A DNA stretch of 56,547 bases from a virus. Made by a program: the position numbers and the translations under genes. Below the pieces are notes generated by a model. It saw nothing but the letters and a program-made list of their open reading frames with translations. It was not told where the DNA came from and ran no database searches. Location: positions 1-56,547 of the IMG/VR virus record IMGVR_UViG_3300012926_000006, one strand, 5' to 3'. Every line of letters begins with the position of its first letter. The stretch's first letter is position 1. Below are positions 1 through 56,547 of this stretch, piece by piece.

Positions 1-36
1 GACGATGTTGTTTGCGTCTAATTGTGCGGCTCTCAT
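1..36 (-). CDS. 5' fragment of small protein (full copy at 56020-56307)
   Basis: The first 12 codons (MRAAQLDANNIV) of the minus-strand gene lying downstream of the glycine-rich adhesin are visible before the contig ends. The complete gene is in the right-hand copy. It is cut only by the end of the window. Confidence 0.8.
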   Translation of the reverse strand, partial: MRAAQLDANNIV

Positions 37-276
37 ATTTACCACCAATAAATAATAGCTATACCAGCGCCACCAGCGCCGCCAGTTCCACCGGTTGCAG
101 TACCATTTCCACCACCACCACCACCACCGCCACCTAGACCACCAGCACCACCAGCACCACCATTACCGGCAGTACCGTAACCACCACCACCACCGCCAGA
201 AGCGCCAAAAATGGAAGTTGCAGCAGAACCAGCAGTTCCAGCGGTTCCAGTTGCAGCAGTTGTGCCGCCAGCGCCA
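1..276. repeat. Left copy of terminal repeat
   Basis: These 276 bases recur at 56272-56547 with nine mismatches (left positions 104, 123, 126, 132, 150, 195, 221, 224, 228). The overlap joins the glycine-rich gene to the next minus-strand gene, so the map closes into a circle of about 56,271 bp. Six mismatches fall on third codon positions. Two sequence variants of one locus in a population, or a circularly permuted genome assembled with overlap, both fit. Confidence 0.9.
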
Positions 277-1001
277 CCACTACCTAATACTGTTTGCCCT
301 GCAACACCGCCAGTCCCACCGACGATTGCAGATACACCACCAGCACCGCCGCCGCCACTACCATACAAAGAACCAGCGCCATTTTGTTGTAAAGCACCCT
401 GTCCATTAATCGTTGAACCACCACCACCACCACCATATTCAGCAGTACCAGCAAAGTTACTACCGCCAGAACTATTTGAACCACCACCACCACCACCACC
501 GGATACATTATTAGGTGCGGTAAGTCCTGTGACGGCTCCTGTGGCTTGAGCGCTTGGTAGCCCTCCTGTCTGAGTTTGAGATAATCCACCAGAACCGATG
601 CCACCACCCCCACCGCCAATGCTAGTAGCTGCAACACCACTATTCCCGCCAAAAGCTGATAAGAAAGTTCCAAAAGAAGTAGTACCGCCACCAGTTCCGG
701 GGTTAGCGCTTGCAGCACCTACGCCGACACCACCAGTACCACCAGCGCCTATAGTTACGGTTTGAGGGGCAGTAATAAGACCAGCCGGGATGATTTGAAA
801 ATTCCGTGAACCACCACCAGCGCCTGCGCCGCCGCTTGTAGTGCTTTGAACTCCACCAGCACCGCCAGCACCACCGCCCCGCAATAACACCGCATAAAAG
901 TTCGCATTGGCTTGAGGGATGAAAGTCCCGCTTTGGGTAAAGGTTTGAGAACCTAGAACGGGAGCCGGGACAAGAGGAAAACCATATAGACCGAAGTTCA
1001 T
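39..1001 (-). CDS. Glycine-rich tail adhesin-like protein
   Basis: A 320-aa protein. About 40 N-terminal residues (SQTFTQSGTFIPQANANFYA) precede roughly 270 residues of Gly-rich repeats (GGGGGG, GGAGG, GTGGTGG) and a hydrophobic end, IAIIYWW. Long glycine runs broken by aromatic or small residues resemble phage tip adhesins that fold as polyglycine-II bundles (for example gp38 of T-even phages); that is family knowledge, the assignment is inference. The ATGA overlap with the preceding gene sets the start. It sits at the end of the tail-fibre cluster, where receptor-binding parts usually lie. It could also be a structural collar protein. Confidence 0.7.
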   Translation of the reverse strand: MNFGLYGFPLVPAPVLGSQTFTQSGTFIPQANANFYAVLLRGGGAGGAGGVQSTTSGGAGAGGGSRNFQIIPAGLITAPQTVTIGAGGTGGVGVGAASANPGTGGGTTSFGTFLSAFGGNSGVAATSIGGGGGGIGSGGLSQTQTGGLPSAQATGAVTGLTAPNNVSGGGGGGGSNSSGGSNFAGTAEYGGGGGGSTINGQGALQQNGAGSLYGSGGGGAGGVSAIVGGTGGVAGQTVLGSGGAGGTTAATGTAGTAGSAATSIFGASGGGGGGYGTAGNGGAGGAGGLGGGGGGGGGNGTATGGTGGAGGAGIAIIYWW

Positions 1002-1663
1002 ACCAGATCGCCCGATGTACCAGCAATCACATAATAAGTTTCAGCATTATTCGTACTAGCGCGTAAGCTGTAACCCGCCTGAAGTACCAAAGGCATATAG
1101 CCGATATCCGCACCGGAAGCCGTCGATAAGGTCACCGAAAAGGCCGCAACGGTCGTAGATGGAACGACTACAGGCACGATCAATTCACGCCATAGACGTG
1201 TTACTGGGGTTGCTGGCGTAGTTGAATAATTACCGATGGTAGAGGCTGCTAAAACCGTTGGCGTAGTCGCCATCGTGTATTGAAAGGTACTAGCGCCTGT
1301 CACGGTAAGGGATACGCCTGTGACGTTATAGTCATTTGGAAATGCAAATTGCAACGTAAGCAAATTACCGGTAGTCAAACCATGCGGCGCGGCAGTCGTA
1401 ACCGTCGCAGTAGTCGCGGAACCCGTAATACTGCTGATTGTTTGGCCTGGAAGGCCCTGAGTAATAAACAGACGTACAACGTTAGCGGTAGTCGTGCCGC
1501 CTGCTTGAATCTGTAGCCTGTCAATCCTGGTTCCATCGGCAGCAGTAGCAGGAGCCGTAACAACAACGCCTAATGTCCCGGTCCCATCTCGCCCAGTATT
1601 GGCAGCGGAGATAGTGACCATTCCATTACGCGGAATGCTTGCATATTGTGCTGATGTAGACAT
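998..1663 (-). CDS. Tail-associated protein, beta-rich
   Basis: A 221-aa protein rich in Thr, Ala, Val and Gly with no charged clusters, typical of beta-structured fibre or baseplate-like modules. A central segment (ITGSATTATVTTAAPHGLTT) has the 'APHGLTTGN' pattern often seen in phage fibre proteins. A strong AAGGAG ribosome site precedes ATG, and a TAATG overlap with the upstream fibre gene supports coupled translation. I do not recognise a specific family; the role is inferred from position. Confidence 0.6.
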   Translation of the reverse strand: MSTSAQYASIPRNGMVTISAANTGRDGTGTLGVVVTAPATAADGTRIDRLQIQAGGTTTANVVRLFITQGLPGQTISSITGSATTATVTTAAPHGLTTGNLLTLQFAFPNDYNVTGVSLTVTGASTFQYTMATTPTVLAASTIGNYSTTPATPVTRLWRELIVPVVVPSTTVAAFSVTLSTASGADIGYMPLVLQAGYSLRASTNNAETYYVIAGTSGDLV

Positions 1664-2256
1664 TAAAATACTCCTTGCGCGAACAATAGGAAATCAGGGA
1701 TAGGGGTAAGCGTGATGTTCGGAAAACCGAACGGAATGGTTAAAGTCACCGTTGTATTCGTCGGAATTTGTGACGCGTCGAATGCAATTCTTTTGGTCGT
1801 ATCGGTAGAATCAGCAAACCTGATCGTGCCAGTTCGTAATAGATTTGACCAAGACGCAATGACGCCATTATTCGTAATAAAGAAGTTCGCTACCGCTGGT
1901 GATATTGCTGGTAATGCAGCAGAAAAAGCTGTTGCTATGACAAAGGCTGTTGTTGCCAGTGTGGTGTTATTCGTGCCCGGAGGCTGAGTTACGCCGGTAC
2001 TAGTGGCGTCAATCGTGGAACCAATAATACTGCCATTGGTAAATGTGGACCCGCTGATGGTTGCGCCGGTAATAGTCAAACCTGGAGCAATAGAAATTAG
2101 CGCGGTCAGTGACGTAATATCGCTATTAACGCCGTTTTTCGCCGCATTGGCGTCTACTTGACTTGCGATGTAGTTCAGGTCTGTCATGACCTGACCACCA
2201 TCGGCTACATTGCCATTAATAAGCTGAATCGGAAGCGGAAGCGCAACGATTGCCAT
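1663..2256 (-). CDS. Tail fibre protein
   Basis: A 197-aa protein. Its N-terminus (INGNVADGGQVMTDLNYIAS) matches the helical attachment segment common at the start of podoviral fibre proteins, followed by ITGATISGSTFTNGSIIGST, a beta-helical style repeat. It is the first gene after a terminator that closes the ATP-grasp gene, so it is either reached by antitermination or has its own promoter. Translation is coupled to the next gene by TAATG. Confidence 0.65.
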   Translation of the reverse strand: MAIVALPLPIQLINGNVADGGQVMTDLNYIASQVDANAAKNGVNSDITSLTALISIAPGLTITGATISGSTFTNGSIIGSTIDATSTGVTQPPGTNNTTLATTAFVIATAFSAALPAISPAVANFFITNNGVIASWSNLLRTGTIRFADSTDTTKRIAFDASQIPTNTTVTLTIPFGFPNITLTPIPDFLLFAQGVF

Positions 2257-2267
2257 ATTGTTTACCC

Positions 2268-2292
2268 ATAAAAAAACCCGCCGAAGCGGGTT
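2268..2292 (-). terminator. Rho-independent terminator after ATP-grasp gene
   Basis: On the minus strand AACCCGC-TTCG-GCGGGTT is followed by seven T. Stem arms are 2275-2281 and 2286-2292. The tetraloop is TTCG, which makes a stable hairpin. Confidence 0.85.
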
Positions 2293-2298
2293 AGTTGT

Positions 2299-3606
2299 TT
2301 AGTAGGTTATCGTCTTGCAGTAACCCATTTTTTGAAGTTCCGGCAATTCCTTTTTCAGCCGATGACCGATATCGGTTCGATAGCCTGGGCTATTCGGTAT
2401 CTCTACAGATTTTATGACTTCATAGGCTTTTTTAGACGATGCTGATACCGTATTGGCGACACCGGTAGCAACATAAAGATATGTCCCAGCACTAACCCAT
2501 GTCGGCAAATCGATTACTTTGTTTCCGACTACGTTAGGTGCAATGCCGCCTTTGATTTGATACGGATGAATATTAGCGTTTTGATCGCAGTAGATCGGCA
2601 CACCAACGACTTTAGAAGCATCGAATTTATCGTAAGGAAAATCTGGAATCGTTACCGATACACCAGTACAAACACCTTTCTTAACCGTTAGTGTGTCAGC
2701 CCCATTCAATAAATCAGCCATCCATTCGGCGGGGTCGCCTTCATGCAGTGCACTGATAATTTGGAAGTGCGGCCATCCTGGACGGGCAGTGAATTCCAAA
2801 GGTAGCGGATTGCCTTCTGCATCGATGATGACAGACACATCGATATAGCCGGTATAACCGATACTCATTAAGTAATCTGTGACGGGATACAGAACCTTTT
2901 TTGCCAACTTATCATTGTGCGGAACATAGGCAATTACGGTTCCCATTTCGCCAGTGTTGACGCCCAAATCATCATTCATCAATTTCTTATGTTCAAAATT
3001 AATATTGATGCATTCACTAAAACCGAATTTACCAAACCACCCGCCTACGGCAACCTCTATTCCAGGCGTAAATTCCTGGAGAATAAATTCTTTCTTGATG
3101 CTCCCGTTTTTCTTCCATCGTTGCAGCATGTAAATCATGTCGGCAGGCGACTTAGAAACGTAACTCATGGCCTTATCCGCATCGTCATTAGGCTTGCTGA
3201 CATAACGTTTCATGGTCTTGCGTACATATGTCTCTGCGTCAGTCGGTGACCTGAAAGTTTTGTACTCCATGATTTTTACCCCGGCATCCTTAAGGATTTT
3301 CTGGCCTACCGGGCGGTTTAATTCCAATTCTGCACCGGCTGAATTACAGCCAAATATCGGATAACCAAGCTTTCGAAAAGGCTCCATCGGAACCATGAAT
3401 TTATCATTGTCGCTTAAACAGATAAGATCGCCCCATCCCATCCATTGACGCCAATCCTTAATCCGTTCAACTAGTCCATCACCGATAGGGATACGGTCCC
3501 CTTTTTTATCTGGAGTGATATACCATTTCACTTGATGTCCGGCATGCAGACATTGCAGCGCAAAATCTAAGAAATGTCCGCCACTGTCGATTAATAAAAT
3601 TCTCAT
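2299..3606 (-). CDS. ATP-grasp ligase, PurD-like
   Basis: A 435-aa enzyme with a Rossmann-type N-terminus (MRILLIDSGGHFLDFAL) and a complete ATP-grasp core. Visible landmarks are EFILQEFTPGIEVAVGGWFG, NTGEMGT (compare TGGMGA of PurD), GYTGYIDVSVIIDAEGNPLP and LEFTARPGWP. The family ligates an acyl-phosphate intermediate to an amine (for PurD, glycine to phosphoribosylamine). The substrate here is unknown. It lies between an ejection-type protein (ATGA overlap) and a fibre gene rather than among nucleotide genes, so a role in modifying a virion or cell-surface component is more plausible than purine synthesis; that is inference. Confidence 0.8.
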   Translation of the reverse strand: MRILLIDSGGHFLDFALQCLHAGHQVKWYITPDKKGDRIPIGDGLVERIKDWRQWMGWGDLICLSDNDKFMVPMEPFRKLGYPIFGCNSAGAELELNRPVGQKILKDAGVKIMEYKTFRSPTDAETYVRKTMKRYVSKPNDDADKAMSYVSKSPADMIYMLQRWKKNGSIKKEFILQEFTPGIEVAVGGWFGKFGFSECININFEHKKLMNDDLGVNTGEMGTVIAYVPHNDKLAKKVLYPVTDYLMSIGYTGYIDVSVIIDAEGNPLPLEFTARPGWPHFQIISALHEGDPAEWMADLLNGADTLTVKKGVCTGVSVTIPDFPYDKFDASKVVGVPIYCDQNANIHPYQIKGGIAPNVVGNKVIDLPTWVSAGTYLYVATGVANTVSASSKKAYEVIKSVEIPNSPGYRTDIGHRLKKELPELQKMGYCKTITY

Positions 3607-5216
3607 GGTGTCTTAGGAGGTTTCGGAATCAACATCTGACCGAATCTGTTATATAGATTTGCTGCGCCATAAACACCAGCCGTTGCCAATGGGTTTGCAT
3701 AGCCTGCACCACCCAAAAGACCATAAGCAAGATTTCTTTCGGCAGTTCCTGACGACGCAGGTTCTTTAATCAACTGACCGATACGCGCCAAATCACCCAT
3801 TTCACCGGCTGCACCTTGCGCCATTCTGGATTTACCAGCTTTGTCCGCAGTCACACGCGCCATTAATGAGGGTCCGCTTATATCGCCGGTCGTGGTTTTG
3901 GCAACTAAAGGTTCTATCGTCTTGGCTTTAGCGTATTGAGTCCTAGCGGTATTCCATGCGGCTAAGTCTTCTTTAGGAATGCTTTTACCCAACGCGTCAT
4001 GCATGATTTCCTGAAGATCGCCCAAAGCATTTTTTAGATCGCCGTTGCTGGTCGCACGCATTTGACGTCCTAGTTTGCTGTTGATCTTTTTAAAGGCTGT
4101 GCCGTCAATGGTGCCGTTTTCTGTCTTGTCTTTGATTTCCTTGACGTAGCTATTCACAATATTTCTAACGTCCTTGGTTTCAAAGCTTTTCGCTTGTTTG
4201 GCGAAATCTTTAAGCTGTGTTTCGACGGCAGCATCTACGTTCACTCCGTACTGTTCGCCAATCCGGCCAATTTCCTTACCTGATTTTTGAATCGCATTGC
4301 CAAAGACATCGGAGGTTAATTTCTTGGCGTTAGGGTCGCCACCGATTTGTTTAATCAGAGCTTTATTAAAGGCTTCTTGACGTGCTTCTGTCTTCGCACC
4401 AGACAAAGGGACTTTTTCCAAAGCCTCGCCCATCATTTTTACGATTTTGTTATTGCTCAGCATGTCGGGACGTACTTCAATGCCGTAATCCTGTGCCTTT
4501 TGTGCCAGTTGCAAAGCCTCTTTGCTATACGCGCTAGAGGCAAGTTTATTCACACCACGGCCAATTAATCCGGCTTCGGGGCTTTCCGCAATCGCCGTCT
4601 TTGCCTTGCTTGCCAGTTCACCGGTTTTTTCCAAAGCACTACCGGCCTTTGCCGCCAAAATAGGCTTTGCGGCTTTAGTTGCCTGACCCAAAGCGCCTAA
4701 CTCTCCACCCAAACCGCCTAGTCCTTCCAAGCCAGCGGCCTTAAAGAAATCCCCTAAAGCACCGGTCATCGCTTTCCCTGATTCAGTCTTAGGGGTATAG
4801 GTCATACTTTGGGCAAGTTCAGAACCTTTTTTCTCAGCTTCTTTCGTTCCTGCCTGGGTTCCGTATTTACCACCTGTCAGACCTTCATACACGCCCCTAG
4901 CGGCTCCGACTGGACCGGCTACAGCACTACTACCCAAACTAAGCGCGGTCTCACCAGCGCCTTTTAAAACGTCCGTGACGCCGCCTAACTTAGGTGCTGG
5001 GGCTTGCGGTTGCGGAGTAGATGCAAGTCCTGGACGGTTATCCTTTGGAATTTGTCCAGCCAAAGACTGATAACTCGGGTCCATTGGATTGGTAGACGGC
5101 TTGGCATTGCCTAATTGCTGTTGGAGAATACCAAAGGCTTGCTCCTGGGTCGCTCCGTCTGGTCCCTGAATTTCGTAGTTCTTTCCGTCAGGAGAAGTAA
5201 AAGTAAATTTAGGCAT
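3603..5216 (-). CDS. Internal virion / ejection protein
   Basis: A 537-aa protein. The N-terminus FTFTSPDGKNYEIQGPDGAT is a short beta module found on phage ejection and transglycosylase-like proteins. Residues about 60-190 are Ala/Gly-rich (phage internal-protein style), 190-470 are long helices rich in Lys and Glu, and the C-terminus is hydrophobic (GLLGGAGYANPLATAGVYGA), suited to membrane contact. No lytic glutamate motif is obvious. Its place between the nozzle gene and the fibre genes and two helical neighbours fits P22-type ejection proteins. TAATG and ATGA overlaps couple it to both neighbours. Confidence 0.6.
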   Translation of the reverse strand: MPKFTFTSPDGKNYEIQGPDGATQEQAFGILQQQLGNAKPSTNPMDPSYQSLAGQIPKDNRPGLASTPQPQAPAPKLGGVTDVLKGAGETALSLGSSAVAGPVGAARGVYEGLTGGKYGTQAGTKEAEKKGSELAQSMTYTPKTESGKAMTGALGDFFKAAGLEGLGGLGGELGALGQATKAAKPILAAKAGSALEKTGELASKAKTAIAESPEAGLIGRGVNKLASSAYSKEALQLAQKAQDYGIEVRPDMLSNNKIVKMMGEALEKVPLSGAKTEARQEAFNKALIKQIGGDPNAKKLTSDVFGNAIQKSGKEIGRIGEQYGVNVDAAVETQLKDFAKQAKSFETKDVRNIVNSYVKEIKDKTENGTIDGTAFKKINSKLGRQMRATSNGDLKNALGDLQEIMHDALGKSIPKEDLAAWNTARTQYAKAKTIEPLVAKTTTGDISGPSLMARVTADKAGKSRMAQGAAGEMGDLARIGQLIKEPASSGTAERNLAYGLLGGAGYANPLATAGVYGAANLYNRFGQMLIPKPPKTP

Positions 5217-6793
5217 TAGTTGACCTTAACAGTCCATCCAGTAGGCAACGCTGGTGCGTTTGCTGGTACACCTGATTTTTCTTTTTTGAAAGAATCATTA
5301 ATGTCGGTAAGGATGTCCTTACGGGTTGTCGCCAAAGCTTTCTTGGCATTGCCCATAATCCTTTGCATACCGGCTAATGCGGCTTCCATCTGCTGCGCGG
5401 TTCTGGCATTTTCATAGTTATGTTTGGCCTGTGCCACGTCAGAAACGTTCAGTGTTCCAGGATTGCCAGTAATGATGCCTTGGAACTCGTTAAATACTGT
5501 TTCCGCTGCTTGGTCCAAAGTAGTAACCCGTGGGTCGCCCAAGCGCCTTAACCCGGCAATACCAGCTTTCTGGAAATCTGGCAGACTAGAAAGGTCTAGC
5601 GCCTTCATCGCATCTTTCATCACTGGAATTTCTGAAAGAATCTGATTTTCAGCGCGTTCCATATTTTGAGCGCGCACCTCAAACTTACTTTTTGCTGCAA
5701 GTTTGGTTTTAACATCCGCAGAGGCAGAAGTTAATTCCTGTACGCTCATGTTGTTTTCTTTGGCGATTTCAGAGACTTTTTTCATTGTTGCTGCATACAT
5801 GCCTCCCCTGGCCGGTGGATTTTGTCCCTTCAGGAGATAATTCCATGCCGCTGCTTCGGTAGCTCCTTCGTCCGCATTTTTCCCGCTGCTAGTTCCTGCA
5901 TCCGCCGCCCTTGTATTGGCATTCTGTTGAGCAATCCCAGCCATAACAGTACCGATTAAACGCCGTGTATCATTTGCCGCTGCTTGTGCTTCCCGACGTT
6001 CATCTACCGAATAGCGACGGTCTTCAGAAGCGACTTTCAACGCATCGTATTTTTCCTGCAAAGTAGATACTTTATTTTGTTGGTCCAATTGTTGTTTCAA
6101 TTGTGCCGCTTCCATCCTGGCTTGATTATTCAAGTAAGGGCTAAGCTTTTCCAGAATCTGCAAACCCGCCGCAGGGTCAGTAATACCTCTCGCTTTAATA
6201 AACTGGGCAGCATCTTGCAAACTCATTGAATTAGGCGGAGGTGCAGCCGGTTGCGGAGGCGGCGGAATGCCTTGTGGTCCTTGTTGTGGACGTGGAGCAC
6301 CGCCAACAGTTTGATAAGGCGGAATAGGAGGTTGCCCCTGTGGTTGTCCTGGAGGCGGCATTCTTTGCGGTGGAGGTCCAGGCTGACCTGTTGGAGGTCC
6401 ACCCGCGCCCTGTGGCGGTCCTGGAGGCGGAGGCATACCACCACCCGGAGGAACGCCCGGCCCCATTTGCCTTTGCTGTGGATAGGGCATAGTAGGCTGT
6501 TGCATAGGAACCGATTGCTGACCCGGTGCCGGTGCCTGCGCGCCGTTCGGCATTCCTGTTTGCGGAGGCGGCGCAATGGCTTGAGCACCGGCCAAATAAT
6601 CCAACGTGGTTTGATCTATGGTCGGTTGCTGTTCGCGCTGCTTTTTGGCTTGGGCGGTCAAGTCCTTTAATTCTGACAATCGCTGTCTGTCCGCTTCAAG
6701 CCGCACTTTGGCCGCGTCAGTCTGGTCCTGCCATGTTTGATACTCCTGTTGCCCACGAAACGCCGCGCCTAGATTACCTAGAAAGTTTGCCAT
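5216..6793 (-). CDS. Internal virion protein with proline/glutamine-rich linker
   Basis: A 525-aa protein. Residues 1-60 are predicted coiled coil (QQEYQTWQDQTDAAKVRLEA), about 70-190 are an unusually long Pro/Gln/Gly-rich stretch, and 190-510 are helical and charged. The low-complexity linker is likely flexible. It is second of three ejection-type genes in a row and probably travels inside the capsid; this is inferred from order and composition. No enzymatic motif is seen. Confidence 0.55.
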   Translation of the reverse strand: MANFLGNLGAAFRGQQEYQTWQDQTDAAKVRLEADRQRLSELKDLTAQAKKQREQQPTIDQTTLDYLAGAQAIAPPPQTGMPNGAQAPAPGQQSVPMQQPTMPYPQQRQMGPGVPPGGGMPPPPGPPQGAGGPPTGQPGPPPQRMPPPGQPQGQPPIPPYQTVGGAPRPQQGPQGIPPPPQPAAPPPNSMSLQDAAQFIKARGITDPAAGLQILEKLSPYLNNQARMEAAQLKQQLDQQNKVSTLQEKYDALKVASEDRRYSVDERREAQAAANDTRRLIGTVMAGIAQQNANTRAADAGTSSGKNADEGATEAAAWNYLLKGQNPPARGGMYAATMKKVSEIAKENNMSVQELTSASADVKTKLAAKSKFEVRAQNMERAENQILSEIPVMKDAMKALDLSSLPDFQKAGIAGLRRLGDPRVTTLDQAAETVFNEFQGIITGNPGTLNVSDVAQAKHNYENARTAQQMEAALAGMQRIMGNAKKALATTRKDILTDINDSFKKEKSGVPANAPALPTGWTVKVN

Positions 6794-6796
6794 GTC

Positions 6797-8143
6797 TTAC
6801 CCTGTATAGCCGAAGTCAGACCAATCATTACCGGAACTGCCAGCACCGTAACCAGAAGAATAACCGGTGGACCCACCGCCACCGCTAAATACGTTGCCCC
6901 AGTTTGTATTGCCAATAGCTTTGCCTACAGGTCCAGCAATGGAACCAATGGCGTTTTGGGTCTGCTGATTGTTATAGGCATTTTGATTGAAGCCTAGATT
7001 CTGTGCACCCTGACCAAAATTCATGTATCCCAAGTCATTGGACTGCAATTGATTCAAGCCGGTCAGATATTGGTTCTGCGAATTTTGATAGTTATTGAGC
7101 GCATTTTGCTGATTCTGGTATATCTGTTGTTGTGGTTGATATTGCGCTTGGCCTGCTTGGGAAATTTGCTGACCAGCGGCGGAACCTAATTGACTTGCGC
7201 CTGCATATTGTTGACCTATCGCATTTGCGTAACCCATTTGGCTTTGCTGTTGTGCTTCTAACGCGCTGTTATATTGATTTGTCGCAGCACCTGTAGCGCC
7301 TGCATATGTTCCAACTTGACCGGCCTGTAAGCCTGCCTGATTTTGCGTGTAAGAATTCCCCAAGCCCTGAGCCGAACCATAAGCGCCTTGCGCAGCCTGT
7401 AGTCCCTGAGTCTGACGGGCTAACTGTTGATTTTGCCAGTCGATATTGAAATTACTATTCGCGTTCGATTCAATCGCCGCGCCATAAGGACTTGATTGAA
7501 TCCCCCTTGCGTATTCGCCTGCCCTGGTCTGGTCGGTTAATTGCTGCTGAGTCCGGTTATATAAGGCATTCTGTGGGTCTTGGGAAGTCTGCAATACCTG
7601 ATTGCCAGCGCCATATAGATTACCTTGTGACTGTTGGATATTGCCTAATTGCCCCTTTTGGTAATCCATCAAACCCTGATAATTCTGATTCGACTGCCCG
7701 CCTAGACCATACAAAGTATTTGCGGAATTCTGTACATTTCCGAAATTCGCGTTATAGGCTGCGTTAGTCTGTCCGGCCTGTCCCTGTAATTGTTGCGCCT
7801 GACCCAGTAGCGCCTCTTGGCCGGCCAAGGAGCCTTTTCCGGCTTGGTCATATGCCTGACTGGACCATACGCCGTTATTCACTAAATTCTGGTTATAGGT
7901 GCTGTTACCCATTTGCCCTTGCAATAGCTGCTGAGCATATGGATTAGTTTGGTTATAGATGCCCTGATTAGTGCCCTCATATTGACCTTTGTTGTAGTTA
8001 AAGTTTTGGTCAACAGCGCCCAGATTTGTCGGCACATAAACAGGCGTTGAACTACCGCCAGACGTACCACCGCCACTAGAAGGCGCTAACGCGCTACCTA
8101 CCACAGAACTTGCTACGGCTCCCGCCACTGCGCCCCAAGGCAT
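6797..8143 (-). CDS. Asn/Gln-rich internal virion protein
   Basis: A 448-aa protein. It starts MPWGAVAGAVASSVVGSALA, a small hydrophobic segment, then carries about 350 residues dominated by Gln, Asn, Ala, Gly and Tyr with almost no acidic or basic residues. This composition is seen in podoviral internal proteins that sit nearest the portal. A GGAGAA ribosome site precedes ATG. Upstream there is a strong terminator, so it begins a separately controlled segment. Confidence 0.6.
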   Translation of the reverse strand: MPWGAVAGAVASSVVGSALAPSSGGGTSGGSSTPVYVPTNLGAVDQNFNYNKGQYEGTNQGIYNQTNPYAQQLLQGQMGNSTYNQNLVNNGVWSSQAYDQAGKGSLAGQEALLGQAQQLQGQAGQTNAAYNANFGNVQNSANTLYGLGGQSNQNYQGLMDYQKGQLGNIQQSQGNLYGAGNQVLQTSQDPQNALYNRTQQQLTDQTRAGEYARGIQSSPYGAAIESNANSNFNIDWQNQQLARQTQGLQAAQGAYGSAQGLGNSYTQNQAGLQAGQVGTYAGATGAATNQYNSALEAQQQSQMGYANAIGQQYAGASQLGSAAGQQISQAGQAQYQPQQQIYQNQQNALNNYQNSQNQYLTGLNQLQSNDLGYMNFGQGAQNLGFNQNAYNNQQTQNAIGSIAGPVGKAIGNTNWGNVFSGGGGSTGYSSGYGAGSSGNDWSDFGYTG

Positions 8144-8157
8144 AATGATTTCTCCAA

Positions 8158-8184
8158 TAAAAAAAGCCGCTCGAAAGCGGCTTT
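8158..8184 (-). terminator. Terminator after cupin gene
   Basis: The minus strand reads AAAGCCGC-TTTCGA-GCGGCTTTTTTT, a perfect stem (8163-8170 with 8177-8184) with a T run, 18 bases after the cupin stop codon. Confidence 0.85.
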
Positions 8185-8201
8185 AGTAAGCTTTAAAACT
8201 A

Positions 8202-8552
8202 TTAAGGAAAGGTTAGGTCATGTAAGTCATGCAGTTCAACCACTCCTGTTTCGCCTATATTGTGAATACACAAAACTAGCGTGTTATCTTCTGTCGTCTT
8301 GAACGTGTGTTTCCGATGTTTCTCAATAAATATCCCGCATGGTCCCTGAAACCAGCCTAGATATTCATCGTCTTTCCATGCGTGAACTGCACCGGTCGCA
8401 ATAAAACTTGTATGGTCGTCTTCGTGGGAATGCTGAGGAATGATGCAGCCAGCCTTTTTAAATAGACCTGACTTCAAAAAAACTTTATTTGCCAAATAGA
8501 ATTCCGTCGAATCCGGCTGTTCGCATTCCTGAAATACAGTGTCAAGTTTCAT
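8202..8552 (-). CDS. Small cupin-domain protein
   Basis: A 116-aa single cupin fold: IIPQHSHEDDHTSFIATGAV gives the first cupin motif (HxH...E-like histidines), and GPCGIFIEKHRKHTFKTTED the second, with a metal-ligand histidine. Small cupins bind a metal and may act as dioxygenases, isomerases or chaperones of a modification. The ATGA overlap with the 2OG-oxygenase gene shows the two are translationally coupled and probably work together. Confidence 0.7.
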   Translation of the reverse strand: MKLDTVFQECEQPDSTEFYLANKVFLKSGLFKKAGCIIPQHSHEDDHTSFIATGAVHAWKDDEYLGWFQGPCGIFIEKHRKHTFKTTEDNTLVLCIHNIGETGVVELHDLHDLTFP

Positions 8553-9097
8553 TCAACCCTCATGCAGATAATTAAAGTAATTCGGTCATCGTTGCCGTTG
8601 TTTTGCACTTCATGTTCAACGTGATTATTGAAGTACCAGCAATCACCGGTATTCATCACAACAATTTCGTTTTCACACCGGTTGTAACATTGCGAATTAG
8701 TTTGCAGTGGCACATACAACTTGCAGTTGTAGAAATCGGCATGCCAGTTTGAATCTATATGCGGTTCTATTTTTCCACTGGCAGGAATTTTAGTAATCAA
8801 GACCCCGCCTAAATGCGTCGCGCCCATCGTCGTCATTAGGCCAATAGCAAGACTCCTGATCATCGGCAAATCATTGATGACCGGATACCAGACCGGATAA
8901 TGCAATTCGTGAAAATCCGGCTGATGCATCTTTGCTTCGTCGTTGTACCGTACCCAAATATCCGACATTGCCAGATGCGGGGAATCTTGTATTTCCTTGC
9001 GTAGAGTCCGTTGATTCCATAATTCTGGTTTTTGTTTAAGCAGAAAATTAAGCGGTTCAACATTTATCCCACCGCAAACTTTCATGAAATTACGCAT
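8549..9097 (-). CDS. 2OG-Fe(II) oxygenase, Asp/Asn hydroxylase-like
   Basis: About 182 aa. GKIEPHIDSNWHADFYNCKLY supplies the HxD iron motif, and FNNHVEHEVQNNGNDDRITL the distal histidine and the arginine that binds 2-oxoglutarate. The pattern best fits the aspartyl/asparaginyl beta-hydroxylase group, which also includes amino-acid hydroxylases. The substrate is unknown; a virion protein, including the collagen-like one, is a testable idea. The start at 9097 gives an 8-base overlap with the nozzle gene; 9085 is possible. Neither has a good ribosome site, so coupling is likely. Confidence 0.75.
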   Translation of the reverse strand: MRNFMKVCGGINVEPLNFLLKQKPELWNQRTLRKEIQDSPHLAMSDIWVRYNDEAKMHQPDFHELHYPVWYPVINDLPMIRSLAIGLMTTMGATHLGGVLITKIPASGKIEPHIDSNWHADFYNCKLYVPLQTNSQCYNRCENEIVVMNTGDCWYFNNHVEHEVQNNGNDDRITLIICMRVE

Positions 9098-10706
9098 TCG
9101 TATAACCCAAGGTCTGTACCCTGAAAAATGCCGCTTTGATAGACACATTGGTAGCAGCAACCACCCTGACAGATAGAATCATTTTCTTAAAGACCACCGG
9201 ATTAACCCACGGGACCGTAAATACCTGACTATTTGGAATGCTGGAGCGCCAGAGGAATTGCCCCCATTTCACCGCTCCCCATAGTGGATTAACCTCATAA
9301 AGCTTAATTGTCGCAGGAGAGAGATTATTATTTAGATCGTCATACATCGAAATGTAGTAGACAACTCCAACCCCAGCCCCGGCAAGTTCAATCGTGGACT
9401 CAATTACCGCGCTCATGGTCATAGGGGAACCTTCCATTGCGCCTGACACCAATTCACACAGAATATCCGCCCCGTTGTCCTTATAAACGGTCGTTGGTGT
9501 TGCAGTCACCGCATTACTGAACAATGTTCCGTTCACGTTATTGGATGTAATGTAAAAGACGTTGGAAACGCCTACGGCACAGTGATAGTCAAAGGTATGC
9601 GGTCCTGTCCAGCGTTGAAAAATGAAGTCGTACCAATAATCTTGCGATATATACGCGCTGTCCCAAATATTGTTAGTGCCATCCAGGCAAACCCGATACA
9701 TACCGTTTGAGTAAGCGCCTACCATCCTAGACGGCTGTGTAGCGGTCGCAAATGGAGCAACGATATCGGGTGTGATACCTGACCGTACCTGTAGATAATT
9801 GACTTGGCCGGACAAGTTTACATATCGTGGTCCATCATTAGCGATAAACAACACGCCCATAGGTGTACTCTGTATCGTTCTTGGCGCAACGCATCCTACG
9901 TTGTCAACGATGCGGCTTAATGAAAGCGGACTGGTAGTCACGGCGATATCACCAGAGATTTGCCACACTGAAGCCTGTTTAAAGACCAACAGAGACTGCA
10001 AAACAGCGCCGGAAGTCTGCCCCATAGGCAAACCGGCTGCGCCTGTTGTGGCGCTTCTATCATCGATGGTAAGGACGGCAGCAAAATTAGTATTGGAAAT
10101 GGTCAGTGCCAATACATCGGTGAAATACACCGCATTGCCGATACCAAAATATGCCCTTCCGAAGAACTGGGCTACCCATTGCGGAAGCGCAGGCAAGAGA
10201 TTTACGGTCGTGTTTCCAGCATTCCAAGCCGGAGCCGCAGGATTAGTCACATCGAAAAATCCGAATCGGTTTACGCCAGAAAATCCTGGATGCGTCACGA
10301 TGATGTAAATCCCCATTGCATCCATTGTCGGAGGAACCCATGCACCCGTAATAGGCTGGGTCAATGGCACGTTCGCACCAGTGACGCCGGATACCGTAAT
10401 AAATGCCTGGGCTACCGTGTCGTAACAAAACGGTTCGTCAAATCCAGGATTTCTAGCCGACCCTATCATCCCGAAAATCAATGTTCCAGAATTGAACATA
10501 ACCGACACAATAGCCGGTGACGTAAATCCTGGAAATGTAGAGACTGGAACAACACCGGGACGTGCTGCCACCGCTCCACGATTTTCCCTATCAAATACCA
10601 AGTTAGACAGAAGTTGGCAAGAGCCTGGAAACGCCGACGATTGATCTACGGAATCAGCGATACCAACAGGCAGAAATTGCAATGGATTGGAATTCCTGAT
10701 TGCCAT
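9090..10706 (-). CDS. Tail nozzle / DNA-stabilisation protein, P22 gp10-like
   Basis: A 538-aa protein. The opening (NPLQFLPVGIADSVDQSS, then LVFDRENRGAVAARPGV) and internal NVGCVAPRTIQSTPMGVLFI are characteristic of the packaged-DNA stabilisation family that forms the beta-propeller tail nozzle of P22-type podoviruses. ATG at 10706 is chosen over the TTG two codons earlier because it forms TAATG with the adaptor stop and has AAGGTGG upstream. It directly follows the adaptor, as in P22. Confidence 0.75.
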   Translation of the reverse strand: MAIRNSNPLQFLPVGIADSVDQSSAFPGSCQLLSNLVFDRENRGAVAARPGVVPVSTFPGFTSPAIVSVMFNSGTLIFGMIGSARNPGFDEPFCYDTVAQAFITVSGVTGANVPLTQPITGAWVPPTMDAMGIYIIVTHPGFSGVNRFGFFDVTNPAAPAWNAGNTTVNLLPALPQWVAQFFGRAYFGIGNAVYFTDVLALTISNTNFAAVLTIDDRSATTGAAGLPMGQTSGAVLQSLLVFKQASVWQISGDIAVTTSPLSLSRIVDNVGCVAPRTIQSTPMGVLFIANDGPRYVNLSGQVNYLQVRSGITPDIVAPFATATQPSRMVGAYSNGMYRVCLDGTNNIWDSAYISQDYWYDFIFQRWTGPHTFDYHCAVGVSNVFYITSNNVNGTLFSNAVTATPTTVYKDNGADILCELVSGAMEGSPMTMSAVIESTIELAGAGVGVVYYISMYDDLNNNLSPATIKLYEVNPLWGAVKWGQFLWRSSIPNSQVFTVPWVNPVVFKKMILSVRVVAATNVSIKAAFFRVQTLGYTNA

Positions 10707-11383
10707 TACCAACCACCTTGCAACTTAGTCGGACGGACTCTACGGATAGACCTAAAACTACGTTCGTCTTTTTCAACGACAGTCGCCCGGTTTTCCTTAT
10801 CATTGGACATCTGAATCCAGCGCCGGAATTTATCGTCATTCATGCGGGACATTTGTTCAACGCGGGTATCGTCAGCAATATGCATCAGCTTTTCCGCAAC
10901 CATATCAATCAACAAATCCTGGTCTTGGAACCAAGGGATAACCATAGAATTTACCGGGTCGGCAATCTCTACCAAATTATCCATATAGCGAATCTGCAAT
11001 GTGAAAGCCAAAGATGGAGGCGGATAGAGCAATAAAGTCGGTGGAGTCGTGCCTATGTCGGTCGAATAGTAGTAGGGATAGTCTGTTAAGCCCGGATTGG
11101 TGTTTAACTGATCGTAATTTTTCAAGGCCAATTGAATTAGCCAGAAAATAGACCCGTTGATGTTATAAAAGGCTTCACGCATCCGCAAATAATTGACCGG
11201 CAAAGGATAGGCTACTTGGCCGGTAACGATATTAATCGTGGTCGTACGCCGGATAATGTCCATATCCTGTTCCAGCGCCAATTGCAAAAGTTTGGAATTC
11301 AAAAACTGCCCCGCTTGGGTAGTCATTCCAGGAACTTTTGCAATCTGCACGGCCAAACTAATTATTTGGGATGCGGTCAGCAT
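10706..11383 (-). CDS. Head-tail adaptor, P22 gp4-like
   Basis: A 225-aa helical protein. ASQIISLAVQIAKVPGM and SKLLQLALEQDMDIIRRTTT match the N-terminus of the podoviral portal-adaptor family, and the C-terminal half holds PWFQDQDLLIDMVAEKLMHI. It would form the ring below the portal, connecting to the nozzle encoded next. TAATG coupling on both sides and the gene order adaptor-nozzle support the call. Confidence 0.7.
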   Translation of the reverse strand: MLTASQIISLAVQIAKVPGMTTQAGQFLNSKLLQLALEQDMDIIRRTTTINIVTGQVAYPLPVNYLRMREAFYNINGSIFWLIQLALKNYDQLNTNPGLTDYPYYYSTDIGTTPPTLLLYPPPSLAFTLQIRYMDNLVEIADPVNSMVIPWFQDQDLLIDMVAEKLMHIADDTRVEQMSRMNDDKFRRWIQMSNDKENRATVVEKDERSFRSIRRVRPTKLQGGW

Positions 11384-11769
11384 TATGCAGCCTCTTTTTC
11401 CAATGCAGCCAGGATTTCTTCACCTTTTCCTACCTGATCAGTCAACATTTCAATTTGCTTTTGGCAGGTGTCTTGTTGAGATTTTTCCGCACTGTTCAAC
11501 TTCCGGCCTTGCTCTTGAAATGCCAATTCTTCAAAGCGTTTTTTGGTCTTTTCCAAGGCATCTTTTTGGTCTTGCAAAGCACCTTTGACGGCAGGCAGTT
11601 TCATGCGCTTCAATTCCTGCTTTTCCATTGCGGTAAAAATCTTGTCTAGTTCCAATTCAATGGTTTTAGCATCGGCTTCTAGTGGCAGATTTCCGCTAAC
11701 GGTCAATGCCATGCGTTCGCCGATTTGAATGGAAGTTTGGAACAGATAACCCGGTTTTTGATCACTCAT
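11383..11769 (-). CDS. Coiled-coil protein of the head-tail region
   Basis: A 128-aa protein. Residues 10-30 are beta-like (QTSIQIGERMALTVSGNLPL), residues 30-125 are a long charged helix with heptads (DQKDALEKTKKRFEELAFQE). No family is recognised. Lying between a small protein behind the capsid gene and the adaptor, it may be a minor head protein or an assembly factor. AAGGG precedes the ATG. Confidence 0.5.
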   Translation of the reverse strand: MSDQKPGYLFQTSIQIGERMALTVSGNLPLEADAKTIELELDKIFTAMEKQELKRMKLPAVKGALQDQKDALEKTKKRFEELAFQEQGRKLNSAEKSQQDTCQKQIEMLTDQVGKGEEILAALEKEAA

Positions 11770-11783
11770 TTTTTTACCCTTTA

Positions 11784-12140
11784 TTAAACTGCGCGGAATG
11801 TTTTCTTACGGCCAGAATTCTCGGACTCATGCAAACTTGCCTCATGCGCCCAGCAACGCCTTTCAGCTTCTTCCAAGGCCCATTTAAGATCGTTGGACAC
11901 TTGATAGCTCTGCCCGTGGTAGTACATCTTTCCAGCCAAGTGAATACCCTTACCAGCGGCAGGCGGCAGATTCAAAGTGATAGAAGTTGCAGCGCGTTTT
12001 TCCGCTTCTGCAAGTAGTTTGTCGGTTGCCGCCCGTGCGTCACGTTCAGCGCGTAATTGTTCTAGTTCTTCGCGTTCAGCATCAGCCAGTACCGTATCAC
12101 CCAAATTAACCGGGTCTTTATCTTCGCTCTTGGTTCGCAT
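11784..12140 (-). CDS. Small head-region protein
   Basis: A 118-aa protein with a helical charged N-terminal half (LADAEREELEQLRAERDARA) and a compact C-terminal part (GKMYYHGQSYQVSNDLKWAL). The gene follows a strong terminator after the capsid gene and has a GAGGG ribosome site. No family is recognised; a minor capsid or connector-assembly role is inferred from position only. Confidence 0.5.
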   Translation of the reverse strand: MRTKSEDKDPVNLGDTVLADAEREELEQLRAERDARAATDKLLAEAEKRAATSITLNLPPAAGKGIHLAGKMYYHGQSYQVSNDLKWALEEAERRCWAHEASLHESENSGRKKTFRAV

Positions 12141-12154
12141 GTTTCCCTCATAAA

Positions 12155-12178
12155 TAAAAAAAGGCCCCCGAAGGGGCC
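12155..12178 (-). terminator. Terminator after major capsid gene
   Basis: On the minus strand AGGCCCC-TTCG-GGGGCCT is followed by TTTTTTT. The 7-bp GC stem has a TTCG loop. It lies directly after the capsid stop and would limit read-through into tail genes unless antiterminated. Confidence 0.9.
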
Positions 12179-12183
12179 TCAGA

Positions 12184-13575
12184 TTAGTTCAACGCGCCGT
12201 TAGTGATGACGTTGGCGTAGTTAGAACCGGATTCAAAACGCATGAAAAATGCCTGATTCAAAATCATTGTGCCGTAGAAGATTTTCCACGAAATGACGCG
12301 CAATTGATTATGCGGGTCAGACTTATCCGCTTTGTTCAAATACTCAAACTGGGCACTGTCCAAAGTGACTTGACCATATGCGCCTTTACCGATGAAGAAT
12401 GAAGGGTACACAGTCACACCTGTGGCGGGAGCCGCAGGAGCTACTAGGGAAGGCGTAGCGCTGTTTTGCAAGCTGGACACCGTTGGACCTGGACCAGTCA
12501 GCAAAACGGTTTGAGAACCCGCCATTTGTGTAGCATAGCCTGCAAACGCGCCGACTGTTGGACCAGCAGCAGACAAAGCCAATGTCAGAGGCGTTGTACC
12601 GGCTGGGCCAGACAAATACGCATTGAAGGTATAGCCTGTTACGGTAGGTGCTGGCAATACCACTGACATACCTTGACCAGCAGTCATAGCGATGTTGCCG
12701 CTGGACTGATGAACAATACGTTCAAAGCCGAAAACAGGGTCTGTTTCGGTAATGAACAATTGATAGTTGGCGGTTGTGAAAGTGCCGACGCCGGAAGAAG
12801 TACCGGTAATCAGTGCTGCGCCCAAATACCAAGGAGTCATGTTTGTGGAAGTGAAACGCACACCACCCCACATACCGACTTCCATGTTATACAGCACGTC
12901 AATATCGCTGTAAGACCATGCGTTTGCCATTACGGTGTTAGAGCGCAAATCTTGCTCTACCAATGGATGGATGATGGAAACGTAGTGTGGTTTATTCTTA
13001 CCACCGCCGCGAATCACATCCAATTCTTCTTTTTGGTCTTCAAAGTCGGGAGCGCCGAACTTTGGAGCGCCGACCGTATTCAGAGAACCAACTGCCTTAT
13101 TGATTTCTGTGACGCCCATAACGTCAGTAGCAAGCAAACTGGCGCGAGTTGTTTTGCTGTTGGCATAGGCAATGTTAGTGCCAGACATCAGAGCATTTTG
13201 AGTGTTACGCTCCAAAGTCTCTGCCAATTGCAAAGCAGTTACGCGCATGCCTTCCTTGAACAGATTATGCTCAATGGTCAGCATATCCACGTCAGTGATA
13301 TACACCGAGTCGCCCCATTGCTGAGCGGTTGCAACCTGTTGGCTGATCGGCATAATTTCACCGACCGATGGAACACCTTCGGCCAGCGGAGCGCCCGGCA
13401 GATTGATACGGCTGTAACGTGTTGCGGTATAGCTAGTACCGCGATTTTTCGGCAGTGTTAGCGGAACACCGAATTGAAACGCAACAAGAAAACGCTGTGC
13501 CAAAGGCAGTGTTTTTTTCTGGATATAGTTCGATATATCCGCGCTAAAACTAGCGCTTTTATTAATATTTGCCAT
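12184..13575 (-). CDS. Major capsid protein, N4-gp56 family
   Basis: A 463-aa HK97-fold coat. The segment FGVPLTLPKNRGTSYTATRY followed by PLAEGVPSVGEI and QWGDSVYITDVDMLTIEHNL is diagnostic of the N4-gp56-type coat. Residues about 245-400 are a Gly/Thr/Pro-rich insertion that looks like an extra surface domain before the fold resumes at QVTLDSAQFEYLNK. A GGAG site precedes ATG, and terminators flank the gene on both sides, as expected for the most abundant protein. Confidence 0.88.
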   Translation of the reverse strand: MANINKSASFSADISNYIQKKTLPLAQRFLVAFQFGVPLTLPKNRGTSYTATRYSRINLPGAPLAEGVPSVGEIMPISQQVATAQQWGDSVYITDVDMLTIEHNLFKEGMRVTALQLAETLERNTQNALMSGTNIAYANSKTTRASLLATDVMGVTEINKAVGSLNTVGAPKFGAPDFEDQKEELDVIRGGGKNKPHYVSIIHPLVEQDLRSNTVMANAWSYSDIDVLYNMEVGMWGGVRFTSTNMTPWYLGAALITGTSSGVGTFTTANYQLFITETDPVFGFERIVHQSSGNIAMTAGQGMSVVLPAPTVTGYTFNAYLSGPAGTTPLTLALSAAGPTVGAFAGYATQMAGSQTVLLTGPGPTVSSLQNSATPSLVAPAAPATGVTVYPSFFIGKGAYGQVTLDSAQFEYLNKADKSDPHNQLRVISWKIFYGTMILNQAFFMRFESGSNYANVITNGALN

Positions 13576-13590
13576 GATTAGGACTCCAAA

Positions 13591-13612
13591 TAAAAAGCCC
13601 CATTAAGGGGCT
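13591..13612 (-). terminator. Terminator between scaffold and capsid genes
   Basis: The minus strand reads AGCCCC-TTAAT-GGGGCT-TTTTA. One arm contains the scaffold stop codon (13611-13613), so the hairpin forms right at the gene end. Confidence 0.75.
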
Positions 13613-14339
13613 ATAGAACGATTCCCTTGAGCCGGTCAAATTCCGTGCTCTCGGTCTTTGTAGCTGCCACATTCGATTTGTTGACTAGAGGTTTTCCAGT
13701 GGCGGCTTTCACACGTTGCGCAGCATCGCGTTTAATCGCCGGGGCCTGTTTCATCTTTTCTCGTGCATCCATACCCATCAAACGAATGAGTACGTCTTCA
13801 CGTTTCGGAAAAATTCCTTGCTTACGCGCATCGACTAGGGTTTTCTCTACTCGGTCGATATAAGCGGCCTCTGTTGGATTCTTAGAAACTTGCATTAAGA
13901 AGTCGGAACGGTCTTGCATGTCCATATTTGCAAACTGGACTTGGCGGATAGTTTGGTCCGCTTGACGCTGCCATTTCTCTAGGTCTGTCAGGTTTTCGTC
14001 TTCCTGTGGACGTTGGACGGTTTGCCGTTGCTGACGCTCCATTTCCAATTGACGTTCCAACAGTTCCGCACGTTGTTCGGCCAATTTCTTTTCATTGGCT
14101 AGAGCTTGGATGCGTTGCTGACCCCTAGTTAGAGGTTTAGGTTCGTCGTCTTCTTCTTCCTGTGCTTTTGGCGGTTCGTCAGGGTCAGGTTCTGGTTCAG
14201 TTGGTGCGTCTTCAACAGGCGCATCATCTTCCACAGGGTCATCTTCCTCACCGTATCCTGGCGGATTATCTACATCGTCAACAGGTGTATTCAGACCTTC
14301 GTTCAATGCTTCTGCGTCGATTCCATCTTCCTTACTCAT
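13611..14339 (-). CDS. Scaffolding-like protein
   Basis: A 242-aa protein immediately upstream of the coat gene. Residues 1-65 are extremely acidic and Pro-rich (VDDVDNPPGYGEEDDPVEDD), 70-150 are predicted coiled coil (LANEKKLAEQRAELLERQLE), and the C-terminus is basic (PAIKRDAAQRVKAATGKPLV). An acidic start, helical middle and basic coat-binding tail are classic scaffold features. AGAGGAAAA precedes ATG. Confidence 0.75.
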   Translation of the reverse strand: MSKEDGIDAEALNEGLNTPVDDVDNPPGYGEEDDPVEDDAPVEDAPTEPEPDPDEPPKAQEEEDDEPKPLTRGQQRIQALANEKKLAEQRAELLERQLEMERQQRQTVQRPQEDENLTDLEKWQRQADQTIRQVQFANMDMQDRSDFLMQVSKNPTEAAYIDRVEKTLVDARKQGIFPKREDVLIRLMGMDAREKMKQAPAIKRDAAQRVKAATGKPLVNKSNVAATKTESTEFDRLKGIVL

Positions 14340-14477
14340 TTCTTTTCCTCTTGAGTGAATTTACGATCACCAACCCGAAAGCGGATAACGTCCGCAGGTC
14401 GAATGCGACTCTGTTACGTGGAGTCATGGCGAAAAAAAAGAGCCTTTCGGCTCTCGTTGATGCGACTACTTTAAAAC
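14340..14477 (-). terminator. Short gap with terminator before scaffold gene
   Basis: A 138-base gap. It holds a minus-strand terminator, GAGCC-GAAAG-GGCTC followed by eight T (14432-14454), which ends the fibre gene at 14478. I see no clear promoter between this hairpin and the scaffold start. Confidence 0.75.
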
Positions 14478-14942
14478 TTAAGTGCTGCTGCCTTTAATCA
14501 CTGTGAAATTCAGTGAAGGCGATAAAGTGTCAGCCGTTGCCGTACTTACGTTGGCAATACGAATAACAAAAGAGTTAGCCGCAACAGCAGCAATTGTGAA
14601 AATGGATGTGTTGGCGGTAGAACCAGCGGCCAAATTCAATAAAATCGTGTCGCCAGCGGCGACAGTCGTATTATTCACAGTAAAACTCACTGATGTAGAT
14701 GCGGCTAAGGACGTTGCCTGACCAATGATTTGGCCTGTCAGTTTGTTTAATGTCACAGCGGTTGTGCGGTCTGTCGCTTGGCTAACTGTGCCGCCAACGC
14801 CTTGACCAGTGACATACCCGATACCCGTACCGGATGCGCCGTTAAGTTGTTGGACTACGTTATAGAGGTCAAGCATCGTCTGTGTGACATCAGCTAGACG
14901 GGACGGCGCATTGTTATAGGGCGCTGGTAAAGTAACTGGCAT
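14478..14942 (-). CDS. Head fibre-like protein, shared N-terminal module (copy 3)
   Basis: A 154-aa protein. Residues 1-36 (TLPAPYNNAPSRLADVTQTM, then [11 protein letters not shown]) are nearly the same as in the genes at 15837 and 16252, while the remaining Thr/Ala/Val-rich beta part differs. The shared start is probably a docking segment on the capsid or tail and the rest an exchangeable fibre. A strong AAGGAAAA site precedes ATG. Function inferred. Confidence 0.65.
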   Translation of the reverse strand: MPVTLPAPYNNAPSRLADVTQTMLDLYNVVQQLNGASGTGIGYVTGQGVGGTVSQATDRTTAVTLNKLTGQIIGQATSLAASTSVSFTVNNTTVAAGDTILLNLAAGSTANTSIFTIAAVAANSFVIRIANVSTATADTLSPSLNFTVIKGSST

Positions 14943-14961
14943 GATTTTTCCTTAAAATGAA

Positions 14962-15840
14962 CTACATCAAAATTTCTTGACCGTTTCTAAATAGAAATCC
15001 AGGTGTTCCGGTCGTGTTTACAGTTCTCAGTCTTGCGTAATATGCAGTTGGAACAAATCCAGAAACGACAACTGTTTGAGTAAGAACTGAATTCAATGCA
15101 ATCGCTAATGTCACCGTTTGACCGTTCTGACCAATGGACAGAGTTTGTACGTTCGTAGTGAATCCAGAATCGCTTGCAATTTCTAAGATTACATCGCCGT
15201 CTTGGTTGCTTCCTATAGAGGCGGTAGACGTAATCCGAACGCTATAGATCGCCAAAGCAGGACGGCTAGCACTGATTTGAAAAGCTGAATTCAATGAATG
15301 TGTTGCAGATGCTTGGCTCGGTGTCGCCGCAGGAGTTCCAGCCGGGCCTTGTGGTCCTGTCGCACCGGTCGAACCTTGTGAACCTGTTGCACCAGTGCTG
15401 CCTGTAGGTCCTGTGGCTCCGGTCGCACCTGGGTCGCCTTGCGGACCAGTAGCGCCTGCCAGTCCAGTATTGCCGGTATCTCCTTTAACGCCTTGTGAGC
15501 CGGTTGCACCTGTAGCCCCAGCGTCGCCTGGAACCCCTTGAGGCCCGGCACTACCAGTTGCTCCTTGCGGTCCTGTAGCACCTTGTGGACCCGTTGGTCC
15601 TGTAACTCCAGTGATATTTAAAACGCCGGAATCAACAGTAATTCCAGTGCCCAAGGTCGCATATCCTGGCTGTACAGTATCGTTATCAAAGATAATGACG
15701 CCGGTAGAGACTGGATGTGTAGGCATGCGAAAATTATTGCCAGTATCCGTAGAATTTCGCTGCGTGAAAATAATGTCACTTGGACCGGCAAGACACAATG
15801 AAGTAATTCCAAGTAAACCAATGACAAGAAAGTTTTTCAT
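14962..15840 (-). CDS. Collagen-like virion or exported protein with signal peptide
   Basis: A 292-aa protein. The N-terminus [20 protein letters not shown] looks like a Sec signal peptide with cleavage near CLA-G. Residues about 80-170 are some 30 uninterrupted Gly-X-Y triplets ([16 protein letters not shown]), then a beta-rich end ([20 protein letters not shown]) of the kind found on phage fibres. Phage collagen-like proteins form trimeric stalks. The start at 15840 is set by an ATGA overlap with the upstream gene. A signal peptide is odd for a phage fibre: it may instead be exported in the lysogen, or the hydrophobic start may anchor it. Confidence 0.75.
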
Positions 15841-16244
15841 TGTAGGAATATCCAAGTATTTACTGCCACTTTTTGAAATCCAAAGCAGTCATTGGCATTC
15901 AATGCCGCGAACGTATTCAAGAAACTTGCGCCGGTCATTGTCAGGCTAGTGATAGCTTGGGTCGTTCCAATAAATCGGATTTGTCCGAGTACACTTTTTG
16001 CATCACTGGGAAATTGAACAGTTAAACTTGCTAAAGTCCCGGCAGGTGTTAAAAACAAAGTGCCATCTGTAGAATCGTTGATCATCTGTACGGTTTGGCC
16101 AGTCGTCGGAGTGACTGGTTGAACGACTCTTAAATTTCCCGTGTTCAATTGCTGAACAACGTTATATAAATCCATCATTCCTTGAGTCATATCCGCAGTG
16201 CGGACAGGCGCATTGTTGTAAGTGGAAGGCAGAGTAATAGCCAT
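15837..16244 (-). CDS. Head fibre-like protein, shared N-terminal module (copy 2)
   Basis: A 135-aa protein. It begins with the same module as its neighbours ([20 protein letters not shown]). The C-terminal 90 residues contain [20 protein letters not shown] and end [18 protein letters not shown], a pattern common in short phage trimeric decoration or fibre proteins. AAGGATG precedes ATG; ATGA couples it to the collagen-like gene, so the two may be made in fixed ratio. Confidence 0.65.
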
Positions 16245-16251
16245 ATCATCC

Positions 16252-16836
16252 TTATGACGAATTTTGACCTGTAATCAAAATCCTGATTGCAGGAACCATC
16301 AAAGAACCGCCTGGAAGTGATGTCAGAGTGGTAGTTTGAAACGTCGCACCTGCATTGCTGGCCCATACATAAATTCTTGCCCTAGCCCCAGCCGGAAAGA
16401 AGTTCAAAGAAATGAAAAGAACCTGACCGGCAATATTCACGTTAATGTTTTCTTGACGGCCAGATAAGGGGATGGAAACAAAAGTACCATTACCTAAATC
16501 GACTTCAGCACCAAAAAATATAGTCGTTGTCGCTGCGTCGAATACATTCAATTCAAACAGAAATTGATAAGTGCCAGTTTGTAAAAACGAAATGATTCCA
16601 GTAGCAGTATCAAAGCCAATATTCTGAAAACTATTAATCGTGGGCGCTGTCAAAATGGTAGGTGTAGTCGGCACACCAACGGAAACAACATTGTTAGATG
16701 CATCCAAAGCGGCAATGATTGATGGCGAAAGACCGGCATTAATCTGTGTAACTACGTTCGCCAAGTCAAGCATGTCTTGCGTCATGTCCGCAGTGCGCGT
16801 TGTCGCATTCTGGAACCGTGAAGGTAGAGTAATCAT
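16252..16836 (-). CDS. Head fibre-like protein, shared N-terminal module (copy 1)
   Basis: A 194-aa protein. The module is present in a diverged form (TLPSRFQNATTRTADMTQDM). Residues 70-190 form a jelly-roll-like segment (FLQTGTYQFLFELNVFDAAT; GQENINVNIAGQVLFISLNF after SGR), similar in layout to C1q/TNF-like tips on collagenous stalks. Having this next to a collagen-like gene suggests a stalk-and-head assembly. Role inferred. Confidence 0.65.
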   Translation of the reverse strand: MITLPSRFQNATTRTADMTQDMLDLANVVTQINAGLSPSIIAALDASNNVVSVGVPTTPTILTAPTINSFQNIGFDTATGIISFLQTGTYQFLFELNVFDAATTTIFFGAEVDLGNGTFVSIPLSGRQENINVNIAGQVLFISLNFFPAGARARIYVWASNAGATFQTTTLTSLPGGSLMVPAIRILITGQNSS

Positions 16837-16844
16837 GTCAGACC

Positions 16845-17153
16845 TTAAGGACGATTAAAAAAGATAGTACAGCTTACAGTCCCGCTGATGACCACATTGC
16901 ACCCTGTCCGATATTTCGCCGGTAGCGAATAGAATGTCGCAGCAACAGGCGTGAAAGTATCGATAATCTTGGTTGTAGTGCCCGCCGCTGGTTCATCATA
17001 GACCGTGATAGTCGGCGTTGCAGACGCTGCTGAAACGAAGATGCCTCTAAGGTATCCATAACCCGCCGTCGCGCTCCCTGAAGTCGCTATGTTGACCGTA
17101 GCCGCTGTTTGCACATAATCGTAGGCATCCGTAATTAACTGGTTTGTTGACAT
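16845..17153 (-). CDS. Decoration-like protein
   Basis: A 102-aa protein: MSTNQLITDAYDYVQ then a beta-rich body, YGYLRGIFVSAASATPTITV ... FYSLPAKYRTGCNVVISG. This strand pattern is common in small capsid or fibre decoration proteins of tailed phages. The ATG at 17153 is preferred because AGGAAT sits at the right distance; a longer frame runs into the endonuclease gene without a ribosome site. Confidence 0.55.
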   Translation of the reverse strand: MSTNQLITDAYDYVQTAATVNIATSGSATAGYGYLRGIFVSAASATPTITVYDEPAAGTTTKIIDTFTPVAATFYSLPAKYRTGCNVVISGTVSCTIFFNRP

Positions 17154-17161
17154 GCTGATTC

Positions 17162-17578
17162 CTAATGTTGATCGGGTCCGCCAAATTGCTTTAGCGCCCA
17201 AGTACAGAATGCGATAATTTCAGATGGTGACGCATCGTTTTTCATGCTATTGGCGCGATAACTAATCACTTGAACATTACCTTTTATATAGCCTTGACTT
17301 TGCACAATACGGTCTAGAGTCGGTGAACTTGGTAATACAGTTCCCTTTCCTCTTTCAAGGCGGATACCTAATATCGGGCAAAATTCTGGAATGACGATAT
17401 CTGTAACGTCGATATTGAATTCCAACCCTTTTAATCTGGCCCGTTTCTTCGCCGGATACCATAGGCTGCGTTCAATAGTGTTGTATCGTTCCTTATCACG
17501 GTCAGATAGCTTTTGCGTATTCGCCAACCTATATTTCCGGTCATTCGCCCGTTTTTCAGTAATTGATTTATATGGCAT
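17162..17578 (-). CDS. Free-standing HNH-type endonuclease
   Basis: A 138-aa protein. The pattern KGLEFNIDVTDIVIPEFCPI, LGIRLERG, SPTLDRIVQSQGYIKGNVQV, ISYRANSMKNDAS is the short HNH-like endonuclease found inserted in many podoviral structural operons. The single conserved Cys and the SPTLDRI..GY..GNV segment hold the active-site fold. It starts one base after the portal stop codon. Such genes are mobile (homing-type) or help packaging; here it looks like an insertion between portal and head genes. Confidence 0.75.
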   Translation of the reverse strand: MPYKSITEKRANDRKYRLANTQKLSDRDKERYNTIERSLWYPAKKRARLKGLEFNIDVTDIVIPEFCPILGIRLERGKGTVLPSSPTLDRIVQSQGYIKGNVQVISYRANSMKNDASPSEIIAFCTWALKQFGGPDQH

Positions 17579-17579
17579 A

Positions 17580-19637
17580 TCAACCCGGTGCCTGAGCTTG
17601 TGCATCCTGCATTTGCTGAGCATTTATTGCGCCGGGCGGCTGCTGTCCGCCGCGTGGAGGCGCTGGAACTGCCCCTGGTCTAGGACTTCCGGCAACGCCC
17701 GGCTGTTGTCCTGGTTGACCTAGACCACCCGGTATTCCAGGTTGACCTTTTTGCGGCTGCTGTTGCTGTTTCTGTTGAATCGCTTTGATATGTTCTTCGA
17801 TGTGCTGGCGGAACTTCCCGTTAGGGTCACCCGTGATTTGTGCACCTGATTGATGTTCCCGGATGTGTTCTACATCGTCATCTAGTGGAGAAACGAAAGC
17901 GGGAATGTTATTCACCATAAATTCATTTTCCATTTCTGGCGGAACGCTGATCTTATGGCGTTCATCAATCAGAACGTTTTGCGCCATTGTCGGTCCGCAA
18001 ATAGCCTCATTCAGGAAATCAATCATCGGGCCAAGGTCTAACTTACGTCCGTTCAAGACTTGCGGAGGCAATCCTCGCAGGACGTTCATCCAGCTAATCA
18101 ACTGTTGGTTATTCTGTGCGCCCATTGCTTTATCAGCGCCTAACCATTTGAACCAATACCGATGTCCGACTTGTTGCGGCGGGATTTTTTCTATAATCGA
18201 CTGAACCCCGTGTTCGCCATCAATCATGACGGCTAATTCATCATCGCGGAATTGCAAATCTAGGTCATAGAACCATTCCATAATTCTATTCATCACGCCA
18301 AATTCAAACCGCTTGACCACATCACCGATAGTCGCCATAGCCTCTTGGCTTTGAGCGCCTACAGCCTGGGCGCTTTTTCTTCCGGCAGGTGGACGGCCCA
18401 ACATAGTTTCATTAACTTCCATCGATTCCATAATCTGCGCCTTGATGGAATTCTTAATGGTCAAGGCGTGTTCATACAGAGGCGGAAACTGAATGACTTT
18501 AGTGTCATTCGGATTGGTGGACCATACAGCGGCCATCGCCATGACCATAGACGAATACTGAGGGTTTTTTAACGGGTCGGTCATAACAATAGGCATCAGC
18601 GAATACATCGCAGAATCCATACCCATATTGGTTATGTCGTTCAGTTCGTATTGCAGAGGTGCGACTGTCTTAACCTTGGACCTACCCCAAAAGGAACCGG
18701 CTACTTTATCCACTGGTTCAGAAATCAAAGGTATTTTCTGACTCCAATAAGGGTTAGCAATGATGCCTAAGACATTATCAGGACCACCCAAATAAACGAT
18801 AGCTGGTTTCTTTTCACCTTCTAGTTTCATTTTGGTGAAAGCCATATAAATTAAGGCGAATTTCTGACCAGCCTTTAACTTAATCCCGGCTTCGGAAGCC
18901 CTGGCTTTTTCCGCCCATATTACTTTTTCTTCCCCGGCGTCTTTGGTCAATCTTTCAACAGCAGCCTTTAAGAAAATTCCCTCTTTCACCATTTCGTCAA
19001 TAGCGTCTGTCGTCAAACGCATTGCTACACAAACGATTTCAGCATCCTGAATATCGGAGACTGTCGCCGGAAATACCCATAGGTCTTGCGCCGGGATAAC
19101 GGTTAATTCTGGACCTTCATCAATGATAATTTCTTCTTCAACGTCGCCATATTCCTCGCTAGTACCGTCTACCGTTTTTTGAACTTTACGGGTTATCTTG
19201 CGTTCCTTATGCTTCCACCCTGGCATCACAGACCATTGGCCTTCTATATCACCGTTCAAGTACAGTGTTGAAGCAACGGCGCGCAGATTGGTATCTTTGA
19301 TATACCTTTGAAGGATGGACATCGTAGCCGCTGGCATGTCGCCCTGTTCGGAAATAACCTCCAAGTTATTACCTACGTTAGGAAAGGTCATGCCAGTGAA
19401 GCGTTTGCGCCTTGCTTCTACCGCATCATGCACAATCGGCTCATAAATTTCAGAATCGCCGTCATACTGTTGATTGTCGCCAAGTTCGCAGTTATAGATG
19501 TCCCAGCATTCCTCTATAGAGTCGTTCTGGTCCTTTTTTTCTTCGCGGAACCCGGTAATTATCTGGTCGTAGAGTTTGGCGCACTTTTCCTGTAACTCTT
19601 TGTTGTTTGCGAAGTTCTTGATTTTATCTTCAGCCAT
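17580..19637 (-). CDS. Portal protein
   Basis: A 685-aa portal of the large podoviral type. Landmarks are the N-terminal helices (EECWDIYNCELGDNQQYDGD), EIYEPIVHDAVEARRKRFTG, the central SEPVDKVAGSFWGRSKVKTV ... LQYELNDITNMGMD, and a helical barrel part. The last 90 residues are Pro/Gln/Gly low complexity. The ring forms the DNA channel at one vertex. It follows terminase with one small gene between. The TAATG overlap sets the start. Confidence 0.88.
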   Translation of the reverse strand: MAEDKIKNFANNKELQEKCAKLYDQIITGFREEKKDQNDSIEECWDIYNCELGDNQQYDGDSEIYEPIVHDAVEARRKRFTGMTFPNVGNNLEVISEQGDMPAATMSILQRYIKDTNLRAVASTLYLNGDIEGQWSVMPGWKHKERKITRKVQKTVDGTSEEYGDVEEEIIIDEGPELTVIPAQDLWVFPATVSDIQDAEIVCVAMRLTTDAIDEMVKEGIFLKAAVERLTKDAGEEKVIWAEKARASEAGIKLKAGQKFALIYMAFTKMKLEGEKKPAIVYLGGPDNVLGIIANPYWSQKIPLISEPVDKVAGSFWGRSKVKTVAPLQYELNDITNMGMDSAMYSLMPIVMTDPLKNPQYSSMVMAMAAVWSTNPNDTKVIQFPPLYEHALTIKNSIKAQIMESMEVNETMLGRPPAGRKSAQAVGAQSQEAMATIGDVVKRFEFGVMNRIMEWFYDLDLQFRDDELAVMIDGEHGVQSIIEKIPPQQVGHRYWFKWLGADKAMGAQNNQQLISWMNVLRGLPPQVLNGRKLDLGPMIDFLNEAICGPTMAQNVLIDERHKISVPPEMENEFMVNNIPAFVSPLDDDVEHIREHQSGAQITGDPNGKFRQHIEEHIKAIQQKQQQQPQKGQPGIPGGLGQPGQQPGVAGSPRPGAVPAPPRGGQQPPGAINAQQMQDAQAQAPG

Positions 19638-19846
19638 TATTTACGCCGCGCAGTCACTGGTTTTTTGACGACTACCGATTGCATTTCTTTGATTTTCTGT
19701 GCGCCCACTCGTTTTGCAGCGGCCATTCTCTGACGGTCCATTTCGATTTCTTTGGCGCGGGTCAGAGTGCGCAAGTCGTCCTCTGCTTGGTATTTCTTGT
19801 CGTCAAACGCCATCATGACGGATGGTGTACTTTTTTTAGTAGCCAT
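19637..19846 (-). CDS. Small basic protein between terminase and portal
   Basis: A 69-aa protein, mostly one charged helix (LTRAKEIEMDRQRMAAAKRV) with a basic tail (KKPVTARRK). ATG at 19846 has AGAGG at a normal distance; the ATG three codons earlier is too close to it. It overlaps the terminase end and is coupled to the portal by TAATG. No family is recognised; a packaging accessory role is possible. Confidence 0.55.
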   Translation of the reverse strand: MATKKSTPSVMMAFDDKKYQAEDDLRTLTRAKEIEMDRQRMAAAKRVGAQKIKEMQSVVVKKPVTARRK

Positions 19847-21272
19847 TATCTGCATACCTCTTTGTTGGTCTGGAAGTCCTGTAACTCACGCCGCTTTGTG
19901 TATTGGCGTAGTGACCTTCTTTAGCATTGGAATAAGTTAAAACCGGAATTGCTCTTACCAGATACCGCATGCAGTCACAAAGATGGTCTTCTTTCTTAAC
20001 CACTTGACCGTTATCAGACCGGCGATAAAAAGGCAGTTCCTTGCGTAGGTTCATCAAAGTGTCAAATATCTTTAACCGGCCTGATGTCATTCTTTGAAAT
20101 ACGTCAAATATTCCGGCTTCCCTTGCGTTGTCTGCTAAAGCCAGTTTTAAGCCTTCTTGGCGATATAGGTCTATCAGTTTTTCCCCGTCTACCTGGGAAC
20201 TACCTTGCGAAGCAGGGTCAATATAGCCGGTCATTTCTCCACGGGCTTTGATAGCGGATGCATGCACGGCAGGCTCTGCCATGCCTTGATAATGTTCTGA
20301 GTAAAGATAGAGTGTGTCGGAGTCACGATCTAAAGCGCCCCACACAGCAGCGGTCTTTTTCCAACCCACGTCCAAGGCATAGCCTCTGACCCAGTGTTTC
20401 GGGATATCGAAAGGTTTAACCAGTAAATCCTCAAGGCTAACGGGATATACCTTGCCTTCCCCGATACTTGGGATACCTTTTGAACGCGCATCCCTTTCAT
20501 GCAACGGATATTGCAAAAGCATTTCTGCTTTGGTCGCTTCATCCAGGTGTAATACGTCATCCCATGACGCAGTGCAAACAAACTTAGAATCTGGCTTATC
20601 TGGGTCCAAGAAACTCTTGGTTACTTCCGTCATACCCTTCATAGGGGTATAGGTATTAAGAACGATTCCCCCTGTAGTCATAGTCCTAGTTAAAGCTTCT
20701 GTGTAGATGGACTCGGGCGGTTCCTCGTCTAGCCACACTCCATGCTGTTCTGTGCCCTGCCACGCTTCCCTACCTTGATCATAGGATTTCAGTTGACAGA
20801 CCGAACGCCCACCGGATATGTGTTTAATGTAGATGTTCTCTACTGCATCAGGTACGCCGCGTTTATTCGTCGTGTCAATCACGTTGTCATAAGGGATAAG
20901 ACCGGTTCCATAATCGCCGGTCTTACCTAAAAGCTTAAACTGGATGATGTCCCTTACTGTGGTTGCAGTGTCACCACCTATCCACCAAGACACGGGTTTA
21001 GTAAACCGCCTGCCTTTCCACCAGTCGGGATACTTTCCGGTAAGGTGCAGGGTTGTTTCATACCCGCCCATACCTTCAGTTTTTCCTACCCTGTTTGCAG
21101 CCAATGCAAGCCGTTGACGGTATGATTTCCCCGCCTCAAAAAATGCCATGTGAACCGGATAACCAGCCCGATTTTCTGGCGTCTGATAAAAGGTATCAAT
21201 CCGGTTTCTGACTTTACGCCGCTCAAGTTCTCTAATGATGACTTCAGCGGCGTAACGATCTTCAGGACTCAT
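19836..21272 (-). CDS. Terminase large subunit
   Basis: A 478-aa packaging motor. Walker A is AANRVGKTEG (residues 58-67), Walker B is GVWLDEEP (about 178-185), and the RNase-H-like nuclease has Asp at GYALDVGW (about 301), at GYIDPAS (about 352) and near the end, DHLCDCMRYL. The length and motif style fit P22/Terminase_6-like enzymes. ATGA overlap with the preceding gene. No recognisable small subunit lies beside it. Confidence 0.9.
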   Translation of the reverse strand: MSPEDRYAAEVIIRELERRKVRNRIDTFYQTPENRAGYPVHMAFFEAGKSYRQRLALAANRVGKTEGMGGYETTLHLTGKYPDWWKGRRFTKPVSWWIGGDTATTVRDIIQFKLLGKTGDYGTGLIPYDNVIDTTNKRGVPDAVENIYIKHISGGRSVCQLKSYDQGREAWQGTEQHGVWLDEEPPESIYTEALTRTMTTGGIVLNTYTPMKGMTEVTKSFLDPDKPDSKFVCTASWDDVLHLDEATKAEMLLQYPLHERDARSKGIPSIGEGKVYPVSLEDLLVKPFDIPKHWVRGYALDVGWKKTAAVWGALDRDSDTLYLYSEHYQGMAEPAVHASAIKARGEMTGYIDPASQGSSQVDGEKLIDLYRQEGLKLALADNAREAGIFDVFQRMTSGRLKIFDTLMNLRKELPFYRRSDNGQVVKKEDHLCDCMRYLVRAIPVLTYSNAKEGHYANTQSGVSYRTSRPTKRYADNGY

Positions 21273-21721
21273 GCGGCAACGTTTGCGCTAATAGAGAAAG
21301 CGCCCTGAATAGTTACCGCAGGAGTAGCCACATTGGTGACGGTCAGAACAAAGACACGAAGGCCAGCAATAGGAACTGTCATGGTCCCAGAAGTCGTTAC
21401 ACCGGTCCCGGCTCCTACTGTCACAGCGCCAGACGATGTATTCAAATTCACATAGATCAACATAATCGACATGCCAGCGAATACATTAGGCCCGATTGCC
21501 GTTAGGATATTTGCCGCTGTATCTGTAGTGACAGTTACAGCCGCTGTAGCACCGGAACGCACATAGATACCGCTGTTAATTTGAAAGGCTGTCAATGTGT
21601 CAGTAACACCGGCAGACGAAAGGGAAGCGACCTCTACATTTAGGCTATTAGCCATTGACAACAGATCGCCGAAAGAAGGGATTGCGGCATAGTTGCCGAC
21701 TGCACCTAGACCAAGAGCCAT
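21269..21721 (-). CDS. Beta-rich structural protein upstream of terminase
   Basis: A 150-aa protein, almost without charge, rich in Ala, Thr, Val and Gly (VTVGAGTGVTTSGTMTVPIA). It resembles small head decoration or fibre proteins. The ATG at 21721 follows AAGGAG; upstream sequence in frame lacks a site. It is the first gene of the late block after a terminator. Not a recognisable small terminase. Confidence 0.55.
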   Translation of the reverse strand: MALGLGAVGNYAAIPSFGDLLSMANSLNVEVASLSSAGVTDTLTAFQINSGIYVRSGATAAVTVTTDTAANILTAIGPNVFAGMSIMLIYVNLNTSSGAVTVGAGTGVTTSGTMTVPIAGLRVFVLTVTNVATPAVTIQGAFSISANVAA

Positions 21722-21751
21722 TTTGTTACTCCTTGCGTCCCGTAGGACAAT

Positions 21752-21779
21752 GAAAAAAGAAAAGCCGCTCAAGGCGACT
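21752..21779 (-). terminator. Terminator ahead of the late block
   Basis: On the minus strand AGTCGC-CTTGA-GCGGCT (one G-U pair) is followed by TTTTCTTTTTT. It separates the 22-23 kb genes from terminase and may be where late antitermination acts. Confidence 0.65.
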
Positions 21780-21852
21780 TGCATATTCAACAGCATTGCG
21801 CAATCGCAATTTATGTACTACCCTACAGGCTCACTTACTTGGAGTTACTGAC

Positions 21853-22095
21853 ATGAAATTACTTTTCTCACTACTTATTGCCGCATCGTTAACAGCTTGT
21901 GCGAATCCGCAATTCGCTAAAAACTTTGGGGACGGCTTTGCAGCACAATCTCAAGCCCGTGCGCAGTCATCGCAGAATGCTTATCAGCAATATCAGCAGA
22001 ACAATCAGGTTAAACAAACCGACAATCAATGTTTCCAAGCCTGTACTCAAGCCGGTTATCAATATGGTTTGTGCAAAAGCAAATGTACTTATTAA
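21853..22095 (+). CDS. Small lipoprotein (possible moron)
   Basis: An 80-aa protein with a classical lipoprotein signal: MKLLFSLLIAASLTAC, lipobox LTAC, Cys16. The mature part is Gln/Asn-rich and ends in CFQACTQAGYQYGLCKSKCT, with four Cys that could form disulfides. It stands alone on the plus strand between minus-strand genes, with its own TTGGAG site and its own terminator. That layout suggests expression from the prophage and a surface role such as superinfection exclusion; function is inferred. Confidence 0.75.
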   Translation: MKLLFSLLIAASLTACANPQFAKNFGDGFAAQSQARAQSSQNAYQQYQQNNQVKQTDNQCFQACTQAGYQYGLCKSKCTY

Positions 22096-22319
22096 CCTGT
22101 ATGACGGAATTTCACTCTGCGATTCCAAGCAGCTATTACCCCGGCCAAGTCTTCACTTGGCCTTTTTATTTTTAAGCCGCAACCTAAACATCTAACTTGC
22201 GAAGTCGGAAGAATTAAAGCTATCTCTGCCCTTCCGTGTACGTTCTTCGCTTGGCTACGATTAGGCGTTATTTCTATCTCTGCAATCCCGCCGCAACACG
22301 GGCAAGTCAATAACTCCAT
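22092..22319 (-). CDS. Lar-like zinc-ribbon protein
   Basis: A 75-aa protein. LLTCPCCGG near the start, VRCLGCGLKIK in the middle and AAWNRRVKF at the end are the hallmarks of the Lar (restriction alleviation) family, whose founding member counters type I restriction. Four Cys form a zinc ribbon. Part of its sequence doubles as the lipoprotein terminator on the other strand. TAATG with the upstream gene. Confidence 0.7.
   Translation of the reverse strand: MELLTCPCCGGIAEIEITPNRSQAKNVHGRAEIALILPTSQVRCLGCGLKIKRPSEDLAGVIAAWNRRVKFRHTG
22139..22173 (+). terminator. Terminator of the lipoprotein gene
   Basis: GGCCAAGT-CTTC-ACTTGGCC is followed by TTTTTATTTTT, a perfect 8-bp stem (22143-22150 with 22155-22162). 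It lies inside the coding region of the opposite-strand zinc-ribbon gene. Confidence 0.9.
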
Positions 22320-22612
22320 TACTTAGGCTCAGGAGCCGATGCGGTCAAAACGATAGTGACACCCGGAGCCGCAATTACTGTCACATCATCAGATGCGCTC
22401 AAGCCGTCCGCTGTAACTGTAATTGTTGCTGCGCCGATGGCTACCGAAGACACCACCGCAGTAATGCCATCAGCAGCCGCTAGAACGGTCGCTACGGCTT
22501 CATTTGAAGAAGTCCATACCGGAACGCTACCAAATGGAACAGGAGCGCCGGAAGCGTCTTGTTCGGTTGCGGTCAAAGTGAATTTCTGTAGTGTGTTTAG
22601 AGTCGTTGCCAT
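22319..22612 (-). CDS. Ig-like (Big_2-type) domain protein
   Basis: A 97-aa protein: one bacterial Ig-like domain with VWTSSNEAVATVLAAADGIT then GAATITVTADGLSASDDVTV, the Big_2 signature. Single Big_2 proteins in phages decorate capsids or tails. ATG at 22612 fits the domain edge; the longer frame runs through a terminator. It is probably late expressed. Confidence 0.7.
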   Translation of the reverse strand: MATTLNTLQKFTLTATEQDASGAPVPFGSVPVWTSSNEAVATVLAAADGITAVVSSVAIGAATITVTADGLSASDDVTVIAAPGVTIVLTASAPEPK

Positions 22613-22625
22613 TTTGTACCCCGTA

Positions 22626-22651
22626 AAAGAAAAACCGCCTACAGAGGCGGT
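22626..22651 (-). terminator. Terminator before the Ig-like gene
   Basis: On the minus strand ACCGCCT-CTGT-AGGCGGT is followed by TTTTCTTTT. The perfect 7-bp stem (22634-22640 with 22645-22651) closes the tiny-gene cluster above it. Confidence 0.85.
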
Positions 22652-22701
22652 TAGTTTGATTCGTTTATGCTTGCGTTTCTTCAAGCATTTAAATAGACAG
22701 A

Positions 22702-22860
22702 TCATCGTTTCTTGACTACTGCATTTGCCTGACGTATGGCGGACCCTTCTGAACTCCCACGCTCCAAAGCAGAATTCGCAACCTTGCTCCACTGCCTTTG
22801 TTTCTTTGGCGTGTCGGCCTTTTTTGTATGGCCCTTCGCGTCTTTCTTTTGCCACGGCAT
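22702..22860 (-). CDS. Small basic protein (52 aa)
   Basis: Reads MPWQKKDAKGHTKKADTPKK, then QRQWSKVANSALERGSSEGS and AIRQANAVVKKR. The 'MPW..KDA..HTKKA....K..W..VAN..L' layout is a familiar tiny phage protein of unknown role, also seen in bacterial genomes. A TAATG overlap with the 22860-23015 gene confirms the start. Confidence 0.7.
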   Translation of the reverse strand: MPWQKKDAKGHTKKADTPKKQRQWSKVANSALERGSSEGSAIRQANAVVKKR

Positions 22861-23015
22861 TATATTTTCCGGGTGCGCGACATCTTCGGAGTCTTCATGC
22901 CTGTCATACCGCGTTTAGGCATATCGGTATTAACCTTTTTCATTGGCGGCGGCGCATGCTTTGGTGCTTTGGATGGCATGGCTTTAGAAGTCGGCATTTT
23001 TTTAATCTTGTTCAT
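22860..23015 (-). CDS. Small Lys/Met/Pro-rich protein (51 aa)
   Basis: A very basic 51-aa protein (MNKIKKMPTSKAMPSKAPKH), rich in Lys, Met and Pro and probably disordered. AAGGGG lies at the right distance before ATG. Its TAA overlaps the next start. A nucleic-acid-binding or virion-packaged role is possible but unproved. Confidence 0.6.
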   Translation of the reverse strand: MNKIKKMPTSKAMPSKAPKHAPPPMKKVNTDMPKRGMTGMKTPKMSRTRKI

Positions 23016-23025
23016 TATATTCCCC

Positions 23026-23196
23026 TTATTGACGTGCGCGTTTGAGCAACAACGCATCTAATTGCGACTGGTTCCTTGGTCGCTTGCCCTTAAAGAAATC
23101 CGAATTATTCGGTTGCGATGGTTGTTCAGTTTTCGGTTTAGGTTCGTCACCCACTCCTGAACGCCTTAAGGCATCCTCAACTTTATAGTTAGCCAT
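23026..23196 (-). CDS. Small protein (56 aa)
   Basis: MANYKVEDALRRSGVGDEPK, then a Pro/Gln linker and SDFFKGKRPRNQSQLDALLL plus KRARQ. It is the first gene of the minus cluster, divergent from the coiled-coil gene at 23305. GGAG is 12 bases before ATG. No family is recognised. Confidence 0.6.
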   Translation of the reverse strand: MANYKVEDALRRSGVGDEPKPKTEQPSQPNNSDFFKGKRPRNQSQLDALLLKRARQ

Positions 23197-23304
23197 TTCT
23201 CAAGCTCCACATTTAGTTAATGCAACGAAAGTTTGAGAAAAATCATTGCGTTTTCTCAAGGTTTAAACTACAGTGTCAATTCCAACACACAAAGGGGAAT
23301 CAAA
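23197..23304 (+). promoter_or_regulatory. Divergent control region with palindrome
   Basis: TTGAGAAAA (23233-23241) and TTTTCTCAA (23251-23259) form a perfect 9-bp inverted repeat with 9 bases between. A plus promoter fits: TTGCGT (23246-23251), 17-base spacer, TACAGT (23269-23274). The right arm lies between the two boxes, so a protein bound there would block transcription of the 23305 gene. The same TTTCTCAA word recurs near other phage promoters. Confidence 0.55.
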
Positions 23305-23787
23305 ATGTTTATCTCAAATGCAATTATCGAATTGGATGCCGCCGCCGACCGTGCGACTCAAGGCATTGAAGAATCTAAAAAGATGCTGGATTTCTTCCAA
23401 AAGCAACTGGATAAAATCATCATCACCAAGCAAGCCATGAGCGCCATAGAGGACATCAATTTGAATGTCCCGCCTCCTTCAATTTCTGGTCTTCCAGTCG
23501 AAACCAAGGAAAAGAAACCACGCGAAAAGAAGGAACCGGCTAAAGCGGCCAAGAAAACAGATGACGACTTGCCGCATACCAAATCTGATTTCTGGCTTGG
23601 TCTGATTACTACCACGCCGCAAAAAACCTCTGAAATCCTTGACGCCGCTTGTAAGGCTTTGAATATCACTGACAAAGACCAGCGGGCGAAATTAAAAGGT
23701 CGCCAGACATTCAACTTGCAAAAGTTTGTTGACTTGAAAAAAATTCAGTCAGAAGGCGAACAACTGAACAGAACTTACTTTCTGTAA
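23305..23787 (+). CDS. Coiled-coil, probable DNA-binding protein
   Basis: A 160-aa protein in three parts. Residues 1-50 form a coiled coil (QGIEESKKMLDFFQKQLDKI), 70-95 are a Lys/Glu/Ala linker (KEKKPREKKEPAKAAKKTDD), and the C-terminal 65 residues are helical (SEILDAACKALNITDKDQRA), suggestive of a helix-turn-helix or SAP-like fold. AAAGGGGAAT precedes ATG. The only plus gene in this part; H-NS-like silencing or regulation is a guess. Confidence 0.55.
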   Translation: MFISNAIIELDAAADRATQGIEESKKMLDFFQKQLDKIIITKQAMSAIEDINLNVPPPSISGLPVETKEKKPREKKEPAKAAKKTDDDLPHTKSDFWLGLITTTPQKTSEILDAACKALNITDKDQRAKLKGRQTFNLQKFVDLKKIQSEGEQLNRTYFL

Positions 23788-23796
23788 GGCGAAAAA

Positions 23797-23819
23797 AAAG
23801 GAACCCTTGGGTTCCTTTT
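23797..23819. terminator. Bidirectional terminator
   Basis: AAGGAACC-CTTG-GGTTCCTT is flanked by A on the left and T on the right. It serves the converging genes ending at 23787 (plus) and 23843 (minus). Confidence 0.9.
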
Positions 23820-23842
23820 TTGTTATCTATACATAACCAAAT

Positions 23843-24637
23843 CTAGTAGCGTCTGCCCAGTCTTTCCAAGTCCTTTTTCAAGCCGTCATAGCCTGCCTGG
23901 AGCACATTGACGCACTCTGCCAAGTCGGACCAGTCATGACCTTCTAAAGGCGCTTCCTGGCCTTTCAGGGCTATTGCTACCATGCTACATATATGGGCAA
24001 GCCTTTGATTCAGTTTGTCGGTTTCTTCTAGTTCTTGTTCCAGAAATTCAATGCGGCCTGCCAATCTTTTATTTTCATCAAGTAAAGTCCCAGCGTCGTC
24101 TTTCATTACTTCATGCGCAAGATTGACTACCCCCAGTAATTCTCCTAGTTCAACCGCAAGGCGATAGGTGCAGCGCCGTTCATGATATTCAATTACCGGT
24201 GTCTTGGTCATACAAGTGCATTTCCCGACTTGAAGCTGTGTAAGCTTTTCTTGTATCGCCTGTTCAGGAGTCTTGTTTGTGGCCTCTAACGCCTCATTAA
24301 TTGCGTTCTGAACTTCTACAGGTGCCGGTCGCGCATGTTCCGCACTATGTCCCAGTTCGCCGCAAGGCTCCCAGCACTGTGACCTGTCAGAACAAGCGTG
24401 TTCGCCCATGTCTTTATTTTGGCAAGGCAGTTTTGCCTCATACGCTGGATTAGTTACAGGCTCTAATTCAAATACTGAAGGGTCATCATAAAAGCCTGAC
24501 ATTTCAAATGCTGATTGTAGTTCATGAACAGTCAGCGAATACCGAACATCACATGGGTTGTCGGCTTCCGTCATGGAAATAAATTGATTGCCTATGAAGT
24601 CAATTATTTCTTGTTCTGTGCGTGGAATTCTAGCCAT
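23843..24637 (-). CDS. Phage protein with Cys-rich centre and coiled coil
   Basis: A 264-aa protein. N-terminal helices start MARIPRTEQEIIDFIGNQFI. Residues 75-165 carry at least eight Cys and His (CQNKDMGEHACSDRSQCWEP; GKCTCMTKT...HERRCTYR), probably metal binding. Residues 185-220 are coiled coil (ENKRLAGRIEFLEQELEETD). The last gene of its operon; no known family. ATG 24637 lies 8 bases inside the preceding gene. Confidence 0.5.
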   Translation of the reverse strand: MARIPRTEQEIIDFIGNQFISMTEADNPCDVRYSLTVHELQSAFEMSGFYDDPSVFELEPVTNPAYEAKLPCQNKDMGEHACSDRSQCWEPCGELGHSAEHARPAPVEVQNAINEALEATNKTPEQAIQEKLTQLQVGKCTCMTKTPVIEYHERRCTYRLAVELGELLGVVNLAHEVMKDDAGTLLDENKRLAGRIEFLEQELEETDKLNQRLAHICSMVAIALKGQEAPLEGHDWSDLAECVNVLQAGYDGLKKDLERLGRRY

Positions 24638-24923
24638 TTGCCAGCCCCGGAAAATATTTTTTCTTAATGTCGTCAGCGATGCCATTCAGGATTTTATCCC
24701 GCGCTTGTTCAGCGACTTCCGGGCAACGTCTGTTCCAGTGTTGGGCGATTTTTTCTTGCGCCTCTTCGATAGTGATTAATAACTCGTCCGGGTCAACCGA
24801 AAAGCTTAAATCGGTATAGGCCCGGCATTCTAGGCATACGATGATATGACATTTGGAACCGTCCGAATGTCTGTGAAATTCCACATCGCCGCCGCAGTAG
24901 GAACAGGGGATTAAGTGAATCAT
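24630..24923 (-). CDS. Second Lar-like zinc-ribbon protein
   Basis: A 97-aa protein: IPCSYCGGDVEFHRHSDGSK, then VCLECRAYTDLSF, then AQEKIAQHWNRRC. The CxxCGG - CxxC - A..HWNRR layout is that of Lar-type proteins, here with a longer helical tail. This is the second such gene in the phage (the other is at 22092). AAAGGGG precedes ATG; ATGA overlap upstream. Confidence 0.65.
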   Translation of the reverse strand: MIHLIPCSYCGGDVEFHRHSDGSKCHIIVCLECRAYTDLSFSVDPDELLITIEEAQEKIAQHWNRRCPEVAEQARDKILNGIADDIKKKYFPGLANG

Positions 24924-25240
24924 TTTTTCCCCTTTTTTTCGTGTTTGATTTGCCGTGCTATCAGGTAGTCAAGCCATGCTAAGCGGCCTTGACGGTATAT
25001 TTCAACTTCAGGCATGTACGATTTCATCTGAATTAAAAAATCCGCATGATTTGTGCGTAGCCAGCTATCGTAATAGATGAAGTTACCAAGCTGACCGAAA
25101 ACCCAGTTATATAACGTATCGCATTGCTTGGTGCTTATTTTTCGTTGGTTACGCAAAATACTAAAACAAAAGCATATGCATGTTTCCTCACCGGCCTCAA
25201 TCATCCGCCGCGCTTCTTTTAATATTTTACTGGTCTTCAT
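24920..25240 (-). CDS. Small hypothetical protein (106 aa)
   Basis: Helical, mixed charge: MKTSKILKEARRMIEAGEET, a Cys cluster (CICFCF), then NWVFGQLGNFIYYDSWLRTN. Phage families with 'ILxxAxxxIExGxxxxIC' starts are familiar but have no function. AAGGGGAT site and ATGA overlaps on both sides place it firmly in the operon. Confidence 0.55.
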   Translation of the reverse strand: MKTSKILKEARRMIEAGEETCICFCFSILRNQRKISTKQCDTLYNWVFGQLGNFIYYDSWLRTNHADFLIQMKSYMPEVEIYRQGRLAWLDYLIARQIKHEKKGKK

Positions 25241-25542
25241 GGCAAATCCCCTTCAGGGAATATCACCACGTCACCGAGAATTTGCATTTCAATGCCGGGC
25301 TTGCATTGCCCGTTAATCAGGAACGTTGCGCCGTGATTGATCGGCAGTCTGCGTTTCTTCGCAAACTCTTGATCATGCATGCAGTAAGTCATCCTGTTAG
25401 GTCCGTTCATGAACTCCAACAGGCCAGCGTTTAACAGCTTGCGCATGTCTTCAATCTGCGCGATGTTCGGTAGGTGTTGCTCTTCGCCGTTGGTCCGTAA
25501 CACGCGCCTGGACCAGACACTAAGGGCGGCGACGGCGTTCAT
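25237..25542 (-). CDS. Small hypothetical protein (101 aa)
   Basis: SVWSRRVLRTNGEEQHLPNI then EDMRKLLNAGLLEFMNGPNR and GATFLINGQCKPGIEMQILG. Possibly one winged-helix-like fold, but I cannot name a family. AAGGAG precedes ATG, ATGA overlaps both neighbours. Confidence 0.5.
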   Translation of the reverse strand: MNAVAALSVWSRRVLRTNGEEQHLPNIAQIEDMRKLLNAGLLEFMNGPNRMTYCMHDQEFAKKRRLPINHGATFLINGQCKPGIEMQILGDVVIFPEGDLP

Positions 25543-25832
25543 GCTGTCTCCTTGGAAGGAAACGGCAACACGTCCTTATGAATCAATTTCTGATCGGATA
25601 AATTATCAAGTACATGTTGTACTTCGTCATCAGCAAACCGTCCGCAGTCATCCGACAGCACACCAACGACTTGATAGGCTTCGCCGCACAACGTGCCTAG
25701 TTCTTCAATACGCGCTTTCAACTGTGCGATTTCTTCCAATTGCATTTCAAAGCTTTCGTAACAGCCGTCAACGTAAGCTTTCATATATTCCGGGTCCAGC
25801 AATTCCAGATTCGTCAATTCCGGCTTTTTCAT
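25539..25832 (-). CDS. Small helical protein (97 aa)
   Basis: MKKPELTNLELLDPEYMKAY then a coiled-coil stretch (ESFEMQLEEIAQLKARIEEL) and a short C-terminal domain. It is the first gene behind the promoter at 25858-25886, with AAGGGGGAT before ATG. Function unknown. Confidence 0.55.
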   Translation of the reverse strand: MKKPELTNLELLDPEYMKAYVDGCYESFEMQLEEIAQLKARIEELGTLCGEAYQVVGVLSDDCGRFADDEVQHVLDNLSDQKLIHKDVLPFPSKETA

Positions 25833-25857
25833 ACATCCCCCTTGAGAAAGAAATGCA

Positions 25858-25886
25858 TGTATATCCCCACTAAATACACTTGTCAA
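25858..25886 (-). promoter_or_regulatory. Sigma70 promoter for 25.8-23.8 kb operon
   Basis: On the minus strand TTGACA (25881-25886), 17-base spacer, TATACA (25858-25863). It is followed by ATGC and a GGGGGAT ribosome site, the same arrangement as the promoter at 27517. An AAGTTTA-AG-TAAACTT palindrome (25898-25913) lies just upstream and could bind a regulator. Confidence 0.75.
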
Positions 25887-25901
25887 TAGTTTGTGGTAAG
25901 T

Positions 25902-26147
25902 TTAAGTAAACTTTTTATCTTTGTCGTGCAGAATAGCGCAATGCAGTTCTAGCCGTGCGCGGCGTAGTTTTAACGCCACGACATAGCGGTTATGCAATTC
26001 TAGTTTTGAAACGAAACAGCGCTGTTCGTATTTCATATTTCCAACGATTCTTACCATGCGATACATGACGGCGTTGTCATTGCCAAAGTCCAGCCACTCC
26101 TTATAATTCCTGATGGTCCTAAGCTTCGTGGTCAGTAGTTTGTTCAT
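25902..26147 (-). CDS. Small basic protein (81 aa)
   Basis: MNKLLTTKLRTIRNYKEWLD then CFVSKLELHNRYVVALKLRR. Highly basic. It ends inside the palindrome ahead of the next promoter. ATGA overlap with the gene at 26144. No family recognised. Confidence 0.5.
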   Translation of the reverse strand: MNKLLTTKLRTIRNYKEWLDFGNDNAVMYRMVRIVGNMKYEQRCFVSKLELHNRYVVALKLRRARLELHCAILHDKDKKFT

Positions 26148-26464
26148 ACCACCAGCCTTTGACAGTCGGTAATCAGACCGGCTTTGATCGGTATATAGTA
26201 TTGCGTACGGTCCTTTGCGAGTACCAGCACGTCATCAATCACCGTGCCATATACCGGGAATTCCTTTTTGAAATGAACGCCGTAGCAGTAGCAGATTGAT
26301 CTAGGCCCAAATGGGGAAGTAGCCCATATATGAAACGAGATAGGCCGGGTCAGATCACAATATTTCTTGATCAGTTCCCACACATAACCAGCGGTCGTTT
26401 CGTATTGCATGAAACGAATAACGCCGCGTTCGTATTTCTTATCGTAGCTGTGACCTAATAACAT
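26144..26464 (-). CDS. Small hypothetical protein (106 aa)
   Basis: MLLGHSYDKKYERGVIRFMQ then YVWELIKKYCDLTRPISFHI and YIPIKAGLITDCQRLVV. GGAGG precedes the ATG at 26464, so the five extra upstream codons are unlikely to be used. No family recognised. Confidence 0.5.
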   Translation of the reverse strand: MLLGHSYDKKYERGVIRFMQYETTAGYVWELIKKYCDLTRPISFHIWATSPFGPRSICYCYGVHFKKEFPVYGTVIDDVLVLAKDRTQYYIPIKAGLITDCQRLVV

Positions 26465-26536
26465 AATTCCTCCGCCCACTTTTTAGACGGTCTGTAGGTC
26501 AATCGCAATGGCAAAGTTGAATTTTTAAAGAGCAAT

Positions 26537-26560
26537 AAAAAAGCCGCGATGTGCGGCTTA
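26537..26560 (-). terminator. Terminator after 39-aa gene
   Basis: On the minus strand AAGCCGC-ACATC-GCGGCTT is followed by TTTTTA. It starts at the stop codon of the 26558-26677 gene. Confidence 0.8.
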
Positions 26561-26677
26561 GTAGGATTTGCGTTTTTTACTTTCGGAGTGTTTGGTACTC
26601 CGTCCACCACGTTCAGGTAGCTTAGGCATTTTCTTTTTGTCTTCACCGCCAGGGACTTTATTTTTTGGGGCTTTCAT
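26558..26677 (-). CDS. Tiny Lys-rich protein (39 aa)
   Basis: MKAPKNKVPGGEDKKKMPKL then PERGGRSTKHSESKKRKSY. Strongly basic, Pro- and Lys-rich like the 22860 protein. TTAAGGAAAT provides a good site before ATG. Overlaps the preceding gene by 20 bases. Confidence 0.6.
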   Translation of the reverse strand: MKAPKNKVPGGEDKKKMPKLPERGGRSTKHSESKKRKSY

Positions 26678-26816
26678 GAGATTTCCTTAAGGTTACATAT
26701 TCACTTAAAGGCGATAGGTGCGGCACATCATGTATCACCACGCCCGTATAACGATTTCCGGTAACGTCCATCATCCACAACGCACTTGCAGCAAATTCTA
26801 GTTTAGGGATGATCAT
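26658..26816 (-). CDS. Small hypothetical protein (52 aa)
   Basis: MIIPKLEFAASALWMMDVTG, then a beta-like stretch NRYTGVVIHDVPHLSPLSEY. The ATGA overlap with the upstream gene fixes the start; the end overlaps the next small gene. Function unknown. Confidence 0.55.
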   Translation of the reverse strand: MIIPKLEFAASALWMMDVTGNRYTGVVIHDVPHLSPLSEYVTLRKSHESPKK

Positions 26817-27043
26817 TTCAAATTCTCAATTGTTTCAATCTGATTGACTCGTTTGGTCCGCAAATCCAAAATAAAATCCACGACTTTTACTAAGTCTTCT
26901 AGGTCGGTCAACGCATTAAGATTAGTTTCAAGATCGTCCAATATTCCAGCCACTTGAAACGGGTCAGCAGGATTTTCGCCGTCCATGATTTGAACGTCGC
27001 CTATCTGTGCAGTAGGGAAGATGTAGGTTGTGTAATCAGTCAT
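26813..27043 (-). CDS. Small acidic protein (76 aa)
   Basis: TYIFPTAQIGDVQIMDGENP then an acidic helix (LDDLETNLNALTDLEDLVKV). GTGGAG stands eight bases before the ATG at 27043. No family recognised. Confidence 0.5.
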   Translation of the reverse strand: MTDYTTYIFPTAQIGDVQIMDGENPADPFQVAGILDDLETNLNALTDLEDLVKVVDFILDLRTKRVNQIETIENLK

Positions 27044-27248
27044 TGCGCAGTCTCCACTTGCCAATCAGGATAGCTGCGATTGCTGAGAGTAAAACGTAAG
27101 TCATGAGCCAATACAAGTAAATTGGCTTTGTGTCTGGAAAGAAGCTTGCCAGTATATCGCCACCGATAAATAATCCCAGTATCCAACCGGTAGTGCCGAT
27201 TAGACACCAGCCGGTAAATATCAACCCTTTGGCAGTATCCCTAGTCAT
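27036..27248 (-). CDS. Small two-span membrane protein (70 aa)
   Basis: Two hydrophobic helices: GLIFTGWCLIGTTGWILGLF and YLYWLMTYVLLSAIAAILIG, separated by a short polar loop. A short phage inner-membrane protein; role unknown. Not beside lysis genes, so probably not the holin. Confidence 0.6.
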   Translation of the reverse strand: MTRDTAKGLIFTGWCLIGTTGWILGLFIGGDILASFFPDTKPIYLYWLMTYVLLSAIAAILIGKWRLRND

Positions 27249-27492
27249 TGCTGACCCCAGCTTCCAGCATGGCATCAGCCATTGCAAATGCTTCTCTTGC
27301 AACGACAGAATAGGCGGGTATAGCAGGGTCAATTAATAATGTCTGCATCGCCTTAGCCGCGTAATACTGTCTAACCGTCAGCCCGTGGAAAATATGCTGC
27401 CCGTATTCAACCGAAGATGGAAACGCCGGTCCACCTTCAAAGTCAGCAACGTCATCCAGGTGTTTATCAAGTTCCTCAATCGTATATTCCAT
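27241..27492 (-). CDS. Conserved small phage protein (83 aa)
   Basis: GGPAFPSSVEYGQHIFHGLT then VRQYYAAKAMQTLL and AREAFAMADAMLEA. 'GGPAFP...GLTVRQYYAAKAMQ' is a widespread phage and prophage family of unknown function. AAAGGGGGAT precedes ATG; a strong promoter lies directly upstream. Confidence 0.7.
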   Translation of the reverse strand: MEYTIEELDKHLDDVADFEGGPAFPSSVEYGQHIFHGLTVRQYYAAKAMQTLLIDPAIPAYSVVAREAFAMADAMLEAGVSND

Positions 27493-27516
27493 ACCATCCC
27501 CCTTTTAGAGTTGGCA

Positions 27517-27545
27517 TGTATATCTGAGTAAATAGCCTGTGTCAA
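27517..27545 (-). promoter_or_regulatory. Sigma70 promoter for 27.5-26.6 kb operon
   Basis: Minus strand TTGACA (27540-27545), 17-base spacer, TATACA (27517-27522). The -10 and following ATGC plus the GGGGGAT ribosome site match the promoter at 25858, so the two operons probably respond alike. Confidence 0.75.
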
Positions 27546-27574
27546 GAGTCTGGACAGTAACCGTGTTTTAACCG

Positions 27575-27769
27575 TTATCTACCGGTTAAACGTTGAAGCA
27601 TTTCGGCTTCGGAATCAAACTGTTCAGCAGTACCGTAGCTCACTGTTGTGTAATAGGGTTTAAACCCGTTCTGCAACATATTGAATAAGCAGCGGTCATA
27701 GGCGGCTAGTTCTTGTGCGGCCCATGCGTTGAACCTGTCCATTTGGGCTTTGTATTCTTCGTCGGTCAT
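27575..27769 (-). CDS. Small hypothetical protein (64 aa)
   Basis: MTDEEYKAQMDRFNAWAAQE then LFNMLQNGFKPYYTTVSYGT. Helical with a compact end. ATGA overlap with the gene at 27766. No family recognised. Confidence 0.5.
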   Translation of the reverse strand: MTDEEYKAQMDRFNAWAAQELAAYDRCLFNMLQNGFKPYYTTVSYGTAEQFDSEAEMLQRLTGR

Positions 27770-27948
27770 GATGATTTACTTGTAACTGAACCGTCAGATA
27801 GTAGTGTTGATTTCAATCCTACCAGCCGATTAACTTCCGATGCGTAATTCAGTATCCATTGCAGATCATAAACAGGCAGCTTGATTAACTCTGCTTCAAT
27901 GTCGTCTAGCAATTTATGCCGGGCTTGTTGTTCAGGGGTTAGGCTCAT
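27766..27948 (-). CDS. Small hypothetical protein (60 aa)
   Basis: MSLTPEQQARHKLLDDIEAE then LIKLPVYDLQWILNYASEVN. Helical. Coupled by ATGA at both ends to its neighbours. Confidence 0.5.
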   Translation of the reverse strand: MSLTPEQQARHKLLDDIEAELIKLPVYDLQWILNYASEVNRLVGLKSTLLSDGSVTSKSS

Positions 27949-28070
27949 TGAACCCGCCGCATTATCCGCAATAAATATGCAGTATCACTGGCTACGATCA
28001 GCGCATAAGGAGAACGCACATAGCCGTGAGAATAACCAGCGAATAAACCTTCTCTTTGGTTGCGGCTCAT
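27945..28070 (-). CDS. Tiny protein (41 aa)
   Basis: MSRNQREGLFAGYSHGYVRS then PYALIVASDTAYLLRIMRRV. ATGA overlaps at both ends fix the reading frame; no better frame fills the gap. Function unknown. Confidence 0.6.
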   Translation of the reverse strand: MSRNQREGLFAGYSHGYVRSPYALIVASDTAYLLRIMRRVQ

Positions 28071-28306
28071 AGCGGCAGAAAGGTAACAATTGTTTTCCGA
28101 TTCCTGTCATATACTACCTTGACCGGCTTTCCTTCATGCTCCAGCAACCATACCGCCGTGCGCAGAGACAGGCTTTCAACAAACTTCCCATCACTGTTCT
28201 GTATCTTGGTGACAAGCTGCTTTAAGTCCATCCGGTTTAAATGGAGATCATACCGCTCTGATGCCCTGCGCTTGGCGTGCCTGCGCTGTGAGTGCAGCTT
28301 GATCAT
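28067..28306 (-). CDS. Conserved small phage protein (79 aa)
   Basis: HAKRRASERYDLHLNRMDLK, then QLVTKIQNSDGKFVESLSLR and VVYDRNRKTIVTFLPL. This 'HAKRRAxERY ... VVYDRxRKxIVTxL' layout recurs in many proteobacterial phages; its role is unknown. The ATG at 28306 forms ATGA with the upstream stop. Confidence 0.7.
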   Translation of the reverse strand: MIKLHSQRRHAKRRASERYDLHLNRMDLKQLVTKIQNSDGKFVESLSLRTAVWLLEHEGKPVKVVYDRNRKTIVTFLPL

Positions 28307-28722
28307 GGCTTTTTTACAAGGTCCATCGCTGCAATCTGCATCTGCATTAAACAAGACTTCAAATAGGTGTTCTCTTGCTCAAAACTATCCGCACGATCTT
28401 GCATGCATTGATGGTCTTGGAGGAATGATAAATTTTCTGAACGTAGCCGCGCATTCTCTTTTTTCTTAAGTACATGCTCAGCCATCAGAGCTTGATAATT
28501 AGCATTCATTGCATCAAGTTCTGAATTTATGCCTTTGTTTTCTTCCTGCAACTGCACCATGTCAGCAAGAGGTTCCGCATAAACCTCCATCACCTTATTA
28601 CGCGATATCCCGGCATCCTGTACCGTCTTCGCAAAGTCTGCTGTTGACTGGTTAAAGGTTATATAGGCGCTCGCGTCCATCGGTCCCGATGCCTGCCAGA
28701 TTATCCAGCCAAATGGTTCCAT
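28303..28722 (-). CDS. Coiled-coil protein (139 aa)
   Basis: Starts MEPFGWIIWQASGPMDASAY; residues 55-125 are one long coiled coil (LQEENKGINSELDAMNANYQ, ENARLRSENLSFLQDHQCMQ). First gene of its operon, with AAAGGGGGTGAT before ATG. Function unknown. Confidence 0.55.
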   Translation of the reverse strand: MEPFGWIIWQASGPMDASAYITFNQSTADFAKTVQDAGISRNKVMEVYAEPLADMVQLQEENKGINSELDAMNANYQALMAEHVLKKKENARLRSENLSFLQDHQCMQDRADSFEQENTYLKSCLMQMQIAAMDLVKKP

Positions 28723-28745
28723 ATCACCCCCTTTTAGAAGGTAAC

Positions 28746-28774
28746 AGGCTAGACTAAGAATTGTAAAAATGCAA
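28746..28774 (-). promoter_or_regulatory. Probable promoter for 28.7-27.6 kb operon
   Basis: Minus strand TTGCAT (28769-28774), 17-base spacer, TAGCCT (28746-28751), followed by the AAAAGGGGG ribosome site. Weaker hexamers than the two related promoters at 25858 and 27517, same spacing. Confidence 0.5.
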
Positions 28775-28775
28775 G

Positions 28776-28949
28776 TTAGAGCAACGCTTTTTTCAACTTG
28801 TCAAATACGCCCGGCTGACTGACCCTAGTGGACTTTCTTTTTTTAGGCGGCGATGGTGCGTTCTGCAATGCCTGATTGTCTACCGCTCTCTTTGCTTCCC
28901 GAACTGTCTTCTGGTCAGGTGTGGATTTGTCTATTTTATGTTGTGCCAT
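28776..28949 (-). CDS. Small basic protein (57 aa)
   Basis: MAQHKIDKSTPDQKTVREAK, a Pro/Lys linker (SPPKKRKSTR) and an amphipathic end (PGVFDKLKKALL). Basic and likely nucleic-acid or membrane binding. Preceded by one copy of the TAAACGT-CATT leader motif. Confidence 0.55.
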   Translation of the reverse strand: MAQHKIDKSTPDQKTVREAKRAVDNQALQNAPSPPKKRKSTRVSQPGVFDKLKKALL

Positions 28950-28993
28950 GATTTCACTTCTGAAATGGAACGTTTATCGGACTCGCTGGAAAT

Positions 28994-29434
28994 TCAAGAC
29001 CCCACCACCGACCCATCATCCCAAATGAATTCCGACACTGGGAAGTGGGCACCACACCCAACGCAATAAGTCCCACCGTAAAACTTAGGGTCGCGTGCGT
29101 ATGTCTCGGATAAGGCTCTGCCCATCGTCGTTACAGCCCCACAATACTTGGTGTCCAATTCCTTTTGAGTCCAGTACCTACCAGTGACCGGCGAATGACT
29201 TTCAGGATACGTTTCAAACTTCACATAGCCATACTGATCGTATCGCTCATGCTCTTCTGGCGTCATGTCCCTTAGCGAATATTGCGACTGCTTGCCTACG
29301 TGTTTATAGGTATCTCTGTAAGGTCTGACAAAGCCCTTGGCGCGTTCCTCTTCGGATAGGACTAAGTAGGCAGACTGCTGCCCGTCTGGCTTAGTCTCTT
29401 TTAATCTTGAGTCTGTAGGGTCAGTTGTAATCAT
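28994..29434 (-). CDS. Conserved phage protein with one Cys pair (146 aa)
   Basis: GFVRPYRDTYKHVGKQSQYS ... KYCGAVTTMGRALSETYARD ... KFYGGTYCVGCGAHFPVSEF, ending WDDGSVVGS. It is a familiar phage family ('GFVRPxRxxYxH ... CGxxTTM...TYARxPxFYG') with a CxxC and no assigned function. Leader motif TAAACGTCCATTG lies just before ATG. Confidence 0.7.
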   Translation of the reverse strand: MITTDPTDSRLKETKPDGQQSAYLVLSEEERAKGFVRPYRDTYKHVGKQSQYSLRDMTPEEHERYDQYGYVKFETYPESHSPVTGRYWTQKELDTKYCGAVTTMGRALSETYARDPKFYGGTYCVGCGAHFPVSEFIWDDGSVVGS

Positions 29435-29454
29435 TGTGATTTATCAATGGACGT

Positions 29455-29649
29455 TTAAGAAACCAAACCTTTTAGGCTTGCCATTTCCGCCTCTAGCTCC
29501 GAAAGCTTTGTGGTCATGTCATATAGCGCCGTTGCAGCTACGTTATCGCAGTAAATCCAATGGTGACTGCCATCCGCTACTGTAATGCTGAAGATCGGTT
29601 TCAGATTGTCCGGCATTACTTCTGGAGGTGCGCTAGGTGGAGCTAACAT
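29455..29649 (-). CDS. Small protein with coiled-coil end (64 aa)
   Basis: FSITVADGSHHWIYCDNVAA then ALYDMTTKLSELEAEMASLK. A beta-hairpin followed by a coiled coil. Preceded by TAAACGTCCATTG. Confidence 0.5.
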   Translation of the reverse strand: MLAPPSAPPEVMPDNLKPIFSITVADGSHHWIYCDNVAATALYDMTTKLSELEAEMASLKGLVS

Positions 29650-29860
29650 GGTTGCCTAAATGCAATGGACGTTTATCAGGTCCGGTAAAGGAATAGGGGT
29701 ACGTCGCCGCTTGCGGGGAGTCCGCCCCCTGAGTTTGAGAATCTGGATTTTTTGATATTAAAATTGCAGATTGGATAATACTTTGTGTGCTAATGCTACG
29801 CTCACGATTCAAATCCATATAGCAATCACATACCGCTCTACCACACAGGCCGCAATCCAT
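29633..29860 (-). CDS. Small Cys-rich protein (75 aa)
   Basis: MDCGLCGRAVCDCYMDLNRE gives CxxC-x-C-x-C at the start, a possible metal site; the rest is polar. AAGGTGGGT precedes the ATG at 29860; a GTG two codons earlier is less well placed. First gene of the leftward small-gene array. Confidence 0.5.
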   Translation of the reverse strand: MDCGLCGRAVCDCYMDLNRERSISTQSIIQSAILISKNPDSQTQGADSPQAATYPYSFTGPDKRPLHLGNHVSST

Positions 29861-30203
29861 ACCCACCTTTCAACCAAGGGGTATTTTTCAATGCCCTGGT
29901 TCACTGATAAGGGGGAGTCCCCCTAGAATATAATAATCTATTATGTCTATCTCTATAAGGCTGTAGGTCTACTTGAAAGTCTGTAGCAATTACAGACGCA
30001 CTGCACATCAGACCGGCTTACTTAACCCTCATGCACGTCTACGCAATGAATCAGTGAATTGTTGGTATAAACCCGCGTTTTCTGAGACTTTCTTGCGTAA
30101 TGGGCAATGTTCGTTTAAAGTCAACAATTACTTGGATTTCAAAGCCGGAAACGTTCAGAATGACGTAACGCAAGGCGATGCCCATTAATCACACATAACC
30201 GCC
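29861..30203. other. Divergent intergenic region (343 bp)
   Basis: No convincing gene. Visible elements are a perfect GC palindrome, AGGGGG-AGT-CCCCCT (29910-29924), an AT-rich stretch TAATAATCTATTA, and a perfect inverted repeat GTCTGTA-GCAAT-TACAGAC (29979-29997). It separates the leftward array from the rightward 30.2 kb operon and probably holds both promoters, but no clean -35/-10 pair stands out. A TTG-started 71-codon frame at 29973 is not convincing. Confidence 0.5.
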
Positions 30204-30659
30204 ATGACTGACACAATAGAATCCAGCCTAATCATCGGCCCTCAGTGCTTCCCTAATACTGCTAGGCAGATCGCTATAGACCAACACGTTACAGAAGCGC
30301 AAATAGGCTTTATGGTAATGCGTACTACTGTAGGGCCTAAGACAGTCTATTGCTGCTGGGCTGGCGGAGAGCTAGACCCTACGCAGAGAGTCCCACTGCT
30401 TACTATGGTAGGTAGAGGCGCAACGGAAGCTTTAACCAGTCTACCTGGGAAGACTACAGCCCTTATATTTGCGGAATTAAAACTTGGGCCTACTCCACTG
30501 CAGGAAAAGGTTAAGCAAGTCATACTAGACGCGCCTGAAGGTTCCCGCATATGCTTTCTAGGTGACTTGGCTGGGTCGCTGGATGGCAAAATGGGACCGG
30601 CCTTTAACTTGGCCGGTAAGCCTTTGATGCTGGATGACCTACCCACCGAGGAAACCTAA
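30204..30659 (+). CDS. Hypothetical protein, first of plus operon
   Basis: A 151-aa protein of mixed alpha/beta character: LIIGPQCFPNTARQIAIDQH, then YCCWAGGELDPTQRVPLLTM and EGSRICFLGDLAGSLDGKMG. Not recognised. Its TAA overlaps the next ATG (TAATG), so it is co-translated with the phosphoesterase. No good ribosome site is seen. Confidence 0.5.
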   Translation: MTDTIESSLIIGPQCFPNTARQIAIDQHVTEAQIGFMVMRTTVGPKTVYCCWAGGELDPTQRVPLLTMVGRGATEALTSLPGKTTALIFAELKLGPTPLQEKVKQVILDAPEGSRICFLGDLAGSLDGKMGPAFNLAGKPLMLDDLPTEET

Positions 30660-31441
30660 TGCGCCTATTAATCCTATCCGACCTGCATCATGAACACTGG
30701 GGCGACTCTGCCCCTAAGACTGACCTTGCACTATGTAACCCTGATGTCGTTATCCTTGCGGGGGATATTGATAAACAGATTAACGCCGTGCTCTGGGCGG
30801 AGACTGCTTTTATCGGCTTGCCCGTCCTGTATGTCGCTGGGAATCATGAAGCCTATGGGTCTAATCTGGAACCTACGCTAGACAAGATACAAGCGGCTTG
30901 CGATAGGTCGCACAACGTCAACTTCCTCAATGCAAGCAGCTTCGTATCGAAAGCCAGTAAGGTACGCTTCATCGGTGCAACCCTATGGACAGACTTTGCG
31001 GTCTTTGGCCTGGATGAGCGCCCTAGAGCTATGTTGGCCTGTCAAGAGTCCATGAACGACTACCACATCATCCGTCTTGCGAACGAGAACTACAGGAAGC
31101 TTACCCCAAGGGATACGGCTGAACTCCACTACCAGCACAAGACATTTATCGCTCAGCAACTGGCGGAACCCTTTGACGGCAAGACTGTGGTGATTACCCA
31201 TATGGCCCCGTCTTACTTTTCCGTACCAGACGAATATAAAGCCGATATTGTTTCTGCTGCCTATGCGTCTAACCTGGAAGCCTTGGTGGAAAAGGCTGAC
31301 CTCTGGATACACGGGCATACACACCATAGCTTTGACTATCGAATCGGTAATGGTCGTGTGGTGTGTAATCCTTGCGGCTATCGTACTAGGTCTGGACCTG
31401 AGAATCCGGCCTTTAATCCTAACTTTATTGTGGAGATATAG
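30659..31441 (+). CDS. Calcineurin-like metallophosphoesterase
   Basis: A 260-aa enzyme with all five motifs: ILSDLHHEHW (D8, H10), VVILAGDID (GD at 35-36), YVAGNHEAYG (GNHE at 61-64), VVITHMAPS and WIHGHTHHSF. The fold binds two metal ions and cleaves phosphomono- or diesters. Short phage members are common in proteobacterial temperate phages; the substrate (nucleotide, RNA end or host signal) is unknown. Co-translated with the preceding gene. Confidence 0.88.
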   Translation: MRLLILSDLHHEHWGDSAPKTDLALCNPDVVILAGDIDKQINAVLWAETAFIGLPVLYVAGNHEAYGSNLEPTLDKIQAACDRSHNVNFLNASSFVSKASKVRFIGATLWTDFAVFGLDERPRAMLACQESMNDYHIIRLANENYRKLTPRDTAELHYQHKTFIAQQLAEPFDGKTVVITHMAPSYFSVPDEYKADIVSAAYASNLEALVEKADLWIHGHTHHSFDYRIGNGRVVCNPCGYRTRSGPENPAFNPNFIVEI

Positions 31442-31443
31442 CT

Positions 31444-31698
31444 ATGTTTGCAAAAGGCCAAATTAACAAAGATGACCCAGCTACAGCCATTGCAATCGGC
31501 AAAGCTTTGGAGGAAATGTTTCCTGGCTTCCTGCCTATCCTTATCCTCTGCGAATCCATAGAAGAGGATGGCAAGACCATGCTGGACCCGTTCACTATTA
31601 CAAAAATGAATCCTAAAGACTTGGCAGATTTCTTTCTGTATATGTCCAAGACCTTTTATGAAGACACTAACCGAGAGGTTAAAAGTGTCAAACACTAA
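31444..31698 (+). CDS. Small protein, paralogue of 31779 gene (84 aa)
   Basis: ATAIAIGKALEEMFPGFLPI then LILCESIEEDGKTMLDPFTI and NPKDLADFFLYMSK. The core 'A.xL.xxxPGxxxILIxxES...D.xT...P' is shared with the gene two positions downstream. Function unknown. Confidence 0.55.
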   Translation: MFAKGQINKDDPATAIAIGKALEEMFPGFLPILILCESIEEDGKTMLDPFTITKMNPKDLADFFLYMSKTFYEDTNREVKSVKH

Positions 31699-31792
31699 GC
31701 GCGAATGGATATTCTTACTCTGCCCCTGGCCGATTTATCTTTGCGCCATGATCTTTTTTAAAGAACTGAGGGTTCCTGATGAAAACGATTAA
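31685..31792 (+). CDS. Tiny membrane protein (35 aa, GTG start)
   Basis: Reads VSNTKREWIFLLCPWPIYLC then AMIFFKELRVPDEND. One transmembrane helix and an acidic tail. GAGAGG lies at a good distance before GTG. It overlaps both flanking genes by about 14 bases. Small and unproved. Confidence 0.4.
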   Translation: MSNTKREWIFLLCPWPIYLCAMIFFKELRVPDEND

Positions 31793-31997
31793 GGATTCTA
31801 AAATCTTTGCAGACCTAGCACAAGAAATTGCCGATAGGCTTCCTGGGTTGGATGTCATCCTGATTGCAGTAGAGTCAGTTGACGATGGCGCAGACGTTGC
31901 AATCGGCACTACCTTAGAGCCTGACGAAGCCAGAGACATCATGCGCCGTATAGGCCGCAAGACTCCTGATTCTGTTGTACTTAAAAATACCCACTGA
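31779..31997 (+). CDS. Small protein, paralogue of 31444 gene (72 aa)
   Basis: SKIFADLAQEIADRLPGLDV then ILIAVESVDDGADVAIGTTL and EPDEARDIMRRIGR. Same core as the gene at 31444, with the tail changed. GAGGG precedes ATG. Confidence 0.55.
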   Translation: MKTIKDSKIFADLAQEIADRLPGLDVILIAVESVDDGADVAIGTTLEPDEARDIMRRIGRKTPDSVVLKNTH

Positions 31998-32006
31998 AAG
32001 GAGACT

Positions 32007-32699
32007 ATGAACTGTCCTACTTGTAACGGAGAACTTAAACCCGTCTTACCAATGCCACACATGGACCTTGAGAAATTTAATAAGGACAAGGCCGGTGACT
32101 TGTATTGCGAAACATGCCTTGAAGGTAAAGGCTACCGCCATTTCTGGAATCATCAACTATCCGCCCAGCGCAAAGTATTAGGCTTGCCAACTAAACTAGG
32201 AGAAACAATGACACCACAATACACACTTAAAGAAATCATCTCTTTTAAACTTGCTGGACTGCCTGCGACTGAAGCCGGTATCTATTACCGTATCAAGGTA
32301 GAAAGCTGGCCTTACTCTAAGAACGGTTCAACCGGCTTATATGAAATCCCCGGCAAGTACACAAAAGGTCAGACCCTTCCGGCTCCCATCCATCCACCTG
32401 GAATTCCGCAAGACCCTAAAGCCCGTGGAACTGGCAAGAAACGCGGCAAGCTGACATTGCAAAGCAGTGATGGAAAAATATTAGCAGTAGTCAAACCTAC
32501 CCCGGCACCAAGCCCATTTCAAGGAATTGACTTGCCTTTACTGGGTCTTGTTACCGTTAGGCTTACGCACTGGGAATCTAAACACGGGGTTATCTCTGCC
32601 GACAAGCGCAATGAAGTCACGCACCTGATGTATGACTATGCGCTGAAGTCTCAGGACCACGTTCAAGCTATTGATTTCGTTTTGAAAGTCTTATCTTAA
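32007..32699 (+). CDS. Zinc-ribbon + Mu-type winged-helix DNA-binding protein
   Basis: A 230-aa protein. Residues 1-50 are a zinc ribbon (MNCPTCNGE ... YCETCLEGK). Residues 72-110 (EIISFKLAGLPATEAGIYYR) match the winged-helix domain at the start of Mu-type transposases and many phage regulators ('AGLPxTxxGIxxR...W'). A second strong start lies inside: AGGAG at 32198-32202 then ATG at 32208, giving a 163-aa form without the zinc ribbon. Probably an early regulator. Confidence 0.65.
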   Translation: MNCPTCNGELKPVLPMPHMDLEKFNKDKAGDLYCETCLEGKGYRHFWNHQLSAQRKVLGLPTKLGETMTPQYTLKEIISFKLAGLPATEAGIYYRIKVESWPYSKNGSTGLYEIPGKYTKGQTLPAPIHPPGIPQDPKARGTGKKRGKLTLQSSDGKILAVVKPTPAPSPFQGIDLPLLGLVTVRLTHWESKHGVISADKRNEVTHLMYDYALKSQDHVQAIDFVLKVLS

Positions 32700-32708
32700 G
32701 GAGTCTTT

Positions 32709-32915
32709 ATGGTTGCGCTAAACGGACCCGGTAAATATGATGACCTTTGCTCCTATGTTATGGACCAGACTCAGGCTAATCTTGCTGTGGTCTTAGTCTA
32801 TGGCGGCAATCGCGGTGAAGGCTTTTCGGTACAAACTACTGATCTACATATCTTGAAAACTTTACCAGATATGCTGGAAACGATGGCGCAACAAATAAGG
32901 GAAATGCACAAATGA
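32709..32915 (+). CDS. Conserved small phage protein (68 aa)
   Basis: YDDLCSYVMDQTQANLAVVL then VYGGNRGEGFSVQTTDLHIL and PDMLETMAQQIREMHK. A recurring phage family ('YDDLC..V...T....VVL...GG..G.GFSVQ') without known function. ATGA overlap with the next gene. Confidence 0.7.
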   Translation: MVALNGPGKYDDLCSYVMDQTQANLAVVLVYGGNRGEGFSVQTTDLHILKTLPDMLETMAQQIREMHK

Positions 32916-33244
32916 AATACTTCGGCCCTGAATGCTCTATGAAAGAAGGCGAAACCCTTGTAGACACGCCGGTCGGTGTTCAGTGCATCTATTGTGAATC
33001 ACCAATCCTAGCGGTAGAAATGGGAACCCTGGAACCTATGGGACCATTACATTACGAATGCCACATGCGAATGATCGTCGGTTCTGTCGGCCATCAGCTT
33101 AAGCAATGCTCCTGTTTTGGTGGGACTCTGGAAGACCCTGAAGGCTTGACTAAACGGGAAGCTTCTATCGTTGCTTATAAGCTCTATAGGGGCATCTATA
33201 CCGCCCATGACATCGATAAACTATTTAAAAAAGGTGAAAAATGA
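32912..33244 (+). CDS. Cys/His zinc protein (110 aa)
   Basis: VGVQCIYCESPILAVEMGTL then PLHYECHMRMIVGSVGHQLK and QCSCFGGTLEDPEGLTKREA. The CxxC...HxxCH and CxC pairs suggest two metal sites. A familiar phage family of unknown role. ATGA overlaps both sides. Confidence 0.65.
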   Translation: MKYFGPECSMKEGETLVDTPVGVQCIYCESPILAVEMGTLEPMGPLHYECHMRMIVGSVGHQLKQCSCFGGTLEDPEGLTKREASIVAYKLYRGIYTAHDIDKLFKKGEK

Positions 33245-33525
33245 TTTTTCTTGCAGCACTTGTTATCCCATTAATTCTGATCTTTTCCCCGCTTTGTGAA
33301 AAGCTGGGAATCACTGGAAAAATAGTAACCTTCATTATCGCTGCACCTATCACCTTGATTGCTGCTGCTGCAATTCAAGTAGCCGCGTCAACTCCTGAAC
33401 AACTTAAAGCAGCAGACCAAGAAGTTAGGGAACGAGACAGGAAAGAACAAGAGGCAGGCTGGCAAAAAGAAGCAGATGACGAAGCGAAAAAGAAATTCTA
33501 TAACGCTACCAAACAATACCGATAA
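33241..33525 (+). CDS. Small membrane protein with charged tail (94 aa)
   Basis: Two hydrophobic helices (FLAALVIPLILIFSPLCEKL and IVTFIIAAPITLIAAAAIQV) then a 45-residue charged helix (EVRERDRKEQEAGWQKEADD). Last gene of the plus operon; no terminator is seen before the converging gene at 33527. Confidence 0.6.
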   Translation: MIFLAALVIPLILIFSPLCEKLGITGKIVTFIIAAPITLIAAAAIQVAASTPEQLKAADQEVRERDRKEQEAGWQKEADDEAKKKFYNATKQYR

Positions 33526-33526
33526 C

Positions 33527-33733
33527 TTAAATCCAATCTAAGCTAGGTTCCGATCTTAGATGCTCCCTGGCGGTCTTCCAGTCCTTTGCCTTGATGACTT
33601 GAATCTGCACACATCCACCGTGTACAAAGTCATCAAGGAATTCCTTCTTATCCGGGTCTTTCTGTTCGTATTGCAAATAGTAAGTCTTGTCCTTGAACAT
33701 CGCTTGATGCTGAACTTTGGTAATGGTTCTCAT
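33527..33733 (-). CDS. Small hypothetical protein (68 aa)
   Basis: MRTITKVQHQAMFKDKTYYL, then VHGGCVQIQVIKAKDWKTAR. Alpha/beta. ATGA overlap with the upstream gene. Not recognised. Confidence 0.5.
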   Translation of the reverse strand: MRTITKVQHQAMFKDKTYYLQYEQKDPDKKEFLDDFVHGGCVQIQVIKAKDWKTAREHLRSEPSLDWI

Positions 33734-33912
33734 GTATAGCGGACTTTGCCGTCGATATACTGCCTGGAATCCATCGGGATTTTCTTGCCGATGTGCTCTA
33801 CAGGGTAGGTTGCCATCCAGAGGTTAAATAATTCTTTCTCTGCCTTCTGAATACCCTTCCCTTTTAGCTCCTGGTTCCTGGCTTCATCGTGGCTTTTGCG
33901 ATAGGTAACCAT
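33730..33912 (-). CDS. Small basic protein (60 aa)
   Basis: MVTYRKSHDEARNQELKGKG then IQKAEKELFNLWMATYPVEH. Basic and helical. TAATG links it to the upstream gene. Not recognised. Confidence 0.5.
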   Translation of the reverse strand: MVTYRKSHDEARNQELKGKGIQKAEKELFNLWMATYPVEHIGKKIPMDSRQYIDGKVRYT

Positions 33913-34088
33913 TATTCTTTTACTGAGAATTGGCCTGTGAAAAATTGGCCTGTAAATTGGTCACTGGTATTGATATCGCGTTGCGGCATGCGTTGCTCAA
34001 GCATAGAAACCCTGCGCTGCAAGACTATAATCGCGTCAGCCAACTGTCTTACTATCTGCAATAAATGGTCTTCTTGGTCGTGTTCCAT
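33912..34088 (-). CDS. Small coiled-coil protein with TGQF repeat (58 aa)
   Basis: MEHDQEDHLLQIVRQLADAI, then IVLQRRVSMLEQRM (coiled coil) and a tail with a tandem repeat, FTGQFFTGQF, encoded by a duplicated 15-18 base unit. GAGGGC precedes ATG. First gene of a three-gene minus unit. Confidence 0.6.
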   Translation of the reverse strand: MEHDQEDHLLQIVRQLADAIIVLQRRVSMLEQRMPQRDINTSDQFTGQFFTGQFSVKE

Positions 34089-34323
34089 GATATGCCCTCA
34101 ATAGGAAAAGTTTCTGCCTGCCAGCTACCTTAAGCACTGACCGATAAACATGGGCTAACCAACATAAACCCGGAATAAGCAAAAACTTTACTTATTGATG
34201 CCAGTCTTTCCTGGCTGCCAGTCTGATCACCGCGAAGGACTGTACCGAAAGGAGGCGCACGGCTCAAACTGCAAGGGTTATCTGCCCCACCCTATGCTAG
34301 GGTTAATCCCACCCGCTACGACT
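34089..34323. other. Non-coding gap (235 bp)
   Basis: No convincing gene in either strand. It contains an imperfect hairpin, AATAAG...CTTATT (about 34174-34196), two GCCAGTCT repeats, and CCCTA-TGC-TAGGG (about 34293-34305). The promoter for the minus unit below it should be here, but I cannot place -35/-10 boxes with confidence. Confidence 0.4.
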
Positions 34324-34518
34324 TTAATTCTCTTCAACACTCAACAACGACAACGATGTAATGATGATCGGCTTGCGTTGCAATCTTTCTTCAACTAGTG
34401 CAACGATTTGCGGATAGTTTGTGATGTTGACTTGTTCCGGCAACTTCACCACACCACCGTTAAATCCGTAACCAGTTTCTTCATTCCACATTGCACAGTA
34501 GTGATACAGATAATTCAT
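34324..34518 (-). CDS. Small hypothetical protein (64 aa)
   Basis: MNYLYHYCAMWNEETGYGFN then GGVVKLPEQVNITNYPQIVA and RKPIIITSLSLLSVEEN. Looks like a small alpha/beta fold found beside phage regulatory genes. ATGA overlap with the upstream gene. Confidence 0.55.
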   Translation of the reverse strand: MNYLYHYCAMWNEETGYGFNGGVVKLPEQVNITNYPQIVALVEERLQRKPIIITSLSLLSVEEN

Positions 34519-34850
34519 TTTTCCTCTTTGTACTCTACTGTCTCAGCCGTTGCCAGATTAAACTTTGCCGCTTCTTGTTCACCTAACAGAAGTCGGAGCT
34601 TTTCTTTTAATTGTTCGTCCGTAAAGCCTGTCAGTTGTGTTTCACCTGTGTGATGAATTGCCGTTAGACTTGGCAAGATACGATCTAAGGCCATGCCCAA
34701 AAGCCTTGCGCCGGTCGGGTTCATTTCACCCACCTTTTGCGCGTCTATTTCTTCAATCAGCCTTAAAACTAATCTCGGCCCTTGTACTTCTGCAAGCCAC
34801 TGCGGGGAACCTGGAACTAATCCTCTTGGTCTTGGTGTAGTGATGTCCAT
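34515..34850 (-). CDS. Hypothetical protein (111 aa)
   Basis: RPRGLVPGSPQWLAEVQGPR, then VGEMNPTGARLLGMALDRIL and LKEKLRLLLGEQEAAKFNLA. Helical. Not recognised. A weak AAGAAAA stands before ATG. Confidence 0.5.
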   Translation of the reverse strand: MDITTPRPRGLVPGSPQWLAEVQGPRLVLRLIEEIDAQKVGEMNPTGARLLGMALDRILPSLTAIHHTGETQLTGFTDEQLKEKLRLLLGEQEAAKFNLATAETVEYKEEK

Positions 34851-34878
34851 TGTATTTTCTTAAGCTTGAGTAAATAGC

Positions 34879-35103
34879 TTATCCAGGCATCATATTAGAC
34901 GGTCTTAAGCTACTTACAAGTTTTTCTTGTTCCGCTTTCCATTTCGCATCACGGATTGCACCATAGCGCCTTTCACGGTCGCACTTATGGGAACAACAGG
35001 GAACTTCCCTGCCATCTTCTCTGGCTTTGTTGACTTGACTATGCTGCGCCCTGAATAGCTTTTCACAGATAGGACACTCACAAAGAACTACTTTTGCGCT
35101 CAT
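34879..35103 (-). CDS. Small zinc-finger protein (74 aa)
   Basis: LCECPICEKLFRAQHSQVNK, then DGREVPCCSHKCDRERRYGA. CxC-xx-C, CC-xx-KC ligands suggest one zinc site. The ATG at 35103 lacks a ribosome site. Divergent from the 35194 gene, sharing the control region at 35104-35172. Confidence 0.55.
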   Translation of the reverse strand: MSAKVVLCECPICEKLFRAQHSQVNKAREDGREVPCCSHKCDRERRYGAIRDAKWKAEQEKLVSSLRPSNMMPG

Positions 35104-35113
35104 GAAATTTATT

Positions 35114-35172
35114 TTGCGAAAACTCAAAGATAATACTTGTATGTACCTATATTGAGGTATATAGTTCTACTT
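35114..35172 (+). promoter_or_regulatory. Promoter with spacer operator (copy 1)
   Basis: TTGTAT (35137-35142), 17-base spacer, TATAGT (35160-35165). The spacer and -10 contain TACC-N8-GGTA (35144-35147 and 35156-35159), matching the copy at 35885. Just upstream is TTGCGAAAACTCAAAGATA (35114-35132), also shared with that copy. A dimeric regulator is likely. Confidence 0.65.
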
Positions 35173-35193
35173 ATCAACAAAACGGAGGCAAAC

Positions 35194-35457
35194 ATGAACC
35201 AAACTAAATCCATTAAATACACAGAACTGCAAGTGGGCAATGTCGTTCGTTTTTACGGTGCTCGGTTTGAGATCGTAAATGCTGTCATGTACCGTCAAGA
35301 CGCAGACCACATCGCACAGTACGGCGTTATAAGCCACACTATGGTAGCGAAAGGTAAATGGTTAGACGGAGAAATCATCACCGGATATTTCGGTCCTACA
35401 AAGGACTGGAATTTCCAAGGCAATAGCAATGCGTCAGTAACGATTGAAATTCAGTAA
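35194..35457 (+). CDS. Small beta-rich protein (87 aa)
   Basis: TELQVGNVVRFYGARFEIVN, VMYRQDADHIAQYGVISHTM, then TKDWNFQGNSNASVTIEIQ. Resembles small phage/plasmid proteins with an SH3-like start ('LQVGDVVRFYGARFEV'). GGAGGC precedes ATG. Function unknown. Confidence 0.6.
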   Translation: MNQTKSIKYTELQVGNVVRFYGARFEIVNAVMYRQDADHIAQYGVISHTMVAKGKWLDGEIITGYFGPTKDWNFQGNSNASVTIEIQ

Positions 35458-35509
35458 TTCAAACCGCCCTGGATTCCAGCCGGGGCTTTCTTAACCAAAG
35501 GGGCAACAC

Positions 35510-35698
35510 ATGAACACTCAAACTATCCAGATGAAACGCTTGATCGCGTTCGTTGAATCGCACGGTAACAAAGTGGTTTCCAACACTGAAACAACGATCA
35601 GTGCTGAAATTGAACTCAACACCAACGGAGTTTGGAAAACTGAAGTCGAAACTTTCCCCGCTACTGTCAGCGCCGCCCGTGACTGGCTGGGGTACTAG
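35510..35698 (+). CDS. Small protein (62 aa)
   Basis: MNTQTIQMKRLIAFVESHGN then KVVSNTETTISAEIELNTNG and TVSAARDWLGY. A small alpha/beta protein common in phage early regions. AAAGGGG precedes ATG; a hairpin-forming leader lies between it and the previous gene. Confidence 0.6.
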   Translation: MNTQTIQMKRLIAFVESHGNKVVSNTETTISAEIELNTNGVWKTEVETFPATVSAARDWLGY

Positions 35699-35700
35699 CC

Positions 35701-35823
35701 ATGCGGCTCGTTTGGTGTGTCCCTGGCGTTCCTGATGACTTCAGCCGCTATACCGAAGCTGACCGATACTGTAAGTCTCAAGGCTTGTCACCACGACAGA
35801 TTTACTTTGATTACCGCTACTGA
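35701..35823 (+). CDS. Tiny protein (40 aa)
   Basis: MRLVWCVPGVPDDFSRYTEA then DRYCKSQGLSPRQIYFDYRY. It starts two bases after the preceding TAG, so it is translated by coupling, and is followed at once by a terminator. Confidence 0.6.
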   Translation: MRLVWCVPGVPDDFSRYTEADRYCKSQGLSPRQIYFDYRY

Positions 35824-35828
35824 CTCAA

Positions 35829-35853
35829 GGCCCGGATTTCCGGGCTTTTGTGT
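35829..35853 (+). terminator. Terminator of the 35.2 kb operon
   Basis: GCCCGG-ATTT-CCGGGC (35830-35835 with 35840-35845) then TTTTGTGTTTT. Confidence 0.85.
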
Positions 35854-35859
35854 TTTCTT

Positions 35860-35909
35860 TGCGATTTCTCAAAGATATCCTTGCATATACCATTTTTCAG
35901 GTATATACT
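35860..35909 (+). promoter_or_regulatory. Promoter with spacer operator (copy 2)
   Basis: TTGCAT (35881-35886), 17-base spacer, TATACT (35904-35909). A perfect palindrome, ATATACC-N8-GGTATAT (35885-35891 and 35900-35906), fills the spacer. TTGCGATTTCTCAAAGATA (35860-35878) lies upstream as in copy 1. Confidence 0.75.
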
Positions 35910-35940
35910 CTGTTTCATCAACTCACAAAGGGGAAACAAA

Positions 35941-36141
35941 ATGAACGCCACTCAAACCGCAATCAAAGCATCAGCCCTAGCAAAACTAGAAGTGCTTAGC
36001 GATGACCAACTGAAAAAAGTCGTTGCTACCTTGACAGAAGATTTCCGCGATGGTGCAGACATTGCCCTTGCTTTCGCTTTGGAAGCCTTGCAAGACCGGA
36101 TGCAGCAAGCCGCGTTCGTTGAATTCTGTAACGGCATCTGA
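35941..36141 (+). CDS. Small helical protein (66 aa)
   Basis: MNATQTAIKASALAKLEVLS then DDQLKKVVATLTEDFRDGAD and LQDRMQQAAFVEFCNGI. All helical. AAAGGGGAAAC precedes ATG. First gene behind the palindromic promoter; no family recognised. Confidence 0.6.
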   Translation: MNATQTAIKASALAKLEVLSDDQLKKVVATLTEDFRDGADIALAFALEALQDRMQQAAFVEFCNGI

Positions 36142-36152
36142 GGGGAACCGCC

Positions 36153-36347
36153 ATGAAAATCACAATGTTCCTGCAATACTGGCTCCAAACCTTGATGGCG
36201 CTGCTGTGCGTACCTGTAATGCGCCTGACCGGTTTCCGTTTCAGCAAAGCTTGGCGCGGTAACTGGGTCGTCAACCATGTAGCCGCTAACCTGTGGGCTG
36301 ATGGCTACCAAGTCGGTTTTTGCCGGTTCTTTAACCGTTATATCTAA
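36153..36347 (+). CDS. Small hydrophobic protein (64 aa)
   Basis: MKITMFLQYWLQTLMALLCV, one membrane-compatible helix, then RFSKAWRGNWVVNHVAANLW and a basic aromatic tail. GAGGGGAA precedes ATG. Its stop codon abuts the ribozyme. Confidence 0.6.
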   Translation: MKITMFLQYWLQTLMALLCVPVMRLTGFRFSKAWRGNWVVNHVAANLWADGYQVGFCRFFNRYI

Positions 36348-36401
36348 TCCTGCTGACGAGTCGCGCTGATTACGCGACGAAACCGCTTAGGCGGTCCAGG
36401 A
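36348..36401 (+). ncRNA. Hammerhead self-cleaving ribozyme, type I
   Basis: All core elements are present in order. Stem I strand TCCTG (36348-36352); CTGACGA core (36353-36359); stem II GTCGCG (36360-36365), loop CTGATTA, CGCGAC (36373-36378); GAAA core (36379-36382); stem III CCGC-TTAG-GCGG (36383-36394); cleavage triplet GTC (36394-36396); stem I strand CAGGA (36397-36401). The stems are perfect and stem I is open, so it is type I. Cleavage is expected between 36396 and 36397, between two genes of one transcript. The 7-base loop II could make the tertiary contact with the stem I flank. Confidence 0.92.
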
Positions 36402-36448
36402 AATCAATCCTGCCCCGTTCCAGCGGGGTTTCACACAAAGGGGGTTTT

Positions 36449-36634
36449 ATGTCTAAACAAGAAGACCCGGCATTGTTTTTTGGCGTCTTGCCGAAAAAGG
36501 ATGTCGTGTTAGAAGCGCTGCTTGAATCTGAAAAGTTGTTAGATTCGGTCGCATTTGTCAACCAAGAAGGCGATACCGTTAAGCCTTTACGCCTGATTCG
36601 TCGGGCGATTATTAAGGTAAACACTGGTAAATGA
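36449..36634 (+). CDS. Small protein downstream of ribozyme (61 aa)
   Basis: MSKQEDPALFFGVLPKKDVV, LEALLESEKLLDSVAFVNQE, then KPLRLIRRAIIKVNTGK. AAAGGGGG precedes ATG. Between the cleavage site and ATG a hairpin CCCCG-TTCCAG-CGGGG (36413-36428) would sit near the new 5' end of the cleaved mRNA. Function unknown. Confidence 0.6.
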   Translation: MSKQEDPALFFGVLPKKDVVLEALLESEKLLDSVAFVNQEGDTVKPLRLIRRAIIKVNTGK

Positions 36635-36640
36635 TGGCTA

Positions 36641-36702
36641 TTGCACAATGTTGACAGTCATCATACAATCTAACGGGGTCAGGCTTTCCAGTTCCTGACC
36701 CC
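36641..36702 (+). promoter_or_regulatory. Promoter and leader hairpin
   Basis: TTGCAC (36641-36646), 17-base spacer, TACAAT (36664-36669). The predicted transcript begins with a 9-bp perfect hairpin, GGGGTCAGG (36675-36683) with CCTGACCCC (36694-36702), which may protect the 5' end or bind a regulator. Confidence 0.65.
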
Positions 36703-36732
36703 TCACCATTTGATAGAAGGGGTAAATCACAA

Positions 36733-36933
36733 ATGGCTAACGCGAATTCTACAGCAAAACCGGGTAAATCGAAAACGGCTCAGGCTATCGATTACCTGAA
36801 GCAAAACCCGGAAAGCAGCGTTTATGCTGCTGCTAAATTGTTTGACATCCCGCCCGGTGGAGTCTACCGCCGTCTGAAACAGGAAAAGACCCGCTGCCCT
36901 TGTTGCGGCCAGATCGTGAAAGCGGAAAAATGA
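36733..36933 (+). CDS. Small helix-turn-helix plus zinc-knuckle protein (66 aa)
   Basis: KTAQAIDYLKQNPESSVYAA, AKLFDIPPGGVYRRLKQEKT gives a helix-turn-helix; CPCCGQIVKAEK gives a CxxC pair at the end. Probably a DNA-binding regulator. AGAAGGGGT precedes ATG. Confidence 0.65.
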   Translation: MANANSTAKPGKSKTAQAIDYLKQNPESSVYAAAKLFDIPPGGVYRRLKQEKTRCPCCGQIVKAEK

Positions 36934-37226
36934 CAGGTTCTATCTTCGTTGATGCGCAAAAGATGGCTAAGCGTCATCCGTCTACGTTCTATGTACCCAC
37001 CAAGGCCCAGCTTGCCGCTATAGCGCCAGGGGCTTACGTCAAAGTCTGCGCAGGAACTGAGCGGTTTTGGGTTGAAGTCAAGTCGGTCAACGGCTCTAAG
37101 ATTGCAGGGCGTATTGACAATGATTTAGTTTGCACATCTGAGCACAGTTTGAATTGTGGCGATGACATCGAATTTGAGCCGCGCCATGTCTACCAAATAC
37201 TGCAACCACAAAAGGGACTGGAATGA
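36930..37226 (+). CDS. Small beta-rich protein, DUF2314-like (98 aa)
   Basis: MAKRHPSTFYVPTKAQLAAI then GAYVKVCAGTERFWVEVKSV and GRIDNDLVCTSEHSLNCGDD, IEFEPRHVYQI. The pattern 'G.YVKV....ERFWV.V......GRIDN.L......G..I.F...HV' resembles DUF2314-type domains. ATGA overlap with the previous gene. Confidence 0.6.
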   Translation: MTGSIFVDAQKMAKRHPSTFYVPTKAQLAAIAPGAYVKVCAGTERFWVEVKSVNGSKIAGRIDNDLVCTSEHSLNCGDDIEFEPRHVYQILQPQKGLE

Positions 37227-37513
37227 ACCGTTCTGCGTACACTACTGAACTTACTAACGGTGTTCTGTGCATTACAGACCTAAACATCGGCAAGTCTGTT
37301 ACTAATGATGCCGAAAACGTTATTGCTGACCTTATCAAAGGTGGCTGGGACTTCACTACAATTCCAGTCATTTACCGCGATAGCATTGGTATGTGGGACG
37401 GCTTGCAAGTTCTTAACGGTCGCTTTGTCGGCTTTTTTCAAATTTGCGAAGATGACCAGCTTAAAGCGGTTCAAAGCGCCTTGGATAGAGCGGAAGCCAT
37501 CAAAAACTTTTAA
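37223..37513 (+). CDS. Small hypothetical protein (96 aa)
   Basis: CITDLNIGKSVTNDAENVIA, then IPVIYRDSIGMWDGLQVLNG and LKAVQSALDRAEAIKNF. An alpha/beta protein often found beside DUF2314-like genes; role unknown. ATGA overlap with the previous gene. Confidence 0.6.
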   Translation: MNRSAYTTELTNGVLCITDLNIGKSVTNDAENVIADLIKGGWDFTTIPVIYRDSIGMWDGLQVLNGRFVGFFQICEDDQLKAVQSALDRAEAIKNF

Positions 37514-37569
37514 ACGCCGCCACGGGCCTAAAAATAGCCTTCTTATCGATTTTAACTAAAGGGGAAACT

Positions 37570-37848
37570 ATGGAAATCGAAGTTATAGCAAAAGATAAAA
37601 CTGGCGAAGTGCCGGATAACGTCATCCAAAAGATCGCTGCTGAAATTATCCCTTTGCTGTTCCGCGAACACAGTACGCCGGAAGATTCTATTAAGGCTTT
37701 GGGCGTCTGCCTTTCCGGTTTGGTTCAAATCATGGCACACAAATTTCCAGAATTGACGCCAGAAGAACATAAGCAGGTTGCTTTGGACCTGTTCAATGAC
37801 GCAATGAACGATACGACACTGGAAATAAGCCGAATGTCGGTGAATTAA
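37570..37848 (+). CDS. Small helical protein (92 aa)
   Basis: MEIEVIAKDKTGEVPDNVIQ then EDSIKALGVCLSGLVQIMAH and HKQVALDLFNDAMNDTTLEI. Helical. AAAGGGGAAAC precedes ATG. Its TAA stop interlocks with the stop of the converging gene at 37845. Confidence 0.6.
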   Translation: MEIEVIAKDKTGEVPDNVIQKIAAEIIPLLFREHSTPEDSIKALGVCLSGLVQIMAHKFPELTPEEHKQVALDLFNDAMNDTTLEISRMSVN

Positions 37849-38000
37849 AACCCAGCCGCAACCGCTCCCGCTACACAAGCGCGGACGTTATAGCCTTGAA
37901 AGCTTTCGCCGCCGTTTAGAACGATGATGACCAAAGCGCCCGACTGGTCAATAGTCCTTAAGTTCGCGCTTATCCAGTCAAGTATTTGCGTATCGTTCAT
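37845..38000 (-). CDS. Small protein (51 aa)
   Basis: MNDTQILDWISANLRTIDQS then GALVIIVLNGGESFQGYNVR and ACVAGAVAAGF. A small alpha/beta protein; 'VRACV' endings are common in phage early genes. GGATAT precedes ATG. It shares TTAA with the opposite gene as paired stop codons. Confidence 0.6.
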   Translation of the reverse strand: MNDTQILDWISANLRTIDQSGALVIIVLNGGESFQGYNVRACVAGAVAAGF

Positions 38001-38009
38001 GATGATATC

Positions 38010-38038
38010 CAAAAAAAATCCCCGGCCTAAACCGGGGT
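38010..38038 (-). terminator. Terminator inside early left operon
   Basis: Minus strand CCCCGG-TTTAGG-CCGGGG then ATTTTTTTT; arms 38020-38025 and 38032-38037. Confidence 0.85.
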
Positions 38039-38063
38039 TTATAGCTGGCTGGCTAAATAATCT

Positions 38064-38207
38064 TTACCTAGATTTACCGCGTCTAGCGGCTTCTATCAGG
38101 TCACGGCCAAGAATGCGCTTAATCGCTTTAGCGTCTGGTTGCTGGACCCGATAAGTGACCACGGAAACCGGAATAGGCTGACGGGTTTTATCTTGGTCTG
38201 GTTTCAT
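38064..38207 (-). CDS. Small basic protein (47 aa)
   Basis: MKPDQDKTRQPIPVSVVTYR then VQQPDAKAIKRILGRDLIEA and ARRGKSR. Basic. It lies between two terminators, so it is expressed only if the upstream one is passed or it has its own promoter. No clear ribosome site. Confidence 0.45.
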   Translation of the reverse strand: MKPDQDKTRQPIPVSVVTYRVQQPDAKAIKRILGRDLIEAARRGKSR

Positions 38208-38221
38208 TTTGAATGCTGAAA

Positions 38222-38251
38222 AAGAAAAACCCCACCGTTAATAGGCAGGGT
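38222..38251 (-). terminator. Terminator after late-regulator gene
   Basis: On the minus strand ACCCTGCC-TATTAAC-GGTGGGGT (two wobble pairs) is followed by TTTTCTTT. Confidence 0.7.
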
Positions 38252-38353
38252 CTTTTTACGTGCGAAGTGGCGCGGCTCTTTGTTATCCCTTGTTGGTCGC
38301 AAGGATAGAAATTCCAATTTAGCCGATTGTATACGCCTTTTTTCTCAAAGTGT

Positions 38354-38803
38354 CTACCCCTGCTTAAATTTATTTTCATGGGCTTCTTGCTGGACTCTTT
38401 GCCAGCGTCTGAAGATCATATTATGCGCTTGGGTAAGTAGTACGTAATACCTTGAGCGATGCACACCTAACAGCCTTGCGATTTCGTAACCGTTGCGTTT
38501 CTTTTCCTCAATCCTGCCGTTGATTTGTGCCCGGCCAAGATGGTACATAACAAACGCTTGCCTATGCTTAATCGGTAATGCTGTCACTAAACGCTCAAAC
38601 TCTACGGCTTCCAAAGGCTTAATCGGGATAGGTCGGTATAGAGTGGCTTCCAGATCACCGCGTTTCGGAATATAAAGAAAACCTAGTGGACATTTAAAGG
38701 ACGGGGGAAGATAGTCCTTGCTCCTGCCCCAGCGCAACCAATTGCTAATGTCACTTGCAAGGATGTGTTCTACCTGTCGAATACCTAGATTTTCTGATTC
38801 CAT
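38354..38803 (-). CDS. Sigma-region-4-like late regulator (antiterminator candidate)
   Basis: A 149-aa protein. The C-terminal half reads LPIKHRQAFVMYHLGRAQIN, then NGYEIARLLGVHRSRYYVLL and TQAHNMIFRRW, a helix-turn-helix like sigma70 region 4 as found in phage late regulators (Q- or RinA-like). The N-terminus (ASDISNWLRWGRSKD) matches phage antitermination-type starts. It is the last sizeable gene of the lytic early operon, as Q is in lambda, and the late unit has many internal terminators to overcome. DNA target unknown. Confidence 0.6.
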   Translation of the reverse strand: MESENLGIRQVEHILASDISNWLRWGRSKDYLPPSFKCPLGFLYIPKRGDLEATLYRPIPIKPLEAVEFERLVTALPIKHRQAFVMYHLGRAQINGRIEEKKRNGYEIARLLGVHRSRYYVLLTQAHNMIFRRWQRVQQEAHENKFKQG

Positions 38804-38807
38804 GTAT

Positions 38808-39014
38808 CTATGCCGTTTTGGGTTCTGCTGTTGCTGTCATGGTGATTATTCCGTCTGTATGCAAATCGAAATTTAATGTTTCATCACCTGGACAAAAATA
38901 GTTCATCATTCTTTCAGATTCTTCGATGTCAAATTCTACCCTAGCGGTTCCAGCACGATACATTAAAACGCCAATTACTAAATGCAATGCATCGATTAAT
39001 CTTTTGTCGTTCAT
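38808..39014 (-). CDS. Small protein, tandem paralogue A (68 aa)
   Basis: MNDKRLIDALHLVIGVLMYR then AGTARVEFDIEESERMMNYF. The start (M-D-K, VI-LM-R-G, F-DIEE) is shared with the gene immediately upstream, indicating a tandem duplication. AAGGGGGT precedes ATG. Function unknown. Confidence 0.6.
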   Translation of the reverse strand: MNDKRLIDALHLVIGVLMYRAGTARVEFDIEESERMMNYFCPGDETLNFDLHTDGIITMTATAEPKTA

Positions 39015-39023
39015 GTTACCCCC

Positions 39024-39257
39024 TTAATGTATTGTGACAAGGCTTGCGGCCCCTGTCGGGTCGTCTTCCGCCGCCTGTTCTTTGGTGATGATTTTTACAT
39101 GCATGGTGCCGTCATCAGGCTTTAAAGCGAGAACTTTGCCAGCATGCGTATTTCCAACTGCAATTAAATCATCGTTGGTAAAAATAATATCCGTAATTCC
39201 GTACCGCACCATAAGGCAACAAATCACCTTAGATAGTGTTTCCATTTTGTCGTCCAT
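39024..39257 (-). CDS. Small protein, tandem paralogue B (77 aa)
   Basis: MDDKMETLSKVICCLMVRYG then ITDIIFTNDDLIAVGNTHAG, VLALKPDDGTMHVKII. Same plan as paralogue A with a longer tail. TAGGAGGA precedes ATG; a GC hairpin (about 39269-39288) lies upstream. Confidence 0.6.
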   Translation of the reverse strand: MDDKMETLSKVICCLMVRYGITDIIFTNDDLIAVGNTHAGKVLALKPDDGTMHVKIITKEQAAEDDPTGAASLVTIH

Positions 39258-39296
39258 GATTCCTCCTAATACCCCGGCCTGAGCCGGGGGACCGGT

Positions 39297-40697
39297 TTAG
39301 TTTTCGTATTCTTCCATCGCTTTTGCAATGACCTTTTGCATCGATGCTTCCAGGTCGGATGCAACTGGAGGTTTCGCCGCGCTGCGTTCCTTCAACAGTT
39401 TCAGTTGCGCCGCCATCGATGCCGCCGACGCTACCAACGCCTGTTCGGACAAATGGGTTACCGGAATGCCTGGGGCTTGTAGCGACAACTGCGCCAGCTT
39501 GGCCCGCTTCACGACTTCAGAAATAACTGCCGGGATTTCTCCTGCCAATTCCTGACCGGCCTTGCTCAGATCGGTATCAGCTTCGATTGCGGAACCACCA
39601 TACAGACGCAACAGACGTTCTACCGCTTTAGCATCAGGCGGCAAGACTTCAATCACCGCATCCAGACGGCCAGGGCGCAACATTGCCGGATTGATGGCGT
39701 TCAAGTCGTTTGTGGTCAGAACGACGATAACATTGGTCGATTTGGTGTCAATCCCGTCAATGACATTCAAAATGTCGTCCATTTCAACAGAACGTTCGCC
39801 AGACAGAGCGCGGTCGATATCTTCGCAGAACACCACACAGGCCGGACTTTGATTCTGTTTGGCGAAGCCGATAGCGTAGCTGAGTTCGTCAGCCCGTGGG
39901 ATATACAGGTAAGTAATGCCGTGGTCTACCGCAATCTTACTGGCGACGGTCGCGGCCAAGGTCTTGCCAGTGCCATAAGTGCCACCCAGCAGCACGCCAC
40001 GTTTCACAGGAATGCGATTTGCGATGCAATCAATAACGCGTTTAATCGGGGTAAACAGGTTGATATTGATTTGCGTCTGTACCGATTCAGGATAGATAAC
40101 CATTTCTTCACTGATTGTGCTGGTATCCATGAACTTAGGTTCAGGCATGTCCAGCCGGTTGCCGTCATCGTCCAGGAAACGCATCTTGATTGCCTTGCCG
40201 CGATAGATAGAATTTTCTTTCAGATAGGCGCGTACTTCGTCAAAGATTTTTTTGATTGTCGCTTCGTCCTTGCGTTTCACTCCTGCTGACAATTTGAAGA
40301 CCAGACGGCCCTCTTTTTCGTCAACACTAGTGGACATCAGGCCATCTACGCCGGGCAGAGAAAAAGAACCCCACGGTACTTGCTTTGTTTTGTTGTAGTC
40401 GATATCGATGGTAACCAGCTTAGGCGGACGTGGACCGAAAAAAGTCGGTGTTGCGGTCGCGGCGGTCCAGCCGAATTTATTGGTTAGTACAGAGTCAATT
40501 GCGTTAGCGCCATCCCAAGGGAATACGTCAAACGTTTCTTGCATTGTGACCTGTTCTTCAAGAAATTCTTCCCGGCGTGTCAAAAGGTCTTTGGCGTCTT
40601 TAATGCTCATGCCTTCAGGCAAGATCATTTTTTCGCCGTGATATACGATTTCCGCAACGTGTGCTTTTTTGCCAGCCTCTTGCAAAGTCTTACTCAT
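39297..40697 (-). CDS. AAA+ ATPase
   Basis: A 466-aa protein. The N-terminal 210 residues carry no known catalytic motif. The AAA+ core has Walker A GGTYGTGKT (238-246), Walker B ACVVFCEDID (286-295), sensor 1 (NVIVVLTTND) and the second-region arginine (PAMLRPGRLDAVIEV), a set closest to FtsH/Cdc48-type ATPases but without a protease domain. A remodelling role in replication or host takeover is likely. GAGGAC precedes ATG 40697. It neighbours a VRR-NUC nuclease. Confidence 0.8.
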   Translation of the reverse strand: MSKTLQEAGKKAHVAEIVYHGEKMILPEGMSIKDAKDLLTRREEFLEEQVTMQETFDVFPWDGANAIDSVLTNKFGWTAATATPTFFGPRPPKLVTIDIDYNKTKQVPWGSFSLPGVDGLMSTSVDEKEGRLVFKLSAGVKRKDEATIKKIFDEVRAYLKENSIYRGKAIKMRFLDDDGNRLDMPEPKFMDTSTISEEMVIYPESVQTQININLFTPIKRVIDCIANRIPVKRGVLLGGTYGTGKTLAATVASKIAVDHGITYLYIPRADELSYAIGFAKQNQSPACVVFCEDIDRALSGERSVEMDDILNVIDGIDTKSTNVIVVLTTNDLNAINPAMLRPGRLDAVIEVLPPDAKAVERLLRLYGGSAIEADTDLSKAGQELAGEIPAVISEVVKRAKLAQLSLQAPGIPVTHLSEQALVASAASMAAQLKLLKERSAAKPPVASDLEASMQKVIAKAMEEYEN

Positions 40698-40746
40698 GAT
40701 TTGTCCTCTTATTAAATTAACCGCCAGCATTATTACTGGACGGGTG

Positions 40747-41115
40747 TTACCGCAAGCCTAGATAGTCCCTTACTGTCCTAATCGCGGCCTCCGAATCCGT
40801 TACCACTACTACCAACCAATTTTCTTTCAGCAATCCGTCCATGAATTCAAGCTGCGCCTCTGTTGGCTTCTCGCCTGGGCGCTTAAACTCCATCGCCAAG
40901 CCGCTAAAACCGTGCCTGGGAGCCGGAAACAATACGTCTGGCACTCCGCTTACCAATCCTTCCGCTTTCATCCTGGCGGCGGTTTTAAAGCCACGCTTGG
41001 CAGCGTTCGGCACAGCAAAGACCAATTTCAATACAGGATGAATATTTTTTGCCAATCGCACCCAGTCAAAAAACGCGGTCTGGATGTCATGTTCTAAAGG
41101 ATTGATTTTTCTCAA
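40747..41115 (-). CDS. VRR-NUC nuclease
   Basis: A 122-aa nuclease: EHDIQTAFFDWVRL, VFAVPNAAKR, LVSGVPDVLFPAP (catalytic Asp) and LAMEFKRPGEKPTEAQLEFM (E-x-K) are the standard VRR-NUC motifs of the PD-(D/E)XK fold, which in relatives cuts branched DNA or replication intermediates. The start is a TTG that overlaps the previous TGA (TTGA), with GGTGGGG upstream. Likely a Holliday-junction or flap nuclease. Confidence 0.85.
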   Translation of the reverse strand: MRKINPLEHDIQTAFFDWVRLAKNIHPVLKLVFAVPNAAKRGFKTAARMKAEGLVSGVPDVLFPAPRHGFSGLAMEFKRPGEKPTEAQLEFMDGLLKENWLVVVVTDSEAAIRTVRDYLGLR

Positions 41116-41555
41116 TCCCCACCGCCAGAACTTGAACCGCTATCGCTGGAGCCACAATCCGAACTACTAGAACTGCTTGAACTTGAATCGCTGAAGCTGA
41201 AGGAACTGCATGACGCGCTAGAATTCGATGCCGATTCAATGACCTGTTGCGCCGCCAACATTGAAATGCTGTCGCTGTCGTTGTCCCATATGCGCGGCGG
41301 GTCTTGGTACAGGTGACGCGATGGCATGCCTTCTCTTTGCAACGCTGCCTGTTGTTCTCGCACTGCCGACAAAAAGGAAATCTTTTCAAGACGGTCAGAA
41401 TAATATTGCCGTTCTTTGTTTTCTAAATCGGCGCGTAGCTTGTTCGCCCTGGCTACCCGTTCCTGGCGTTCCAGTTCTTCCAACCGCAGCGCCTCAGCCT
41501 TTTTCGCTTCCCGTTTCAAGCGTAGTTTTGTCCAGGGACTTACGAAGCCGAACAT
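41112..41555 (-). CDS. Coiled-coil protein with poly-Ser tail (147 aa)
   Basis: Residues 1-65 are basic coiled coil (LRLKREAKKAEALRLEELER). The last 40 residues are almost only Ser, Asp and Gly (SDSSSSSSSSSDC), unusual for a phage early protein. GGGAGG precedes ATG. Function unknown; the Ser-rich end could be an interaction or phosphorylation tail. Confidence 0.55.
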   Translation of the reverse strand: MFGFVSPWTKLRLKREAKKAEALRLEELERQERVARANKLRADLENKERQYYSDRLEKISFLSAVREQQAALQREGMPSRHLYQDPPRIWDNDSDSISMLAAQQVIESASNSSASCSSFSFSDSSSSSSSSSDCGSSDSGSSSGGGD

Positions 41556-41842
41556 ACAGCCTCCCTTACCTCTTTCTTGGTCTTTTTGATTTCCGGCTTC
41601 GGATTCTTGGGAATCCCGGCCAATTGGCGTATCTGGTCCACCGGATAGCCGGTAACGTCATGAATAACGATGATCAGACTGGCCGGAAACGGAACCTGCC
41701 GATTACGTACCCGGCAAATCATCGGAGCGCCAACGCCTAATGCACGGGCTAACGCGGCATCTGATTTCACTTTCAGTTTTTCCGTTAAGTTGTCCAACAA
41801 AATATCCGGGTCGTAGCCGGTCAAGTTCAATAGGTCTATCAT
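41540..41842 (-). CDS. Small helix-turn-helix regulator (100 aa)
   Basis: LLDNLTEKLKVKSDAALARA, LGVGAPMICRVRNRQVPFPA, SLIIVIHDVTGYPVDQIRQL gives a lambda-repressor-like helix-turn-helix close to bacterial toxin/phage regulators of this shape. The end is basic (KNPKPEIKKTKKEVREA). ATGA overlap with the P-like gene. Confidence 0.65.
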   Translation of the reverse strand: MIDLLNLTGYDPDILLDNLTEKLKVKSDAALARALGVGAPMICRVRNRQVPFPASLIIVIHDVTGYPVDQIRQLAGIPKNPKPEIKKTKKEVREAVCSAS

Positions 41843-42543
41843 TTCTTTTCCTCGCTGTTAAGTGCCTGTTTTGCAAAATCAATTTGAATCTTTGTCAGGG
41901 TCTTGTCTCCTGCCTTTTCCCGTTCCAGAATTCTCCTTGCCCATCGTTTATGATCTATCCGCTCATCCACGGATTTACCTACGCCCTTCAATGTTTCCAT
42001 CAGTTTTGTTACGGCTTCTCTTGATGGCTTTTCTTTTCCCGGTGCTGGCAATGCAATCATGGGAGCCGGGATTGCTTCCCATTGATCTTTCGCAAGTTCT
42101 GCCGATAACGCCGCTTCCCACCGTTGCCGGATTTGCGAATAGGTTTGATTTTTTAACTCAAACGCAGAAACGCGCACAGAAGCCCAAAAAATCGCCGGAT
42201 GACTCCACATACCGACTTCACCTAATTCGCGCCTTCTACAGCCCTCTAAAGCTTCGTAATAGGCATTTAAAGGATTTATCTCAGGTCGGCATGCTCTAAT
42301 AAATTCTGGCTGACTGGGCGGATAATTAAACTCATTCAGCTTTGCAATACCACGTCTAAATTCCAATTCGGTAAGGACAAACAGCGCCTTGCACCAATCA
42401 CGCTTAAGCTTGTCAGGGTCAACCACTGACCACTTATCAACAAATTGCTTTCCCCATTTCGATAACATCTGATCAAACAGCCATTCCACTACTCTTTCCG
42501 GTCCTGCTTTTTCCAACCATTCAGGCATCGATGGTAAATTCAT
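41839..42543 (-). CDS. Lambda P-like helicase loader
   Basis: A 234-aa protein. VVEWLFDQMLSKWGKQFVDK, LKRDWCKALFVLTELEFRRG and KLNEFNYPPSQPEFIRACRP follow the layout of lambda/P22 P-type replication proteins, which load the host DnaB helicase at the phage origin. It directly follows the O-like gene with a 23-base overlap; AAGGGGATAAC precedes ATG. The C-terminal third is basic. Confidence 0.7.
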   Translation of the reverse strand: MNLPSMPEWLEKAGPERVVEWLFDQMLSKWGKQFVDKWSVVDPDKLKRDWCKALFVLTELEFRRGIAKLNEFNYPPSQPEFIRACRPEINPLNAYYEALEGCRRRELGEVGMWSHPAIFWASVRVSAFELKNQTYSQIRQRWEAALSAELAKDQWEAIPAPMIALPAPGKEKPSREAVTKLMETLKGVGKSVDERIDHKRWARRILEREKAGDKTLTKIQIDFAKQALNSEEKK

Positions 42544-43321
42544 CGTTATCCCCTTTTTTGCCGGTCAATCTGTTGGCAAAATCCTGGCTATGGTTCGTTG
42601 CTTTCCAATCGCTTAGGTAATGCTTGTCAGGCCCTAAAAATGTTGCCGCATGTTTGATGTATTGCGAATCCACATTCATTGTTTTGCAATACGCCCGATA
42701 TCGATAAACGCCGTGCTGCATTTCTTCAACGCTTGCGCCTTCTTTTAATCTTGCATTCCAAGCTTTCAATGCTTGAGACTTATTTGCTCCTGGACGTTTT
42801 GGATACATCTGCCAAAGTTTTTCAAATTCACCGTCGATATTTTTTTTGTTTGGCGCTTTTTCAGTAATCAGGTATCCGGTATCAGGAATCAATAAATCAG
42901 GAATCAGGAATAAGGAATCAGCCGGAGCACTTCCGATTTTTTCCGAATTAATCGCGATTTTCTCTAACGTATTGATTTCCTTATGCTTTTCCTCAAAGTC
43001 CGGTATGTCGCTTCCGGCTTCCCGTTCATTTTTATGCGGGTTTTGATGCCGCGTAAAATTAACGATTTTTATGTATCGTTTTCCTTGAACCGAATAAATC
43101 GAGATAAATCCAGATTTATCCAGATTAATCGCGAGTTTTAAAACGTCGCATTCGTCGTACGGCAGCAATTGCGCTTTGATACGTTTTGGCCTGAATTCCA
43201 AACATCCTTTAAAATCTGCAATAGTCCACATACCGATAAATAACAGTCTTGCCAGCGGGTCTAAGCTTCCTAAAATTTCGTTTTGAAAAAAAGCGGCTTT
43301 TATATTTCTAGCTCGGGCCAT
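42521..43321 (-). CDS. O-like replication initiator
   Basis: A 266-aa protein. The N-terminal winged-helix part (FFQNEILGSLDPLARLLFIG, MWTIADFKGCLEFRPKRIKA) and the C-terminal part (FEKLWQMYPKRPGANKSQAL, KHAATFLGPDKHYLSDW) are typical of phage replisome organisers. The gene contains tandem 10-bp and 7-bp DNA repeats, as lambda O carries the origin iterons. AAGGATT precedes ATG. Confidence 0.75.
   Translation of the reverse strand: MARARNIKAAFFQNEILGSLDPLARLLFIGMWTIADFKGCLEFRPKRIKAQLLPYDECDVLKLAINLDKSGFISIYSVQGKRYIKIVNFTRHQNPHKNEREAGSDIPDFEEKHKEINTLEKIAINSEKIGSAPADSLFLIPDLLIPDTGYLITEKAPNKKNIDGEFEKLWQMYPKRPGANKSQALKAWNARLKEGASVEEMQHGVYRYRAYCKTMNVDSQYIKHAATFLGPDKHYLSDWKATNHSQDFANRLTGKKGDNDEFTIDA
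42880..42921. repeat. Tandem heptamers in initiator gene
   Basis: Units of about 7 bp, consensus AATCAGG, run almost without gap: TATCAGG (42880), AATCAAT (42887), AATCAGG (42895), AATCAGG (42902), AATAAGG (42909), AATCAG (42916). In protein they encode FLIPDLLIPDTGYLI. Possible origin DNA-unwinding or binding element. Confidence 0.6.
43094..43133. repeat. Four tandem decamers in initiator gene (iteron candidate)
   Basis: Four adjacent 10-bp units: ATAAATCGAG, ATAAATCCAG, ATTTATCCAG, ATTAATCGCG. The 10-bp phase keeps all units on one face of the helix, and GATAAAT-CCAG-ATTTATC (43103-43120) is also palindromic. Best candidate for initiator binding sites of the phage origin. Confidence 0.65.
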
Positions 43322-43571
43322 AAGAATCCTTATTTTCCCGCAAACGCCAAAATTGATTGCCGTTATATCGGTGCGTCTTTACATGGCAATCATGACAAAG
43401 CAATTGACCGTTACTTAACACATATCTCAATTCAGGAAATTCTTGATATGACTTTATGTGATGCACTTCTAACGCATCCGTACTGCCACACAAAATACAT
43501 TTGTGTCCGTCTCGTTCAGAAACCAATTTTTTCCAGCCATGATAATTATTTGGATTTAACGCACGCGGCAT
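43308..43571 (-). CDS. HNH endonuclease
   Basis: An 87-aa protein. SERDGHKCILCGSTDALEVH, HIKSYQEFPELRYVLSNGQL and LCHDCHVKTH give the complete HNH motif with two CxxC zinc pairs. Possibly a homing-type nuclease or a processing nuclease. TAATG overlap with the gene at 43571; overlaps the O-like start. Confidence 0.85.
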   Translation of the reverse strand: MPRALNPNNYHGWKKLVSERDGHKCILCGSTDALEVHHIKSYQEFPELRYVLSNGQLLCHDCHVKTHRYNGNQFWRLRENKDSYGPS

Positions 43572-43891
43572 TATTTCAACCTGTCCTTATTCACAATCAA
43601 ATAACCTTGCTCAATCAGTGCAATCAAGGTCAGTGCAATATGCTCATACTCAAACGCGTAGCGCTCCTGTTTGGTCATGGTGGACCCCTGATCAAGTTCG
43701 GCATGACATCCCGCCTTTCCAAAATCTGAAGCGCACAAAGCCATAATCGCGGCATCACTGCCTTTGATTCCTCGACCCTTGCCAAATCGCAATTGGTTAC
43801 TATGGGCGGCCTGAGTCCTGCCTGTGGTTTGACAGTGTGCGCAAGGCAACTGCCGAACAGCGGCAAGCAATAAATCGTTTCTATAGATCAT
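43571..43891 (-). CDS. Treble-clef nuclease-like protein (106 aa)
   Basis: LPCAHCQTTGRTQAAHSNQL, RFGKGRGIKGSDAAIMALCA, then AGCHAELDQG. CxxC ... AAHSN ... C..CH..LDQG matches the small HNH-like phage family near replication genes (DUF1364-type). The active-site His follows the second strand. Start is ATG 43891; the upstream hairpin GGCGTAAGCC covers its leader. Confidence 0.7.
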   Translation of the reverse strand: MIYRNDLLLAAVRQLPCAHCQTTGRTQAAHSNQLRFGKGRGIKGSDAAIMALCASDFGKAGCHAELDQGSTMTKQERYAFEYEHIALTLIALIEQGYLIVNKDRLK

Positions 43892-43901
43892 TAGGTACGG
43901 C

Positions 43902-44078
43902 TTACGCCGTTCTTGGCATCCTTTTTACGCAACGATCACAGGTTGATTGATCAAGGGTAAATTGGCCGGTAGAGCGCCGGGTTCGGCAACATAAACAAAG
44001 GCGCTGCGAGAAATTCAGCGGTTTTACAGTCTCGCAACGATAACGGCTTTGAGCCGTGGGTGACATGGAGACTTTCAT
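43902..44078 (-). CDS. Zinc-ribbon protein (58 aa)
   Basis: MKVSMSPTAQSRYRCETVKP then NFSQRLCLCCRTRRSTGQFT and TCDRCVKRMPRTA. Two Cys pairs separated by about 20 residues form a zinc ribbon. ATGA overlap with the gene at 44075 supports the frame. Confidence 0.65.
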   Translation of the reverse strand: MKVSMSPTAQSRYRCETVKPLNFSQRLCLCCRTRRSTGQFTLDQSTCDRCVKRMPRTA

Positions 44079-44383
44079 GCTTCAATCTCCAATTCAAGCG
44101 GGTTCCATGCGCAATCAGACCATTCCACCTTGACGCCGAATTCGGTATCACGGTTTTCTGGCGGTAGTTTTTTCTTACGAAGATTTTCTGGGCATACAAC
44201 GCCAACATTGCCACGGTATGAAATACGATAACCAGACACTAAGCCCATGTTGTCGCGAATGTCCTGAACAGTGCGGACTTCCAGCGGACCGGTTATCTCG
44301 CATTCTTCGCCATTCATAAAAGCGAACGGGGACGGGATATTTTGGAGAATCGCAATTTCTCCAATTTCAAAAACATTTTCCAC
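44075..44383 (-). CDS. Small beta-rich protein (102 aa, GTG start)
   Basis: VENVFEIGEIAILQNIPSPF, GEECEITGPLEVRTVQDIRD, YRISYRGNVGVVCPENLRKK. A small SH3/KOW-like barrel is likely. The GTG at 44383 follows AAGGGAG at the right distance; a TTG further up has none. Second gene of the early left operon. Confidence 0.6.
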   Translation of the reverse strand: MENVFEIGEIAILQNIPSPFAFMNGEECEITGPLEVRTVQDIRDNMGLVSGYRISYRGNVGVVCPENLRKKKLPPENRDTEFGVKVEWSDCAWNPLELEIEA

Positions 44384-44396
44384 GCTTGAGACTCCC

Positions 44397-44663
44397 TTAA
44401 ATGGTTGTACTCTCACACTCAAAGTTTTGTAATACGATGATTACACAGTCCGATGTCGGCACAGACTTGCCGAAATGGGTCGGGTGTAATTCATACCGGG
44501 AAATTTCCCCCGGAAATTGATGTTCTATAGTGATGCAGTGCTCTGGCAAAATAATTCCCTTGGCAATTTGTTTGCCTAACGCCTGGGGTGATATTCCGCA
44601 TACCCTTGCAAGTTTGCTTTGTGAACCTGCAAGCTTTATTGCTTTCTGAATTGCCTTTTGCAT
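44397..44663 (-). CDS. Cro/YdaS-like regulator
   Basis: An 88-aa protein: MQKAIQKAIKLAGSQSKLAR, VCGISPQALGKQIAKGIILP, then EHCITIEHQFPGEISRYEL. The helix-turn-helix followed by 'C..IE....G.ISRYEL.P' is the YdaS/Cro-like family that opposes the repressor. The predicted transcript starts at its own ATG (no leader). Divergent from the repressor gene. Confidence 0.8.
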   Translation of the reverse strand: MQKAIQKAIKLAGSQSKLARVCGISPQALGKQIAKGIILPEHCITIEHQFPGEISRYELHPTHFGKSVPTSDCVIIVLQNFECESTTI

Positions 44664-44754
44664 TGAAACATACTAAACTTTAAATTTACGGATTTCAAGG
44701 CAAACTTGAAAATATTTTTATAACGTTTTTATTGTGCAATGACAGGCGGTTATC
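44664..44754. promoter_or_regulatory. Lysogeny switch: shared palindrome and divergent promoters
   Basis: TTTCAAG-GCAAA-CTTGAAA (44693-44699 and 44705-44711) is a perfect palindrome whose two arms each read TTGAAA on the strand leaving it. Minus promoter: TTGAAA (44693-44698), 17 bases, TAGTAT (44670-44675). Plus: TTGAAA (44706-44711), 17 bases, weak TTATTG (44729-44734). Repressor and Cro-like protein probably compete here. Confidence 0.7.
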
Positions 44755-45210
44755 ATGATAGGCCAGAACATTAGAATGCTATTGGAGAAACACAATCGGT
44801 CTATCTCCGACCTAGCCAGACATTGCGATGTCACACCACAGGCTGCGCACCAATGGGTATCGGACATCACCCAGCCAAAGGGAAGACGGAAAACGGCGAT
44901 AGCAGAATTTTTCAACATCGCGCCGCAAGAATTGGAATATGGTCCGGTACTCTCTTTCATCCCTATAGCGAAATCTGATAAGACATCAAAGCTAGATCGG
45001 GCGAAAAGTGAATATCTTGCAGACCTGATGATTACCAATGAAATCGCCAATGCTCCACGAAGCGAAGAATTTAAACTTGGGATGCGGTATGCCTTCATCT
45101 ATCGGCTTTCAGGTATCAGCGAGAAATGCCCCTTTGAAGCTGGAACTTGTCAAGCTGACGCGTTTGAATCCGGTTACTCAAATGGTGAAATTCTAGTGGA
45201 TAAAATTTGA
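44755..45210 (+). CDS. XRE-type repressor (CI-like, no S24 peptidase)
   Basis: A 151-aa protein. QNIRMLLEKHNRSISDLARH, CDVTPQAAHQWVSDITQPKG gives the helix-turn-helix. The C-terminal 80 residues carry no Ser/Lys self-cleavage peptidase, so it is not inactivated as lambda CI is. Divergent from the Cro-like gene, with AGGCGG before ATG. Most likely the prophage repressor; induction must use another route. Confidence 0.75.
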   Translation: MIGQNIRMLLEKHNRSISDLARHCDVTPQAAHQWVSDITQPKGRRKTAIAEFFNIAPQELEYGPVLSFIPIAKSDKTSKLDRAKSEYLADLMITNEIANAPRSEEFKLGMRYAFIYRLSGISEKCPFEAGTCQADAFESGYSNGEILVDKI

Positions 45211-45451
45211 TTTACGTTTCGCAATAAGTATTACCCTGTATCACCTCACATTCCGTAGCCTTACTATTTTCCTTTCCTGAACGCTTCATTTCGTTCTTGA
45301 AACGGCATCAATTATTTTTAAAGTTTTACTTGAAACTTGCCAATCGTTAGATTAAATTGGCTATCCCGGTGTGCGCATTCCAGTAAGTTTTTTTCTCAAA
45401 TTTCCGTCTTTTTTCAGGCGGAAACTAACCCATGTCTCAAGGGCTGAAAAT
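45211..45451 (+). promoter_or_regulatory. Leader and promoter of recombination operon (241 bp)
   Basis: Promoter TTGAAA (45330-45335), 17 bases, TAAATT (45353-45358), overlapping the inverted repeat AAGTTT-TACTTG-AAACTT (45321-45338), which shares ACTTGAAA with the repressor palindrome. In the leader, TTTCCGTC and GGCGGAAA (about 45409-45432) form a hairpin. No gene is seen in the stretch. Confidence 0.55.
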
Positions 45452-45622
45452 ATGAAGCTGATCAAGCCAAATCCGATTCATCACACACTAGCGCCAGATT
45501 GGAAATACATCGGCGCGAACAAAACAGATGTTGCCAAAACTTTTAAGCGTTACCGCGAAAGACTGGCGGCGGAATCGAAACTCAAACCAAGTAAAGTCAG
45601 AGAAATCAGGGCAGCAAAATGA
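45452..45622 (+). CDS. Small basic protein (56 aa)
   Basis: MKLIKPNPIHHTLAPDWKYI then GANKTDVAKTFKRYRERLAA and KPSKVREIRAAK. Basic helix; 'DVAKTFKRYRER' style proteins often precede RecT genes in phages. Its stop overlaps the RecT ATG (ATGA). Confidence 0.65.
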   Translation: MKLIKPNPIHHTLAPDWKYIGANKTDVAKTFKRYRERLAAESKLKPSKVREIRAAK

Positions 45623-46380
45623 GCGAAATTAGTACATGGGCTTTAACTCCATCGTCATTAGCGGAAGCAATGGATTTTGCCAAGGAAATGGCAAAGTCGG
45701 ACATGATACCGAAAGACTATATCGGCAAGCCCGGCAACATCCTTGTCGCTATGCAATGGGGTATGGAAATCGGTCTTAAACCTATGCAGGCTTTGCAAGG
45801 TATTGCCGTTATCAACGGTCGTGCTTCCGTATGGGGTGACACCGCCCTAGCCTTAGTTAAAGCTTCCCCATTATGTGAATACGTGGAAGAAACTGAAAGC
45901 GACGCCACTAAAGGAGTATGTCGGGTTAAACGCCGTGGTGAACCTGAACATGTGCAAGTGTTTACGGTAGATGATGCGAAGCGCGCCGGTCTGTGGGGTA
46001 AAGTCGGTCCCTGGACTCTCTACCCTGCCCGCATGCTGATTATGCGCGCTCGGTCCTGGGCCTTAAGGGATAAGTTCACAGACGTGTTGCGCGGCTTAGC
46101 AATTACCGAGGAAATCCGCGATATCGAACCAGTAGACATTACACCCAAACGGGAAGACCCGGTATTGATCGCCAGTCAAACCCAAGTTATTGATGCCGAT
46201 ACAGGAGAACATGACAAGTTGGTAGCGGACCTGGATGCGGTTGCGGATAACGGCATGGAGGCATTGCTCAAAGCCTGGGAAGGTCTAACTAAGAAACAGC
46301 GGCAAAAGCATGGCGGTCTTTCCGAATCAACCAAGGAACGCGCAAAACGTGCCGATGAATTTCTAGCCCGTGAAGAATGA
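45619..46380 (+). CDS. recT: RecT-family single-strand annealing protein
   Basis: A 253-aa protein. AEAMDFAKEMAKSDMIPKDY, GKPGNILVAMQWGMEIGLKP, MQALQGIAVINGRASVWGDT is the RecT core; KGVCRVKRRGEPEHVQVFTV and MLIMRARSWALRDKFTDVLR continue the family. It anneals complementary single strands during phage recombination, using ends made by the exonuclease encoded next (ATGA overlap). Confidence 0.9.
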   Translation: MSEISTWALTPSSLAEAMDFAKEMAKSDMIPKDYIGKPGNILVAMQWGMEIGLKPMQALQGIAVINGRASVWGDTALALVKASPLCEYVEETESDATKGVCRVKRRGEPEHVQVFTVDDAKRAGLWGKVGPWTLYPARMLIMRARSWALRDKFTDVLRGLAITEEIRDIEPVDITPKREDPVLIASQTQVIDADTGEHDKLVADLDAVADNGMEALLKAWEGLTKKQRQKHGGLSESTKERAKRADEFLAREE

Positions 46381-47042
46381 TAGAACAAGGTAGCTTAGGC
46401 TGGCATGAAGCCCGTAGCGGCTCTGCTACGGCTTCACGCTTCGCTGACATCATCGCCGTATCAAAATTGACTGGAGAGCCTTTAAAAGCCCGAACTGATT
46501 ATATGTGGCAGTTGGTAACGGAAAGGTTATACAGAAGCCCTACGGAAGCGTTTACATCAGGCCCTACGGAATGGGGCAAGAAGTTGGAGCCGTTCGCTAG
46601 GCAAGCTTATGAAGTCGAAACAGGAAATATAGTAATCGCATCGGAATTTGTGTCACACCCACGGATAGAGTTTTGCGGGTCTTCTCCCGATGGCTTGATT
46701 ATTCCAGGCGGCGGCATAGAGATTAAATGCCCGAAGGATAGGCGGGTGCATATGCAGACATGGCGTTACGGCATGCCGTTGGACCATATGCCGCAGGTGC
46801 AGGGGAATATTTGGGTCAATGGCTTGGACTGGCTTGATTTCATTTCGTATGACCCAAGAGCGCCGGAAGATTTCAGGCTCTATGTTCAACGCATTATGCG
46901 GGAAGACAAATATATATTGGCGCTGGAAAGTCATGTAGTGCAGTTTCTGGCGGAAGTTAAAAAACTATTGGAGCAAATTGATGCAAACCAAGTCAGAAAT
47001 ATACGCGGAACAAATCGAACCGATGATGCGCAGAATTCATGA
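46377..47042 (+). CDS. YqaJ/lambda-type exonuclease
   Basis: A 221-aa nuclease: LGWHEARSGSATASRFADII, FCGSSPDGLIIPGGGIEIKC (catalytic Asp and E-x-K), PLDHMPQVQGNIWVNGLDWL (conserved Gln). This is the RecB-like YqaJ fold that resects double-strand ends 5' to 3' as the partner of RecT or Bet. ATGA with RecT. Confidence 0.9.
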   Translation: MIEQGSLGWHEARSGSATASRFADIIAVSKLTGEPLKARTDYMWQLVTERLYRSPTEAFTSGPTEWGKKLEPFARQAYEVETGNIVIASEFVSHPRIEFCGSSPDGLIIPGGGIEIKCPKDRRVHMQTWRYGMPLDHMPQVQGNIWVNGLDWLDFISYDPRAPEDFRLYVQRIMREDKYILALESHVVQFLAEVKKLLEQIDANQVRNIRGTNRTDDAQNS

Positions 47043-47256
47043 ACTCTGTAAAGAAAACGACATGCCTATGCTTTCTGTTTTTTGCCTGGAGTATGTAGAT
47101 ATTGAAGGCGATAAAAAAGAAATGTCGATTGCTGGTTGTGCTCATTTCCCTGAAGGTGATGCAGTGCCGCAACCCATGCGCCTATCAGCTTTGATCATGC
47201 GCCTACCGGGTTACGCTGGCTTACCTGAAGCAACGGAAGATGACGGAGTACATTAA
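46981..47256 (+). CDS. Small acidic protein (91 aa)
   Basis: MQTKSEIYAEQIEPMMRRIH then ELCKENDMPMLSVFCLEYVD and RLSALIMRLPGYAGL. Overlaps the exonuclease end by 62 bases, with TTGGAG before ATG. A companion gene of unknown role in phage recombination operons. Confidence 0.65.
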   Translation: MQTKSEIYAEQIEPMMRRIHELCKENDMPMLSVFCLEYVDIEGDKKEMSIAGCAHFPEGDAVPQPMRLSALIMRLPGYAGLPEATEDDGVH

Positions 47257-47588
47257 TGGTCATTTCTGATGACGATGTGCAGAAGGCTTTAGACCGTTTG
47301 CGTTTCCAGGCCGGTAACGCGGCTAAAGCTAAAGCGGAACGCATTTACCTTGAGGAATACAGGAAATCCATTAAGGCAAATGTGATGCAGCGCCATCTTG
47401 ACATGCCAGTGTCAGCACAAGAGCGTGAAGCCTACAGTAGTGAAGAATATAAGAAACATCTGTTGGTCATGCGTGATGCAATAGAAAAAGATGAACTGTG
47501 TCGCTGGCAGATGGTTGCGGCTCAGGCAGTTATAGAGGCTTGGCGGACAGCTTCCGCTAATCAACGTGGCGAAACAAAAATAGGATAA
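47256..47588 (+). CDS. Conserved recombination-operon protein (110 aa)
   Basis: AKAERIYLEEYRKSIKANVM, SAQEREAYSSEEYKKHLLVM, VAAQAVIEAWRTASANQR. A helical family found beside RecT and YqaJ genes in many temperate phages; function unknown. TAATG coupling to the gene before. Confidence 0.7.
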   Translation: MVISDDDVQKALDRLRFQAGNAAKAKAERIYLEEYRKSIKANVMQRHLDMPVSAQEREAYSSEEYKKHLLVMRDAIEKDELCRWQMVAAQAVIEAWRTASANQRGETKIG

Positions 47589-47590
47589 GT

Positions 47591-47812
47591 ATGAACACCG
47601 AATTTATGCTGTTATCGTTGTACGAAAAACCGTTTCTGAACTTTGAGGAAATCTGTAAGGCAATCGGCATTTCCAAACAGACCGGCTATAACATGCGGTC
47701 GCATAATACTTTCCCTATTGCGCTACTCGAAGGACCATTAAGGGCCAGTGTCCAAGATATCGCTGCTTATATCGACACCCAGCGCGAAGCTGCCAAGGAA
47801 AAAATAAAATGA
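47591..47812 (+). CDS. PrtN/Xis-like small DNA-binding protein (73 aa)
   Basis: MNTEFMLLSLYEKPFLNFEE then ICKAIGISKQTGYNMRSHNT and VQDIAAYIDTQREAAKEKIK. The 'MNT.F.L...Y......E..' start and 'D.A.YID..REAA' end match pyocin-activator PrtN-like proteins, which have a MerR/Xis winged helix. Could be the excisionase or an activator. Confidence 0.65.
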   Translation: MNTEFMLLSLYEKPFLNFEEICKAIGISKQTGYNMRSHNTFPIALLEGPLRASVQDIAAYIDTQREAAKEKIK

Positions 47813-48051
47813 ACCATATTAAAAAAAACTGGGAAAAGTACCTTGAAGAAGTTTTACCCAGTGATGCGCCACTGATTCAGCTTATCGAAACGCGCCGGGC
47901 ATTTTATTCAGGTGCTGCGTCATTATTTACGATGATGGTAGACCAGACTAAACAGGCTGGGATAACTGAAGAACAAGGCATAGATTATCTGGCAGAACTC
48001 AACGCCGAAATCGTGCAATTCGGAATAGATTTACTTGATGGACGTGTTTAA
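47809..48051 (+). CDS. Small helical protein (80 aa)
   Basis: MNHIKKNWEKYLEEVLPSDA then RRAFYSGAASLFTMMVDQTK and IDYLAELNAEIVQFGIDLLD. All helical. ATGA overlap with the preceding gene. A familiar small phage protein without known role. Confidence 0.65.
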   Translation: MNHIKKNWEKYLEEVLPSDAPLIQLIETRRAFYSGAASLFTMMVDQTKQAGITEEQGIDYLAELNAEIVQFGIDLLDGRV

Positions 48052-48060
48052 GGAGAAATC

Positions 48061-48681
48061 ATGAAAGTAGAAATTATCGATATAACAGACTGTTCCGGTT
48101 CAATGGGAAATTTAAGGATTGATGTCATCGGCGGCTTTAATACTTTACTGGCAGATCAAAAGGAAGTTCCAGGCGAAGCCCGTTTAACGCATATCCAGTT
48201 TGACCACGAATATCTTGTTAAGTTCGTCGGTAAAAATATTCTGGATGTCGCGCCGTTGACTTTAGAAACTTATGTGCCAAGGGGTTCTACCGCACTCCTT
48301 GATGCAATAGGCCGCACCTTGAACGAACAAGGCAAGCGTATCGCATCGGAAAAATGGGCAGATAAGGTAATTGTGTGCATCCGTACCGATGGACAGGAAA
48401 ACGCTAGTCGCGAATTTACGCGGGACCAGATCAAGACAATGATAGAGCATGCACAGGCGCACGGTTGGACCTTCATTTTCAGTGCCGCAAATCAAGATGC
48501 ATTTGCGACCGGAGCAACACTGGGCATAAGCGGCGCGCACACCCAAAACTTTGCGGCAACGGGTCAAGGGATCGGCATGAGCTATGCGGCTACAAGCAAC
48601 ACTTTAAGGAGTTTACGCGGCGCGCCCGATGTACAAGGCATAGACCAACTTAATGCCATAAAGCATCAAGTAAAAATTTAA
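48061..48681 (+). CDS. VWA-domain protein
   Basis: A 206-aa von Willebrand A domain: IDITDCSGSMGN gives D-x-S-x-S (D10, S12, S14), PRGSTALLDAIG the MIDAS Thr, and CIRTDGQENASRE the third metal ligand. Such domains bind partners through a Mg2+ ion. In phages short VWA proteins occur but have no settled function; here it closes the recombination operon. TAAGGAG precedes ATG. Confidence 0.85.
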   Translation: MKVEIIDITDCSGSMGNLRIDVIGGFNTLLADQKEVPGEARLTHIQFDHEYLVKFVGKNILDVAPLTLETYVPRGSTALLDAIGRTLNEQGKRIASEKWADKVIVCIRTDGQENASREFTRDQIKTMIEHAQAHGWTFIFSAANQDAFATGATLGISGAHTQNFAATGQGIGMSYAATSNTLRSLRGAPDVQGIDQLNAIKHQVKI

Positions 48682-48689
48682 ATGCGTAA

Positions 48690-48796
48690 ACACAATATTA
48701 CGTATTGACAGTTGATTATTTATAAAATAGTGTAAACCTGCAATTGAAACATAACGTTAAATTCCAACTGTCAGTAATATTCACTAAGGAGTAATT
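48690..48796 (+). promoter_or_regulatory. Promoter within long inverted repeat
   Basis: TTGACA (48705-48710), 17 bases, TAGTGT (48728-48733). The -35 lies in one arm of an inverted repeat: TGACAGTTG (48706-48714) and CAACTGTCA (48765-48773), each with AATATTAC close by. DNA looping or an RNA hairpin in the leader is possible. Confidence 0.55.
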
Positions 48797-50434
48797 ATGC
48801 TGAATCGAGGACAAGCCGTGAAAAACGTTCCTAACATACCGCGCATTACCTGGACCACTGAAGACTGGAATTCGATAGCAAGGGAACTCCGCCGCAGAAA
48901 TCCCGCCACTTCATTTAAGCATCTTGATTATCAAGGCTTCCGGCTGGAAGACTTTGAAGACGCAATGGAAACTGTGATGCCTCAAGAGCGGCAAAAAAGT
49001 TTCGACTCTTTTGAAGACCTACGGCGTGATTTGTATAACGCCTATCAACGAGTGATGGCGGCGGAACGTAGAACACCTGTAACTATGGTGAAACGTGCAG
49101 ACAATTCAATATTCGTTAAATGGATTCCCGAAGAATGGGAAACTGTCGTCTTAGAATATCACCGCTTGTTTCCCCTAGCATTTTCCGCTAGGTTAGAAAA
49201 TTGCCGTATCCCATATATCCGGCAAGCAGTTGAAATACTTCCCTTTGAACGTCGCCGCGTATTTCATCAAATCCCACTGTTCAGAGAACAAGCGTTAAGA
49301 ACCTGGGACTCAATCCCGGATGATCAAAAAAACCCACCACGCAATGTCATTGATTTTAAAACCGGCCCTATCGTCGAACCTCCTGAAAAAAAATCCGATG
49401 ACTCAAGCGCGATTGCGACAGCGATGCATCAAGCCTTCCGCACACCGATGAAACCGAAAGAAGAACGCAAAACAAAAGTCTTCTGGAAAGCCCATGAATG
49501 GCTGTTGATCGCAGAAGCGATGCACAAGCAAAACCCACATGCGAATTTCTTTGAATCCAATTTCACGCTGATTGATCTTCCAGCCGTCAGGGAAGCCCAA
49601 CGCGTTGCCCTTCCACTTGAACGCCGTAAGAAACTGAGCGGTACGGCTGGCTTACGTGAACCCCTGATTGAAGGTTTCAAGGCGCTTAAAGCGAAAATGG
49701 AACGCGAAGAACTGGAACCAGAAGAAACCAAGGAATCGCCGGAAGAAATACAGCTTGATCTTAAAGGCGATGACATTGAAGTCCCTGAAGGTTTTCACGC
49801 AATTCCGATTTTGAATGCTAGGCCGCAAGAAGTTCATGAAGCGCCGATAAGCGCCGATAAGCGCCGTCAAGCGCCGCAAAGCGATTTCACCGCTCGTCTA
49901 GCAGTCGCTGCTACACCTTTGATTAATTTGTTTGTTGGTGAACTGGCGAAGGCTTTAGCGCCTGAATTGGCGAAGGCATTTGCGCCGATGGTAGAAACCG
50001 TCATCCAAGGCATTAAAACAGCCGTTACGCCGGTTATAGTGAATCAGACTATCAATCATCCAACCGCACCAGTTCAAACGGCTATAGAGCCTGAAAAAGC
50101 CGTAGAACAGGCTCTTGCTGCTGTAATTCCTACGGCTCCTAAGAAACCGAAAATCGCCGTGCTAGGCCCATTCGGAAAACAGAAAGAAGAATTAGAAAGA
50201 TTCTTCCCGGAATTCCGCTTTACCTTTATTGAACATGGTCACGGAATCAAAGAGGCAGCGGCAAGCTGTGTATTATTTGTGGCATCCAATCTGCATATCA
50301 ACGCATCCAGCAAGCAATTGATTAAGTCCCATGTGAACCGGGATATTTTGCGCTATGTGGAAGGCGGTTTATCCAACATCAAGCGCCAAATACAAATCTG
50401 GAAGGATGCGCAAAAGATTCTGGATAAGCATTAG
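48797..50434 (+). CDS. Large protein with three W-rich (SANT/Myb-like) repeats and Rossmann-like end
   Basis: A 545-aa protein. Three repeats of about 60 residues: ITWTTEDWNSIARELRRRNP...PQER (19-65), VKWIPEEWETVVLEYHRLFP...PFERRR (109-154), VFWKAHEWLLIAEAMHKQNP...PLERRK (230-278). Each keeps W-4-W spacing, a mid helix and P-x-E-R, much like Myb/SANT DNA- or protein-binding folds. Residues 330-445 are Ala/Pro linker with hydrophobic helices. Residues 450-545 (KPKIAVLGPFGKQKEELERF, AASCVLFVASNLHINASSKQ) resemble DUF2325-type domains. Own promoter upstream. Function unknown; immunity or replication control are options. Confidence 0.6.
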   Translation: MLNRGQAVKNVPNIPRITWTTEDWNSIARELRRRNPATSFKHLDYQGFRLEDFEDAMETVMPQERQKSFDSFEDLRRDLYNAYQRVMAAERRTPVTMVKRADNSIFVKWIPEEWETVVLEYHRLFPLAFSARLENCRIPYIRQAVEILPFERRRVFHQIPLFREQALRTWDSIPDDQKNPPRNVIDFKTGPIVEPPEKKSDDSSAIATAMHQAFRTPMKPKEERKTKVFWKAHEWLLIAEAMHKQNPHANFFESNFTLIDLPAVREAQRVALPLERRKKLSGTAGLREPLIEGFKALKAKMEREELEPEETKESPEEIQLDLKGDDIEVPEGFHAIPILNARPQEVHEAPISADKRRQAPQSDFTARLAVAATPLINLFVGELAKALAPELAKAFAPMVETVIQGIKTAVTPVIVNQTINHPTAPVQTAIEPEKAVEQALAAVIPTAPKKPKIAVLGPFGKQKEELERFFPEFRFTFIEHGHGIKEAAASCVLFVASNLHINASSKQLIKSHVNRDILRYVEGGLSNIKRQIQIWKDAQKILDKH

Positions 50435-50436
50435 CT

Positions 50437-50649
50437 ATGCGTGCAGCAAGAGTGTGCCTATTTGTTTTGATGTCTGCCCTATGCTGGCTTCCAACCATGC
50501 TAGGGCAGTACATGAATGCGCAATGGTGGGCGGTTTGGCTTATGTCGGGTACATTCGGTTATTACGTAGTTGGCCCTATCTATACCAGCCTGTCGGACAA
50601 AATAAAAGAAAGGGAAAGGAATGACAAAAATGACCGTAAAGGAGGCTAG
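50437..50649 (+). CDS. Small membrane protein (70 aa)
   Basis: Two hydrophobic helices (MRAARVCLFVLMSALCWLPT; QWWAVWLMSGTFGYYVVGPI) and a basic tail (DKIKERERNDKNDRKG). Function unknown. Confidence 0.6.
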   Translation: MRAARVCLFVLMSALCWLPTMLGQYMNAQWWAVWLMSGTFGYYVVGPIYTSLSDKIKERERNDKNDRKGG

Positions 50650-50860
50650 GAAAATGCTTCTTGAACTTCAGAGAAAGACCAATAACGAATACCGGTCTTT
50701 TAGGAAAGCATTAGATACAAGTATGGAATTGGCAATTATGCTGATTCAATTGGACCCGGCAGAAGGAACCCCGGAATGTGATTTTTTAATCGCAATGGCT
50801 TCTGCAATAGAAGCTTATGAAAATGCCACTGTACCGAAAGCCTGGATACAGAATGTATAA
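50621..50860 (+). CDS. Small helical protein (79 aa)
   Basis: MTVKEARKMLLELQRKTNNE then YRSFRKALDTSMELAIMLIQ and IAMASAIEAYEN. Helical. It overlaps the preceding gene by 29 bases. Not recognised. Confidence 0.5.
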   Translation: MTKMTVKEARKMLLELQRKTNNEYRSFRKALDTSMELAIMLIQLDPAEGTPECDFLIAMASAIEAYENATVPKAWIQNV

Positions 50861-51137
50861 CGCACACGCAAAAGTTATCTGCGTAAACAATGGCTATACA
50901 GACCTTAAGTTTTTCGTGGACGGACATGAAGCGGCCATCATGCCGTTAGCTTTTACCCACGCGATTATCTACGGCCTGAACGACTTCGGTTATGAAGATA
51001 GATGGTGTTATTCCACGTATGAAAAGGCCAAAGAGGCTTTAGAGGAATGGGACGGAACGGGAGAGCCTCAGGGCTGGCATAGGCACCCGAAGACAGGTAG
51101 AAGGCGTCATAACGGGGTTGAGACAATTAACTTTTAG
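50853..51137 (+). CDS. Conserved small phage protein (94 aa)
   Basis: LTVNNGY-like core: ICVNNGYTDLKFFVDGHEAA then WCYSTYEKAKEALEEWDGTG and EPQGWHRHPKTGRRR. The 'RWCY....A..AL..WDG.GEP.GWHRHP.TGRR' ending is a well spread phage motif of unknown role. Confidence 0.7.
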   Translation: MYNAHAKVICVNNGYTDLKFFVDGHEAAIMPLAFTHAIIYGLNDFGYEDRWCYSTYEKAKEALEEWDGTGEPQGWHRHPKTGRRRHNGVETINF

Positions 51138-51148
51138 GAGGTAAGAAA

Positions 51149-51670
51149 ATGAATTTTCCGTTTAAAGAAGTATATGAGCATTTTGCGTTGCCGCTATGCA
51201 CAATGGATTTAACTGATGGAATTTTTCCGCCTACTATTGCGATAGTCAAGACTGAAAAAGGGAAGATAGTTAACGTAGAAATCTTGCCTGAGTTGGCGGT
51301 AGGTTTGTTCTTTAGATCAAGCGAAGGAAAAGCTAATCTAGGGCAATTTATTCGTGAATCTATGGGACATATAGGCAAACTTCCATATTGCCTTGTGTTG
51401 ATGACCGAAGCCTACTATAAGACCGTTATCAGCACACCAGAAACGGATATAGAAGCGCTGGGAAAATCAAGTCTAACGAATGACCCAGAAGCACAGGAAT
51501 GTGTAGTAATTACTATTCATACACCGGATTCCGTACAGATGGGTTATTTACCATTTGACACAAATCGTAAGCTTAAGTTCGTACCTTTAGAAATGAATAT
51601 CAAGGCTACAGGTAGGCTCACAAATCATCCAGAAAAAGACGATTTACCGGCTGGTATGAACGTTCATTAA
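51149..51670 (+). CDS. Hypothetical protein (173 aa)
   Basis: DGIFPPTIAIVKTEKGKIVN, LGQFIRESMGHIGKLPYCLV, EAQECVVITIHTPDSVQMGY. An alpha/beta protein with AGGAGGTAAG before ATG, the best ribosome site of this part. Not recognised. Confidence 0.55.
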   Translation: MNFPFKEVYEHFALPLCTMDLTDGIFPPTIAIVKTEKGKIVNVEILPELAVGLFFRSSEGKANLGQFIRESMGHIGKLPYCLVLMTEAYYKTVISTPETDIEALGKSSLTNDPEAQECVVITIHTPDSVQMGYLPFDTNRKLKFVPLEMNIKATGRLTNHPEKDDLPAGMNVH

Positions 51671-51681
51671 AGGGCCAAAAA

Positions 51682-51963
51682 ATGTTTACAGTTAGAACCC
51701 CTGAAAGGCACTGCCCGACCTGTAATTATGTGCTGGATGCGGTATCCAATTTAGACGGTTCAGAAGCCCCGGAAATCGGCGATTTCTCAATCTGTATAGG
51801 ATGCGCAGAAATCCTCAGATTCGGCCCCTCTATGACCCTTTATAAGCCTTCTGGTGACGAATTAAAGGCACTTCTCAAAGCTGATTTGGCAAGCCTTATG
51901 AAAGCCCGTCTGGCGGTTACTATGTACTTGCGAAGGACAAAAAATGAACATCCAGGACAGTGA
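51682..51963 (+). CDS. Zinc-ribbon phage protein (93 aa)
   Basis: ERHCPTCNYVLDAVSNLDGS, then PEIGDFSICIGCAEILRFGP, then a helical end. CxxC...CxxC with 'LDA......P..GD...C..C' is a familiar phage family of unknown function. Confidence 0.7.
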   Translation: MFTVRTPERHCPTCNYVLDAVSNLDGSEAPEIGDFSICIGCAEILRFGPSMTLYKPSGDELKALLKADLASLMKARLAVTMYLRRTKNEHPGQ

Positions 51964-52132
51964 TGATGAAACCCGCTTGTTCTTTTATTTAGGCTCCCTG
52001 ACGGGACTTTTAACTAAAGGTAAGTTACAAGCGAAACTTAAAAAATCAATCAGCGAAGATGCTTTAATGCGGTCCAGGGTCAAGGAATTATCAGAGACTT
52101 TAAACCAGCTTTTAAAGGAAACTACTAACTGA
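51944..52132 (+). CDS. Small helical protein (62 aa)
   Basis: DDETRLFFYLGSLTGLLTKG then KLQAKLKKSISEDALMRSRV and LNQLLKETTN. AAGGAC precedes ATG. Overlaps the preceding gene by 20 bases. Confidence 0.55.
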   Translation: MNIQDSDDETRLFFYLGSLTGLLTKGKLQAKLKKSISEDALMRSRVKELSETLNQLLKETTN

Positions 52133-52155
52133 TTTACTTGAATTTTACATAAGAA

Positions 52156-52190
52156 AATGCCGCCAATAAATTTAGGCGGCATTTTTTATT
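52156..52190 (+). terminator. Terminator before integrase region
   Basis: AATGCCGCC-AATAAATTTA-GGCGGCATT then TTTTATTT; a perfect 9-bp stem. Confidence 0.9.
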
Positions 52191-52454
52191 TAAGGTCTGC
52201 AATAGCAATCACTGCATTTTTTTTGCTACCAATTTCAAAGTAACCCATATTCTAAGCACTACTTGACATCCATCCGGAGATTATTTATACTCCTTTCTAG
52301 GTTGTGATAGACTATTGAAAAATAAGGAATTTCCCTTTTAAATCAATAGCTTATTGCGAATTCTCAATTACTGAGAATTACCTAAAATTACCCTGTTTTC
52401 AATAGCAACTGCTACGAATTGCTACAGGAATTTCACTTTTGAAAGGTTTATAAA
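52191..52454 (+). promoter_or_regulatory. Integrase promoter and probable attP region
   Basis: Strong promoter TTGACA (52263-52268), 17 bases, TATACT (52286-52291). Downstream, AATTCTCA-ATTAC-TGAGAATT (52359-52379) is a perfect inverted repeat, CAATAGC occurs at 52200, 52344 and 52400, and GCTAC occurs twice in 52411-52425. Repeated short sites beside int are typical of attP arms; the exact core cannot be fixed without the host site. Confidence 0.55.
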
Positions 52455-53570
52455 ATGGCTTCCGTTAAAAAAATTGGTAATAAACATCGTGTACAAATTC
52501 GCCGTGCCGGTCATAAGCCAATGACTAAAAGTTTTGATAGTGCCAAGGAGGCAAATGACTGGGCTATTAAAACAGAAGCGGCTTTAATTAAAGGTGAAAA
52601 TATTTCTGTTACTGGAACTGTTGGTGTTTCTGTCGCTCAAGCTGTGGACCGCTATATTGATGAAATGAACGATTTTTCTCCAAGTAATAATGTTATTGCT
52701 TATTTGAAATTGTTTAAGCAAAAATGTGGCAATATACAGCTTGATAAATTGACAGATCAAAACGTCTTTGATTTCATTAAAGGACATGGAAAATCCAGAG
52801 CTACAGGCATGAAAGTATTTAGCGTTATCAACGCTTTATTTAAGCGCGCATCTTTGATTTGGAAATATAAAATTCCAGACGTTTTAAAGCTTGCAAGAGC
52901 TATGCTAAAACATGAAAAATTGATAGGGTCCGCAAACAAAAGGGATCGTCGTCCTGAGCCTGAAGAAATTGATAAGATTTGCGCTTACTTCGATGAAAAA
53001 GGCATACGTGGTTATGACATAAAAGTATCCGACATTATTAGGTTTTGCATTTCATCTGCAATGCGTATATCTGAGGTTTGCTCTTTGCAATGGACTGACT
53101 TGAACGAGAAAGATAAGACGATCTTGGTACGTGATAGGAAACACCCAACTGAAAAAATAGGAAACAATCAGATTGTTCCTTTGCTTGATGAATCTTTGGA
53201 AAATATCAAACGTCAACCAAGGACAGGAAAGTATATTTATCCGATTCCTTCAAAAGCTATAACTAGGGCTTTTCATATGGCACACCGCGCACTGAAAATA
53301 AAAGGTTTACATTTGCATGATCTACGCCATGAAGGTGCAAGCCGGTTATTTGAAATGGGCTATCAAATTCCGGAAGTGGCATTATTTACCGGTCATGTAT
53401 CGTGGGAAGAACTGAAGCGTTATACCAATTTGAAGGCCAAGGATATTAGACGTTTAGAAAAGCCAAAGCTAAACCAGTTAGAAGAGTATGGCATGGACGA
53501 GGAAACTTTTAATCAATTCAAACAGTTTCAAGTAATGATGAAAATGATGACGGAGCAAAAAGCAGCTTAA
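52455..53570 (+). CDS. int: Tyrosine-family integrase
   Basis: A 371-aa recombinase with an N-terminal arm-binding part (KKIGNKHRVQIRRAGH), a core-binding helix bundle (60-150), and the catalytic set: Arg204 (SSAMRISEVCSLQW), Lys229 (RDRKHPTEK), HxLR at 288-291 (LHDLRHEGAS), His314 and Tyr323 (GHVSWEELKRYTNL). It integrates and, with an accessory factor, excises the prophage. Confidence 0.92.
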   Translation: MASVKKIGNKHRVQIRRAGHKPMTKSFDSAKEANDWAIKTEAALIKGENISVTGTVGVSVAQAVDRYIDEMNDFSPSNNVIAYLKLFKQKCGNIQLDKLTDQNVFDFIKGHGKSRATGMKVFSVINALFKRASLIWKYKIPDVLKLARAMLKHEKLIGSANKRDRRPEPEEIDKICAYFDEKGIRGYDIKVSDIIRFCISSAMRISEVCSLQWTDLNEKDKTILVRDRKHPTEKIGNNQIVPLLDESLENIKRQPRTGKYIYPIPSKAITRAFHMAHRALKIKGLHLHDLRHEGASRLFEMGYQIPEVALFTGHVSWEELKRYTNLKAKDIRRLEKPKLNQLEEYGMDEETFNQFKQFQVMMKMMTEQKAA

Positions 53571-53588
53571 CCAAAAGGGGGAAGAAGA

Positions 53589-53948
53589 ATGGACTTAAAG
53601 TATTTCATGCTGGACGGGGACAAAGTTACTAGTACAAACGATATACACGAGTGGGGAAAGTGGATGCAGACCAATAATAGACAGATCGGCCATGATGTTA
53701 TAAATGGCGTAAAAATTTCTACGGTCTTCCTCGGTCTTGACCATAGCTTTATGGATGAAGGACCACCGGTATTGTTTGAAACTATGTTATTTGGGGAAGG
53801 CGCTAATAATGAACAGTGGCGCTATTCATCAAGGGAAATGGCGGAAGAGGGTCACGCAAAGATCAAGGAACGGCTAGAACAATTCTTTGCGGGACAGGTG
53901 GAAGGGATTTCAATGCGGCAGTATTTGGAGGGGCCAGAAAGTGATTAA
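53589..53948 (+). CDS. Conserved phage protein (119 aa)
   Basis: MDLKYFMLDGDKVTSTNDIH then EWGKWMQTNNRQIGHDVING and VFLGLDHSFMDEGPPVLFET. The 'FETM.FG......QWRY.S..EA..GH..' plan is widespread in phages with unknown role. AAAAGGGGG precedes ATG. Confidence 0.7.
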   Translation: MDLKYFMLDGDKVTSTNDIHEWGKWMQTNNRQIGHDVINGVKISTVFLGLDHSFMDEGPPVLFETMLFGEGANNEQWRYSSREMAEEGHAKIKERLEQFFAGQVEGISMRQYLEGPESD

Positions 53949-54276
53949 AAAATTATTCTGGATGTGGGTATGTGTAACAGCCTGTGAATTAATAATCCTA
54001 GCTGTTAATATTTTAAGGACTGGATTTGGTTTGCATGTTTATGCAAGTTGCGCTGGTCTTCTGATTTGCATTTACGGATGGAATAAATGGTTTCAAATGC
54101 GCGATGCTGAAGCGGAAAGGGCTGCTGCTTTCATAGCGATGGAAGAAGAAATGGAAAAAATCGCGGAGGAACTTTTTCGACAAGTTGAGGCTGGAGAATT
54201 GGTTATACCTCCTAATGGTCTTGAATTTGACTTTCGTAAAATCCGCTCCGAACTATCCAAGACTGACAAGCCCTAA
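53941..54276 (+). CDS. Membrane protein with charged tail (111 aa, GTG start)
   Basis: Two membrane helices (FWMWVCVTACELIILAVNIL and ASCAGLLICIYGWNKWFQMR) then a long charged helix (AAAFIAMEEEMEKIAEELFR). GGAGGGG precedes the GTG, which overlaps the previous gene. The last 65 bases overlap the spanin gene on the other strand. Confidence 0.6.
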   Translation: MIKKLFWMWVCVTACELIILAVNILRTGFGLHVYASCAGLLICIYGWNKWFQMRDAEAERAAAFIAMEEEMEKIAEELFRQVEAGELVIPPNGLEFDFRKIRSELSKTDKP

Positions 54277-54745
54277 GCTGTTCCGTTACTTCGTCGGCTT
54301 CGTTTGCGAAACTGAAAAGATCGTTTGTAATCTGTTCAGGAAGTGCGATTGTTCCGGTGGAGTCTTCATTACGTCCGCTGTCGCTTGTGGCTTTGGTTCC
54401 GGTTGTAGTGGAACTGCTACAGGCTGACACGGGGATGCGCAACCCGCCCCTAGACTTAATAGCGGCAAGATCAGTATTGTATTTCTGAGTGACGGCCTGT
54501 AAGGCTTGTTCATGGTCTTGACTCACTTTCACGTTATCGGCTTGGTGTTGCGCTAAAATTTCCGCATTATGTTTCTCGTTTTCGTCTTTCAGCTTGGCTA
54601 TGGCAATCGTTGTTTGTGCCTTCTCGCTGTCCCAGCGGGCCTGTACGCCCTTAGAACCAAGATGATGACCATAACCAAACACCGCCGCAAATAAAACGCC
54701 TATAAGCCCGATTTTGATTATTAGCAGATAGGGAGCCGGAATCAT
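54212..54745 (-). CDS. Inner-membrane spanin (Rz-like)
   Basis: A 177-aa protein with one N-terminal membrane helix (LLIIKIGLIGVLFAAVFGYG) followed by periplasmic coiled coil (AIAKLKDENEKHNAEILAQH; VSQDHEQALQAVTQKYNTDL). It holds the outer-membrane spanin gene nested in another frame, the lambda arrangement. Together they fuse the membranes at the last step of lysis. ATGA with the holin. Confidence 0.85.
   Translation of the reverse strand: MIPAPYLLIIKIGLIGVLFAAVFGYGHHLGSKGVQARWDSEKAQTTIAIAKLKDENEKHNAEILAQHQADNVKVSQDHEQALQAVTQKYNTDLAAIKSRGGLRIPVSACSSSTTTGTKATSDSGRNEDSTGTIALPEQITNDLFSFANEADEVTEQLRACQSWIVRSGFYESQIQDH
54286..54513 (-). CDS. Outer-membrane spanin lipoprotein (Rz1-like), nested
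   Basis: A 75-aa protein wholly inside the Rz-like gene in another frame. N-terminus LRNTILILPLLSLGAGC is a lipoprotein signal with Cys25, then a Pro-rich mature part (CQPVAVPLQPEPKPQ). The lipobox (GAGC) is loose, as in many Rz1 proteins. Confidence 0.85.
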   Translation of the reverse strand: MNKPYRPSLRNTILILPLLSLGAGCASPCQPVAVPLQPEPKPQATADVMKTPPEQSHFLNRLQTIFSVSQTKPTK

Positions 54746-54957
54746 TCGGTTTTATCCGGTGGAGTTTGAGAAATAACCCTTCCAACAATGCCCAAAACGA
54801 AAACTACGCCCGTTGTAATCATCATGTATTTAGGCGGAATATTGTCTTTAAGCTGGTCGTAAAAACTGCCATAAGCTCCACTGATTGCAATGCCAACGGT
54901 ATTGCACCAGACACTCGCATACTTCCAACAGGCTTTCCAGTCGTCTATTAAACGCAT
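54742..54957 (-). CDS. Holin
   Basis: A 71-aa protein with two hydrophobic segments (VWCNTVGIAISGAYGSFYDQ and KYMMITTGVVFVLGIVGRVI), KDNIPPK between them, and a polar tail. The layout fits the small podoviral/siphoviral holins that precede endolysin and spanins. AGGGGAACG precedes ATG. Confidence 0.75.
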   Translation of the reverse strand: MRLIDDWKACWKYASVWCNTVGIAISGAYGSFYDQLKDNIPPKYMMITTGVVFVLGIVGRVISQTPPDKTE

Positions 54958-54966
54958 TTCGTTCCC

Positions 54967-55434
54967 CTATGCTAAAACCCCGCCAGCACCCACATAAACC
55001 GCTTGTAGCGCTGCCAAATCGTTTTGATGCTGACCATATCCTGCCCCTGGCATAGAGGCCCAAATATGGGCTATTTTTTGTACTGCTGAACCAAAGTTAC
55101 CTGCATCTACATCACCCAAGGCATGACATTCCCGGATTTGCTGAATCGCTATTGCATCCTGGCTGGAAGGCGAAAAATCCGGCAGGCCAAGCGAAGCCTT
55201 ATAGGCATCAAAGTATCTGGCAAGTAGTTGGTATCTTCCCGCCGCCGTAGATGATAAAGTCGGACTTAAATGCACAAGTTTTCTAGGATGGTCCTTGTAA
55301 CTTGTGAACAAATCAGGATGCCAAACTGTTGACCCTACAATCACGTTATAGCCATCATCCGACACTGCAAGTAAGTCTGGCCCGATTTCGCTATGCGCTA
55401 TCATCGCCAGGAAAGCTATCCTGTTGCTAGTCAT
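54967..55434 (-). CDS. Lambda R-like endolysin
   Basis: A 155-aa muramidase-type enzyme: IAFLAMIAHSEIGPDLLAVS (catalytic Glu16), DGYNVIVGSTVWHPDLFTSY, KDHPRKLVHLSPTLSSTAAG, RYQLLARYFDAYKASLGLPD, FSPSSQDAIAIQQIREC. Line for line it follows lambda R, a lytic transglycosylase. No signal peptide, so it needs the holin. ATGA with the gene above. Confidence 0.92.
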   Translation of the reverse strand: MTSNRIAFLAMIAHSEIGPDLLAVSDDGYNVIVGSTVWHPDLFTSYKDHPRKLVHLSPTLSSTAAGRYQLLARYFDAYKASLGLPDFSPSSQDAIAIQQIRECHALGDVDAGNFGSAVQKIAHIWASMPGAGYGQHQNDLAALQAVYVGAGGVLA

Positions 55435-55712
55435 TTCCTGGCCTTTTCCAGGGCATCAATTCGCAAAGTCAAAATATCTGCATTGCGTTTTGAATCGTAA
55501 CCATCCCTGATAACAGATTCTAATTTTGCATCTCGTTCTAGGTTTCTACGTTCCTGTTTATCGGCTTGGTTTACTAGTTGATCAAGTTTGTTACTTTGAC
55601 CTGAAACAAACCATAGAACCGTAATCAACAGGACAAATACGGTTCCCGCACAGCTTAATAACCATGTTAGAGGAATCTTATTGTCAAACGTAACGGCGCG
55701 GCGTTCCTGCAT
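55431..55712 (-). CDS. Membrane-anchored coiled-coil protein (93 aa)
   Basis: One membrane helix (LTWLLSCAGTVFVLLITVLW) then a charged coiled coil (NQADKQERRNLERDAKLESV). It is directly upstream of the endolysin. Similar small proteins accompany phage lysis cassettes; it may be a pinholin-type or antiholin partner. Role inferred. Confidence 0.6.
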   Translation of the reverse strand: MQERRAVTFDNKIPLTWLLSCAGTVFVLLITVLWFVSGQSNKLDQLVNQADKQERRNLERDAKLESVIRDGYDSKRNADILTLRIDALEKARK

Positions 55713-55717
55713 GATGA

Positions 55718-56023
55718 TTAACCATTATCAAGCTGTTCGATTGCGCCCAGTGCAGCGGCTCTAAACGTAGTCCATTGATTCGCAAGCGTTGCCATAGCAA
55801 ACGCAAAGTCGGCTCCCTTAGCCCCTGGCGTAGCGTTGGGAACAACGCCGAAATTAGTGCCTGTTTCGTACTCAGTGCCAGCCACGCCGCCGTAACCACT
55901 AGCAGCGACTGAGACAGCAGCGGACAAGCGTGTCATTGCTTCATCGACTGCCCAAATGTTCTCAATCATCTGATTGGACATACCGCCGAAAGGTGTTGCG
56001 CCATTCACTACAACTGCTGTCAT
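55718..56023 (-). CDS. Small protein of the fibre-lysis junction (101 aa)
   Basis: SNQMIENIWAVDEAMTRLSA, AVSVAASGYGGVAGTEYETG, TLANQWTTFRAAALGAIEQL. Two helices around a Gly-rich centre. Frequent companion of glycine-rich fibre genes. AAGGAG precedes ATG; ATGA with the preceding gene. Confidence 0.55.
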   Translation of the reverse strand: MTAVVVNGATPFGGMSNQMIENIWAVDEAMTRLSAAVSVAASGYGGVAGTEYETGTNFGVVPNATPGAKGADFAFAMATLANQWTTFRAAALGAIEQLDNG

Positions 56024-56307
56024 GATTGAACTCCTTGAGCTTGCAATAAAAGTTGAACTGCTTGAAATGTATTACCTTGCGCCTCTAGTTTTACGGCTTT
56101 ACGTCTTAGTGATGCGTTGAAACTATCTGTAATGATCGGTGAATTATCTGGCGGCGGCGGGACTGGTGGAGTCGGATTTACAAAGCTGTTTCCATTCCAA
56201 AAAGCACCTAGAACGGAATTCAAAGGGTCAATAAATTGCCCACCGAATCCACCGACTTCTGCATAGTTGATGACGATGTTGTTTGCGTCTAATTGTGCGG
56301 CTCTCAT
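56020..56307 (-). CDS. Tail-fibre assembly-like protein (96 aa)
   Basis: MRAAQLDANNIVINYAEVGG, FGGQFIDPLNSVLGAFWNGN then a Pro stretch (PTPPVPPPP) and KAVKLEAQGNTFQAVQLLLQ. The 'A.ld.ngiViN......' start and short Pro linker recall small fibre-assembly or fibre-tip proteins. It starts two bases after the glycine-rich gene's stop. Confidence 0.55.
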   Translation of the reverse strand: MRAAQLDANNIVINYAEVGGFGGQFIDPLNSVLGAFWNGNSFVNPTPPVPPPPDNSPIITDSFNASLRRKAVKLEAQGNTFQAVQLLLQAQGVQS

Positions 56308-56547
56308 ATTTACCACCAATAAATAATAGCTATACCAGCGCCACCAGCGCCGCCAGTTCCACCGGTTGCAGTACAATTTCCACCACCACCACCGCCGCCG
56401 CCGCCTAGACCACCAGCACCGCCAGCACCACCATTACCGGCAGTACCGTAACCACCACCACCACCACCAGAAGCGCCAAAAATGGAAGTTGTAGAAGACC
56501 CAGCAGTTCCAGCGGTTCCAGTTGCAGCAGTTGTGCCGCCAGCGCCA
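56272..56547. repeat. Right copy of terminal repeat
   Basis: Counterpart of bases 1-276 (left position plus 56271), 9 mismatches in 276. See the left copy. Confidence 0.9.
56310..56547 (-). CDS. 3' end of glycine-rich adhesin, second variant (partial)
   Basis: The C-terminal 78 codons of the adhesin occur again at the right contig end. Compared with the left copy there are three amino-acid changes (one Gly to Cys, one Ala to Thr, one Ala to Ser) and six silent changes. The gene is cut only by the end of the window. Confidence 0.8.
   Translation of the reverse strand, partial: GAGGTTAATGTAGTAGSSTTSIFGASGGGGGGYGTAGNGGAGGAGGLGGGGGGGGGNCTATGGTGGAGGAGIAIIYWW

Follow-up and report, generated by a model that had tools for sequence, protein, structure and literature searches.

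Architecture of the ribozyme and predicted cleavage site

Between two small genes of a phage operon lies a stretch carrying the conserved letters of a hammerhead ribozyme, which raises the questions of whether it is a ribozyme in more than its letters, and what its cleavage would do to the transcript. The locus was analysed within an IMG/VR virus record of 56.5 kb, referred to here as the window; all elements of the ribozyme are on the plus strand.

Positions 36348-36401 form a complete type I hammerhead, for which self-cleavage is predicted. Its stem I (5 bp) is formed by TCCTG at 36348-36352 and CAGGA at 36397-36401. Between these strands are the conserved core box CTGACGA (36353-36359); stem II of 6 bp (GTCGCG 36360-36365 with CGCGAC 36373-36378), closed by the 7-nt loop CTGATTA; the core box GAAA (36379-36382); stem III of 5 bp (ACCGC 36382-36386 with GCGGT 36391-36395), closed by the loop TTAG; and the cleavage triplet GTC (36394-36396), which places the predicted cut at 36396/36397. 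Stems II and III are loop-closed, stem I is open and the three stems join at the core, as in type I topology. All 16 of the 16 pairs in the 5, 6 and 5 bp stems are Watson-Crick, and the A15.1-U16.1 pair of the hammerhead core is provided by A36382-T36395. ViennaRNA folded 36345-36405 into exactly this hammerhead (-21.6 kcal/mol, z -2.6). The initial annotation had proposed a type I hammerhead whose core is complete and whose three stems are perfect, and the core letters, the pairing and the fold agree with it; the cleavage site that it gave matches the position of the GTC triplet.

Statistical support and the Rfam threshold

Taken by themselves, the core letters carry no significance, because the core-only pattern occurs three times in the window against about 0.75 expected; it was rejected as evidence for a ribozyme. 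When stems of 4 bp or more were required in addition to the core, no match arose in 300 dinucleotide shuffles of the window (56.5 kb, both strands). An independent covariance model, built from 45 phage hammerheads with the window left out, matched 36348-36401 with 46.5 bits (E 6.2e-13), and this was its sole match within the window. Neither Rfam nor the phage covariance model found a second hammerhead or another ribozyme in the 56.5 kb.

The initial annotation had expected confirmation from the Rfam hammerhead models. RF00163 (Hammerhead_1) was indeed the best family for the site, with a full-length match over model positions 1-45 and an identical core and topology, but its score of 26.9 bits is under the curated gathering cut-off of 34 (E-value 0.021 for the whole window and 1.9e-4 for 501 bp), and a scan of the window at gathering level gave no match. 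The site differs from RF00163 in its longer stem II (6 bp, with a 7-nt loop) and in a potential pseudoknot-type contact, in both of which it is like other phage members. When 27 stem-verified phage type I hammerheads from 14 loci (L018, L026, L047, L053, L054, L079, L084, L244, L275, L081, L082, L083, L069 and L019) were scored, none reached the gathering score with any hammerhead family. As 27 out of 27 verified examples fail it, the RF00163 cut-off is uninformative for phage hammerheads. Standard annotation therefore likely overlooks most phage type I hammerheads, the cut-off having missed every one in the tested sample.

Gene cassette and phage surroundings

The source is a temperate phage, with an integrase, RecT/RecE-like and replication proteins, an ATPase annotated as FtsH-like, a portal-like protein and a terminase. 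No tRNA genes were found in the window. The 477-aa ATPase (39297-40730, minus strand; phrog_10440) is 84% identical in the nearest relative and more than 60% identical in Pseudomonas and Erwinia phages, and its relatives in Pseudomonas, Erwinia and Klebsiella phages are annotated as FtsH-like. On the same strand, a 149-aa protein (38357-38803; 68% in the nearest relative) has a weak match to sigma-70 region 4 (Pfam E 0.0025) and is a possible phage transcription regulator.

The ribozyme is part of a cassette of small genes on the plus strand, which follows a putative sigma-70-like promoter read from the sequence at 35881-35909 (TTGCAT-17-TATACT); the -35 element agrees with the consensus at just 3 of 6 positions, and a consensus promoter scan omitted the site. 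Within this promoter is the palindrome ATACC-N8-GGTAT (35887-35904). TACC-N8-GGTA occurs exactly twice in the window, at 35144-35159 and 35888-35903, each time inside a promoter-like spacer, which makes a shared phage repressor plausible, with TACC-N8-GGTA as its possible operator. Judged from the promoter and the palindrome, "early" is a reasonable inference for this operon.

The first cassette gene is a 66-aa ORF (35941-36141) with no PHROG or Pfam match. It is followed by the 64-aa ORF (36153-36347), which ends directly against stem I with the stop codon TAA (36345-36347), and, after the ribozyme, by the 61-aa ORF (36449-36634), which starts with ATG at 36449. The ribozyme is thus on the coding strand between these two ORFs, where the initial annotation had put it; this sense-strand placement between adjacent phage ORFs is that of the hammerheads of Perreault et al. 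2011. The 64-aa stop is 5 nt before the core and the 61-aa ATG is 52 nt after the cut. In the intervening leader are a GC hairpin, CCCCGU-UCCA-GCGGGG at 36413-36428, also listed initially and borne out by its CCCCGU/GCGGGG pairing, and the Shine-Dalgarno leader CACAAAGGGGG (36434-36444), which resembles the leader of the first 66-aa ORF (35924-35933). Neither the 64-aa nor the 61-aa protein matched a known family in PHROG or Pfam, and the search for relatives of the 61-aa protein returned none. Downstream is a second 66-aa ORF, with CxxC motifs (36733-36933). Between it and the 61-aa ORF, a 9-bp hairpin GGGGTCAGG/CCTGACCCC with no T run was observed at 36675-36702.

Comparison with related contigs

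The nearest contig, L131, shares 76% identity in the terminase and 84% in the ATPase. It has the terminator and promoter in the same order as the window, but its promoter is immediately followed by the homologue of 36733-36933, and the whole cassette (66-aa ORF, 64-aa ORF, ribozyme and 61-aa ORF) is missing. The cassette was either gained in the window phage or lost in L131. Homologues of the 64-aa protein were found in 9 viral contigs (58-68% identity), and none of the 9 has a hammerhead beside it; the ribozyme therefore does not travel with the 64-aa gene. Whole records of the nearest relatives yielded no hammerheads, and phage records yielded no nucleotide relatives of the operon. As the nearest relatives do not share the ribozyme, purifying selection on the window copy cannot be shown. 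Two distant terminase relatives, L184 (6002-6053) and L188 (2181-2232), carry hammerheads that are near-identical to one another.

Placement among phage and bacterial hammerheads

Pattern scans, two in IMG/VR and one in GTDB genomes, gave at least 378 different type I hammerheads with verified stems, in addition to that of the window. In 183 of the 285 viral-contig hammerheads listed, a frame of 60 codons or more lies upstream and ends no more than 60 nt from the core, and in these 183 the median distance from stop codon to core was 5 nt, the same as in the window. On the downstream side, an ATG ORF with a Shine-Dalgarno sequence followed within 200 nt of the cut in 184 of 283 listed viral-contig hammerheads, against 9 of 265 in an antisense control; the median distance from cut to SD-preceded ATG among those listed was 33-35 nt (52 nt in the window). 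The 5-nt and 52-nt spacings of the window fit the listed hammerheads, so its intergenic placement is typical rather than unusual.

Potential pseudoknot between loop II and the stem I flank

A feature absent from the initial annotation is a possible 5-bp pseudoknot on the plus strand, in which UGAUU (36367-36371, within loop II CUGAUUA) would form five Watson-Crick pairs with AAUCA (36402-36406) just 3' of stem I. This potential pairing corresponds to the known high-speed tertiary contact of hammerheads. Perreault et al. 2011 (PMC3088659) described pseudoknots between stems I and II in phage hammerheads, and showed a drastically lower rate when one was disrupted.

Complementarity of this kind was assessed in 69 listed phage hammerheads with a stem II of at least 5 bp and a loop of 6-10 nt. 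The 3' flank offered at least 5 bp in 11 of the 69, against 1.0 ± 0.9 when flanks were swapped; no excess was observed for the 5' flank in the listed hammerheads with these same stem and loop sizes. In L121, L244 and L275, GGAU and AUCC are found at the equivalent places, so that the letters differ and the pairing is kept.

A predicted hairpin at the 5' end of the cleavage product

The 3' cleavage product would begin CAGGAAAUCAAUCCUG. UCCUG at 36408-36412 is a downstream repeat of the 5' strand of stem I, and can pair with the CAGGA freed by the cut. The resulting 5'-terminal hairpin, CAGGA-AAUCAA-UCCUG (36397-36412, plus strand), in which the 3' strand of stem I is re-paired and AAUCA makes up most of the loop, would have zero unpaired 5' bases and abut the GC hairpin at 36413-36428. 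It too had escaped the initial annotation.

Such hairpins were counted when Watson-Crick paired over at least 4 bp, with a loop of 3-10 nt, and starting at base +1 or +2 of the product. This was a second, refined test; the first set was exploratory, and the second set and the bacterial-genome set served as replication. Observed numbers in the three listed sets were 38, 31 and 25, against 13-15, 15-16 and 6-7 after shuffling or tail swapping. By start position, 375 listed hammerheads showed an excess at +1 (60 vs 23.0) and +2 (48 vs 14.4), and a weak one at +3; other starts gave isolated weaker excursions only, of which that at +10 was the largest (25 vs 11.4), and upstream positions showed nothing comparable. 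After dereplication, in which hammerheads with related flanks were removed and one was kept per locus, hairpins were present in 45 of 186 listed hammerheads, with 13.7 ± 3.3 expected and a maximum of 24 in 1000 swaps.

The hairpin signal overlapped with pseudoknot partner sequences in 23 of 94 listed cases. When listed hammerheads with any loop II complement were removed, 25 remained against 10.2, 17 against 12.0 (weak, in the second set) and 14 against 5.3; the idea that the signal is merely the pseudoknot partner was therefore rejected. A looser test, allowing G-U pairs and partners up to 60 nt away, found no enrichment of long-range pairing by the product 5' end among the listed hammerheads (4.85 vs 4.96), which argues that the enrichment is confined to compact hairpins at the terminus. 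These counts suggest that the 3' products of bacterial and viral type I hammerheads start with an exact-end hairpin far more often than by chance, while a perfect 5' hairpin is missing in about three quarters of the listed phage hammerheads. No description of this pattern was found in open-licence papers.

Proposed mechanism and alternatives

We think it probable that this natural hammerhead acts in cis and severs the operon mRNA between its 64-aa and 61-aa genes, giving the two separate stabilities and expression. Stem I and the pseudoknot would form as the RNA emerges, with co-transcriptional cutting at 36396/36397. The upstream mRNA would then end in the stem II and III hairpins with a 2',3'-cyclic phosphate, and the downstream mRNA would begin with a 5'-OH, its freed CAGGA re-pairing with UCCUG 36408-36412. 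This strand exchange would produce a hairpin without a free 5' base, stacked against the GC hairpin, and would prevent religation. Stem-loops at the 5' end give resistance to 5'-end-dependent decay (RNase E). A terminal hairpin with no unpaired 5' base should therefore make the cut hard to reverse and slow such decay, from which separate stabilities and expression of the two genes would follow.

In ViennaRNA calculations without the pseudoknot, the hammerhead plus GC hairpin (-31.0 kcal/mol) and the exchanged form (-32.2 kcal/mol) are nearly equal in energy, so cleavage could tip the balance to the exchanged form. Stem I was lost in the predictions once about 20 nt beyond the cut were transcribed, in a model that ignores hammerhead tertiary energy; slow cleavage might thus leave the RNA uncut, and timing matters. 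A wider reading, which we consider quite possible yet would not call probable, is that phage and bacterial type I hammerheads are common makers of 5' ends, in which ribozyme and exchange hairpin may be one selected device that makes the cut lasting and shields the mRNA of the downstream cistron; the window would be an example of it.

The evidence for the cut and its placement fits equally well with an active hammerhead of negative effect, where uncoupling of the genes by the cut, with decay of one part, tunes expression down and the 5' hairpin is not protective; a 5'-OH leader with structure upstream of the SD could moreover lower translation. A position-specific 5'-terminal hairpin would be unexpected if the downstream RNA were meant to decay, however, as would stable hairpins at the product ends, and we regard this as unlikely. 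The loss of stem I in folds of longer RNAs, a state that shuffles of the window reach in only 3.5% (L=35) but in 14.5% (L=60) of cases, could instead point to a bistable switch, with the UCCUG copy and a strand of the GC hairpin (CAGCGGGG pairing with AAUCCUGCUG) sequestering stem I and the core, and cutting being conditional, for example on a ribosome at the abutting stop. Here the tertiary energy of hammerheads is missing from the folding model, the ribozyme is transcribed ahead of the competitor strand, and the probability of stem I was similar in native and shuffled sequences of 295 listed hammerheads, which argues against a general tendency; we find such a switch distinctly unlikely at this locus. 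General inactivation of hammerheads by downstream sequence was likewise rejected, with no clear difference from shuffles in these 295.

It is improbable, in our view, that the ribozyme is a passenger without a role for the phage, belonging to a small-gene cassette acquired recently or to a mobile RNA element. The cassette is absent from L131, whose promoter directly drives the homologue of 36733-36933, and an 8-nt direct repeat, AATCCTGC, flanks the ribozyme at 36346-36353 and 36406-36413, as a passenger would predict; but relatives of the 64-aa gene are without ribozyme, and the corresponding repeat stops at the paired bases in most listed hairpin-bearing hammerheads, unlike a target-site duplication. 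Target-site duplication was accordingly rejected as a general explanation for the repeat among these. That the site is a chance sequence or an inactive relic, as its sub-threshold Rfam score might suggest, is very improbable given the 0 matches in 300 shuffles, the E-value of 6e-13 with the phage model, and a potential pseudoknot and core bases that are intact; all 27 of the other phage hammerheads scored likewise fell below that Rfam cut-off. The favoured reading remains cleavage in cis that separates the two genes.

Relation to known hammerheads

The initial annotation had taken hammerhead processing of such operons to be undescribed. This did not hold, as Perreault et al. 2011 (PMC3088659), in passages on this point, already suggested that long phage transcripts are divided into single-gene mRNAs by hammerheads, and showed that native polycistronic fragments of prophages are cleaved in vitro, and one in E. 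coli. Prokaryotic hammerheads flank small non-conserved ORFs in phages, and their biological role was called an open question in the same review (De la Pena 2017, PMC6155905); a 2023 paper recalls their enrichment near Mu-like phage genes. Phage hammerheads are common and usually unannotated, and the processing idea is already known; the comparative 5'-hairpin pattern is the part for which open-licence papers gave no description.

The hammerheads in those passages of Perreault et al. 2011, such as the triple arrangement at A. tumefaciens ardA and the intergenic one of PaP3, are like that of the window in core and phage intergenic site, have the pseudoknot between stems I and II for which the window shows the sequence potential, and were likewise put forward as processing polycistronic RNA of phages. 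More than one hammerhead around genes or gene blocks was not found here, the window having a single copy in 56.5 kb; the same source reports multiple flanking hammerheads "on many occasions", so this arrangement is not strictly defining. The window also differs in the two-hairpin leader of its 3' product, which repeats the 5' strand of stem I and whose 5'-terminal hairpin is unmentioned in these passages. It is a clean single-copy example combining a potential tertiary contact with a potential post-cleavage hairpin, and hairpins exactly at the cut, a stop codon abutting stem I and a nearby SD offer a concrete, testable hypothesis for the role of hammerheads.

The IMG/VR hammerheads L244, L275 and L121 share with the window a 5-bp stem I, a 6-bp stem II with 7-nt loop, and a potential pseudoknot between loop II and an AUC-containing flank, and differ from it in the letters of stem I and pseudoknot. 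L244 and L275 also resemble it in having a 5-bp, 6-nt-loop 5' hairpin, TACGG-AATCCA-CCGTA.

Other contigs carry more than one copy. L037, L054 and L079 have five to seven type I hammerheads per contig stretch, mostly just before a Shine-Dalgarno sequence and ATG, and at about 4219 in L094 two cores are in tandem, the second starting inside the 3' product leader of the first.
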